Assembly (NCBI GenBank): GCA_035533595.1
Contig: DATLTN010000010.1
Coordinates: forward strand, 1 to 38,975
Direction: 5' to 3'
Origin: Acidimicrobiales bacterium
GTDB taxonomy: Bacteria > Actinomycetota > Acidimicrobiia > Acidimicrobiales > Bog-793
DNA: 38,975 nucleotides
The notes below the pieces were generated by a model. It saw nothing but the letters and a program-made list of their open reading frames with translations, was not told where the DNA came from and searched no databases. Below, one piece after another: positions 1-38,975 of this stretch; position 1 is the stretch's first letter; the number at the start of each line of letters is the position of its first letter. Made by a program: the position numbers and the translations under genes.

Positions 1-372
1 GACGTCTTCGAGCGCTTCCCGAACCTGAAGGTGATCGTCTGCCACTGCGGCGGCGCGTTGAACCGCTTCATCAAGTCGGACTCGCACCTCTCCCAGAAGG
101 ATCTGTCGAACAACCTCTACTTCGACACCTGCGCGCACGACGTCGACTTCCTCACCGCGGCCATCAAGCAGCGCGGCATCAGTCAGACGCTCTTCGGCAC
201 CGAGGCCCCCGGCTCGGGCGCCGCGGTCCGCCAGGAGGGCGAGGGCCCCGGCAAGACCGGCGACGACCTGATCCCGGTGATCAGCTCGTTCGACTGGCTC
301 TCCGAGGAGGAGAAGATCGACATCTTCCACAACAACCCGGCCCGCATCTTCCCGGCCTTCGAGAAGGTGTGA
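1..372 (+). CDS. Amidohydrolase-2 family protein, C-terminal part (5' end outside window)
   Basis: The frame is open from base 1 to the TGA at 370-372 and gives 123 residues of an amidohydrolase-2 (ACMSD/LigJ-type) metal-dependent TIM barrel. The visible part has the late-barrel strand ending VIVCHCGGALNRF, where the His is typical of a metal or substrate ligand. It continues with LYFDTC, FGTEAPGSG (family pattern FGTD/FGSE, with the acidic residue at the barrel mouth) and the C-terminal signature NNPARIFP. The family includes decarboxylases and hydratases of aromatic ring-cleavage products, such as 4-oxalomesaconate hydratase. The convergent neighbour resembles 4,5-dihydroxyphthalate decarboxylase, which makes a role in aromatic acid breakdown plausible. 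The exact substrate cannot be assigned from the tail alone. Confidence 0.85.
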   Translation, partial: DVFERFPNLKVIVCHCGGALNRFIKSDSHLSQKDLSNNLYFDTCAHDVDFLTAAIKQRGISQTLFGTEAPGSGAAVRQEGEGPGKTGDDLIPVISSFDWLSEEEKIDIFHNNPARIFPAFEKV

Positions 373-407
373 GCGCTTCCTCGGGGCGGGCCCTCGGGAC
401 AATTTTT

Positions 408-440
408 GAAGAGCCCCCCGGCTCCGCCGGGGAGTTCTTC
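408..440. terminator. Hairpin between convergent genes, likely bidirectional terminator
   Basis: Fifteen-base arms at 408-422 and 426-440 flank a TCC loop. They pair with one G.T wobble and one mismatch, and the core is a perfect 7-bp CCCCGGC/GCCGGGG. There is no T-tract after either arm, as is common for terminators in GC-rich actinobacteria. The position between two stop codons of converging genes supports termination from both sides. Confidence 0.6.
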
Positions 441-451
441 CATCCTCCCGC

Positions 452-1465
452 TCAGAGCGTGCCGAGCTCCGGGGCGAACATCGAGTGCACGTCGGGGCGC
501 TCCTTGATGAGGCCCTGCTCGAAGGTGAAGTCGAGCGCGTCGTTGAGCATCGGCAGGTTCGCCTCGACGCCGTAGGTGAAGGGGTCGTCGCCGAGGACGG
601 CGCGCGTCTCGGCGAGGTACTCGCGCCCGAAGACGAGCGCCGCGGGGAGCGAGGCGACGACGCGCGCCGCGGCCTTCTCCTTCGCCTCAAGGAGGGCGCG
701 GTAGAGGTTGAAGGCGAGCCACGGGTAGCGCTCGTGGACGTCGCCGCGCACCACGAAGAAGTGGTTGGCCGGCACGTAGCCGTGCGCGGTGACGAAGCGC
801 CTCGCCTCGGCGATGCGGTCGGGGAAGAGCGGCTTCAGCTTCGACCAGTCGCCGGTGGCGCGCGGCCGCAGCGTGGCGCGGTCGACGAGGTTCGGCTCGC
901 GCCCGATGGCGCGCATCGCGGGGGCGACGTCGATGCGGCGGGCGAGGAGCGCGGTGTCGAGGGTGTCCCCGTCGGTCATCCGCTCGAACTTGATGCCGGG
1001 CGGCGGCTGGAAGCCGGTCGGGCCGCCGTGCGAGAGCTCCTCGGGGCGCTCCATCACCCAGGTGAGGTCGTACTGGGAGACCCCGAAGTCGTGCTCGAGG
1101 ATGCCGCGCGTCCACAGCGAGGCCGTCTGCTGGTACTCGGCGACACCGATGCGCTTGCCGGTCAGCGTCTCGGGCGTCGTGATCCCGGAGTCCTCGTGGT
1201 AGTAGAGCTCGGTGTGCATGAAGCGCCGGCCGGGGAAGGCGGGGATCCCGACCATCTCGATGCCGTGCTCGCGGGCGATGAGGAACGAGGCGATCGACAT
1301 CTCACCGGCCTCGAACACACCGTGGTTGAGCTGTCGCCAGAAGGTCTCGGAGGGGTCCGAGATCGTCGGCACGAGCTCGACGCCCTGCGGCTCGACCTCG
1401 CCGGAGAGGAGCGGCGCCGTCCAGTCGTTGCGGGCGGAGACGAGTGACAAGCGGACTTTCGCCAA
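452..1465 (-). CDS. 4,5-dihydroxyphthalate decarboxylase-like protein (PBP2 fold)
   Basis: The 337-residue product has the family pattern of Pht5-like decarboxylases, which use a type-2 periplasmic-binding-protein fold. Visible segments include LSGEVEPQGVEL near the N-terminus, FEAGEMSIASFLIAREHG, the start of domain 2 at LTGKRIGVAEYQQTASLWTRG, and a central SHGGPTGFQPPPGIK loop. Family members decarboxylate 4,5-dihydroxyphthalate to protocatechuate. Many homologues are instead labelled ABC substrate-binding proteins, but there is no signal peptide here, which favours a cytoplasmic enzyme. I chose the TTG at 1465 because GGAGG precedes it by about 7 nt and it begins just before the conserved region; the frame stays open upstream to 1567. 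Its place beside an ACMSD/LigJ-like amidohydrolase fits aromatic acid catabolism (inference). Confidence 0.75.
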   Translation of the reverse strand: MAKVRLSLVSARNDWTAPLLSGEVEPQGVELVPTISDPSETFWRQLNHGVFEAGEMSIASFLIAREHGIEMVGIPAFPGRRFMHTELYYHEDSGITTPETLTGKRIGVAEYQQTASLWTRGILEHDFGVSQYDLTWVMERPEELSHGGPTGFQPPPGIKFERMTDGDTLDTALLARRIDVAPAMRAIGREPNLVDRATLRPRATGDWSKLKPLFPDRIAEARRFVTAHGYVPANHFFVVRGDVHERYPWLAFNLYRALLEAKEKAAARVVASLPAALVFGREYLAETRAVLGDDPFTYGVEANLPMLNDALDFTFEQGLIKERPDVHSMFAPELGTL

Positions 1466-1593
1466 CGGGGTACCTCCCTCCGGCGCCAGGCCCCCGGCGC
1501 GGGACGTGCAGTCTACGGAGCACCGGCCCCGGGCGCCGGGGCGGCGGCCCCGGGCCGCGCCCTCCATCGCCCGGCGCGGCGGGGCCCGACCGC

Positions 1594-1599
1594 TATCTT
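1594..1599 (+). promoter_or_regulatory. -10 element TATCTT, apparently leaderless
   Basis: CGC-TATCTT is followed by exactly six bases and then the ATG at 1606. Transcription would therefore start at or next to the start codon. No ribosome-binding site precedes this ATG, which fits leaderless expression. Confidence 0.5.
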
Positions 1600-1605
1600 C
1601 GGCGG

Positions 1606-2508
1606 ATGGATGTGGACAGGGAGCGCGTCGCCGTCTCCTACCTCCAGCACCTGACCGACGAGGACCTCCGCCTCCTCTCCTCCCTCGCCGGGGGTGCGCA
1701 GGAGGGCGCCGCGGCCGCGGCGCGGCTGCGCTCGGAGCCGGGCCGCGTCCTCACCCTCGTCGAGGGGCCGGGGGCCTTCGCCCTCGCCTTCCCCGAGGAG
1801 GGCGCCGGCGCGCCGCTGCTCCCGGCCTCGCCCTTCCTCATCTTCGCCCTCGCCGTCCACGAGACCGGCCGCGAGCTGTCGGCAGCGAGCTACGTCTCGG
1901 AGTGGCTGGGGCCGCACCACCGCACCCCGATCTTCGAGGTCGCCAACCTCCGCGACTTCCTCGCGAGCCCGCTCCGGCGCCTCTTCCTCACCGAGCTCCT
2001 CGCCTCCTACACCCACGTCTCTTCGGGCAGCGTCCTCGTGCCGACGCGCCGCGGCCTCAGGCGGCGGCGCTTCTCCGAGCTCGACCCGGTGCGCCTCGCG
2101 GAGCTCCTCGACTTCGTCTCCGAGGCGGAGCGGCCGGGGATCCTCCGCCGCCTCGGCGACGTCGCCCTCTTCCTCACCGGCGTCTTCCCCGACCACACCG
2201 CGACCCACGGCCTCTCCGAGCTCGAGGAGGGGCGCCTGCTCGCGGCGAGCGGCCTCAGCCGCGAGACGCGCCCCGCCCCCTCGATCCCGGGCTTCGGCGA
2301 CGCGAGCGCCGTCGAGCTCCTCGAGCGCCTCGGGCGGCGCTGGTACCGCCTCGCTTACGAGTCGCTGCCGCGGCCCGTCGCCGTCGACCTGCGCGTCCTC
2401 GGCGAGCTGAACGAGCGCTTCGGGGACGCCCGCCGGATCCTCAACGTGCTCACCGACCGCTACCTCTTCCACTTCCGCGAGCGCTGGTTCGGGATCTCGG
2501 GCAGCTGA
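1606..2508 (+). CDS. Conserved-looking hypothetical protein, 300 aa
   Basis: I do not recognise the family. The product is soluble, predominantly helical by composition, and rich in Leu, Arg and Glu, with no signal peptide or membrane segment. Distinctive stretches are SEWLGPHHRTPIFEV near residue 100, TELLASYTHVSSGS, RRRRFSELDPVRLAELL, a run around GDVALFLTGVFPDH with a possible metal-binding DH, and a Tyr/Phe-rich C-terminus (DRYLFHFRERWFG). The ATG at 1606 is preferred because a -10 element lies six bases upstream. The frame is open farther upstream to 1444, but that part lacks a start with a ribosome-binding site and overlaps the opposite gene. It stands alone between a divergent decarboxylase-like gene and the EF-G-like gene. 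Confidence 0.75.
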   Translation: MDVDRERVAVSYLQHLTDEDLRLLSSLAGGAQEGAAAAARLRSEPGRVLTLVEGPGAFALAFPEEGAGAPLLPASPFLIFALAVHETGRELSAASYVSEWLGPHHRTPIFEVANLRDFLASPLRRLFLTELLASYTHVSSGSVLVPTRRGLRRRRFSELDPVRLAELLDFVSEAERPGILRRLGDVALFLTGVFPDHTATHGLSELEEGRLLAASGLSRETRPAPSIPGFGDASAVELLERLGRRWYRLAYESLPRPVAVDLRVLGELNERFGDARRILNVLTDRYLFHFRERWFGISGS

Positions 2509-2595
2509 GGGGCCGGCGCGGAGCAAGGCGCCCGGCAAAGGTGCAGACTTTCCCGAGGCGGCCGCGCGCGGCCGACGACAGAAGGGGGCAGCGTC

Positions 2596-4647
2596 TTGAA
2601 CGTTCCTTCGTCAGCGATCCACAAGGTCGCGTTGATCGGCCACCAGGGGGTCGGCAAGACCACCCTCGCCGAGGCGCTCCTCGCCTCGGCGGGCGCCATC
2701 CCCCGAAAGGGCTCCGTCGCCGCCGGCACCGCCGTCTGTGACTTCGAGCCCGAGGAGCTGAAGCGCCACATGTCGGTTTCGCTGGCGGTCGCACCCTTCG
2801 AGCTCGGTGGCCACCGCATCCACCTCATCGACACGCCCGGCTTCGCCGACTTCATCGGCGAGGTGGAGGTGGCGCTCGCGGTCTGCGACTTCGCCGTCGT
2901 CGTCGTCTCCGCGGTCGAGGGGGTCGAGGTCCAGACCGAGGTCGCCTGGCGCCGCGCCGAGCGCCTCGGCCTACCGCGCTTCATCTTCGTGAACAAGCTC
3001 GACCACGAGCGCGCCGACTTCGAGCGGACCCTCGAGCAGCTGCGGAGCACCTTCGGGAGCGGCGTCGCCCCCCTCGAGCTGCCGATCGGGCGTGAGGCGG
3101 ACTTCCGCGGCGTGGCCGACCTCCTCGCCGACGAGGCGATCCTCTACTCGGCGGGGGTGCGCAGCACTGCGCCGATCCCCGACGAGATGGCCGAGCTCGA
3201 GCACCGCGTGCGCGACAACCTCGTCGAGGGGATCGTCGTCGCCGACGACGCGCTGATGGAGCGCTACCTCGACGGTGACACCCCGGGCGTCGCGGAGCTG
3301 GAGGCGACCCTCGCCGTCGGCATCGCCACCAGCCAGGTCTTCCCCGTCCTCTGCGGCTCGGCGGAGCGCGACATCGCCATCGACCGGCTGGCGAGCTTCA
3401 TCTGCGAGGTCGGTGGGCACCACTCCGCGCACGCCCGCGCCGGCGACCAGGACGTCGAGATCGCCCTCGCCGCCGATGGCGAGCCGCTCGCCCGGGTCTT
3501 CAAGACCGTCGTCGATCCGTTCATCGGCCACATCTCGCTCCTCGAGGTCCTCTCCGGGACGCTCCGCCCCGACGCCGTCCTCGTGAACAGCCGGACCCGC
3601 ACCGAGGAGCGGCTGCACGTGCTGCAGGCGATGTGCGGGAAGTCGGCCACCCCGCTCACCGAGGCGACCGCCGGCGACATCGTCGCCGTGCCGAAGCTCA
3701 CCGACCTGCGGATCGGCGACACCCTCGCCCCCAAGCACTCGCCGGTCGTGCTCGAGCCGATCCCGCTCTCCCCGCCGATGCTCTCGGTCGCGATCCGCTC
3801 GAAGGGCACCGGTGACGAGGACAAGCTGATGAACGGCCTCCACCGCCTGCAGGAGGAGGACCCCTCGCTGCAGGTGCGGCGCGTCGACGAGACCCACCAG
3901 ACCGTGGTGTCGGGGATGGGCGAGACCCACCTCGCGGTGACCGCCGAGCGCCTGGCGCGCAAGTTCAACGTCGAGATCGTGACCGAGGAGGTGACGACCC
4001 CCTACCGGGAGACGATCACCGCCCCCGCCGAGGCCGAGGGACGCCACAAGAAGCAGACCGGCGGCCACGGCCAGTTCGGCGTCGCCCACCTGCGCATCGA
4101 GCCGCTCGAGCGCGGCGCCGGGCTCGAGTTCGTCGACCAGATCGTCGGCGGCGCGATCCCCCGGCAGTTCATCCCCGCCGTCGAGAAGGGGGTGCGACGG
4201 GCGATGGGCCAGGGCGGCGCCTTCGGCTTCCCCGTGGTCGACGTCAGGGTGATCTGCGACGACGGGAAGTTCCACCCCGTCGACTCCTCCGAGGCGAGCT
4301 TCGAGGCGGCGGGGGCGCTCGCCTTCACCGAGGCGCTGCGCCTCGCGGAGCCGCTCCCCCTCGAGCCGATCTCGCGCCTCGAGGTCACCGTCCCGGCCCA
4401 CAACCTCGGCGACGTCCTCGGCGACATCAACGCCCGCCGGGCACGGGTGCTCTCCACCGAGACCAACGACCACGGCGAGCCGGTGATCACCGCCCTCGTG
4501 CCGACGAGCGAGCTCGCCCGCTACGCCGTCGACCTGCGCGCCCTCTCGGGGGGCCTCGGCCGCTTCACCGCCGAGCACGACCACTACGACCTGCTCCCCG
4601 GCCACCTCGTCGAGAAGCTCTCACGCAACAAGGTGCTCGTCTCCTGA
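2596..4647 (+). CDS. Elongation factor G-like protein (EF-G paralogue)
   Basis: This 683-residue translational GTPase has the EF-G domain order: G domain, domain II, domains III-V. The P-loop is GHQGVGKT (residues 15-22), G3 is DTPGFADF (79-86) and G4 is NKLD (133-136). Domain IV contains GGHGQFGVAHLRIEP and domain V contains the DVLGDINARRARV motif. Two features separate it from the housekeeping factor. G3 has Phe83 where EF-G has the catalytic His of DTPGH, and switch I lacks the RGITI motif, reading RHMSVSLAV instead. It thus belongs with actinobacterial EF-G-like paralogues (FusA2 type), whose role may be ribosome-associated but is unproven. The TTG start at 2596 follows a GAAGGGGG stretch. 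No rps or tuf genes are adjacent, again unlike true fusA. Confidence 0.9.
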   Translation: MNVPSSAIHKVALIGHQGVGKTTLAEALLASAGAIPRKGSVAAGTAVCDFEPEELKRHMSVSLAVAPFELGGHRIHLIDTPGFADFIGEVEVALAVCDFAVVVVSAVEGVEVQTEVAWRRAERLGLPRFIFVNKLDHERADFERTLEQLRSTFGSGVAPLELPIGREADFRGVADLLADEAILYSAGVRSTAPIPDEMAELEHRVRDNLVEGIVVADDALMERYLDGDTPGVAELEATLAVGIATSQVFPVLCGSAERDIAIDRLASFICEVGGHHSAHARAGDQDVEIALAADGEPLARVFKTVVDPFIGHISLLEVLSGTLRPDAVLVNSRTRTEERLHVLQAMCGKSATPLTEATAGDIVAVPKLTDLRIGDTLAPKHSPVVLEPIPLSPPMLSVAIRSKGTGDEDKLMNGLHRLQEEDPSLQVRRVDETHQTVVSGMGETHLAVTAERLARKFNVEIVTEEVTTPYRETITAPAEAEGRHKKQTGGHGQFGVAHLRIEPLERGAGLEFVDQIVGGAIPRQFIPAVEKGVRRAMGQGGAFGFPVVDVRVICDDGKFHPVDSSEASFEAAGALAFTEALRLAEPLPLEPISRLEVTVPAHNLGDVLGDINARRARVLSTETNDHGEPVITALVPTSELARYAVDLRALSGGLGRFTAEHDHYDLLPGHLVEKLSRNKVLVS

Positions 4648-4692
4648 GCCGGCGGGGGGTCAGTACCTGACCGATTCGGTCGGGAATCGGCC

Positions 4693-4698
4693 TATGAT
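4693..4698 (+). promoter_or_regulatory. -10 element TATGAT, leaderless arrangement
   Basis: TATGAT is followed by six bases and then the GTG start at 4705, so the transcript would begin at the start codon. The palindrome CCGATTCGG lies just upstream and may be an operator. No convincing -35 at 17-18 bp spacing was found. Confidence 0.5.
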
Positions 4699-4704
4699 CG
4701 CACC

Positions 4705-5196
4705 GTGGCCCGCCTCCTCTCCTTCCCGAACCCGGTGAACGAGAAGGCGGCGCGCACCGTCGCCGCCGGGGTCGTCGCGCTCGCGGTGGCGACCCTTTCC
4801 AGCCGCCAGCTGCTCCTCACCGTCCCCCTCGCCTACGGCTTCGTGGCGCGCGCCGCGAGCGGGCCGCGCTTCAGCCCCCTCGGCCAGCTGGCGACGCGCG
4901 TCATCGCCCCCCGCCTCGGGGCGCCGAAGCCCGTGCCCGGCCCGCCGAAGCGCTTCGCGCAGCTGATGGGCGCCGCCTTCACGCTCGCCGCGCTGTGCTG
5001 CTTCCTCGCCGGTGAACGGACCGCCGCCTTCGTGCTCGTCGCCACCCTGCTCGCCCCCGCCCTCCTTGAGTCGGCCCTCGGCTACTGCATCGGCTGTGAG
5101 CTCTTCGGGCTCGGCATGCGCCTCGGGATCGTCCCCGCCTCGGTCTGCGAGGAGTGCCTCGACCTCTCCAAGCGCCGCCACCTGGCCGGCGCCTGA
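4705..5196 (+). CDS. DUF4395 family integral membrane protein
   Basis: The 163-residue product opens with the DUF4395 signature FPNPVNEKAARTVA and then has about four hydrophobic segments (around residues 17-35, 38-52, 87-103 and 108-125). Two CxxC motifs occur near the C-terminus: YCIGCELFG, and CEEC about 20 residues later. In other bacteria DUF4395 proteins often sit next to thioredoxin-like or sulfur-transfer genes, so the paired cysteines suggest a redox or metal role; the function is unknown. The GTG at 4705 fits the leaderless promoter just upstream. The UbiA-type gene follows about 100 bp later on the same strand. Confidence 0.85.
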   Translation: MARLLSFPNPVNEKAARTVAAGVVALAVATLSSRQLLLTVPLAYGFVARAASGPRFSPLGQLATRVIAPRLGAPKPVPGPPKRFAQLMGAAFTLAALCCFLAGERTAAFVLVATLLAPALLESALGYCIGCELFGLGMRLGIVPASVCEECLDLSKRRHLAGA

Positions 5197-5293
5197 GCGC
5201 CCGGCCCGGCTGGCCGTCGACCGCGCGCGCCGCCGGCGACCGGGGGCGCTCAGAGCTCTCTCGGCCGCCCCCCGCCTGCTGCGGCGCGCCGGC

Positions 5294-6118
5294 GTGCTCC
5301 TCGGCGCCTCGCACCCCGGCCCCGTCGGCGCCGTCACCGCCACCGCGCTCGGGCTCGCCGCGAGCGGCGGCGCCCCGCCGGCCGCCGTCGCGAGGATCGG
5401 CGCCGCGGTCCTCTCCGGCCAGCTCGCGATCGGCTGGCAGAACGACTACCTCGACGCGGCGCGCGACCTGCGGGCCGGGCGGCCCGACAAGCCGCTCGCG
5501 ACCGGTGCCGTCTCGAGGCGCGCCGTCGGGCGGGCGGCCGGGGCCGCGGCCGCGCTCTGTGTGCCGCTCTCGCTCGCGAGCGGGCGCCGCACGGGGGCCC
5601 TCCACCTCCTCGCCGTGGCGAGCGGTGCGGCCTACAACACGGCACTGAAGGCGACCCCCCTCTCCTTCGCCCCCTACGCCCTCTCCTTCGGCCTCCTCCC
5701 CCGCTTCTGCCTCGCCGCCGCCGGCGAGGAGGCGCCGCTGTGGGCGAGCGCGGCGGGCAGCGCGCTCGGCCTCGCCGCGCACTTCGTGAACGTCCTCCCC
5801 GACCGCGACGAGGACCGCAAGCTCGGCGTGCTCGGCCTCCCGCAGCGCCTCGGCCCGGAGACCGACATCGCGCTCGCGGGGGCCTTCCTCGGCTGCTCGG
5901 CGCTGCTCGTCGCGCACGGCGCCGGCAGCGCGCCCCAGGCGCGCGCCGCCCGGGCCGCGGGCCTCGCCCTCGCGGGTGGCGTCGTGGCGCTCGCCCGTCG
6001 CGGGCGCGGCCGCGCCGCCTTCCGCCTCGTCCTCCTCCTCGCCCTGCTCGACGTGGCAGCGCTGCTGCGCGCCACCGCCCGCAGGGCGCGGGGAGGCCCC
6101 CTCAGCGGCGTGCGGTGA
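5294..6118 (+). CDS. UbiA-family prenyltransferase (SCO3242-like)
   Basis: This polytopic membrane protein of the UbiA superfamily transfers prenyl groups to an acceptor. Both Asp-rich Mg-diphosphate sites are visible: NDYLDAARD (N50, D51, D54, D58) and DRDED (D170, D172, D174) before RKLG. The subfamily N-terminus GASHPGPVGAVTATAL matches the actinobacterial SCO3242 type, whose acceptor is not established. The start is uncertain. The first usable start in frame after the preceding gene is the GTG at 5294, which gives 274 residues. The coding pattern seems to continue upstream to about 5200, so a CTG near 5207 or translational coupling to the DUF4395 gene is possible. The 3' end overlaps the convergent ligD-like gene by 17 bp. 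Confidence 0.85.
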   Translation: MLLGASHPGPVGAVTATALGLAASGGAPPAAVARIGAAVLSGQLAIGWQNDYLDAARDLRAGRPDKPLATGAVSRRAVGRAAGAAAALCVPLSLASGRRTGALHLLAVASGAAYNTALKATPLSFAPYALSFGLLPRFCLAAAGEEAPLWASAAGSALGLAAHFVNVLPDRDEDRKLGVLGLPQRLGPETDIALAGAFLGCSALLVAHGAGSAPQARAARAAGLALAGGVVALARRGRGRAAFRLVLLLALLDVAALLRATARRARGGPLSGVR

Positions 6119-7019
6119 GCGGGGCGAAGAGGTCGCCGTGCGCCTCGACGCGCGCCAGCACCTGGGCGGGGCCGAACCGCAGCGCCGCCGCGCCCGCGGG
6201 GGTCGTCGCGGAGGCGACCTCCTCCCAGCTCACCGGGGCGGAGACGCTCGGCTCCGGCTCGGGCCGGAGCGAATAGGGGGCGACGGTCGTCTTCGCCGGG
6301 ACGTTCTGGCTCCAGTCGATGAGGACGACGCCGCCGCGCAGGTCCTTGCGCATGTTCGCCACCGCGAGGTCGGGGTGGCGCGAGGCGAAGCCCTCGGCGA
6401 CGGTGTGCGCGAGGGTACGCGCCGCCTCGGCCTCCATCGGCTCGACGGCGCAGTAGAGCTGGAGGCCCTTCTTCCCGCTCACCTTGGGGAGCGGCTCGAG
6501 GGGGCGGTCGGCGAGCTCGGGGAGCTCCTCGCGGAGCAGCAGCGCGAGGGCGCAGCACTCCGGCAGGGCGGCCGGCGCGCCGGGGTCGAGGTCGAAGACG
6601 ATCTCGTCGGGCGAGGGCGCGGGGCGCGCCGGGTCGCTCCGCCACATCGGCACGTGCAGCTCGATCGCCGCCAGGTTGGCGAAGTAGAGGAGGGCCGCCG
6701 CGCAGTCGACGATCGGGTAGCGCACCTCCTCGTGGCTGCCGCGCACGCCGCTCTTCACGACGACGCTCTGCAGCCAGTCGGGGGCGCCCTTCGGGAGGTT
6801 CTTCCCGAAGAAGCGCTGCCCCTCGACGCCGTCGGGGAAGCGCTGCACGCTGAGCGGGCGCTCGGCGAGGTGGCCGAGCATCGTCGGCGCGATCGCGCTG
6901 TAGTAGGCGAGGAGGTCGGACTTGGTGAAGCCGACCTTCGGGTAGAGGACCTTGTCGAGGTTGGTGAGGACGAGGCGGTGGCCGTCGACCTCGACCGTCG
7001 CCTCCCGGCCGGGACTCAC
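6102..7019 (-). CDS. ligD: Stand-alone LigD polymerase-domain protein (NHEJ primase/polymerase)
   Basis: The 305-residue product matches the polymerase domain of bacterial DNA ligase D, an archaeo-eukaryotic-primase fold that fills ends during non-homologous end joining. The catalytic Asp pair is in VFDLDPG (D143, D145) and the third Asp is D235 in IDWSQNVPAKTTVAPYSLR. The nucleotide-binding motif is SGKKGLQLY (181-189). Gln occupies the place where most members have His (SGGKGLH). No ligase or nuclease domain is fused and no Ku gene is visible. The GTG at 7019 is chosen because the conserved block begins within 20 residues; a GTG at 7025 is equally possible. It overlaps the UbiA gene tail to tail, and only 42 bp separate it from the divergent SDR gene. 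Confidence 0.88.
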   Translation of the reverse strand: MSPGREATVEVDGHRLVLTNLDKVLYPKVGFTKSDLLAYYSAIAPTMLGHLAERPLSVQRFPDGVEGQRFFGKNLPKGAPDWLQSVVVKSGVRGSHEEVRYPIVDCAAALLYFANLAAIELHVPMWRSDPARPAPSPDEIVFDLDPGAPAALPECCALALLLREELPELADRPLEPLPKVSGKKGLQLYCAVEPMEAEAARTLAHTVAEGFASRHPDLAVANMRKDLRGGVVLIDWSQNVPAKTTVAPYSLRPEPEPSVSAPVSWEEVASATTPAGAAALRFGPAQVLARVEAHGDLFAPLTARR

Positions 7020-7034
7020 CGGCACCCGCCGAGG

Positions 7035-7040
7035 TAGCTT
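7035..7040 (+). promoter_or_regulatory. -10 element TAGCTT for the SDR gene
   Basis: GAGG-TAGCTT lies 21 bp before the GTG at 7062, with a GGAGG ribosome-binding site between. The divergent ligD-like gene starts within 20 bp on the other strand, so the two promoters must overlap. Confidence 0.4.
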
Positions 7041-7061
7041 CGGCGCCCGAGGAGGTGGAGC

Positions 7062-7811
7062 GTGACGGAGCGGGGCACCGCCGTGATCACCGGGGCGTCG
7101 AGCGGCATCGGCGCGGCGAGCGCGCGGGCGCTCGTGCGCGAGGGCTTCGACGTCGTCCTCGGCGCCCGGCGCCTCGACCGCCTCGAGGCGCTCGCCCGTG
7201 AGCTCGGGGAGGGGGCGCGCGCCGCCGCCCTCGACGTCACCGACCCGGCGTCGGTCGCGTCGTTCTGCGCGGGCATCGGCGGCTGCCGCCTCCTCCTCAA
7301 CTGCGCGGGTGGCGCGCTCGGCCTCGACCGTATCGAAGACAGCGACGAGGAGCGCTGGCGGGAGATGTACGAGTCCAACGTCCTCGGCGTGCTGCGCATG
7401 GTGAAGGCGCTCCTCCCGGCCCTCGTCGACTCCGGCGACGGCCACGTGATCACGATCGGCTCGGTGGCCGCCTTCGAGCCCTACCCCGGCGGCGCCGGCT
7501 ACAACGCCGCCAAGCACGGGACGCGTGCCGTGATGGACGTGCTGCGCCTCGAGCTGAACGGCCGTCCGGTGCGGGTGAGCGAGATCGACCCCGGGCTCGT
7601 CGAGACCGAGTTCTCCCTCGTGCGCTTCGACGGCGACGCCGAGCGCGCCGCCTCGGTCTACCGCGGCCTCACCCCCTTGAGCGCCGAGGACGTCGCCGAG
7701 TGCGTCGCCTTCGTCGCCACCCGCCCCGCGCACGTCGACGTCGACCAGCTCGTGCTGCGCCCCCGTGACCAGGCGCGCGTCCACCTCGTCCACCGGGAGG
7801 CCGACCAGTGA
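7062..7811 (+). CDS. Short-chain dehydrogenase/reductase
   Basis: This classical SDR of 249 residues has a Rossmann dinucleotide site TGASSGIG (10-17), NCAG (80-83) and the catalytic Ser134, Tyr147 and Lys151 (YNAAK). An Arg-rich turn after beta-2 (LGARRLDRL) suggests NADP(H) preference. The late segment DPGLVETEFS is the usual PG motif. It resembles YdfG/serine-dehydrogenase-type SDRs, which act on 3-hydroxy acids, but the substrate cannot be fixed from sequence. The C-terminus extends past the usual end with an Arg/His-rich tail. The GTG at 7062 follows GGAGG. The stop overlaps the next gene's GTG in a 4-bp GTGA, so the two are probably translationally coupled. Confidence 0.93.
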   Translation: MTERGTAVITGASSGIGAASARALVREGFDVVLGARRLDRLEALARELGEGARAAALDVTDPASVASFCAGIGGCRLLLNCAGGALGLDRIEDSDEERWREMYESNVLGVLRMVKALLPALVDSGDGHVITIGSVAAFEPYPGGAGYNAAKHGTRAVMDVLRLELNGRPVRVSEIDPGLVETEFSLVRFDGDAERAASVYRGLTPLSAEDVAECVAFVATRPAHVDVDQLVLRPRDQARVHLVHREADQ

Positions 7812-8233
7812 CCCACCCCCTGCCGCTCGGCCTCCCGAGCGCGAGCACCACCGTCCGCCTCTCGCTGCACGTCCTCGCGGCGACGGTCTTCGTCGGCGGC
7901 CAGCTCACCGTCGCCGGCCTGCTCCCGACCCTGCGGACGATCGGCGGCGAGGCGCCGCGGCGGGTCGCGGTCGCCTTCTCCCGCCTCGCCTGGCCGGCCT
8001 TCGCCGTCCTCGTGCTCACCGGCATCTGGAACGTGGCGGCGAACCACCCCTCGACCAAGGACAGCGCGTGGAAGACGGTGCTCGGCGTGAAGATCGTCGT
8101 CGTCGTGCTCGCGGCCGCCGCCGCAGGGATCCACTCGCGGGCGCGGTCGAAGAAGGCCGTCGCCCTCTCCGGCGGCCTCGCCGGCCTCTTCTCGCTGGCG
8201 GCGGTGGTCCTCGGGGTCTCGCTCGCGGGGTGA
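7808..8233 (+). CDS. CopD-like four-helix membrane protein
   Basis: The 141-residue product has four hydrophobic segments (about 17-38, 58-78, 88-106 and 116-139). The first contains LHVLAATVFVGGQL, a pattern seen in the CopD/DUF2269-type membrane family. A His in helix 1 (SLHVLAA) and a Trp-rich loop (GIWNVAANHPS) follow the CopD pattern of possible heme or copper binding. Start and stop are firm because the GTG at 7808 overlaps the SDR stop. Function is unknown; coupling to the SDR suggests joint expression rather than a shared pathway. Confidence 0.75.
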   Translation: MTHPLPLGLPSASTTVRLSLHVLAATVFVGGQLTVAGLLPTLRTIGGEAPRRVAVAFSRLAWPAFAVLVLTGIWNVAANHPSTKDSAWKTVLGVKIVVVVLAAAAAGIHSRARSKKAVALSGGLAGLFSLAAVVLGVSLAG

Positions 8234-8242
8234 AATGCGGCG

Positions 8243-8260
8243 GGCCGCCGGGGGGCGGCC
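8243..8260 (+). terminator. GC-rich hairpin after the SDR/CopD-like pair
   Basis: Perfect 7-bp arms GGCCGCC/GGCGGCC at 8243-8249 and 8254-8260 flank a GGGG loop, ten bases after the stop codon and just before the next promoter. There is no T-tract. Confidence 0.4.
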
Positions 8261-8262
8261 GG

Positions 8263-8268
8263 TAGCAT
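8263..8268 (+). promoter_or_regulatory. -10 element TAGCAT for the Fur-family gene
   Basis: CGG-TAGCAT predicts a transcript start near 8275, giving a 5' leader of about 27 nt with GGAGG at 8292-8296. The adjoining hairpin (8243-8260) covers the -35 region. Confidence 0.4.
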
Positions 8269-8301
8269 GAAGCCCAGGTCAGAACGAGGACGGAGGCAGC
8301 G

Positions 8302-8727
8302 CTGAGCGATCTACTGGAACGGCTCCGGTCACGTGGCTGGCGGGTCACGCCCCAGCGCCGGGTCGTCGCCGAGGTGCTCACCGGGGAGCACGTCCACCTG
8401 ACGGCTGACGCCGTCCACCTCGCCGCGCAGACGCGCCTGCCGGAGATCAGCCTGGCGACGGTCTACAACACCCTGAACGAGCTCGTGGCGATGGGCGAGG
8501 TGCTCGAGGTGGCGGCGGGCGCGGGGCCCAAGCGCTACGACCCGAACGTCGCCACCCCCCACCACCACCTCGTCTGCACCCGCTGCGGGGCGCTGCGCGA
8601 CGTGCTCGCCGCGGGCGGCCACACGCTCGCCCCCGACGAGGCGCACGGCTTCACCGTGACCGGCGTGGACATCGTCTTCCAGGGCCTCTGCCCCGACTGC
8701 GCCGCCGCGGGCGAGGGCGCCGGCTGA
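8302..8727 (+). CDS. Fur-family metalloregulator, probable CTG start
   Basis: The 141-residue product has the Fur/PerR layout. A winged helix begins at LRSRGWRVTPQRRVVAEVL, with recognition helix region ISLATVYNTLNELVAMGEV. A dimerisation domain follows, with PHHHLVCTRCG (H87-H89, C92, C95) and a second pair C130-C133 (CPDC); together the cysteines would form the structural Zn site. Whether it senses Fe, Zn, Mn or peroxide cannot be told. The only ATG/GTG/TTG in frame (GTG at 8374) would remove the start of the DNA-binding domain. The frame is closed by a TAG at 8263, so the CTG at 8302, five bases after GGAGG, is the most likely start. A frameshift or sequence error upstream is the alternative. 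Confidence 0.88.
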   Translation: MSDLLERLRSRGWRVTPQRRVVAEVLTGEHVHLTADAVHLAAQTRLPEISLATVYNTLNELVAMGEVLEVAAGAGPKRYDPNVATPHHHLVCTRCGALRDVLAAGGHTLAPDEAHGFTVTGVDIVFQGLCPDCAAAGEGAG

Positions 8728-8740
8728 GCCGAAGGCTCCC

Positions 8741-9682
8741 TCAGCCGCCCGCGGGGACGGTGCCGAGCAGGCCCTTTCGGTAGTCCTCGAAGGCCTGCTG
8801 CAGCTCGGCCTCGGTGTTCATCACGAACGGCCCGTACCAGGCGACCGGCTCACCGATCGGCACCCCACCGAGGAGGAGCACCTCGAGGCGCTCCCTGCCG
8901 GTGGCGGCGACGGTGAGGTAGTCACCGCTGCCGAGGAGCGCGAGCTGCCCGGCGCCGATCGGCGTCCCGTCGGCCGCGACGCGCCCGCTCCCCGAGAGGA
9001 CGTAGACGAGGGCGTTGCGCTCGGCCGGCCAGGGCACCTCGAGGCGGGCCCCCGGCTCCACCGAGGCGTGCACGAAGGTGATCGGCGTGTGGCTCTGACC
9101 GGGTCCGGCGTGGCCGTCGACCTCACCGGCGATGATCCGCAGCAGGCTCGCGCCGTCCGCGCCGGCGACGAGGGTCACCGCGGCGGCACGCAGGTCCTGG
9201 TAGCGGGGCTCGATCCACTTGTCGCGGGCCGGCAGGTTGACCCACAGCTGAATCCCGTGGAAGAGGCCCCCGGAGACGACGAGCTCCTCGGGCGGGCGCT
9301 CGATGTGCAGCAGCCCCGAGCCCGCGGTCATCCACTGCGTGTCGCCGTTGGTGATGCGGCCGCCGCCGCCGGTCGAGTCGCGGTGGGCAAAGGTCCCGTC
9401 CATGATGTAGGTCACCGTCTCGAAGCCGCGGTGCGGGTGCCACGAGGTGCCACGCGGCTCACCGGGCGCGTAGTCGACCCTCCCCATCTCGTCCATGTGG
9501 ATGAACGGGTCGAGGTCGGCCGCGCCGACGCCCGCGAAGGCGCGGTTCACCGGGAAGCCCTCTCCCTCGAAGCCCTTCGGGGCGGTGGTCAGCGAGCGCA
9601 GGCGGCGCTCGCTCTTCGTCGCGTGGTCGATGGCGCGCACGCGCGGCAGCACCAGCAGGTTCTCGGCTTCGACGGCGGGCAT
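8741..9682 (-). CDS. Pirin family protein
   Basis: The 313-residue bicupin of the pirin family carries the N-terminal cupin metal ligands H82 and H84 (TSWHPHRGFE) and H126 and E128 (GSGLLHIE), spaced like the Fe site of human pirin and E. coli YhhW. The second cupin (about 200-280) contains AGEVDGHAGPGQSHTP and a YVLSGSG strand. Some bacterial pirins are quercetin 2,3-dioxygenases and others are regulators, so the activity is open. The ATG at 9682 is preferred over the GTG at 9688 because GGAG lies five bases before it. It ends 13 bp from the convergent Fur-family gene. No hairpin was seen between them. Confidence 0.9.
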   Translation of the reverse strand: MPAVEAENLLVLPRVRAIDHATKSERRLRSLTTAPKGFEGEGFPVNRAFAGVGAADLDPFIHMDEMGRVDYAPGEPRGTSWHPHRGFETVTYIMDGTFAHRDSTGGGGRITNGDTQWMTAGSGLLHIERPPEELVVSGGLFHGIQLWVNLPARDKWIEPRYQDLRAAAVTLVAGADGASLLRIIAGEVDGHAGPGQSHTPITFVHASVEPGARLEVPWPAERNALVYVLSGSGRVAADGTPIGAGQLALLGSGDYLTVAATGRERLEVLLLGGVPIGEPVAWYGPFVMNTEAELQQAFEDYRKGLLGTVPAGG

Positions 9683-9833
9683 GGGCACTCCTTTGCACGG
9701 CCGGGGAACCGGCCCGGCGCCTCTTCGGCGCCACCGGGGAGAACACCACCACCTCCGGAGTTGTTCCGCCGCGGTAGGTCGCTCGGGAGGCCCGTCACCG
9801 AGGATCCGAGAGCGCGCCGGCGCCGCGGCTGCC

Positions 9834-9839
9834 TACCAT
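9834..9839 (+). promoter_or_regulatory. -10 element TACCAT before the membrane two-gene unit
   Basis: GCC-TACCAT would start a transcript near 9846, leaving a leader of about 90 nt before the GTG at 9937. The rest of the 9683-9936 gap shows no other feature I can support. Confidence 0.3.
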
Positions 9840-9936
9840 GCGCCGACAAGCACAAGGAAGAGGTGGCGCCTTGCCCTCGGGATCCAGCCCATCCTCCTGC
9901 GGCCGGTGAGCCCCGGCCGGCGCGGCGCGCGCCCAC

Positions 9937-10734
9937 GTGGCTGACCACCTGCGCCTCCCGCGGGCGGCCGCCGTCGCCGGTGAGCCGAGCGAGGCGCACG
10001 GCCGCGTTCGGCGCCACGACGCGATGACCTGGCTCGCGCTCGGCCTCGTCGTCGCGCTCGTCCTCGCCTGGAGCACCCACGCCGACCACTCCACCGCGAG
10101 CACGGCCGGGGTACGCAAGGGGGCGAGCCGGCCGGCCGCCCCGCCGCTCCACGCACGCGGTGCCGCGGTCGGCCCCACAAAGAGCCCGACGAACGCCGCG
10201 ATGGTGCTCGACCCCCTCGGAGGGCTCACGATCGACCGCTGGTCGGTCGCTCCCCGCCGCGCGGCGCACTCCCCCGCCGCGGTTCGGGCCACGACCCCGA
10301 CCACGAGCGCCCCGGCCGCGATCACGAGCACCACCGTGCCCGCGAGCACGCTCCCCGCGAGCACGGTCCCGGCCACGACGGTCCCGCCGAGCACGCTCGT
10401 GCCGGCCACACCCGCCCGCGCGGCGTCGCCGAGCGGGCGCACCGACGAGCTCGCCGGCACCCTCTCGTTCCCCTCCGACGTCGCGACGACCTACTTCGAG
10501 AAGGGGGCCGGCGGCGCGCTCGTGGTGTCGGGCACCTGGGCGACGGGGCGCCCGCTCGTCCTCTCGCTCACCTGCGGGGGCCTGCACCGTGAGGCGAGCG
10601 GCAGGGGCGGCACGAGCGTCGAGGACCCCGCGACGCACGCTGACTGCAGCGTCGTCATCGCCGAGCCGGCGGGGGCGACCTGGTCGGCGACCTACCACCT
10701 CACGGTGCGGGCCCTCGCCGGCGGGGGCCAATGA
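9937..10734 (+). CDS. Membrane-anchored Ser/Thr/Pro/Ala-rich protein
   Basis: This is an unrecognised 265-residue protein. Residues 31-46 form one hydrophobic helix after a basic stretch (GRVRRHDAM), indicating an N-terminal signal anchor with the rest outside. Residues 119-158 are a low-complexity linker of repeated P-A-S/T-T-L/V units, typical of extended, possibly glycosylated stalks. The C-terminal domain (about 170-265) is beta-rich and contains two cysteines (C213, C237) that could form a disulfide. The GTG at 9937 is the first start after an in-frame TGA at 9907; the ATG at codon 30, directly before the helix, is an alternative. Its stop overlaps the next ATG in ATGA, so it is probably coupled to, and may work with, the LysM/BTAD membrane protein. 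Confidence 0.75.
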   Translation: MADHLRLPRAAAVAGEPSEAHGRVRRHDAMTWLALGLVVALVLAWSTHADHSTASTAGVRKGASRPAAPPLHARGAAVGPTKSPTNAAMVLDPLGGLTIDRWSVAPRRAAHSPAAVRATTPTTSAPAAITSTTVPASTLPASTVPATTVPPSTLVPATPARAASPSGRTDELAGTLSFPSDVATTYFEKGAGGALVVSGTWATGRPLVLSLTCGGLHREASGRGGTSVEDPATHADCSVVIAEPAGATWSATYHLTVRALAGGGQ

Positions 10735-13109
10735 GCAGGGCCCACCGCCGAGGCCGCGACCTGCGCGGCGGCCTCGGGGCGCTCGGCAAGTGCCTGCTCC
10801 TGCTGTTCGCCGTCCCCGTGGCGATCGTCCGCCTGTGGGCCGAGCGGCCGCTCGGCCCGCTGCGCCTCTCGCCGGGGAGCCTGTCAAGCCTCACCGTCTG
10901 GCTGCACCTCGTCCTCATCGTCCTCGGCCTGTTGTGGGTGGCCGCCGCCGCGAGCCTCGTCCGTGAGCTCGCCGGCGCCTTCGGCGGGGGGGCGACGAGC
11001 AGCTCGTGGTCTGGCCGCTGGGCCGCGGCCGTCGCGGCGCTCGTCCTCGCCTCGACGGCGAGCGCCGTCGCCCTCGCCGCCCTCCCCCGCCCGGGTACCG
11101 CCCCCCCGGCCGCGGTCGCGCCGCAGGCGCGAGCCGCCGCCCGGGCGACACCCCTCGTCGTCGCCCCGGGCGAGTGCCTCGCCGACGTCGCGGCGCGCGC
11201 CCTCGGGAGTCCCGCCCTCTGGCCCGAGCTGGCGGCGGCGAACCGGGAGCTCCCCCAGCTACCCGGGCGCTTCGTCGACCCCGCGCTGCTGCGCGACGGC
11301 TGGTGCCTGCGGGCGCCCGCGGCGGCCGACCTCGCCGCCGCGGGCGCCCCGCCCAACGCCACGCCCGCGGGGACCCTCGCCGAGCTCTCGCTGCTCGGCA
11401 TCGGCACGATCGGCACCGCCGCGCTGGTGCGGCGGGTGCGGCTACTGCGACGCGCCGCCGCCAGCCTGCGGCGCGTCGGGGAGCGCCCACCGCGGCCGAG
11501 CGAGGAGGGCGCCGGCGTGGAGAGCCTGCTCGCGCCCTTCGCCGAGGGCACGCTGCTCGACTGGATCGAGTGCGCGAGCCGGCTGCTCGGCTCGCTCGCC
11601 GAGGCGCACGCGGTCCCCGAGGACGTCCTCCTCGTGCGTGCCGGGCCCGAGGCGGTGGACGTCGTCTTCGCCACCGCCGCGCCGGCCGCGGCACCCTTCG
11701 TCGGCCACGAGGGGGGCCGGATCTGGTCGCTCGCCCTCGACGAGGACCTCGGCCACCTGCGCAGGCTCGCCGCGGGCGGCCGCCGCCACCTGCGCGCGCT
11801 CGTCCCGGTCGGCGAGGCGGCGGGGAGCGCCTACCTCCTCGGCCTCGGCCGGGGGCGCCGCCTCTCGCTCGAGGGCGGCCCCGAGGAGGTCGCAGCGATG
11901 CTTGCCGGCCTCGTCGAGAGCCTGCGCGTCCTCCCCTGGGCAGGTGAGCTCAGCGTCGAGCTCGTCGGCCTCGACCCACCGCCGAGCGCCGAGCAGTCCT
12001 ACCAGCTGTTCGCGAGCACCCCCGAGGGGCTGCGCGAGCTGGCGGGACGGCGGGGGGGCGCCTCCGCCGGCTCCTCGCTCGTGGTCGTCGCCCCCGGCGG
12101 TCCTGCGGTCGACGAGGCGCTGCTCGCGGCGGTCGGCGCCGTCGCCGGCGTGGTCGCCTGCGGCGGCCCCGCGAGCGCGGTGCTGCGACTCACCGGTGGC
12201 GGCCGCGGCGAGCTCGCCCCCTTCGGCCTCGATCTCGCCGTGCCCGCCCCCGGCGCCGAGCAGCGGCGGCGCTTCGACCTTCTCCTCGCCGAGGCGAGCC
12301 GGCCACCGAGCCTCGTCGCCACCTCGTACCTCGGGGGGGCGGCGCCGGCGGGCGGGCTGCCCGAGCGCGGCGCGGTCGAGGTGCGCCTCCTCACCGGCTC
12401 CCCGGCGCTGGTCGGGGCGGTGGGCGCGCCCGCCGAGCGTGATGCCGCGCGGGTGACCGAGCTCGTCGCCTACCTCGCCCTGCACCCCGAGGGCGTGGGC
12501 CGCGGGGCGGTCACCGCCGCCCTCTTCGGGCGGGCCACCCTGCACGGGGCGCCGGCCCGCCTCGACCTCCTCCTCGCCGCGGCGCGCCGCTGCCTCGGGA
12601 GCGGCGGGGACGGCCGCGGCCGCCTCGAGCTGCACGACGACGAGCACCTCCGCCTCTCGACAGAGGTGACCCTCGACGCCGAGCGCTTCCGGGCCGCCGC
12701 CGCGCACGCCCGCGCCCTCGGCCCTGACGCGGCGCGCGACCTCCTCGCCGCCGCCTTCGAGCTCCTCGACCCGGCCGCGCTCGCCCGCTGGCCGGCGTGG
12801 GACTGGCTCGCCGCCGACGGCCATCTCGAGGCGCTCCGCAGCGACGTCGTCGACGCCGCCCACCACCTCGCGACCCTCGCCACGGCCGGCGGCGAGCACG
12901 CCCTTGCCGCGGGCATCCTGCGCGGCGCCCGCCTCATCGAGCCGGCCTCGGAGATCCTCGCCCGCGACCTGATGGTCCTCGAGGCCGAGCGCGGTGACAC
13001 ACCGGCCGCGGCGCGCGCCTACGCAGAGCTCGAAGCGGCGCTCGCCGCGCTCGGGGGGAACGAGCCCTCGGCCGAGAGCCGCGCCCTGTACCTGCGCCTC
13101 GCCCGGTAG
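10731..13109 (+). CDS. Membrane-bound LysM-like / SARP-BTAD domain protein
   Basis: The 792-residue product is an unusual composite. Three hydrophobic helices occur at about 20-36, 57-77 and 97-118. A LysM-like segment at 141-194 (PLVVAPGECLADVAARALG ... WPELAAANRE) has two Cys (C149, C192). A fourth hydrophobic stretch lies at about 217-233 and is followed by basic residues. Residues 240-540 are a long Ala/Leu-rich region of unknown fold. Residues about 549-645 resemble the winged-helix domain of SARP/AfsR regulators (VTELVAYLALHPEGVGRGAV). The last 145 resemble a bacterial transcriptional activator domain of TPR-like helices. Related LysM-BTAD proteins occur in actinobacteria, sometimes near Flp/Tad pilus genes; none are visible here. 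A membrane-tethered regulator or scaffold is inferred. Its 4-bp overlap with the preceding gene implies coupling. Confidence 0.8.
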   Translation: MSRAHRRGRDLRGGLGALGKCLLLLFAVPVAIVRLWAERPLGPLRLSPGSLSSLTVWLHLVLIVLGLLWVAAAASLVRELAGAFGGGATSSSWSGRWAAAVAALVLASTASAVALAALPRPGTAPPAAVAPQARAAARATPLVVAPGECLADVAARALGSPALWPELAAANRELPQLPGRFVDPALLRDGWCLRAPAAADLAAAGAPPNATPAGTLAELSLLGIGTIGTAALVRRVRLLRRAAASLRRVGERPPRPSEEGAGVESLLAPFAEGTLLDWIECASRLLGSLAEAHAVPEDVLLVRAGPEAVDVVFATAAPAAAPFVGHEGGRIWSLALDEDLGHLRRLAAGGRRHLRALVPVGEAAGSAYLLGLGRGRRLSLEGGPEEVAAMLAGLVESLRVLPWAGELSVELVGLDPPPSAEQSYQLFASTPEGLRELAGRRGGASAGSSLVVVAPGGPAVDEALLAAVGAVAGVVACGGPASAVLRLTGGGRGELAPFGLDLAVPAPGAEQRRRFDLLLAEASRPPSLVATSYLGGAAPAGGLPERGAVEVRLLTGSPALVGAVGAPAERDAARVTELVAYLALHPEGVGRGAVTAALFGRATLHGAPARLDLLLAAARRCLGSGGDGRGRLELHDDEHLRLSTEVTLDAERFRAAAAHARALGPDAARDLLAAAFELLDPAALARWPAWDWLAADGHLEALRSDVVDAAHHLATLATAGGEHALAAGILRGARLIEPASEILARDLMVLEAERGDTPAAARAYAELEAALAALGGNEPSAESRALYLRLAR

Positions 13110-13186
13110 CGGCGGGCACGTTGGCGCGTCGGCACGGGGGCGGTGTGCGATCCTCGCGGGGTCACTCCCCCGAGAGGTAGGCGCTG

Positions 13187-14293
13187 ATGCGGGTCGGGAT
13201 CCCACGGGAGCTGAAGGACAACGAGTTCCGCGTCGCGATGACCCCGGCGGGGGTGCGCGAGCTCACCCGCCACGACCACGAGGTGCTCGTCGAGCAGGCC
13301 GCCGGAGCCGGCTCCTCCTTCACCGACGAGCAGTACGCCGCGGCGGGCGCCCGCCTCGTCGCCGACGTCGACGAGCTGTGGGCGGCCTCGGACCTCGTCT
13401 GCAAGGTGAAAGAGCCGATCGCCGACGAGTTCGCGCGCCTCCGCGAGGGGCTCGTGCTCTTCACCTACCTGCACCTCGCGGCCTCCCGGCCCTGCACCGA
13501 CGCGCTCGTGGCCGCCCGGACGACGGCCATCGCCTACGAGACGGTGCAGCTCGCCGACGGCACCCTGCCGCTGCTGGCGCCGATGAGCGAGATCGCCGGC
13601 CGCATGGCGCCGCTCGTCGGCGGCGCCTGCCTGCAGCGCCCCGAGGGAGGGCGCGGGGTGCTGATGAGCGGGGTGCCCGGCGTCCGCCCGGCGCGCGTCG
13701 TCGTGATCGGCGCCGGCGTCGCCGGGGCGAACGCGGCGGCGATCGCGGTCGGCATGCACGCCGATGTCGTCGCCATCGACCGCGACCTGGCGCGCCTTCG
13801 CGAGCTCGACCGCGTCTACCAGGGGCACCTCGAGACGATGGCCTCCTCGACGCACGCCATCGAGGAGGCCTGCCTCGGCGCCGACCTCGTGATCGGCGCC
13901 GTCCTCGTCGTCGGGGCGCGCGCCCCGCACCTCGTGAGCAACGAGCTGGTCGCCGCGATGCAGTCCGGGAGCGTGCTCGTGGACATCGCCGTCGACCAGG
14001 GCGGCTGCTTCGAGTCGAGCCGCCCGACCACGCACTCCGCCCCGACTTTCGAGGCCTTCGGCTCGCTCTTCTACTGCGTCGCGAACATGCCCGGCTCGGT
14101 CCCGAACACCTCCACCCACGCCCTCACCAACGCGACCCTCCCCTACAGCCTCGAGATCGCCAACCGCGGCTGGCGCGAGGCGGCAGCGGCCGACCCCGCG
14201 CTCGCAAGGGGCGTGAACACCGTCGCCGGGGCGGTGGTGAACGAGGCCGTCGCCGAGGCGCACGGCTTGGCGTTCAGCCCCTTCGCCGCCTGA
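13187..14293 (+). CDS. ald: Alanine dehydrogenase
   Basis: This enzyme interconverts L-alanine and pyruvate plus ammonia with NAD(H). Its 368 residues match the family length. Key residues are present: R15 in the opening IPRELKDNEFRVAMTP, K75 in CKVKEP, H96 in YLHLA, the NAD-binding GAGVAG (174-179), and D269 in VDIAVDQGG. The C-terminal NTSTHALTNATLPY motif is complete. The start ATG at 13187 follows CGAGAGG. It appears monocistronic: a 77-bp gap separates it from the LysM/BTAD gene, and a strong hairpin follows the stop. A role in alanine catabolism, or in redox balance at low oxygen, is known for actinobacterial homologues. Confidence 0.97.
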   Translation: MRVGIPRELKDNEFRVAMTPAGVRELTRHDHEVLVEQAAGAGSSFTDEQYAAAGARLVADVDELWAASDLVCKVKEPIADEFARLREGLVLFTYLHLAASRPCTDALVAARTTAIAYETVQLADGTLPLLAPMSEIAGRMAPLVGGACLQRPEGGRGVLMSGVPGVRPARVVVIGAGVAGANAAAIAVGMHADVVAIDRDLARLRELDRVYQGHLETMASSTHAIEEACLGADLVIGAVLVVGARAPHLVSNELVAAMQSGSVLVDIAVDQGGCFESSRPTTHSAPTFEAFGSLFYCVANMPGSVPNTSTHALTNATLPYSLEIANRGWREAAAADPALARGVNTVAGAVVNEAVAEAHGLAFSPFAA

Positions 14294-14294
14294 A

Positions 14295-14319
14295 GCACGG
14301 CGCCCGCGCGGCGCCGTGC
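14295..14319 (+). terminator. Terminator hairpin after ald
   Basis: Perfect 10-bp arms GCACGGCGCC/GGCGCCGTGC flank a CGCGC loop, one base after the stop. There is no U-tail, as with the other hairpins in this window. Confidence 0.7.
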
Positions 14320-14387
14320 CGCGGCTGGTGGGGGCCGGCGTGCGGGCCGCGGCCCTCGCTTGCCACCACCTGTCGAGGGCGAGCCGC

Positions 14388-14393
14388 TACCGT
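14388..14393 (+). promoter_or_regulatory. -10 element TACCGT, near-leaderless
   Basis: CCGC-TACCGT lies eight bases before the GTG at 14402, so a transcript would carry at most a couple of leader bases. No ribosome-binding site is present. Confidence 0.4.
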
Positions 14394-14401
14394 GACCCCC
14401 C

Positions 14402-15535
14402 GTGCCAGACCACGCCAAAGCTTCCCGGAACCCCCTGTCCAACCTGAGCCGCAACCAGTGGATCGCCGTCGGCGTCGTCGTCGCGGTCCTCGGGGCGGTG
14501 ATCGGGATCGTCGCCACCTCCGGCTCGAGCCCGACCAAGAGCGCAGGAGGGCCGACGACGTCGTCGAGCACGACGACGACCCTGCCAAAGCTCGGGCGCA
14601 ACATCTGCCCGCTCACCGACCTCCCGGCCGCAGGCGGCCTCGACCCGCAGCGCCCCGCGACGCTCGTGAAGATCGGCAACGAGCCCGGCACCGGCCTCGC
14701 CCGCCCGCAGGGCGGCCTCAATGAGGCGGACATCGTCTTCGACACGCCCGCCGAAGGCTTCATCATGCGCTACATGGCCGTCTACCAGTGCAACAACGCG
14801 ACGGCGATCGGCCCCACCCGCTCGGTGCGCTGGGTCGACTACCACCTGGCGCGCATGTTCCTGCACCCGATCCTCGCCTTCGCCGGGGGGATCGACCCGA
14901 ACGTCAACCAGGTGCTGAAGGACAAGTGGATCGAGCCCGCCGACCTCATCGGCGCGCAGTCCAATGCCGCGGGGCGGGTCAGCACCCGCAGCGGTGACGA
15001 CAGCCTGTTCACGAGCACCGCGCAGCTCTACGGCCTCTACAAGAAGGCCGTCGAGCCGCCGCCCCCGGTCTTCCAGTTCGGCGCCAGCATCCCCGCGAGC
15101 GCGGCCCCGACCGCGACGGCGCAGATCAACTTTTCCTCCGGCACCGACGTCGTCTGGAAGTGGAACGCGGCGGGCAACGACTGGATCCACTCCTACACCG
15201 ACACCGGGACCGACACCGACACCGACAACAACCAGCCGGTGACGACGACGAACATCGTGGAGATGGTCGTCAGCTACCGGATCGGCCCCTACAGCGAGCA
15301 CGGCGGACCGGGCAACGGCGACGTCGAGAGCCAGACCGTCGGCTTCGGTCAGGGCTACGTGCTGCGCAACGGCAAGCACATCGCCGTCACCTGGCACCGC
15401 AAGGACCTGATCTCCGGGCTCAGCTTCACCGACGCGCAGGGCAACGCGGTGACCCTCGCCCCCGGCCGCACCTGGGTCGAGCTGATCCCCGACATCGTCG
15501 CCCACCGCGCCGGGAACATCACCTTCACCTCCTGA
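14402..15535 (+). CDS. DUF3048 domain-containing membrane-anchored protein
   Basis: The 377-residue product has a hydrophobic anchor at 20-39, then a Ser/Thr linker (about 41-61), then a DUF3048 module. Diagnostic segments are CPLTDLPA, PATLVKIGNEPG, GLNEADIVFDTPAEG, a GPTRSVRWVDYHLARMF stretch, and the C-terminal GRTWVELIPD. Bacillus YerB is a lipoprotein relative; this one has no lipobox Cys and is anchored by its helix instead. The function of DUF3048 is unknown. A short acidic TDTGTDTDTD tract sits near residue 265 between two beta-rich parts. The GTG start at 14402 fits the near-leaderless promoter. Strong hairpins lie on both sides, so the gene is likely transcribed alone. Confidence 0.88.
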   Translation: MPDHAKASRNPLSNLSRNQWIAVGVVVAVLGAVIGIVATSGSSPTKSAGGPTTSSSTTTTLPKLGRNICPLTDLPAAGGLDPQRPATLVKIGNEPGTGLARPQGGLNEADIVFDTPAEGFIMRYMAVYQCNNATAIGPTRSVRWVDYHLARMFLHPILAFAGGIDPNVNQVLKDKWIEPADLIGAQSNAAGRVSTRSGDDSLFTSTAQLYGLYKKAVEPPPPVFQFGASIPASAAPTATAQINFSSGTDVVWKWNAAGNDWIHSYTDTGTDTDTDNNQPVTTTNIVEMVVSYRIGPYSEHGGPGNGDVESQTVGFGQGYVLRNGKHIAVTWHRKDLISGLSFTDAQGNAVTLAPGRTWVELIPDIVAHRAGNITFTS

Positions 15536-15545
15536 GAAACCCGCC

Positions 15546-15578
15546 CCCCGGCGCCCCCGCAAACGGGTGGCGCCGGGG
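15546..15578 (+). terminator. Strong terminator hairpin after the DUF3048 gene
   Basis: A 10-bp perfect stem CCCCGGCGCC/GGCGCCGGGG encloses a second 4-bp CCCG/CGGG stem with a CAAA loop and a single bulged T. It lies ten bases past the stop. Confidence 0.75.
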
Positions 15579-15613
15579 CCGGAGCGGCCCGGGGCGGCGC
15601 GGGGGTGGTCCGC

Positions 15614-15619
15614 TAGCCT
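15614..15619 (+). promoter_or_regulatory. -10 element TAGCCT, near-leaderless
   Basis: CCGC-TAGCCT lies eight bases before the GTG at 15628, with no ribosome-binding site, repeating the arrangement seen before the DUF3048 gene. Confidence 0.4.
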
Positions 15620-15627
15620 CGCCCGCC

Positions 15628-16947
15628 GTGGCGCGCGGCAAGATCCTCGTCGACGTCACGCCCTTCCGGAAGTACCCGCAGTTCTTCCTGCTCTGGAGCG
15701 GTTTCCTCGTCCGCACCGTCGGCAACCAGCTGACCGTCGTCGCGGTCCCGTACCAGGTCTACCGCCTCACCCACTCCTCGCTCGACGTCGGCCTCGTGAG
15801 CCTCGTGCAGCTCGGCCCACTGCTCGTCGGCTCGCTCTTCGGCGGCACGATCGCCGATGCCTTCGACCGCCGGCGGGTGCTCGTCGCCACCCAGGTCCTC
15901 CTCGCGGCGACGAGCGTCGGCCTCGCGCTGAACTCGGGCGCCGGCGCCTCGGTGTGGCCGCTCTTCGTCTGCAGCGCGGCGGCGGCGGGCTTCCAGGGGG
16001 TCGACAACCCCGCGAGCACCGCCTTCATCGTCAACCTCGTCGACCGCGAGACGATCGTCGGCGCGAACGCGCTCTGGCAGGTCCTCTTCCAGGCCGGGCA
16101 GGTCGCCGGCCCGGGCGTCGCCGGGGTCCTGCTCGCCCGCTTCTCGATCGGCGTCGTCTACTGGATCGACGTCGCGAGCTACGCGGCCTCGCTCGTCACC
16201 GTGCTCTTCCTCAGGAAGAGCGAGCGGCCCGCCACCGGGGTGCAGCGCGAGCTCGGCTTCGGGGCGATGGTGAGCGGCGTCCGCTACCTGCGCGGCCACC
16301 AGCCGCTGCAGGGGATCTTCCTCGCCGACCTCTCGGCGATGGTCTTCGGCATGCCGCGGGCGCTCTTCCCGGCGATGGGCCTCGTCCGCTTCCACGGCAG
16401 CGCCGTCACCGTCGGGCTGCTCTTCGCCGCGCCCGGCGTCGGCTCGCTCGTCGGCTCGCTACTGACGGGCTGGGTGCACAACATCCGCCGCCAGGGGCGG
16501 GCGGTGATCCTCGCCGTGGTCGGCTGGGGCGTGGCGATCACGCTCTTCGGCCTCTCCCCCTGGCTCTGGCCGGGACTCGTCTTCCTCGGCATCGGCGGCG
16601 CCTTCGACGTCTTCTCGGCGGTCTTTCGCGGCGCGATCCTGCAGCTCGTCACGCCGCGCGGGATCATCGGGAGGATGCAGGCCGTGCAGATCGCCGTCGT
16701 CACGGGCGGCCCGCGCCTCGGGGACCTCGAGCACGGCGCGCTCGGCGCCGCGGTCGGCAGCGAGCTCGCCGTCGTCTCGGGGGGGATCGCCTGCATCGTC
16801 GGCGTCCTGCTCCTCGTCCGCTACCTCCCGCACTTCGACCGCCTGACGATCGACAAGGGCGTCGTCGACTTCGGCGGGCGCGGCGAACGGCCGGCCGACG
16901 CCGGCCCCGCCGCGGCGCGCGAGCGCGCCGCCGAGGCGAGCGGGTGA
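15628..16947 (+). CDS. MFS transporter (EntS/MFS_3-type exporter)
   Basis: The 439-residue major facilitator protein has about 12 hydrophobic segments. The N-terminus reads FRKYPQFFLLWSGFLVRTVGNQLTVVAVP, of which FLLWSGFLVRTVGNQ is the pattern of the enterobactin-exporter-like MFS_3 group. The loop 2-3 motif is FGGTIADAFDRRRVLVA (classic GxxxDxxGRRR variant). A long hydrophilic tail after the last helix is rich in Ala/Arg/Glu. Exporters of siderophores and drugs fall in this group; no siderophore genes are visible, so the substrate is unknown. The GTG at 15628 is chosen because it follows a -10 element and a terminator closely. Its stop overlaps the next GTG by 4 bp. Confidence 0.92.
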   Translation: MARGKILVDVTPFRKYPQFFLLWSGFLVRTVGNQLTVVAVPYQVYRLTHSSLDVGLVSLVQLGPLLVGSLFGGTIADAFDRRRVLVATQVLLAATSVGLALNSGAGASVWPLFVCSAAAAGFQGVDNPASTAFIVNLVDRETIVGANALWQVLFQAGQVAGPGVAGVLLARFSIGVVYWIDVASYAASLVTVLFLRKSERPATGVQRELGFGAMVSGVRYLRGHQPLQGIFLADLSAMVFGMPRALFPAMGLVRFHGSAVTVGLLFAAPGVGSLVGSLLTGWVHNIRRQGRAVILAVVGWGVAITLFGLSPWLWPGLVFLGIGGAFDVFSAVFRGAILQLVTPRGIIGRMQAVQIAVVTGGPRLGDLEHGALGAAVGSELAVVSGGIACIVGVLLLVRYLPHFDRLTIDKGVVDFGGRGERPADAGPAAARERAAEASG

Positions 16948-17684
16948 GCGTCTTCCCGCTCGCCCCCGAGCGCTACCTCGTCTCGATCGCCGCCGACTCC
17001 GCCCTCCTCGCCGACGCCGCGGCGCTGGGCGCCGGGAGGGCGCTCCCGAGCTGCCCCGGCTGGGACACCGACACCCTCCTCGGCCACCTCGGCCTCCTCC
17101 ACCGGCGCGTCGCGGCGATGGTCGCCGCGCCACGGCCGACGCGCGTCGCCACCGACGACCTGCCGCCGCCGCCCGCACCGGGAAAGCGCGACCACTGGTT
17201 CCGCGACGGCGCCGCCTCGCTCGTCGCCGCGCTCACCGTCGCCGGCACGGCCCGGGCCTGCTGGACCCTCGACGACCCCGAGGGGGAGAGCGCCTTCTGG
17301 TTCCGCCGCATGGCGCAGGAGACCCTCATGCACCGCGTCGACGCCGAGCTCGCTGTCGGCCCGCCGAGCGAGATCGAGGGCGCGCTCGCCGCAGACGGGG
17401 TCGACGAGGCGCTCCTCGTGCACCTGCCCCGGCGCCTCCGGCGGGGGGCGATCGAGGGCCTCGCCGCCGAGGCGCTAGTCGAGGCGAGCGACGAGGGGTC
17501 GGCGTGGCGCCTCTCGCTCACCGCCGACGCGGTCCGCCCCGGCAACGGTGAAGCGGGCGAGACCCTGGCAGGCCCCGCGGCGGCGCTCCTCTGCTATCTC
17601 TGGAACCGCGGCGACGCGGCGGCGCTCACCTTCGGCGGGGCGGCGAGGGTGTTCCCGAACTGGTCGGCGCTCGTCCAGATGTGA
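16944..17684 (+). CDS. Maleylpyruvate isomerase-fold protein (mycothiol-dependent family)
   Basis: The 246-residue product shows the N-terminal four-helix DinB/MDMPI fold: SCPGWDTDTLLGHLGLLHRR (34-54) and ETLMHRVDAEL (126-136). H48, E126 and H130 correspond to the three Zn ligands of mycothiol-dependent maleylpyruvate isomerase. The C-terminal part has an SCP2-like segment ending LLCYLWNRGDAAAL. Homologues are abundant in mycothiol-producing actinobacteria and mostly of unknown substrate, so the reaction cannot be named. The GTG overlaps the MFS stop (GTGA), implying coupled translation. A detoxification pair, thiol transfer plus efflux, is a reasonable inference. Confidence 0.88.
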   Translation: MSVFPLAPERYLVSIAADSALLADAAALGAGRALPSCPGWDTDTLLGHLGLLHRRVAAMVAAPRPTRVATDDLPPPPAPGKRDHWFRDGAASLVAALTVAGTARACWTLDDPEGESAFWFRRMAQETLMHRVDAELAVGPPSEIEGALAADGVDEALLVHLPRRLRRGAIEGLAAEALVEASDEGSAWRLSLTADAVRPGNGEAGETLAGPAAALLCYLWNRGDAAALTFGGAARVFPNWSALVQM

Positions 17685-17716
17685 ATGGCGGCGCCTGCCG
17701 CCCGAGGGAGGGATCG

Positions 17717-18190
17717 ATGCTCGAAGAACGGCGCCTCAGCCTGGACGAGGCCGACGCGGTGATCAGGGCCACCTTCGCAGCGTCGAGCGCGGCGGGCCAC
17801 CGCGGCGTGGCGGTGGTGGTGACCGACAAGTACGGGGAGATCATCTCCGGCGCCCGCATGGACGGCCTCGCCCCCCGCTACTTCAAGGCGGCGCACCGCA
17901 AGAGCTACACCGCCGCGGTCTTCGAGCGCGACACCGCCGACGTCCTCCACTTCTGGCAGCGCCAGGAGGCGGCCGGCCACCGCGGCCCGAGCGACTGGAA
18001 CGACCCGATGTTCACCACCCTCCCCGGCGGGATCACCGTCCGTCATGGCGAAGCCGTCGTCGGCGGGATCGGCGTCGCCGGCGGCTCGGCCGCTCCGGTG
18101 AGCGACGGCGACTTCGCGGAGGTGGCAATCGCCGCCCTCGGCCCCGCCTTCCGCCACGAGGAGCTGCACCAGCCCCCCGCCCCCGGCTGA
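17717..18190 (+). CDS. GlcG/HbpS-like heme-binding-domain protein (DUF336)
   Basis: The 157-residue product has the DUF336 pattern: LDEADAVIRATFAAS, VAVVVTDKYGEIISGARMDG, ...FKAAHRKSYTAAVF, TLPGGITVRHGEAVVGGIG, and a final GVAGGS. The fold includes Streptomyces HbpS, which binds heme, and GlcG/PduO-C proteins, which may bind heme or cobalamin. There is no signal peptide. The ATG at 17717 follows a GGGAGGG sequence; the frame is open from 17681 but the upstream ATG lacks a good ribosome-binding site. It faces a smaller paralogue 22 bp away. Confidence 0.88.
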   Translation: MLEERRLSLDEADAVIRATFAASSAAGHRGVAVVVTDKYGEIISGARMDGLAPRYFKAAHRKSYTAAVFERDTADVLHFWQRQEAAGHRGPSDWNDPMFTTLPGGITVRHGEAVVGGIGVAGGSAAPVSDGDFAEVAIAALGPAFRHEELHQPPAPG

Positions 18191-18212
18191 GGAGAGGGGA
18201 AGCGGTCATTGC

Positions 18213-18602
18213 CTAGGGCGCGGCCGCGCCGATCTCGGCGCACTCGGCGTCCGCCTCGGGGGCCGCGCCGGCGACGCCGATCCCGCCGACGACGAGCTCG
18301 CCCTCGAGGACGGGCACGCCGCCCGGCATCACCAGCACGTCGTAGAGGCCGGCGTGGCGCGCCGCGGCGAGCAGCTCGGGGGGCATCGCCGTCATCGCCG
18401 CGGTCGGGCGACGGTAGATGGCCGCGGTGTAGGCCTTGTCGATCGCCATCTGCGGGGTGAGCTTGTGGGCGCCGTCCATGCGGACGAGGCCGAGCAGGTA
18501 GCCGCCGTCGTCGACGACTGCGATCGAGACCGCGAGGCCGCGCTCGCCCGCCGCGGCGAGCGCCGCAGCGAGGAGCGCCCGTGCCCGTTCCTCACCCAGC
18601 AT
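18213..18602 (-). CDS. GlcG/HbpS-like protein (DUF336), second copy
   Basis: The 129-residue product has the same fold: ARALLAAALAAAGERGLAVSIAVVDDGG, LVRMDGAHKLT, AIDKAYTAAIYRR, MPGGVPVLEGELVVGGIGVAGA. The strand-turn V-x-D-x-G-G and the PGGVP...GGIGVAG motif match typical GlcG more closely than the larger paralogue does. I chose the ATG at 18602 (AAGGAG six bases before) over the ATG at 18608. A -10-like TAGCGT lies upstream at 18632-18627. The two paralogues share little identity beyond the motif, so they are not a recent duplication. Confidence 0.88.
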   Translation of the reverse strand: MLGEERARALLAAALAAAGERGLAVSIAVVDDGGYLLGLVRMDGAHKLTPQMAIDKAYTAAIYRRPTAAMTAMPPELLAAARHAGLYDVLVMPGGVPVLEGELVVGGIGVAGAAPEADAECAEIGAAAP

Positions 18603-18626
18603 CCGCATCTCCTTCGTCCGCCAGCG

Positions 18627-18632
18627 ACGCTA
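18627..18632 (-). promoter_or_regulatory. -10 element TAGCGT for the second GlcG-like gene
   Basis: Read on the minus strand, GGG-TAGCGT would start transcription near 18620, giving a leader of about 18 nt that includes the AAGGAG ribosome-binding site. Confidence 0.35.
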
Positions 18633-18653
18633 CCCGGCGCCCGGCGGGGAGGC

Positions 18654-19733
18654 TCAGAAGTCCTCGTCGAAGGCGACCTGTCCCTCCACCCCCACCTGGT
18701 ACGCGGAGACCGTGCGCTCGAAGAAGTTCGTGTGCTCGGCGACGTCCTGGAGGGCCATGAAGTCGAGCGGGTTGGCGCTCCCGAAGCGCTTCTCGAGGCC
18801 GAGGCGGGCGAGGCGCTGGTCCGCCACGTACTCGAGGTACTGGCGCAGCGACGAGAGCGAGAGGCCCGGCACGCCGTCGGCGAGGAGGTCGGCGGCGAAG
18901 GCCGCCTCGACCTCCACCGCCTCCTCGACCATCGCCCGCACGCGCGCCGCGAAGGTCTCGTCGAAGAGCTCCGGCTCCTCGGCGCGGATCACCTCGATCA
19001 CCGCGAAGGCGAAGTCCATGTGGCCGCTCTCGTCGCGAAAGACCCAGTTCGTCCCCGAGGCGAGGCCGTTCAGCAGCCCCTTGGAGCGGAAGAAGTAGAC
19101 GTAGGCGAAAGCGGCGAAGAAGAAGAGGCCCTCGATGCAGCAGGCGAAGCAGACGAGGTTGCAGAGGAAGGCCTGCCGCTGCCCGGCGCTCTCCAACTGT
19201 TCGAGCTCGCCGATCTCGGCCATCCAGCGGAAGCAGAACTCCGCCTTGGCGCGGATCGAGGGGATCTGCTCGACGGCGCGGAATGCCTCCTCGCGCTCGG
19301 CGAGGTCGGGGATGTAGGTGTCGAGGAGGGTCAGGTAGAACTGGACGTGCTGGGCCTCCTCGAAGAGCTGGCGGGAGAGGTAGAGCCGCGCCTCGGGGGC
19401 GTTCAGGTGGCGGTAGAGGTTGAGGACGAGGTTGTTCGCGACGATCGAGTCGCCGGTCGCGAAGAAGGCGACGAGGCGGTTCACGAGGTGGCGCTCGCCC
19501 GGGAGCAGCCGGCCGGCGAGGTCGACGAGGTCGTCGGTCCAGTCGACCTCCTCGACGGTCCAGGTGTTGCGGATCGCGTCCCGGTAGCGCTCGTAGAACT
19601 CGGGGTAGCGCATCGGCCGCAGGTTGAGGTCGAGGCCGGGGTCGAGGATCGCCCTGCGCACGGCGGCGGGGGCGGCGGCGGCGGGCTCCGGCACCCCGCC
19701 GGAGGGGGCCGGGTCGGCGGCGAGGACGGTCAT
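18654..19733 (-). CDS. nrdB: Ribonucleotide reductase class Ia, beta subunit
   Basis: The 359-residue radical-generating subunit supplies the radical to NrdA for reduction of ribonucleoside diphosphates. All di-iron ligands are visible: D95 (FFATGDSIVANN), E126 and H129 (EEAQHVQFY), E201 (CIEGLFFF), E235 and H238 (RDESGHMDF). Y133, four residues after H129, sits where the radical Tyr122 of E. coli lies, so a tyrosyl-radical class Ia type is indicated. The tail ends VAFDEDF, an acidic aromatic end suitable for docking to NrdA. The ATG overlaps the nrdA stop by 4 bp (ATGA), a tight operon. Longer readings of the frame toward 20405 run antisense-like inside nrdA and are not coding. Confidence 0.97.
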   Translation of the reverse strand: MTVLAADPAPSGGVPEPAAAAPAAVRRAILDPGLDLNLRPMRYPEFYERYRDAIRNTWTVEEVDWTDDLVDLAGRLLPGERHLVNRLVAFFATGDSIVANNLVLNLYRHLNAPEARLYLSRQLFEEAQHVQFYLTLLDTYIPDLAEREEAFRAVEQIPSIRAKAEFCFRWMAEIGELEQLESAGQRQAFLCNLVCFACCIEGLFFFAAFAYVYFFRSKGLLNGLASGTNWVFRDESGHMDFAFAVIEVIRAEEPELFDETFAARVRAMVEEAVEVEAAFAADLLADGVPGLSLSSLRQYLEYVADQRLARLGLEKRFGSANPLDFMALQDVAEHTNFFERTVSAYQVGVEGQVAFDEDF

Positions 19734-22132
19734 TCGCAGGCCTCGCAGTGCTCGGGGTCCTCGAGCGAGCAGGCGACCGCCTCGGCGAGGCTCGCGACCG
19801 GCGCCGAGGAGGCCTCGACCGTCGTCTGGGTGATGCGCGTCGCCGGCCGGGAGCGCAGGTAGTAGGTCGTCTTCAGCCCCTCCTTCCACGCGTACATGTA
19901 CATCGAGGAGAGCTTCCCGATGTTCGGCGCCTCGACGAAGAGGTTGAGCGACTGGCTCTGGTCGACGAACGGGCCGCGCGCCACGGCGAGGTCGACGAGG
20001 GACTTCTGGGGGAGCTCCCAGGCCGTGCGGTAGAGCGCCCGCAGCTCCTCGGGCAGCGAGCCGAGCTGCTGGATCGAGCCCTCGCCCCGTTTGATCTGCT
20101 CGATCAGCTGCGCGTTCCACAACCCCCGCTCCTGCAGGTCGCGCACGAGGTAGGTGTTCACCTGCAGGAACTCTCCCGAGAGGGTCTCGCGCTTGAACAG
20201 GTTCGAGACCTGCGGCTCGATCGTCTCGTAGCAGTTGGCGATGGAGGCGATCGTGGAGGTCGGCGCGACCGCGACGAGGAGCGAGTTGCGAAGGCCGTGG
20301 CGCGCGACCCGCTCCCGCAGCGCCGTCCAGCGCTCCGGCTCGCTCGGCTCCACGCCCCACAGGTCGCACTGCAAGAGGCCCTCCGCGGTACGGGTCTCCG
20401 GCCATGCGGGGTGCGGCCCGCTGGCCTCGGCGAGCTCGCTCGAGCGCCAGAGGGCGTTGAAGTAGATCTCCTCGGCGAGGCGCGCCGAGAGGGCGCGCGC
20501 CTCCTCGGAGTCGAAGGGGAGGCGGAGGGAGAAGAAGACGTCCTGCAGCCCCATCATCCCGATCCCGACCGGCCGCCAGCGGGCGTTCGAGGCGGCCGAC
20601 TCGGGGGTCGGGTAGTAGTTGATGTCGACGACCCGGTCGAGGTAGGTGACGGCGGCGCGGACCGCGGCGCCGAGGCGCTCCAAGTCACAGCCGCCGTCAG
20701 CGACGAAGCGGCCGAGGTTCACCGAGCCGAGGTTGCAGACCGCCGTCTCGCCGCCGCTCGTCACCTCGAGGATCTCGGTGCAGAGGTTGGAGAGGTGGAC
20801 GACGGCACCCGGCCTCGCCGTCTGGTTGCAGAGCGCGTTGGCGCGGTCCTTGAAGGTCATCCAGCCGTTGCCGGTCTGTGCGAGGGTGCGCATCATGCGC
20901 GCGTAGAGCTCGCGGGCGGGCAGCTGGCGCACGAAGCGCCCCTCGCCCTCGGCGCGCAGGTAGGCCTCGCGGAACTCCTCGCCGTAGCGGTCGCAGAGCT
21001 CGGGGACCTCCTTCGGGTCGAACAGCGACCACAGGAAGTCCTGCTCGACGCGCTCCATGAACAGGTCGGGGACCCAGTTGGCGAGGTTGATCGTGTGCGC
21101 CCGCCGTCCCTCGTCGCCGGTGTTGTCCCGCAGCTCGAGGAAGTCCTCGATGTCGGCGTGCCAGCTCTCGAGGTAGACGCAGGCGGCCCCCTTGCGCCGT
21201 CCCCCCTGGTTCACCGCGGCGACCGACGCGTCGAGCGTCTTCAGCCACGGCACCACGCCGTTCGACAGGCCGTTGGTGCCGCGGATCAAAGAGCCGCGCG
21301 AGCGCACGCGGTGGAAGGCGAAGCCGATGCCCCCGGCGAACTTGGAGAGCTGCGCGATCTGGCCGTACCGCTCGTAGATCGACTCGAGCTCGTCGAGCGG
21401 CGAGTCGAGGAGGTAGCAGGACGACATCTGCGGATGGGTCGTGCCGGAGTTGAACAGCGTCGGACTGGAGGGCAGGTACTCGAGGCGGGACATCAGGCCG
21501 TAGAGCTCGATCGCCTCCTCGGCGCTCTCTGCCAGCCCGCAGGCGACGCGCAGCAGGAAGTACTGCGGCGTCTCGATGACGCTCCGCTCCTCGGGGTGTC
21601 GCAGCAGGTAACGGTCGTAGAGCGTGCGCAGGCCGAAGAACTCAAAGGCGCGGTCGCGGCCCGCGTCGACGGCGTCGTCGAGCTTGCGGCGGTGCGCGAC
21701 GACAAAGGCGGCGACCCCCGGCGCGATCAGCCCGACCCGCTCGCCGAGCGCCACGGACTGCGAGAAGGCGTGCACGTCGCTCGCGCGCACCTCCTTGTCG
21801 ATCACCGTCGAGAGCAGGCGCGCCGCGAGGCGCGAGTAGTTGGGCTCCTCGCACACGAGGGCCGCGGCGGCGCGGATCGACAGCTCGTCGAGCTCGGTCG
21901 AGGTCGCACCGTCGCACAGGCCGGAGATCGTGCGCGTCGCGACGCGCATCGGGTCGACCCCTTCCAGCCCCTCCGCGGAGCGAGCCACCGCGCGCACGAT
22001 CTTGTTCACGTCGACCGCTTCGAGGGTGCCGTTGCGCTTGCGCACGCGCATCGGACTGCCGCCCTCTCCTGGGTCACCGGCGCTCGCGCCCGGCGCCGCC
22101 GTCTCGGCCTGTGCCTCGATCGTCGTCGTCAT
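19730..22132 (-). CDS. nrdA: Ribonucleotide reductase class Ia, alpha subunit
   Basis: The 800-residue catalytic subunit has an N-terminal ATP-cone at about 29-118 (RVRKRNGTLEAVDVNKIVRA), the allosteric overall-activity site. Catalytic residues follow: C239 (SSCYLL) and C466 (ETAVCNLGS) form the redox pair, N449-C451-E453 (NLCTE) carry the thiyl radical and acid/base, and Y757-Y758 (TTYYLRSR) relay the radical. The C-terminus has the shuttle cysteines C796 and C799. It needs oxygen via NrdB and no cobalamin. The ATG at 22132 has AGGGGA seven bases upstream. The promoter region carries two NrdR-like boxes and faces a cobalamin-binding regulator gene. No nrdR or nrdJ gene is in the window. Confidence 0.97.
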   Translation of the reverse strand: MTTTIEAQAETAAPGASAGDPGEGGSPMRVRKRNGTLEAVDVNKIVRAVARSAEGLEGVDPMRVATRTISGLCDGATSTELDELSIRAAAALVCEEPNYSRLAARLLSTVIDKEVRASDVHAFSQSVALGERVGLIAPGVAAFVVAHRRKLDDAVDAGRDRAFEFFGLRTLYDRYLLRHPEERSVIETPQYFLLRVACGLAESAEEAIELYGLMSRLEYLPSSPTLFNSGTTHPQMSSCYLLDSPLDELESIYERYGQIAQLSKFAGGIGFAFHRVRSRGSLIRGTNGLSNGVVPWLKTLDASVAAVNQGGRRKGAACVYLESWHADIEDFLELRDNTGDEGRRAHTINLANWVPDLFMERVEQDFLWSLFDPKEVPELCDRYGEEFREAYLRAEGEGRFVRQLPARELYARMMRTLAQTGNGWMTFKDRANALCNQTARPGAVVHLSNLCTEILEVTSGGETAVCNLGSVNLGRFVADGGCDLERLGAAVRAAVTYLDRVVDINYYPTPESAASNARWRPVGIGMMGLQDVFFSLRLPFDSEEARALSARLAEEIYFNALWRSSELAEASGPHPAWPETRTAEGLLQCDLWGVEPSEPERWTALRERVARHGLRNSLLVAVAPTSTIASIANCYETIEPQVSNLFKRETLSGEFLQVNTYLVRDLQERGLWNAQLIEQIKRGEGSIQQLGSLPEELRALYRTAWELPQKSLVDLAVARGPFVDQSQSLNLFVEAPNIGKLSSMYMYAWKEGLKTTYYLRSRPATRITQTTVEASSAPVASLAEAVACSLEDPEHCEACE

Positions 22133-22146
22133 CGCTGTTCCCCTAA

Positions 22147-22194
22147 CCACTAGATGTGGGGGCATGGACAGCCCCGCACTCCAAGATCTAGACA
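22147..22194 (-). promoter_or_regulatory. Tandem NrdR-box-like sites upstream of nrdA
   Basis: Two 16-bp sites lie 32 bp apart, start to start. The distal one (22179-22194) has core CAAGATCTAG, a full match to the CWANATNTWG core of NrdR boxes. The proximal one (22147-22162) has core CTAGATGTGG, with one mismatch. The 16-bp linker is the known geometry for NrdR, the ATP/dATP-sensing repressor of ribonucleotide reductase genes. Both sites are inside the nrdA leader/promoter region. Confidence 0.75.
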
Positions 22195-22232
22195 ATTACA
22201 CGCACGTAACTACACAGCTGCAAGGGCCGCCT

Positions 22233-22265
22233 TTGAGCGCTAAAGGGGTCCCATTGAGTGCTAAG
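22233..22265. repeat. Direct repeats TTGAGYGCTAAR spaced 21 bp, candidate operator
   Basis: TTGAGCGCTAAA (22233-22244) and TTGAGTGCTAAG (22254-22265) are direct repeats with two differences. They are exactly two helical turns apart, between the NrdR-like boxes and the start of the cobalamin-binding regulator. Direct repeats in phase are what an oligomeric HTH protein would use. Which protein binds them is inference. Confidence 0.5.
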
Positions 22266-22297
22266 CGCCCGGGCGAAGCGGGGAAGAGAGGGGCGGC

Positions 22298-23134
22298 GTG
22301 GAGGGCGAGCTGAACCTGAAGCAGGTCGCCTCCCGCCTCGGCGTCCACTACATGACCGCCTACCGCTACGTCCGCCAGGGCCGCCTCGACGCCCGACGCG
22401 ACGGGGAGGGCTGGCGGGTCGCCCCCGCCGCCCTCGCCGCCTTCCTCGCCGGCGCGGGTGACCGGCCGTCCGCGGCGCGCGGCGCCGACTGGTCGGCGCG
22501 CCTCGAGGGCCGCCTGCTCGCCGCCGACGAGCCCGCCGCCTGGCAGGTGATCGAGGCGGCGCTCGCCGCCGGCCGCTCGCCCGAGTACTGCTACGTCGAG
22601 ATGCTCGCCGGCGCGCTCGCGCACATCGGTGAGCGGTGGGCCGCCGGAGAGCTCGACGTCGCCGACCAGCACCTCGCGACGGCGGTCGTGGCCCGCCTCG
22701 TGGCGCGCCTCGGCGCCCGCTTCCGCCGGCCGGGACGGGCCCGCGGCACGGCGGTCTTCGGCGCCGCGCCGGGCGAGCTGCACAGCCTGCCGATCGCGAT
22801 CGCCTCGGACCTCGTCCGCCTCCGCGGCTACGACGTGCTCGAGCTCGGCGCGGACGTGCCCCCGGAGGCCTTCGTCTCGGCGGCGGCGCGCACCCCCCGC
22901 CTGATCTGCATCGGGATCGGCGTCACCCAGCCCGAGCTGCTCGGCGCGGTGCAGCAGGTGCTCGACGCGGTGCGCGCCCACGACGGCGAGGTGCCGGTCC
23001 TCGTCGGCGGCCTCGCCGCCGCGACCTTCGGAGCGACGCGCCTGCGGGGGGTGAGCGGGATCGCCGCCGACGGCGCCGCCGCCGTCGCCCTCGTCGAGCG
23101 CTTCGCCGCCGCCCGCACCCTGCGGGCCGTGTGA
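22298..23134 (+). CDS. CarH-like cobalamin-binding regulator with excisionase-type HTH
   Basis: The 278-residue product starts with an excisionase/MerR-like HTH (about 5-52: LKQVASRLGVHYMTAYRYVR, then a wing with GWRV). It continues with a helical bundle ending IGERWAAGELDVADQHLAT, where W114 and H125 are spaced as W131 and H142 of Thermus CarH. The next residue back is Q124 instead of Glu. A Rossmann B12-binding domain follows with GELHSLP, H162 being the likely lower cobalt ligand, and the LVGGLAA turn. CarH-type proteins bind adenosylcobalamin as tetramers on DNA and fall apart in light. The HTH here is not the classical MerR type. The GTG at 22298 follows GAGAGGGG. It is divergent from nrdAB and upstream of the oxidase/MmgE genes, either of which may be its target. 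Confidence 0.85.
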   Translation: MEGELNLKQVASRLGVHYMTAYRYVRQGRLDARRDGEGWRVAPAALAAFLAGAGDRPSAARGADWSARLEGRLLAADEPAAWQVIEAALAAGRSPEYCYVEMLAGALAHIGERWAAGELDVADQHLATAVVARLVARLGARFRRPGRARGTAVFGAAPGELHSLPIAIASDLVRLRGYDVLELGADVPPEAFVSAAARTPRLICIGIGVTQPELLGAVQQVLDAVRAHDGEVPVLVGGLAAATFGATRLRGVSGIAADGAAAVALVERFAAARTLRAV

Positions 23135-23153
23135 GGCGCGGGCACCCCGGAGA

Positions 23154-23159
23154 TACGCT
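23154..23159 (+). promoter_or_regulatory. -10 element TACGCT before the hydroxy-acid oxidase gene
   Basis: AGA-TACGCT would start transcription near 23166, 46 bp before the ATG, with GAGGGGG as ribosome-binding site. The oxidase gene may therefore have its own promoter in addition to read-through. Confidence 0.3.
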
Positions 23160-23211
23160 CGGGCGCCCGGCGGCCCTGGCACCGACAGCGGACGCGCGGC
23201 GAGGGGGAAAC

Positions 23212-24366
23212 ATGGCGAGCGCCTTCCTGACCGTCGAGGACTTCCGTCGCCGGGCGCGGCGACGGCTTCCGAGGGTTGCCTTCGACTTCGTCGACGGGGC
23301 GGCCGAGAGTGAGGGCACGATGCGCGCCAACCTCAGCGCCTTCACCGAGGTCCACCTCCGGCCGCGCAACGGCACCCGCGTCGGCCTCCCGGACCTGCGC
23401 ACGACGGTCCTCGGCCAGGAGCTGTCGATGCCGGTCGCGCTCGCGCCCTGCGGGATGGCGCGCGTCGTGCACCCCGCGGGCGACCTCGCCGCGGTGCGCG
23501 CCGCCGGGCGGGCGGGGACCGCCTTCACCCTCTCCACGATGTCGGGTCACGCCCTCGAGGAGATCGCCGCCGCCTCCGCGGGGCCGCTCTGGTACCAGGT
23601 CTACGACGTCGGTGGCCGCCCGCGCGTCGAGCGGGCGCTTGCACGCGCCGCCGAGGCGGGCTACCGGGCGATCATGGTCACCCTCGACACCCAGGTGAGC
23701 GCGGGCCGCCTGCGCGACTCCCGCAACGGGACGGCGGTGCTGCTCGGGCCGCGGCCGCTGCCCAAGGCCCGCTACCTCCCGCAGATGCTCGCCAACCCCG
23801 GGTGGCTGGCGAGGCGCTTCCGCGACGGCCTCGTGCCGCGGGTCCCGAACGTCCTCCAGGAGGACGGCACACCGGAGTACCTCTGGAAGAACGTCCGCCC
23901 CTGCTCCCTGTCCTGGGAGGACTTCACCTGGCTGCGCGAGGCCTGGAAGGGGCCGGTGATGGTGAAGGGCGTGCTCGGCGCCGAGGACACCCGGCGCGCC
24001 GTCGACCTCGGCGTCGACGCGGTCATCGTCTCCAACCACGGGGGCCGCCAGCTCGACGGGGTGCACGCCACCTTGGAGGTGCTCCCCGAGGTCATCGGGG
24101 CCGCCGCGGGGCGGTGCGAGGTGCTCCTCGACGGCGGCATCCGCCGCGGCAACGACGTCGTGAAGGCGCTCGCCCTCGGGGCGCGGGCGGTGCTCATCGG
24201 CCGCCCCTGGATGTACGCGCTCGGCGGCGCGGGCGAGGCGGGGATCGACCGGCTGCTCGCGATCCTGCGCGCCGACCTCACCCGCGACCTACAGCTGATG
24301 GGCTGCGCGAAGCTCTCCGAGCTCGGCGCCGAGTCGGTCACCGCCCCGGTTTCCTGGTTCGGGTGA
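23212..24366 (+). CDS. FMN-dependent alpha-hydroxy-acid oxidase/dehydrogenase
   Basis: The 384-residue TIM-barrel flavoprotein belongs to the glycolate oxidase/LldD/mandelate dehydrogenase family. The active-site base and substrate Arg are in SNHGGRQLDG (H276, R279). K252 (VMVKGVL), D159 (VTLDTQV) and Y131 (WYQVYDV) are in place, and the FMN-phosphate motif is LDGGIRRGNDVVKALALGA. Phe26 (FDFVDGAAE) replaces the Tyr that in glycolate oxidase (Tyr24) contacts the substrate carboxylate, which may point to a different 2-hydroxy acid. The internal loop about 180-230 is moderately long but lacks a membrane-insertion segment. The ATG at 23212 follows GAGGGGGAAAC. Its stop overlaps the next GTG by 4 bp, so it forms an operon with the MmgE/PrpD gene. 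Confidence 0.92.
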   Translation: MASAFLTVEDFRRRARRRLPRVAFDFVDGAAESEGTMRANLSAFTEVHLRPRNGTRVGLPDLRTTVLGQELSMPVALAPCGMARVVHPAGDLAAVRAAGRAGTAFTLSTMSGHALEEIAAASAGPLWYQVYDVGGRPRVERALARAAEAGYRAIMVTLDTQVSAGRLRDSRNGTAVLLGPRPLPKARYLPQMLANPGWLARRFRDGLVPRVPNVLQEDGTPEYLWKNVRPCSLSWEDFTWLREAWKGPVMVKGVLGAEDTRRAVDLGVDAVIVSNHGGRQLDGVHATLEVLPEVIGAAAGRCEVLLDGGIRRGNDVVKALALGARAVLIGRPWMYALGGAGEAGIDRLLAILRADLTRDLQLMGCAKLSELGAESVTAPVSWFG

Positions 24367-25754
24367 GCGCGCCCGACGCGGCGCCGATCGAGCGCCTCGC
24401 GGCCTTCGCCGCCGGCAGCGGATCGCTCGCGCTCGACGAGGTCCTCGTACCACGCACGCAACTCCTCGTCCTCGACACCCTCGGCTGCGCGGTGCTCGCC
24501 GCGCACCTCGAGCCGACAGAGGCGCTGCTCGCCACGCTGCAGGCGGGCGAGCCGGCGGGGCCCTCCCGGCTGTGGTTCCACGACGGGGGCCTCTCGCCCG
24601 CCAACGCGGCGATGCTGAACGCCACCGCGGTGCACGGCTTCGAGCTCGACGACATCACCACCTCCCTCGGCCACTACGGCTCGGTGACCGTCCCGGTGGC
24701 GCTCGCCCTCGCCGACGCCGGCCACCTGCTCAGCGGCGCGGCGCTGCTGCGCGCCGTCGTCGTCGGCATCGAGGTCGGGCTGCGGGTCAACGAGTGCGTC
24801 GGCGGGGTCCCACACCTGCAGCTCGGCTTCCACGGCCCGAGCGTCTTCGGGACCTTCGCCGCCGCCGCGACGGCCGGCGCCGTGCTCGGCCTCTCGCCCG
24901 CCGAGATGACGCACGCCCTCTGCCACGCGGCGCAGTTCACCGCCGGGCTGATGGGCGCGCAGCACGGCGGGATGGGCAAGCGCCTCCTCCCGGGGCGCGC
25001 CGCGCACAGCGGGATTCTCGCCGCAGGCCTCGCGGCGCACGGCTTCACGAGCACCCCCGCCCTCTTCGCCCGTGGCTACGGCAGCTTCCCCGAGGCCTTC
25101 TCCGGCGGCGGCGAGGGCTACGACCTCGCCCGCCTCGCGGAGGGGCTCGGGAGCGACCTGCGGGCGCACAAGGTGAACTTCAAGCTGTGGGCCTGCAGGA
25201 TCCCGATCCACCCCTCGCTCGAGGCGATCCGGCAGTTGCGCGCCGCCACCCCCTTCGCGGCGGAGGAGGTGGAGCGGCTGGAGGTCGCGCTCACCGGCGG
25301 GGCCTTCCGCTCGGTCGGCCACCCCTACCGCCCGGACACCGTCGCCTCCGCCCAGCTCAACCTGCAGTACTGCGTGGCGATGATGCTGCTCGAGGGCGAC
25401 GTCTTCGAGCAGCAGTTCCGCGCCGAGCGCCTGCGCGACCCCGCCGTGCTCGACCTCGCGGCGCGGGTCCGCGTGCGCCACGACCCGCGCCTCGACGACG
25501 CGGCGCGGGACCCGATCACCCAGCCCTCGCTCGTCGAGATGACGCTCGCCGACGGCCGCCGCCTGCGGGGGGAGGGGTTCCTCCCGGGGGCGACCGCCCC
25601 CGTCCCGGCCGAGGTCGTCCTCGCGAAGTTCCAGCGCATGTGCGAGGCGGCGCTCGAGAAGGAGCACGCCGACGAGCTCGCGGCATGCTGTCTCGACCTC
25701 GAGCACGCCCCCGACCTGCGGGCGCTCTCGGCGCTCCTCGCGCCCACCCGCTGA
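24363..25754 (+). CDS. MmgE/PrpD family protein
   Basis: The 463-residue product of the MmgE/PrpD fold covers 2-methylcitrate dehydratase, cis-aconitate decarboxylase and many uncharacterised members. Family segments are LDTLGCAVLAA, NATAVHGFELDD (H and DD at the active-site region), HYGSVTVPVALALAD, GFHGPSVFGTFAAAA, GLMGAQHGGMGKRLLPGRAA (Lys and Arg typical), and FKLWACRIPIHP near residue 280. It is full length. The GTG at 24363 overlaps the oxidase stop. Together the pair could oxidise and then dehydrate or rearrange a small hydroxy acid. Without propionate genes nearby, a methylcitrate role is not supported. Confidence 0.92.
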   Translation: MSAPDAAPIERLAAFAAGSGSLALDEVLVPRTQLLVLDTLGCAVLAAHLEPTEALLATLQAGEPAGPSRLWFHDGGLSPANAAMLNATAVHGFELDDITTSLGHYGSVTVPVALALADAGHLLSGAALLRAVVVGIEVGLRVNECVGGVPHLQLGFHGPSVFGTFAAAATAGAVLGLSPAEMTHALCHAAQFTAGLMGAQHGGMGKRLLPGRAAHSGILAAGLAAHGFTSTPALFARGYGSFPEAFSGGGEGYDLARLAEGLGSDLRAHKVNFKLWACRIPIHPSLEAIRQLRAATPFAAEEVERLEVALTGGAFRSVGHPYRPDTVASAQLNLQYCVAMMLLEGDVFEQQFRAERLRDPAVLDLAARVRVRHDPRLDDAARDPITQPSLVEMTLADGRRLRGEGFLPGATAPVPAEVVLAKFQRMCEAALEKEHADELAACCLDLEHAPDLRALSALLAPTR

Positions 25755-25774
25755 GGGCGCGGCGCGCCGCGGCG

Positions 25775-26758
25775 TCAGGGGCGGCGCACGTCCTTCGGCA
25801 GCAGCGAGCGGATCTCCTCGAGCACCTCGGCCGTGAAGTCGTACTGACGGGGGCCGGGGAGCACCGTCGAGCGGTGGTCGGTGATCGAGAGGATCACGTC
25901 GTCGAAGCCGATCTCCTCGAGCTCGAGGAGGCGCTCGGTCGCCACCTCGGCGCCGCAGCGCAGGTGGAAGGCGCCCGCCTCGTCGAGGGCCGTGGTCGGC
26001 GCCGAGAGGTCACACTCGACCGAGGTCATCAGCGCGCGGCCGCCGCCGAGGTCCCGGTAGCGCTTGACCGCGTCGCGCATCTTCACCCAGCCGCCGAACA
26101 TCGCCCCCGCCCCGCCGGAGGCCATCCAGCCGTCGAACTGCGTGGCGGCCCGGCGGAGCTGGGCGGCGGAGTACCAGGCACCGAGGACGAAGCGGGGCGC
26201 GCCGACCTTCACGGGCCACGCCGGCTCGTCCGCCCAGGGGTCAGCCTCGCCGAAGGCGCCACCCAGCCAGTGGCCGTAGGCGTTGTCGGTGCCCTTCTCG
26301 GCGAAGAGCGCCTCGAGCTCGGGCACCTGCCGCCCCGCGAAGACCTGGCGGATGGCGAGCATCCCCTCGCCGAGGAGCGTGAAGCGCTGCTCCCAGTCGA
26401 CGCCCACCGAGTCGTACTCGCGGGGCTGGGAGCCGGTCCCCACGCCGATCGTCACCCGACCCGGCGCGAAGGTCTGCAGGGTGAACATCCGCTGTGCGGA
26501 GTCGTACTTGTTGCGCAGCGAGACGATGTGGATCGCGGTCCCGAGCTCGATGCGCTCGGTCGCGTAGGCGGCGAGCGCGAGGTAGGCGAAGGGGTCCGGG
26601 CCGTCGAGGCGGGGGTAGCCAGGGAGCGGCAAGCGGTCGCTCACCCAGAGGCTGTCGAGCCCGGCCGCTTCGATCATGCGCGCCCGCTCCGCGACGCCCT
26701 GCGCGTCGAGGAGCGTGCCGGTGATGTCCACGTACGGGGGCAGGACGCCGATGCGCAT
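25775..26758 (-). CDS. LLM class flavin-dependent oxidoreductase
   Basis: The 327-residue luciferase-like TIM barrel starts MRIGVLPPYVD and has AERARMIEAAGLDSLWVSDRL, RIELGTAI, FAPGRVTIGVGTG (the usual LxPGRxxLGxGxG motif) and a late DHRSTVLPG. Members use FMNH2 or F420 and act as monooxygenases or reductases; the actinobacterial context makes F420 possible. The ATG at 26758 is chosen because the conserved N-terminus begins there. The AGGAG only three bases before is close, but the longer start at 26791 adds an unlike sequence. It is divergent from the EthD-like gene, with 122 bp between. Confidence 0.9.
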   Translation of the reverse strand: MRIGVLPPYVDITGTLLDAQGVAERARMIEAAGLDSLWVSDRLPLPGYPRLDGPDPFAYLALAAYATERIELGTAIHIVSLRNKYDSAQRMFTLQTFAPGRVTIGVGTGSQPREYDSVGVDWEQRFTLLGEGMLAIRQVFAGRQVPELEALFAEKGTDNAYGHWLGGAFGEADPWADEPAWPVKVGAPRFVLGAWYSAAQLRRAATQFDGWMASGGAGAMFGGWVKMRDAVKRYRDLGGGRALMTSVECDLSAPTTALDEAGAFHLRCGAEVATERLLELEEIGFDDVILSITDHRSTVLPGPRQYDFTAEVLEEIRSLLPKDVRRP

Positions 26759-26848
26759 GGTCTCCTCGTCTCGGTGCGGGCGCCCCATCATGGTCGACCC
26801 GCCCGCGGACGGCCCGAGGGCTTCCGGCGAGAGGCGACCCGGGCGGCA

Positions 26849-26854
26849 TAGCCT
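26849..26854 (+). promoter_or_regulatory. -10 element TAGCCT for the EthD-like gene
   Basis: GGCA-TAGCCT predicts a start near 26861, with GGAGG at 26871-26875 and the GTG at 26881. The leader would be about 20 nt. Confidence 0.4.
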
Positions 26855-26880
26855 TTTCGGAGACCCCGACGGAGGCGCCC

Positions 26881-27510
26881 GTGGCCGAGACGACAGAGGC
26901 GCAGCAGACGCTGTGGAGCGGCCTCGACCTCCGTTCGGGGATCAAGGGCGGCTCCCAGGCGGCCCGCGAGCTGCTCCGCAACTCCGTTTGGCAGAACGAA
27001 CTAGAGGGCGGCGAGCGCTACGAGCTGCTCGCCCTCGCCTCGCGCACCCGTCCCGCTGCCTTCCTCAGCGCCATCGACCTGCCGGGCGGTGTCGCGCCGC
27101 AGCTGCGGTGGCGGGGCGACCTCGCGGTCGCCTGGTCCCTCCGCTACCGCCGTGTCGCCGAGACGGCTCCGCGCACCGCCCCGCCCTTCGCGATCTACGT
27201 GCTCGGCGTGAATCCTCCGGCGGGCCTCACCGACGAGGAGATGGTCGAGTTCGACGGCTTCTACACGAGTGTCCACATGCCCGAGGTCGCCGAGCGGCGC
27301 AACTGCCTGCGGGCGACCCGCTACGAGCTCGAGCAGGCGCTCCATCCCGCGGGGCGGGGCAGCCCGCGCTTCCTCGTCGTCTACGAGGTCGACGAGGCCG
27401 GCTCGCAGAACCGCAAGCACATCGGCGCGCCGTACACGGCGGGGCCGCCGGTCTGGCAGCGGCACACGACCCCCTGGCGCTTCTGGTACCGGCGCCTCGG
27501 CGACGACTAG
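26881..27510 (+). CDS. EthD-like / dimeric alpha-beta barrel protein
   Basis: The 209-residue product has a C-terminal half beginning at PPFAIYVLGVNPP that reads like the EthD/ferredoxin-like dimeric barrel. FDGFYTSVHMPEVAER corresponds to the family's WYxxxHxPE motif, in which the His is functionally important, and a strand FLVVYEVDE follows. The N-terminal 90 residues resemble the same half-barrel (YELLALASRTRPAAFLSAI), so the protein may be a tandem fused barrel. The reaction is unknown; relatives assist aromatic or polyketide catabolism. It is divergent from an LLM oxidoreductase, which may be a partner. The GTG at 26881 follows GGAGG. Confidence 0.75.
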   Translation: MAETTEAQQTLWSGLDLRSGIKGGSQAARELLRNSVWQNELEGGERYELLALASRTRPAAFLSAIDLPGGVAPQLRWRGDLAVAWSLRYRRVAETAPRTAPPFAIYVLGVNPPAGLTDEEMVEFDGFYTSVHMPEVAERRNCLRATRYELEQALHPAGRGSPRFLVVYEVDEAGSQNRKHIGAPYTAGPPVWQRHTTPWRFWYRRLGDD

Positions 27511-27821
27511 ACCGCCGCAGGGCTTTCCGGGGCGGGCGGGCGGCGCCGGGGGGGCGCGCCCCTCGGGCCGCGACCGCAGGTCCGCCGGCTGTGGGTGAAC
27601 CCGCCCCTCACGGACCCACCTCGTCGGCGTGCGCTTGCGGCGAACGGCGGTCACGGCACCACGTAGATGTAACGAGGATGCACCCGAATGTGACAGTTGC
27701 CCTACCGGATGAACTAACGTCCGACACGTAGCGAATGTAACGACGGTTAACCAGTGCCTGTGGTTGGATCACCGGCAGCCTGGTCACCATCCGGGGCAAT
27801 CATCTCAAGGGGGGCAACGCA
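27511..27821. other. 311-bp intergenic region upstream of the ABC importer
   Basis: The first part is very GC-rich and contains the palindrome GGGGCGCGCCCC (27551-27562), a possible terminator for the EthD-like gene. The second part, from about 27640, looks less GC-rich. It contains three ATGTNACR repeats, a candidate promoter (GTGACA at 27690-27695 and TAACGT at 27715-27720, spacer 19), and the palindrome GGTTAACC near 27747. No gene or RNA is recognised. A ribosome-binding site AAGGGGGG sits before the GTG at 27822. Confidence 0.55.
27667..27742. repeat. Three ATGTNACR repeats, candidate operator of the importer operon
   Basis: ATGTAACG at 27667-27674, ATGTGACA at 27688-27695 and ATGTAACG at 27735-27742. 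The first two are 21 bp apart (two helical turns) and the second overlaps the proposed -35. The first and third share the ten bases ATGTAACGAS. No regulator gene is adjacent. Confidence 0.45.
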
Positions 27822-29381
27822 GTGGGGCGATTTCGACGGCTGCTCGTGGTGTTTTTGAGCGCGATTTCCATGACGTTCGCAATACCGGCGGCATCGGCGC
27901 TCGCCAGCACCTCGTCGACCGGAGCGATCAAGCATGGCGGCACCCTGAACGTCCTTGACATCGGTGGCGAATACCGCTCGCTGAGCTCGCTGCAGAAGAG
28001 CGGCCTCGGAAACTTCCTCAAGTACTCGGCGGTCTACCAGAACCTGTTCACGTTCAACTCCGCCGGGCAACTCATCCCGCAGCTGGCGCTCTCGTACCAG
28101 TACTCCAGCAACAACACGGTGATCACGGTCCAGCTCCGCCGTGGTGTCCACTTCCAGGACGGCACCCTCATGAGCGCCCAGGCGGTGGCCTTCGACATCA
28201 ACGAGTGGGCGAACCCCGCCGTGAACTCCGAGTGCGCCCCCTACCTCACGAACCTCACCTCGGCGGTGGCGTCGGGCGCCAACACCGTCGTGATCACGTT
28301 CAGGGTCCCCTACGGCGCGTTCATGCGCATCGTGAGCGGCACGATCTGCGGCGCCGTCGTCTCCCCGACGGCGGTCCAGACCGAGGGGCTCACCGGCTTC
28401 GGCACCCACCCGGTCGGCACCGGCCCCTACGCCTTCGCGTCCGAGGTGCTCGGCACCTCCTCGACGTGGACCAAGTGGTCCGGCTACTGGGACAAGCGGA
28501 ACGCGGGCTACTACAACACGATCACCGTGTCGGCCATCGACAACGACCAGAGCTGTCTCGCGGCAGTCGAGTCGGGCACCGCGCAGGTCTGCGCCAACGG
28601 TGACCCCACGGACTACCTCTCCGTCCGGCACAACCCGCGGGTGCACACGATCGTCGGTCCGGCGGTGGCCGTCGAGGACATCTCGTTCAACCAGCAACAG
28701 GCGCCTTTCAACAACCTGCTCGCGCGCCGGGCCGTCGCGGAGGCGATCGACACCGCGGCGATCTCGAAGAGCCTCTACCGCGGCGTGGTGCCGGCGACCC
28801 AGTCGATCCTCGCGCCGAGCGAGTTCGGCTTCCCGGGCCTGAAGGTGAAGGGTTACCCGAAGTACAGCATCGCCAACGCGCGCGCTGACGTCGCGCAGCT
28901 TCCGGGGCACACGCTCTCCTTCACGCTGGTCTGTCAGACGGTGCCGGGCGAGATCACCCTCGCAGAGGCGCTCCAGTCCCAGTTGGCGAGCGCCGGGATC
29001 ACGATGACGATCAACCCCGAGGACATCGTCACGATCCTCAGCCAGATCCGTCAGAACCAGTACCAGGCGTCGCAGCTCGGCACCACCGGCTACCCCGACC
29101 CCGATGTCGTCTACTACCGCAACTACAACTCGGCGAGCAGCAACGACAACACGGCGACCAACGACCCGATCATCAACCAGTACTCCCTGAAGGGACGCGA
29201 GACGGTCTCCGGGCCGCAGCGGCTGGCGCTCTACAACAAGGTCACCGCCGAGGTGGCCAAGGACCTTCCGAGCGTGCCCCTCTTCCCGCAGCCGCTGTAC
29301 TACTTCGTCTCTCCGAAGCTGCGAGGGTTCAACCCGGTCGGCTCCGAGATCATCCAGTGGCAGGACGTGTACTCGGCGTAG
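27822..29381 (+). CDS. ABC transporter substrate-binding protein (peptide/nickel family 5)
   Basis: The 519-residue SBP_bac_5 protein captures the ligand outside the cell for the permeases encoded downstream. An N-terminal signal (about 1-28, RFRRLLVVFLSAISMTF then ASALAS) has no lipobox Cys. RRLLV gives a weak Tat-like motif. Family features are KHGGTLNVLDIGG, LALSYQYSSNNTVITVQLRRGVHFQDGT (split here by family consensus at LRRGVKFHDG), GTGPYAF, and the C-terminal PLFPQPLYYFVSP. A disulfide is possible between several exported cysteines. The GTG at 27822 has AAGGGGGG upstream. A large hairpin follows the gene, as usual where binding protein must exceed permease. The ligand may be a peptide, cyclic amide or other solute. 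Confidence 0.93.
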   Translation: MGRFRRLLVVFLSAISMTFAIPAASALASTSSTGAIKHGGTLNVLDIGGEYRSLSSLQKSGLGNFLKYSAVYQNLFTFNSAGQLIPQLALSYQYSSNNTVITVQLRRGVHFQDGTLMSAQAVAFDINEWANPAVNSECAPYLTNLTSAVASGANTVVITFRVPYGAFMRIVSGTICGAVVSPTAVQTEGLTGFGTHPVGTGPYAFASEVLGTSSTWTKWSGYWDKRNAGYYNTITVSAIDNDQSCLAAVESGTAQVCANGDPTDYLSVRHNPRVHTIVGPAVAVEDISFNQQQAPFNNLLARRAVAEAIDTAAISKSLYRGVVPATQSILAPSEFGFPGLKVKGYPKYSIANARADVAQLPGHTLSFTLVCQTVPGEITLAEALQSQLASAGITMTINPEDIVTILSQIRQNQYQASQLGTTGYPDPDVVYYRNYNSASSNDNTATNDPIINQYSLKGRETVSGPQRLALYNKVTAEVAKDLPSVPLFPQPLYYFVSPKLRGFNPVGSEIIQWQDVYSA

Positions 29382-29415
29382 GTCTGAGGATCGCACCCCG
29401 AGCATCAGTGTTGAT

Positions 29416-29454
29416 CGCACCGCCGTCCCCACTTGTATCGGGGACGGCGGTGCG
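29416..29454 (+). terminator. Intercistronic hairpin between binding protein and permease genes
   Basis: Fifteen-bp perfect arms (CGCACCGCCGTCCCC and its complement) flank a nine-base loop ACTTGTATC, with no U-tract. It probably attenuates transcription and/or protects the 3' end of the binding-protein mRNA, giving the usual excess of that subunit. Confidence 0.75.
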
Positions 29455-29537
29455 GCAACTCGAGCGGATCCGCGCCCCGCGCATCACGCAGCTGGCCGAC
29501 GAATGACGACCGACCCGTCAACCTCGAAGGGGTGTAA

Positions 29538-30506
29538 GTGAGGTACGTCCTGGATCTCGTGGGGAGACGTATCCTCCAGGCGATCCCCGTCATGCTCGGC
29601 GTGTCGTTGATCGTCTTCTCGCTTCTCAGCCTTCTCCCCGGGAGCGCCGCGCTCGCGATCCTCGGACCGGGGGCGACGAATGCGCAGGTCGCACACCTCT
29701 CCCAGCAGCTCGGCCTCAACCAGCCCTTCGTGGAGCGGTACCTGATCTGGGTGGGCCACGCGATCACCGGCAACCTCGGCACCTCACTCCTCACGAACCA
29801 GCCCGTGATCGCCGAGATCGAGCAACGACTGCCGGTGAGCTTCGAGATCATGGTGATCTCCTACATCCTGTCCCTCGGCACCGCGATTCCCGTCGCCATC
29901 CTCGCGGCGCGCCGGCCGCGTGGCATTGCCGACTCGATCAACCGTCTGTTCTCGACGGTCGCCCTCTCGGTCCCCGGGTTCGTCACCGCCCTGCTGCTCA
30001 TCCTCGTCTTCTCGGTCAAGCTGGGGCTGCTCCCGACAGAAGGGTTCGTGCCGCTGGCACACGGGCTGGTCCCCAACGTGAAGAGCCTGATCCTTCCTTC
30101 GGCCTCCGTCAGCGTGGGGCTGTTCGCGAACTACAGCAGGATCCTCCGGTCCGACATGATCGACCAGCTCCGGAACGAGGACTACGTGCTCACGGCGCGA
30201 GCGAAGGGGATCGGCCAATGGAGGATCCTGTTCCTCCACGTCGCCAAGAACTCCCTCTTCCCCCTCATCACCGTCGTCGGGACCAACTTCGGCTACCTCA
30301 TCGGCGGCGTCGTCGTCGTGGAGAACGTCTTCGGGCTCCCCGGCATGGGGCAGCTGATGCAGTACTCGATCCTCAACCGGGACTACACGGTCGTACAGGG
30401 CGAGGTCATCCTCATCGCCGTCGCCGTGATCCTCATGAACCTCGTCACCGACCTCGCCTACATCTTCCTCGACCCGAGAGTGCGCTATGGCGCTACCGGT
30501 AACTGA
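29538..30506 (+). CDS. ABC transporter permease, DppB/OppB type
   Basis: The 322-residue inner-membrane subunit has six predicted helices. The N-terminus VGRRILQAIPVMLGVSLIVF is typical, and the region GLNQPFVERYLIWVGHAITGNLGTSL is the conserved external loop. The EAA motif reads ARAKGIGQWRILFLHVAKNS, with the helix after it FPLITVVGTNFGYLIGG, followed by VENVFGLPGMGQL. It pairs with the DppC-type subunit encoded next, whose ATG lies 20 bp inside this gene. The GTG at 29538 follows GAAGGGG. Confidence 0.95.
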   Translation: MRYVLDLVGRRILQAIPVMLGVSLIVFSLLSLLPGSAALAILGPGATNAQVAHLSQQLGLNQPFVERYLIWVGHAITGNLGTSLLTNQPVIAEIEQRLPVSFEIMVISYILSLGTAIPVAILAARRPRGIADSINRLFSTVALSVPGFVTALLLILVFSVKLGLLPTEGFVPLAHGLVPNVKSLILPSASVSVGLFANYSRILRSDMIDQLRNEDYVLTARAKGIGQWRILFLHVAKNSLFPLITVVGTNFGYLIGGVVVVENVFGLPGMGQLMQYSILNRDYTVVQGEVILIAVAVILMNLVTDLAYIFLDPRVRYGATGN

Positions 30507-31377
30507 CAACCTGGCTCAGACGGAGCCAGCCGAGGCGACACTCCCCTTCTGGGCGCGCTCGCACTTCCGGATGCGGCGCAGCGCCCTCGCCCTCTACATC
30601 CCGCTCGGTGCGCTCATCCTGCTCGTCGTGGCGTGCTTCTTCGGGCCGTGGATCCTGCACCTTCCCCCGGCGAGCTTCGCCAACATCGCGAACAGCAACC
30701 TGCCGCTCGGATCCCCCGGGCACCTTCTCGGGACGGACCAGCTCGGCAACGACATGCTGTCCCGGACGCTCGTCGGCGGGCGGGTGTCGATGGTCGTCGG
30801 CTTCGGCGCGACCCTCGTCGGGTTCGTGATCGGGACCTCCATCGGCGTCGTCGCGGGCTACTTCGGCGGCGCGGTCGAGACGGTGCTGATGCGCATCCTC
30901 GACATGGTGCTCGCCTTCCCCTCGCTCATCCTCGCGATGACGCTCGTGGTCTTCCTCGGGCCGAGTGAGCGCAACGAGATCATCGCCATCTCGTTCTTCG
31001 CGATCCCGAACTACGCCCGGCTCTCGCGGGCTGCCACCCTCAAGATCCGCGAACGTGAGTACGTGCTGGTCGGGAGGGTGATCGGCGCCGGCCCCCGGCA
31101 CATCATGATCCGCCACGTCTTCTCGAACGTGCTGCCCTCGCTGCTCACCATCGTTCCCTTGACGGTCGCCGTCGCGATGATCATCGAGGCGACGCTGAGC
31201 TTCCTCGGCCTCGGCGTGCGCCCGCCCACGCCGAGCTGGGGAAACATGATCGCCCAGGGTCAGGCCACGATGTCGATCGCGCCCCAGGACATCATCATCC
31301 CCGCCGTCGGGCTCTTCCTCACGGTGCTCTTCTTGAACCTGACCGCGGAGCAGTGGCGCCTCCGGATCTCGCAGTAG
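30487..31377 (+). CDS. ABC transporter permease, DppC/OppC type
   Basis: The 296-residue second permease has the N-terminal helix (LYIPLGALILLVVACFFGPW), the periplasmic HLLGTDQLGNDMLSRTLVGGR motif typical of the DppC group, and an EAA loop near EREYVLVGRVIGAGPRHIM. The end ATLSFLGLGVRPPTPSWGNM is diagnostic. It overlaps dppB-like by 20 bp and precedes the ATPase genes by only 8 bp, so the five genes read as one operon. Confidence 0.95.
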   Translation: MALPVTDNLAQTEPAEATLPFWARSHFRMRRSALALYIPLGALILLVVACFFGPWILHLPPASFANIANSNLPLGSPGHLLGTDQLGNDMLSRTLVGGRVSMVVGFGATLVGFVIGTSIGVVAGYFGGAVETVLMRILDMVLAFPSLILAMTLVVFLGPSERNEIIAISFFAIPNYARLSRAATLKIREREYVLVGRVIGAGPRHIMIRHVFSNVLPSLLTIVPLTVAVAMIIEATLSFLGLGVRPPTPSWGNMIAQGQATMSIAPQDIIIPAVGLFLTVLFLNLTAEQWRLRISQ

Positions 31378-31385
31378 GTCGACGA

Positions 31386-32453
31386 ATGCACCCCGCGACC
31401 GGCGACGACGTGCACAGCTCGGGCACCGCCGCGCCGGCGGCCGTCTCGGTCGCCACCGCCGACGCTCCGGCGCTGCCCGGCACCGAGGGCCACGAGGCCC
31501 TGATCGAGGTGCGCGACCTGAAGGTGACGATCCCCTTTCGCGGACAGGACGTCTACGCGGTGCGTGGCGTCACCTTCGACGTGCATCGCGACAGCACCGT
31601 CGTCCTCGTGGGTGAGTCCGGATCGGGCAAATCGGTCACCGCCCGATCGATGCTCGGGCTGCTCCCGCCGGCGACGACGATCAGCGGCTCGGTGAAGTTC
31701 GAAGGGCACGAGCTCGTCGGCCTCTCCGAGAAGCAGTGGCGGCAGCACCGCGCGACGGGGATCTCGATCGTCTTCCAGGACCCCACTCGCTCCCTGAACC
31801 CGACGATGCGGATCGGGCACCAGATCGGTGAGGGGATCCGCAGGCACTTCGGCGTCTCCCGGGCCGCCGCCCTGGACCGGGCGACCGAGCTCCTCGACAT
31901 GGTCGGCATCGGGTCGCCGAAGGAGCGCGTCCGGGACTACCCGCACCAACTCTCCGGTGGCATGCGCCAGCGGGTGATGATGGCGATCGCCATCTCGTGC
32001 GACCCGAAGGTGCTGATCGCCGACGAGCCGACCACGGCGCTCGACGTCACGACCGAGGCGCAGATCATGGAGCTGCTGCTCTCGCTGCAGAGCCAGCTGC
32101 ACATGGGCCTGCTCCTCATCACCCACAACATGGGGCTCGCCTTCACCTACGGCGACGAGATCGCGGTGATGTACGCGGGGCGCATCGTCGAGAGCGCTCC
32201 GAAGGAGGAGCTCGTCCGCCACGTGCGGATGCCCTACACGAACGGCCTCCTCGGCTCCCTGCCCGCTGTCGATGACCTCCCCCATTCGCAGCTCGCCGCG
32301 ATGCAGGGGCGCCCGCCGGACGCGATGACGACGCCGCGTGGATGTGCGTTCCAACCGAGATGCCCGATCGCGGAGGCGAGGTGCACCGAACAGGCCCCTC
32401 CGCTCGCGGTCCTCGACGGCACGCACGCCTGCGCCTGCTGGTACCCCCTGTAA
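31386..32453 (+). CDS. ABC transporter ATPase, DppD/OppD type
   Basis: The 355-residue ATPase has Walker A GESGSGKS (76-83), Q131 of the Q-loop, signature LSGGMRQR (189-196) and Walker B LIADEP (210-215) with TTALD after it. A C-terminal oligopeptide-transporter extension (about 300-355) has four cysteines ([17 protein letters not shown] ... CAC), as in OppD/DppD proteins. The first 38 residues are an Ala-rich extension before the usual start [11 protein letters not shown]; the ATG at 31386 has no strong ribosome-binding site and may be coupled to the preceding stop. It would form a heterodimer with the next ATPase. Confidence 0.95.
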
Positions 32454-32481
32454 CCCCGGAGCCCCTGGAGACCGCCTGCAC

Positions 32482-33543
32482 ATGGCCACGAGCGGAGTTG
32501 ATGCGGTGCGACAGACGGCGCGCCAGGCGGGCACCACGGCGCCCCTGCTCGACGTCCGGCACGTCGAGCGGACCTTCGTCGTGAACACGCCGGGACAGGG
32601 GCGGCGGAAGATCCAGGCCGTGGCGGACGTCTCGTTCGACATCTGGCCCGGAGAGACGGTCGCGCTCGTCGGCGAGACGGGGTGTGGCAAGTCGACGCTC
32701 GCGCGCTCGATCCTGCAGCTCCCCCGCCCCGAGGCGGGCGAGGTGGTCTTCAAGGGGGCGGACCTCGTGCAGCTCCGACATGCCGCGCTGCGCAACGCGA
32801 TGCAGGGCATGCAGGTCGTCTTCCAGGATCCCTTCAGCTCCCTCAACCCCCGCTGGAACGTGCTGGAGCTCGTCGGGGAGCCGTTGGCGGTGCACGACGT
32901 CGGGACCAAGCAGGAGCGCACGCGCCGCGTCGAGGAGCTCCTCGAGGCGGTCGGCCTCGATGCACGGATCCACGGTCGGCGTCGACCGAGGGAGCTCTCC
33001 GGCGGCCAGTGCCAACGGGTCGCGATCGCACGCGCGCTCACGCTCAGCCCGAACCTCATGGTCTGCGACGAGGCGGTCTCCTCGCTCGACGTGTCGATCC
33101 AGGCGCAGATCCTCAACCTCTTCGAGGACCTGCGGACCGACTTCGACCTCTCCTACCTCTTCATCACCCACGACCTCTCGGTGGCCCGCCACATGAGCGA
33201 CCGCATCGCGGTCATGTACCTCGGCAAGATCGTCGAGCTCGCGCCCTCCACCGAGCTCTTCTCGAACCCCCTCCATCCCTACTCCGCGGCACTGCTCTCC
33301 TCGATGCCCCACTCCGACGGCACCGCGACCCCGGACCGCATCCGCCTCACCGGCGACATCCCCTCCGCCGCCAACCCCCCGAGCGGCTGCCGCTTCCGCA
33401 CGCGCTGCCCGTTCGCGCAACAGCTCTGCGCGGACGTCGAGCCCCCGCTCAACGCGGTCAGCGAGGGGCGACAGGTCGCCTGCCACTTCCCGCTCGAGCG
33501 CCACACCGCCGCGGCGGCACCGGCCGGCACGCGGGTCGACTAG
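32482..33543 (+). CDS. ABC transporter ATPase, DppF/OppF type
   Basis: The 353-residue partner ATPase has Walker A GETGCGKS (64-71), signature LSGGQCQR (172-179) and Walker B LMVCDEAVSSLD (192-203). The C-terminal extension again contains a CRFRTRCPFAQQLC cluster. Asp-to-Cys exchange just before DE (VCDEAVS) and GQCQ in the signature are common in this subfamily. The ATG at 32482 is preferred over longer readings because the sequence before it is compositionally unlike the family; a weak CTGGAG lies 11-16 bases upstream. After it comes a 148-bp gap before the beta-propeller gene. Confidence 0.95.
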   Translation: MATSGVDAVRQTARQAGTTAPLLDVRHVERTFVVNTPGQGRRKIQAVADVSFDIWPGETVALVGETGCGKSTLARSILQLPRPEAGEVVFKGADLVQLRHAALRNAMQGMQVVFQDPFSSLNPRWNVLELVGEPLAVHDVGTKQERTRRVEELLEAVGLDARIHGRRRPRELSGGQCQRVAIARALTLSPNLMVCDEAVSSLDVSIQAQILNLFEDLRTDFDLSYLFITHDLSVARHMSDRIAVMYLGKIVELAPSTELFSNPLHPYSAALLSSMPHSDGTATPDRIRLTGDIPSAANPPSGCRFRTRCPFAQQLCADVEPPLNAVSEGRQVACHFPLERHTAAAAPAGTRVD

Positions 33544-33691
33544 CCGATGGACCGGCGCTCGTTCCGCCGCTTCGACATCGCCAGCCAAGCCAAGGAGGAA
33601 TCGGAAGGTTTTTGAAGACAGCGGCCCGCAGTGCGAGCCGCTGGTGGGACAGGTCAACCGAAGGGCAGTGAGCCCGCTTGAGAGGAGCACC

Positions 33692-34663
33692 GTGCCAGGG
33701 TCGTCAGCAGAATCGCTCGAGATGTACCTCTTCCCGGAGTCGGCGGTAGGGACCAAGTTCTCCGACACGTTGGAGATCGACCAGGAGGCTCGACGCCTCT
33801 ACATGAGCAACAACTGGACGGGCGGCGTCGATGTCTTCGACATCAGCGGTGATCGGCCGGTCCACCTGAAGACGGTGCGCATTCGTGGGCTGATGTACGG
33901 CATCGCGATCGCGAAGCCGGTCGGGAAGACCTTCGTCGGCCTCGGTGGCTCGATGGTCGCGGTGATCGACATCGACCCGGACTCCGACAAGTACCACACG
34001 CTCCTCACGAGGATCGACACCGGGGGCCGCGGCAACACCGACCTCATCGACTTCGACCCCGTGCACACCAAGATCTACGCCGCGAACCGCAACGACGGCT
34101 TCATGGTGGCGATCAACGCCGTCGACGACACCGTCGTCGGCAGGATCGAGGGCCTCGGCGGAGGCCTCGAGCAGCCGCGCTACAACCCCGCCGACGGGAT
34201 GGTGTACCTGGCGGGGAACGTGGACAACGTCCTGTACCAGGTCGATCCCGAGACCGACACGCTCGTGAACACGTTCGACATCGTCGACGCGTGCCATCCG
34301 AACGGGATGGCGATCAACCCCACGACGAACCAGGCGATCCTCGCCTGCTCGAACCGGCAGCACCCGCACGCCGTGCTCTGGGACTTCGCGACCCAGAAGG
34401 TCGCGACCGTGATCGAGGACTGCGGGCCGGGCGACGGCGCCGCCTACGCCGCCTCGGTCGATCGCTTCTTCTTCGCCGGCTCGGACGCGCCGGGTGGTCC
34501 GTCGATGGCGATCATCGGTGGGGACCCGGTCGCGCTGATCGAGAACGTGCCGACGAAGGACGAGTCGGGATGGGCGGCGTTCGACGACGTGAGCGGCCGT
34601 CTCTACGCCCCGGCGATCCAGGAGGGGCGGCCGGCGCTGCTGTGGTTCACCGTCGCCCGCTGA
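33692..34663 (+). CDS. YncE-like beta-propeller protein
   Basis: The 323-residue product consists of repeated beta-propeller blades. Each has the form D-x-x-x-x-x-x-Y-x-A/S-N followed by a V-x-V-I/F-D strand: for example RLYMSNNWTGGVDVFDI, KIYAANRNDGFMVAINAVD and MVYLAGNVDNVLYQVD. YncE/lactonase-like propellers bind small molecules or nucleic acid, or hydrolyse lactones. Here no catalytic triad can be named. No signal peptide is present, so it is likely cytoplasmic. The GTG at 33692 is preceded by AGGAG four bases away; earlier in-frame GTGs at 33644 and 33668 lack this. It follows the importer operon on the same strand and may act with it. Confidence 0.8.
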   Translation: MPGSSAESLEMYLFPESAVGTKFSDTLEIDQEARRLYMSNNWTGGVDVFDISGDRPVHLKTVRIRGLMYGIAIAKPVGKTFVGLGGSMVAVIDIDPDSDKYHTLLTRIDTGGRGNTDLIDFDPVHTKIYAANRNDGFMVAINAVDDTVVGRIEGLGGGLEQPRYNPADGMVYLAGNVDNVLYQVDPETDTLVNTFDIVDACHPNGMAINPTTNQAILACSNRQHPHAVLWDFATQKVATVIEDCGPGDGAAYAASVDRFFFAGSDAPGGPSMAIIGGDPVALIENVPTKDESGWAAFDDVSGRLYAPAIQEGRPALLWFTVAR

Positions 34664-34759
34664 CGCTCCCCCGCGAACGGCCACGGGAGCGGTAGCCCGC
34701 TCGGTGGCGCGCCCTGCGCCGCCCGCCCCGGTCGGACGACCCCGGGGAGGCTCCGGCGC

Positions 34760-34794
34760 GCACCCCGGCCGCCCCCGGTGGGGACGTGGGGTGC
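34760..34794. terminator. Terminator between the propeller gene and the convergent hyuA-like gene
   Basis: Seven-bp arms GCACCCC (34760-34766) and GGGGTGC (34788-34794) enclose a further CCCC/GGGG pairing. Just upstream a CCCCGG/CCGGGG stem-loop also occurs. The 34664-34798 gap holds nothing else. Confidence 0.55.
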
Positions 34795-34798
34795 CGCC

Positions 34799-36850
34799 TC
34801 AGGAATCCTCGTAGCGAAGGACGAGATTGCCGAACTCGTCGAGGGTCGCGGACCAACGCGGGGGGACGACCGTGGTGGTATCCAGCTGCTCGACGACCGC
34901 GGGCCCGGCGACGCGCTGGCGGACGGTGAGCTCGTCGCGTCGGACGACCTCTGCGGTGAAGGTCCCTTCGGCAAAGTGCAGCTCGCGCTGGGTCGCGGTG
35001 CGCTGCGGCGAGGCCGCACCGTCCTTCACGAACGGCTGGTACTGCGGCATGTCGACGACGGCGCGCAGGCGGTAGCTGACGAGCTCCACCGCCTCGTCGA
35101 CCGCCTTGTGGCCGTAGACGACCTCGTGGATGTCGTGGAACTGCCGGGTGACGTCGTCACAGACCTGCGCGTCGGTGGGGTCGGCGACCGGGACCCGGAT
35201 CTCGAAGCCCTGCCCGGCGTAGCGTGCGTCGACCTCACGGACCATCCGCACCTCTTCGGGTCCGAATCCCTGGGCGCCGTACTCCTCGATGGCACGCATC
35301 TCCAGGTTCTTGAAGTTGCGGCCGATGGTGTCGGAGTCGATCCGGTCGAGACGGGCGATGTCGGTCTGCACGTAGTCCTGGGCGACGTCGGTGCACAGCA
35401 GCCCGAGCGCTGCGAACACCCCCGGGGACTCGGGGACGATGACCTCACGGATCCCCAGCTCCTCGGCGACGGCCGCGACGTGCACCGGGCCCGCTCCTCC
35501 GCAGCCGACCAGCCGGCAGTCCATGATGCTCACGCCCCGTCGCGCGGCCACGACGCGGATCGCGTCGGCCATGTGCGCGTCGTTGACCTGCACCATGGCA
35601 GAGGCCGCGGCGACGGTCGTCATGCCGAGCGGCTTCGCCACCTTCTCCTCGACGACGGAGTGCGCCCGCTCGACGTCGAGCGTGAGCTTGCCGCCGAGGA
35701 AGAACTCGGGGTTCAGGTAGCCGAGCACCACGTCCGCGTCGGTGATCGTCGCCTCCACTCCCCCGCGGCCGTAGGCAGCCGGCCCGGGGAGGGCCCCGGC
35801 GCTCTGCGGGCCGACCCGCAGGCGGCCGCTGCCCTCGACGCGGGCGATGGTCCCCCCGCCCGCGCCGATGGTCTCGATGTCGAGCATCGGAACGTAGATG
35901 TCGTAACCGCAGACCTGACCCTCGGTCGCCTCGAGCGCGACGCTGCCCTGCACGAAGGCGATGTCGCAGCTCGTACCGCCGAGGTCCATCGTGATGACAT
36001 TCTCGATCCCCGAGGCGCTGGCGAGTCGCCGCGCCGCCTGCACCGCCGCCGCCGGCCCGGAGAGGAGGGTGTGCACGGCCTTTCCGCCGGCGCGCGCCGC
36101 GTCGAAGGGCATCACCCCGCCGTTCGACTCCATGAGGAAGGTCTTCTTCGTCGTCACCCCGGAGGCCACGAGCCCCGAGGCGAGGTGGTCGAGGTACTCC
36201 ACGAGCACGGGCTCGAGGTAGGCGTTGAGGATCGTGGTCGACATGCGCGGCCACTCCCGGATGCGCGGGAGGATGTCGACCGAGCAGAAGACCCGGCATC
36301 CGGGGACCTCGCGCTCGATGATCTCCTTCGCCCGGTGCTCGTTCGCCGGGTTGGTGAAGGAGAACATGAAGCAGATCGCGACGGCCTGCAGCTGCCGCTC
36401 AGCGATCAGCCGTGCCGCCGCGTGGATGTCCTCCTCATCGAGCGACACGACGACGTCACCGTTGCGATCGATGCGCTCCCCGACCTCGAAGACGTTCAGC
36501 TCGTCGATGAGGGGAACGATGCGGGACCGGTTGTAGGAGTTCCGCTGGCCGATGGTGCGCTGGGTCTGGACCTGGGTGACGCCCTTCATGTGTCGCGTCA
36601 CTAGGAGGCCGCAGTTGGCCCCTGCGAGCTGGATCAGCGCGTTCGTCGTGGTCGTCGTCCCGTGGAGGAAGGCGTCGACCTCACCGGGAACGAGGCCGTC
36701 GTCGACGAGCACCTGGATGCCGTTCAGGATCGCGACGGCGGGGTTCTCCGGTGTGCTCGGCACCTTCGTGATCATGAGCTCGTTCCGTCGGTCGTCGAAC
36801 ACGACGAAGTCCGTGAACGTCCCGCCTACGTCAACGCCTATCGTCGGCAC
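34799..36850 (-). CDS. Hydantoinase/oxoprolinase A subunit (HyuA family)
   Basis: The 683-residue product has an actin-like ATPase fold. The first phosphate loop is VDVGGTFTDFVVF (6-18) and the second is MDLGGTSCDIAFV, with AGGGTIARVE later. Family members hydrolyse ATP to open or carboxylate cyclic amides and related groups: N-methylhydantoinase, 5-oxoprolinase and acetone carboxylase. The segment HGTTTTTNALIQL and the central YDIYVPMLDIETIGAGGG are characteristic of HyuA. The GTG at 36850 is chosen because GGAGG lies just upstream. It is encoded 78 bp downstream of the partner B subunit on the same strand, so the two make one complex. The substrate is unknown. Confidence 0.93.
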   Translation of the reverse strand: MPTIGVDVGGTFTDFVVFDDRRNELMITKVPSTPENPAVAILNGIQVLVDDGLVPGEVDAFLHGTTTTTNALIQLAGANCGLLVTRHMKGVTQVQTQRTIGQRNSYNRSRIVPLIDELNVFEVGERIDRNGDVVVSLDEEDIHAAARLIAERQLQAVAICFMFSFTNPANEHRAKEIIEREVPGCRVFCSVDILPRIREWPRMSTTILNAYLEPVLVEYLDHLASGLVASGVTTKKTFLMESNGGVMPFDAARAGGKAVHTLLSGPAAAVQAARRLASASGIENVITMDLGGTSCDIAFVQGSVALEATEGQVCGYDIYVPMLDIETIGAGGGTIARVEGSGRLRVGPQSAGALPGPAAYGRGGVEATITDADVVLGYLNPEFFLGGKLTLDVERAHSVVEEKVAKPLGMTTVAAASAMVQVNDAHMADAIRVVAARRGVSIMDCRLVGCGGAGPVHVAAVAEELGIREVIVPESPGVFAALGLLCTDVAQDYVQTDIARLDRIDSDTIGRNFKNLEMRAIEEYGAQGFGPEEVRMVREVDARYAGQGFEIRVPVADPTDAQVCDDVTRQFHDIHEVVYGHKAVDEAVELVSYRLRAVVDMPQYQPFVKDGAASPQRTATQRELHFAEGTFTAEVVRRDELTVRQRVAGPAVVEQLDTTTVVPPRWSATLDEFGNLVLRYEDS

Positions 36851-36928
36851 CCGACCTCCAGATCCGCTGTGATTCCCACATTGAAAAGCGACCACACCCG
36901 GCTCCGCGCGACGCGCCGGGCGGCCAAC

Positions 36929-38656
36929 TCAGCTGTTGCTTGCGACCGCCGGGTGCGCGAGGTCCCTGCGATGCTCAGCGGTGGCTTCGGGATCGATCTC
37001 ACCTGCGGCATCGAAGACGACGCCGTAGTCGTCGGTCGCCGATCGACGCGAGACCCGACCGATCGCGAGGTCTCGCGCCACGGCGGCGATCTCGCGACGT
37101 AGGGGATCGCCGTAACCACCGGCCCCGGAGCCCTCGACCATGAACGAGTCACCGGCGGCGAACTGGTAGTTGCCCGCGATGGGGACCGCCCGCTCGTCGG
37201 CCGTCCCGCTGTCCAGCACGAAGCGGCTCAGCGAGCCGGGGTGCCCCCCGGCGATCCCGTGCGCGGGGAACCTGCCGCGGTCGGCGCGGCGGTTCAGCGT
37301 CGCGGGGGCGAGGCACTCGTATTCCCGGCGGTAGCTGCACCCGCCGCGGAACTCCCCTGCTCCCCCGCTGTCCTCGATGAGCTCGAAGCGCTTGATCCTC
37401 ATCGGGAACTGGAACTCGAGGATCTCGACCGGCGTGATGCCGAGCGGCCCCGTTCCGTCGGTCCCGTCGTGGCCGTTCCAGGCACCGCCACCGGTCCCGA
37501 GCACCTCGTACTGCATCGAACGACTGGTCTTGCCCCCGAGGTCGTCCGACCACAGGAGCGCCAGCGTGCCGCCGCTCCCCCCGCCGTTAGCGACGGCCTT
37601 CTCCGGCGCGAAGTGGCCGAGCGCCTCCTGGATCAAGTGCTGCAGCCGGTGGTTCACCACCGAAGCGGCACCGACGGGCGCGGGGAAGTGCGGGCTGAAG
37701 ACGCTGCCCTCGCGAACGATGACCTCGACGGGCCGCCGCATGCCGTCGTTGAACCCTGCGCTCGGATCCGTCATCGCCAGCAGTGCGCCGAACACGGCCC
37801 CCTCCATGTAGGGCTTCTGCATGTTGACGGGGCCGTCGGTCTGGTCGTCGCTCCCGGAGAAGTCGAAGACGATCGTGTCGCCGGACTTGGTGACGGTGAG
37901 CTCATAACGGACCGGCGTGTCGAGGTTGACGCCGTCGTTGTCGAGGAACCCCTCGACGGTCACGCTGTCGTCGGGCCACCGTTCGAGGCTGCGGCGCAGG
38001 GTCCGGTCCGAGTAGTCGAGCATCGCCTCGTAGGAATCGAACAACGCTTCGACCCCGTACAGCTCGGCGATCTTGCAGATCCGCTCCCGCCCGACCAGCG
38101 TGACGCCGATCTGGGCGCGCATGTCCCCGATGAACAGGTCGGGGTTGCGCACGTTGTTGGAGATCATGCTCAGGATGTTCTCGTCGAGCTCGAATCCCTG
38201 CCCCTCGATGTGCCCGATCTTCAGGATCGGGATCAGCAGCCCCTCCTGGAAGAGGTCGGTCGACGTCATGGAGGCGCTGCCGACCACCGCTCCACCGACA
38301 TCGGACTTGTGCGCGGTGGTGCAGGAGAAGGCGATGTGGCGGCCGTTCAGGTAGACCGGCAACATCACCATGAGGTCAGGGGTGTGCTGGACCCCAGCCT
38401 GGTAGGGATGGTTGGTGATGTAGATGTCACCGTCGGCGATCGCGTGGCTCGCCATCAGGTTCTGCAGCGCAAACCGGTAGTGCAGGTGGCCACCGGTCAC
38501 GAGCTCGCCACGGTGGGTCGTCGCCAGGTAGCTGCAGTCCCGCGACTCGCGCATCAGGGTCGAGTACGCGGAGCGATAGAGCAGGTGCAGCATCTCATCG
38601 CTGAGCGAGTCGATCTTGCTCCTGATGAGTTCGGTCACGACTGGGTTCGCTGGCAC
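36929..38656 (-). CDS. Hydantoinase/oxoprolinase B subunit (HyuB family)
   Basis: The 575-residue product has the HyuB signature. SPTVVTE-like VVTELIRSKIDSLSDEM opens it, RESRDCSYLATTHRGELV and TNHPYQAGVQHTPDL follow, and a His-rich TTAHKSDVGG is likely metal-binding. The middle has VFDFSGSDDQTDGPVN and NGGGSGGT. The end has GGAGEFRGG and GSGAGGYGDP, both hallmark glycine motifs of the family. It works with the ATPase subunit HyuA encoded next. The GTG at 38656 is preceded by GAGGGAAGAG. It lies 160 bp from the end of the upstream gene, a gap without recognisable features. Confidence 0.94.
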   Translation of the reverse strand: MPANPVVTELIRSKIDSLSDEMLHLLYRSAYSTLMRESRDCSYLATTHRGELVTGGHLHYRFALQNLMASHAIADGDIYITNHPYQAGVQHTPDLMVMLPVYLNGRHIAFSCTTAHKSDVGGAVVGSASMTSTDLFQEGLLIPILKIGHIEGQGFELDENILSMISNNVRNPDLFIGDMRAQIGVTLVGRERICKIAELYGVEALFDSYEAMLDYSDRTLRRSLERWPDDSVTVEGFLDNDGVNLDTPVRYELTVTKSGDTIVFDFSGSDDQTDGPVNMQKPYMEGAVFGALLAMTDPSAGFNDGMRRPVEVIVREGSVFSPHFPAPVGAASVVNHRLQHLIQEALGHFAPEKAVANGGGSGGTLALLWSDDLGGKTSRSMQYEVLGTGGGAWNGHDGTDGTGPLGITPVEILEFQFPMRIKRFELIEDSGGAGEFRGGCSYRREYECLAPATLNRRADRGRFPAHGIAGGHPGSLSRFVLDSGTADERAVPIAGNYQFAAGDSFMVEGSGAGGYGDPLRREIAAVARDLAIGRVSRRSATDDYGVVFDAAGEIDPEATAEHRRDLAHPAVASNS

Positions 38657-38816
38657 CTATCTCTTCCCTCGTGTCATTCGGACGGCGCCGTGGTTCGGCT
38701 GCCGCGCCGCGCTGCGCGCGCCGTCGCGCGCAGGACAATTCCACCAGCCAGCCTGCGTTCTCACGGCCGCCGCACGCCCGGGGGCGCCCGGTGCGCCGGC
38801 GTGCGGCTCGACTGGC

Positions 38817-38975
38817 TCAGCTCGTCACGCCCCGCGCGATGACCTGCACGAGCAGGTCCCGTGCCGGGAGTCCGAGCTCCATCAGCTGGAACGCCGGTGC
38901 GCTCGCGGGGTCGGGGAAGACCTCGCGCCACGCCGAGGTGAACTCCTTCGCGTAGGACTGCTCGCCGATCAGGCC
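38817..38975 (-). CDS. Probable Rid (YjgF/YER057c) family protein, C-terminal 52 residues
   Basis: Only the end of the gene lies in the window; the frame is open from the right edge to the TGA at 38817-38819. The tail contains FTSAWREVFPDP, then PAFQLMELGLPARDLLVQV and IARG. This resembles the last helix and strand of Rid-family proteins (Phe...FPxPxPAxxxxEV...LPxxxLVEIxAIA), which deaminate reactive enamines or imines or act on amide intermediates. The identification is tentative because the tail is short and the key Arg is not conserved in the usual place. Rid-like genes commonly accompany pyrimidine, hydantoin and amide catabolism, which fits the HyuAB pair. Confidence 0.5.
   Translation of the reverse strand, partial: GLIGEQSYAKEFTSAWREVFPDPASAPAFQLMELGLPARDLLVQVIARGVTS

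Follow-up and report, generated by a model that had tools for sequence, protein, structure and literature searches.

Two overlapping genes at positions 9937–13109 of the window, by which the whole 38,975-nucleotide stretch of DNA analysed here is meant, were found to encode a stalked, membrane-anchored two-Cys protein and a membrane protein of the LysM-BTAD family of Tad loci. With about evenly balanced confidence, the pair can be regarded as an independent module of the envelope that descends from the last gene of Tad pilus loci in actinobacteria; the product of its second gene would serve as a membrane and wall scaffold. The window represents contig C10 of an assembly of 2.79 Mb (73 contigs, 96% complete). 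The genomes used for comparison were mostly drafts, and gene starts were set with a simple codon-usage caller. Unless stated otherwise, all features lie on the forward strand.

Gene 1 (9937–10734) encodes 265 amino acids (aa) from GTG 9937 or 236 aa from ATG 10024; both starts are possible because relatives carry a basic stretch ahead of the transmembrane (TM) helix. Gene 2 (10731–13109) encodes a 792-aa protein. Both genes showed a coding-type GC distribution by codon position, with GC3 values of 0.94 and 0.95, and the ATG of gene 2 (10731) overlapped the TGA of gene 1 (10732–10734) in a 4-base ATGA. The two open reading frames and the translational coupling proposed in the initial annotation were thus confirmed. 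The pair was flanked by a divergent pirin gene on the minus strand (8741–9682/9688) and, on the other side, by an alanine dehydrogenase gene (13187–14293), which was followed by a gene for an exported-type protein (14402–15535) that we take to resemble DUF3048 proteins. A consensus scan revealed neither a sigma-70-like promoter nor an intrinsic terminator, and an NCBIfam search returned no match.

The pair was adjacent and conserved in 15 loci from 14 genomes of two families, as its proposed status as a unit had demanded, with a start-stop overlap in ten of the loci. In the family of the window, ten genomes (11 loci) carried a gene for a Ser/Thr/Pro stalk directly 5' of gene 2, and the pirin/alanine dehydrogenase neighbourhood was retained in several pair genomes. 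The head domain of gene 1 was present in 8 of the 11 family loci and missing in G001, G003, and G008, which were also without LysM. A class-wide search using the head alone as the query identified three genomes in the second family. The next gene again had the layout TM-LysM-TM-...-BTAD in all three, and a GTGA or ATGA overlap could be observed in two of them. Overall, the head was missing from three pair loci and LysM from four pair proteins, so neither part is indispensable, an observation that tells against the scaffold as read here.

The gene 1 product consisted of a short basic N-terminus, a signal-anchor TM helix, a stalk of approximately 110 residues rich in Ser, Thr, and Pro, and a two-Cys C-terminal head, in agreement with the Ser/Thr/Pro linker and two-Cys extracellular domain first described for it. 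The signal anchor (MTWLALGLVVALVLAWSTHA; 10024–10083) follows a WLALGLVVA pattern that is conserved before the stalk in homologues, and the helix in the product reads WLALGLVVALVLAW. The head (10438–10731) carries Cys 213 and Cys 237 (265-aa numbering), both invariant in nine aligned heads; in the head numbering of this alignment, G26, L40, C46, C70, and Y86 were invariant. The Cys pair likely forms a disulphide. When the head (approximately 95 residues) was modelled alone, an eight-stranded beta-sandwich was obtained with a pLDDT of 75.8. Among the structural neighbours of the model, Tk-SP ranked first with its C-terminal beta-domain (Z 11.9 over 90 residues, 2.0 A), followed by GOLD domains (Z 11.6 for the TMED1 GOLD) and clostridial collagen-binding/PPC domains (Z about 10; ColG CBD 10.4). 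Foldseek searches with the head model gave no match below 1e-3, and the head had no Pfam match and no PDB sequence match.

The gene 2 product comprised, in order, three TM helices (10773–11084; residues 15–33, 59–77, and 100–118), LysM (11154–11321; residues ~142–197, with Cys 149 and Cys 192), a fourth TM helix (TM4, residues 215–233) followed by an Arg-rich, presumably cytoplasmic stretch (11373–11480 together), a predicted cytoplasmic domain of approximately 300 residues, a winged-helix-like segment, and BTAD. Basic residues flank the hydrophobic segments at the N-terminus, in the TM2–TM3 loop, and behind TM4; by the positive-inside rule, these flanks would place LysM on the outer face and everything beyond TM4 inside. 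LysM gave no Pfam match in the window protein, and it was matched by a profile built from the LysMs of Tad-type relatives with 42.9 bits and an E value of 1.9e-14 (Z=10). The several membrane helices and LysM-like segment of the initial annotation were therefore recovered as four hydrophobic segments and a LysM.

The middle domain (11478–12335; residues ~250–535), part of a stretch of about 300 residues initially considered to have no recognised fold, could be recognised as a putative relative of a domain in the type VII secretion protein EccC, namely its degenerate ATPase domain lacking Walker A. Profile alignment of the middle domain (55 relatives) against EccC by hhalign resulted in a probability of 76% and a P value of 2.2e-5 over 152 columns, and the match spanned from the strand ahead of the P-loop to the strand beyond Walker B. 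The full-alignment score of 43.6 compared with a maximum of 22.5 in 60 block shuffles and with 19.5 for the reversed profile, and 20 row jackknives yielded 38.9–47.3. A separately built 28-row alignment of the domain revealed the same EccC match, and its profile, searched against 177,635 PDB sequences, gave EccC of Thermomonospora (4nh0) as the best hit at 4.5e-6, summed over domains, with EccC5 at 4e-4 (8rin) and 0.006 (cryo-EM chains). When insert columns were stripped, the score dropped to 25.3, barely over the shuffles, and the DUF region of EccC alone scored 36.8, a little higher than its block shuffles (31.7), since the core in common amounts to a single block of 52 columns. The pair-clade sequences alone did not match EccC significantly (P 0.07); therefore, the claim for the window protein runs via its homology to the Tad-linked relatives. 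PDB profile searches with 8–9 sequences of the middle domain and C-terminus returned designed helical repeats only, and the middle-domain profile gave no signal against FtsK proper, CpaF, alanine dehydrogenase, phosphofructokinase, or pirin; in the hhalign comparison with 55 relatives, four unrelated families were negative, as were FtsK proper and CpaF.

None of the 55 relatives carried a Walker A motif. In the window, its place is occupied by GGPEEV (11874–11891), where the DUF domain of EccC5 bears GEREQVL, a degenerate motif of the same kind. The EccC5 DUF has been described as a degenerate ATPase domain without nucleotide binding, with a possible role in contacts between protomers (PMC11154593).

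Gene 2 aligned over its full length with Tad-linked proteins at 24–29% identity and matched them in profile searches as well. The Tad loci were ordered as SAF/CpaB, CpaE-like, CpaF, TadB, TadC, pilin, TadE, TadE-like, TadG, and, last, the LysM-BTAD gene, which often overlapped TadG by a few bases. Approximately 200 actinobacterial plasmid records matched a Tad-locus LysM-BTAD protein, some in LysM only, and Tad-linked relatives were present on named plasmids of Cutibacterium acnes, Streptomyces, Microbacterium, Rhodococcus fascians, and Brevibacterium; a plasmid search with the window protein as the query found nothing. A maximum-likelihood tree of 26 proteins separated ten pair proteins from all Tad-linked ones by a branch with support of 100/99. 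The tree was midpoint-rooted and does not give the older state; the wide taxonomic spread of the Tad-linked type suggests that it is ancestral. Judged from these sequence comparisons, gene 2 belongs to a sister clade to the Tad-linked proteins and is a free-standing descendant of the Tad-locus protein, retained in the window genome in the absence of pilus genes.

The suggestion to search for Tad genes elsewhere in the genome thus had a twofold outcome: the protein is of a Tad-locus family, yet the window genome gave no T2SSF domain and no CpaF match, which rules out the pair as a marker of a Tad locus in this genome. Among 24 genomes of the family, nine had the pair only, 12 a CpaF-type Tad locus only, one both, and two neither (Fisher P 5e-4, uncorrected for kinship). 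A distinct, more distant CpaF/T2SSF set was present in three of the ten pair-holding family genomes (G013, G016, and G019), so the pair in place of Tad is a tendency and not a rule. Strict mutual exclusion is ruled out by G016, which holds both.

The same data bear on two further explanations. The pair could be part of an unrecognised, EccC- or Tad-protein-like export or pilus-like machine with its ATPase encoded elsewhere, which exports or assembles the stalked protein or other substrates. The position of the EccC-like degenerate domain right behind the TM helices, as in EccC, the origin in Tad loci, and the second CpaF/T2SSF set of the three pair holders are consistent with such a machine; it appears unlikely, however, as the window genome lacks T2SSF and CpaF matches, its FtsK/SpoIIIE matches comprised FtsK alone, and the signal anchor of gene 1 is ordinary, for which Sec should suffice. 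It would be highly improbable that the pair has no function today and is the decaying remnant of a Tad locus that was lost. The genome, devoid of Tad genes, yet keeps a soluble Tad-type BTAD gene, as a remnant would predict; against this, the pair proteins form a deep monophyletic clade, the long frame is intact with its coupling kept, LysM, TM4, the middle core, and BTAD are 39–45% identical across genera, and a second family has the pair.

BTAD (12672–13097; residues 648–789) consists of TPR-like helices and scored 23.9 bits in Pfam, where the curated cut-off is 22.1. The best fold match of the BTAD model was EmbR (Z 13.0, 124 residues, 3.4 A), and AfsR followed with a Z of 11.7; other TPR-like proteins scored nearly as high. 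The winged-helix-like segment (12372–12650; residues ~548–640) includes a putative recognition helix RLDLLLAAARRCLG (12558–12599), which has diverged from the N..S..R..LG pattern of the family and lacks its N and S. Trans_reg_C of Pfam gave no match in the window protein, and profile-profile comparison of the family yielded a weak signal (score 24.5 vs a maximum of 16.9 in 40 shuffles, P 0.002). A winged helix is probable from architecture, position, and this modest profile signal. Of the SARP-type winged helix and BTAD initially assigned, BTAD was thus upheld by Pfam and by its EmbR-like fold, while the winged helix stands without a Trans_reg_C match. An AlphaFold model of residues 237–792, computed with two homologues as added input, had pLDDT values below 50 over model residues 1–427 and was not used for the fold of the middle domain or the winged helix. 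The pair proteins of the family still have the BTAD and the winged-helix-like segment, though a pure scaffold would not need them.

These domains could also belong to a one-component envelope-sensing regulator, in which LysM and/or the head senses the wall or surface and the tethered winged helix-BTAD part binds DNA and recruits RNA polymerase. Membrane-tethered DNA-binding regulators built on other folds are known in the ToxR/CadC type. The winged helix (wHTH) and BTAD form the SARP core, with the BTAD passing its cut-off and matching EmbR and AfsR, and the predicted topology has both parts in the cytoplasm. Soluble relatives, including the second BTAD gene of the window genome (contig C30, 461 aa), which falls in the fabI-linked Tad clade, have a strongly conserved wHTH, and DNA reading is therefore likely ancestral. 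In that soluble clade, wHTH helices 2–3 were the most conserved well-sampled region (62%), whereas the middle domain reached 25–39%. The pair clade differed: mean pairwise identity was 45% in LysM, 42% in the TM4 region, 40% in the middle core, and 39% in BTAD, followed by TM1–3 and the wHTH (36% each), helices 2–3 (32%), and the C-terminal part of the middle domain (30%). Between the window protein and its own clade, helices 2–3 were the least conserved region (29%). Such a pattern would be expected were DNA reading important to the soluble clade and relaxed in the pair clade.

The sensor is opposed by this low conservation of helices 2–3, by the loss of N and S from the recognition helix, and by the missing Trans_reg_C match. 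Moreover, the head protein of G021 was coupled to a short partner made of TM helices and the middle domain, without LysM, winged helix, or BTAD. The initial annotation had left the choice between a one-component envelope sensor and a repurposed scaffold. Since helices 2–3 are poorly conserved here and best conserved in the soluble clade, and in view of the G021 partner, a repurposed envelope scaffold holding the stalked head protein is favoured by the conservation argument, and the sensor, a possible though rather doubtful reading, is left as its main rival.

In the proposed scaffold, LysM would hold peptidoglycan on the outer side, and the four TM helices would set the degenerate, non-ATP-binding P-loop domain and BTAD in the cytoplasm. 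The P-loop and BTAD modules would be expected to oligomerise or dock partners and not to hydrolyse ATP or chiefly to read DNA; the TM bundle may oligomerise or dock together with the dead P-loop domain. Gene 1 would provide the co-translated single-pass partner, the stalk of which projects the probably disulphide-bonded head through the wall. It would take the gene position that TadG has in Tad loci, and by analogy with the presumed contact between TadG and its partner, the two products may touch.

The protein of Tad loci has been annotated by its LysM or BTAD only. A search of the literature on LysM, BTAD, and Tad gave one table entry and no discussion of the role of the protein, the C. acnes gene being given there as 'LysM, BTAD' without comment (PMC3666418). 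The present analysis names its large middle part as an EccC-type degenerate ATPase domain and documents that a LysM-BTAD protein can occur without a pilus. It may tentatively be proposed that a dead-FtsK-like membrane module is common to type VII secretion and the Tad loci of Actinomycetota, and that it was freed from the pilus to give a new type of wall-spanning two-protein surface unit, made of a LysM-anchored dead-ATPase/BTAD scaffold and a stalked beta-sandwich head. The natural comparison between soluble, DNA-reader-like proteins, Tad-linked proteins, and pilus-free proteins makes the question of regulator or scaffold directly testable.

The known systems closest to the pair include the C. 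acnes plasmid locus (NC_021086), where PAGK_2369 (WP_015588743.1) has the same domain order as gene 2 (TMx3-LysM-TM-middle-wHTH-like-BTAD) and its gene likewise overlaps an upstream gene for a single-pass exported protein. The upstream partner in C. acnes is TadG, in an operon with CpaF, TadB/C, pilin, and TadE, whereas the partner in the window is the stalked two-Cys protein, and Tad genes occur neither near the pair nor elsewhere in the genome. The modelled fold of the head resembles the beta-sandwich of PPC/collagen-binding-type and GOLD domains, from which it differs in its two invariant Cys and in having no sequence-family match. Gene 2 shares with the SARP regulators EmbR and AfsR a BTAD fold behind a winged-helix-like segment; unlike them, it is membrane-bound and LysM-bearing, with a recognition helix that is poorly conserved in the pair clade. 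As in EccC of type VII secretion (DUF domain; 8rin, 4nh0), a degenerate FtsK-like domain is predicted in the cytoplasm right behind the TM helices, whereas gene 2 carries LysM and BTAD instead of the ATPase domains D1–D3.

The LysM domain of the 792-residue membrane protein (gene 2) carries Cys149 and Cys192, within 11172–11192 and 11298–11318 of the window, respectively. Cys149 (GECL/GDCL) could be found again in several pair proteins, and Cys192 is an additional Cys of the window LysM. These residues may form a disulphide or may contact the Cys residues of the gene 1 head. At the pair loci without the two-Cys head (L037 in genome G003, L040 in G001, and L043 in G008), the partner also lacked the LysM; the absence of both in these genomes may represent one joint loss. 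In genome G021, a stalked two-Cys protein with a coupled short partner (L081:7869–9937, contig C178) was directly preceded by a full LysM-BTAD gene, and the short partner consisted only of TM helices and the middle domain.

Some relatives revealed a third gene 5' of the pair, coding for approximately 220–250 amino acids (L038:6727–7446, L039:1790–2440, and L041:12619–13368), the product of which resembles a DNA-binding protein of the sigma-70 region 4 type. No such gene was present beside the pair of the window. A similar gene was observed near a Tad locus (L087:16062–16856).

Elsewhere in the window, inspection by eye only suggested convergent neighbours coding for GlcG/HbpS-type small proteins (17717–18190, forward; 18213–18602, reverse), and an oligopeptide ABC transporter set (27870–33543) followed by two adjoining genes resembling hydantoinase/oxoprolinase A and B subunits (34799–38638, reverse).

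The window genome also contains a second BTAD gene, adjoining rimP/nusA/IF-2 on contig C30 (L054:7947–9332). No Tad genes are left in this genome (G000). The product of the second BTAD gene is a 461-amino-acid soluble protein with a well conserved wHTH; in the tree, it falls within the clade of BTAD proteins that are Tad-linked and encoded next to fabI.
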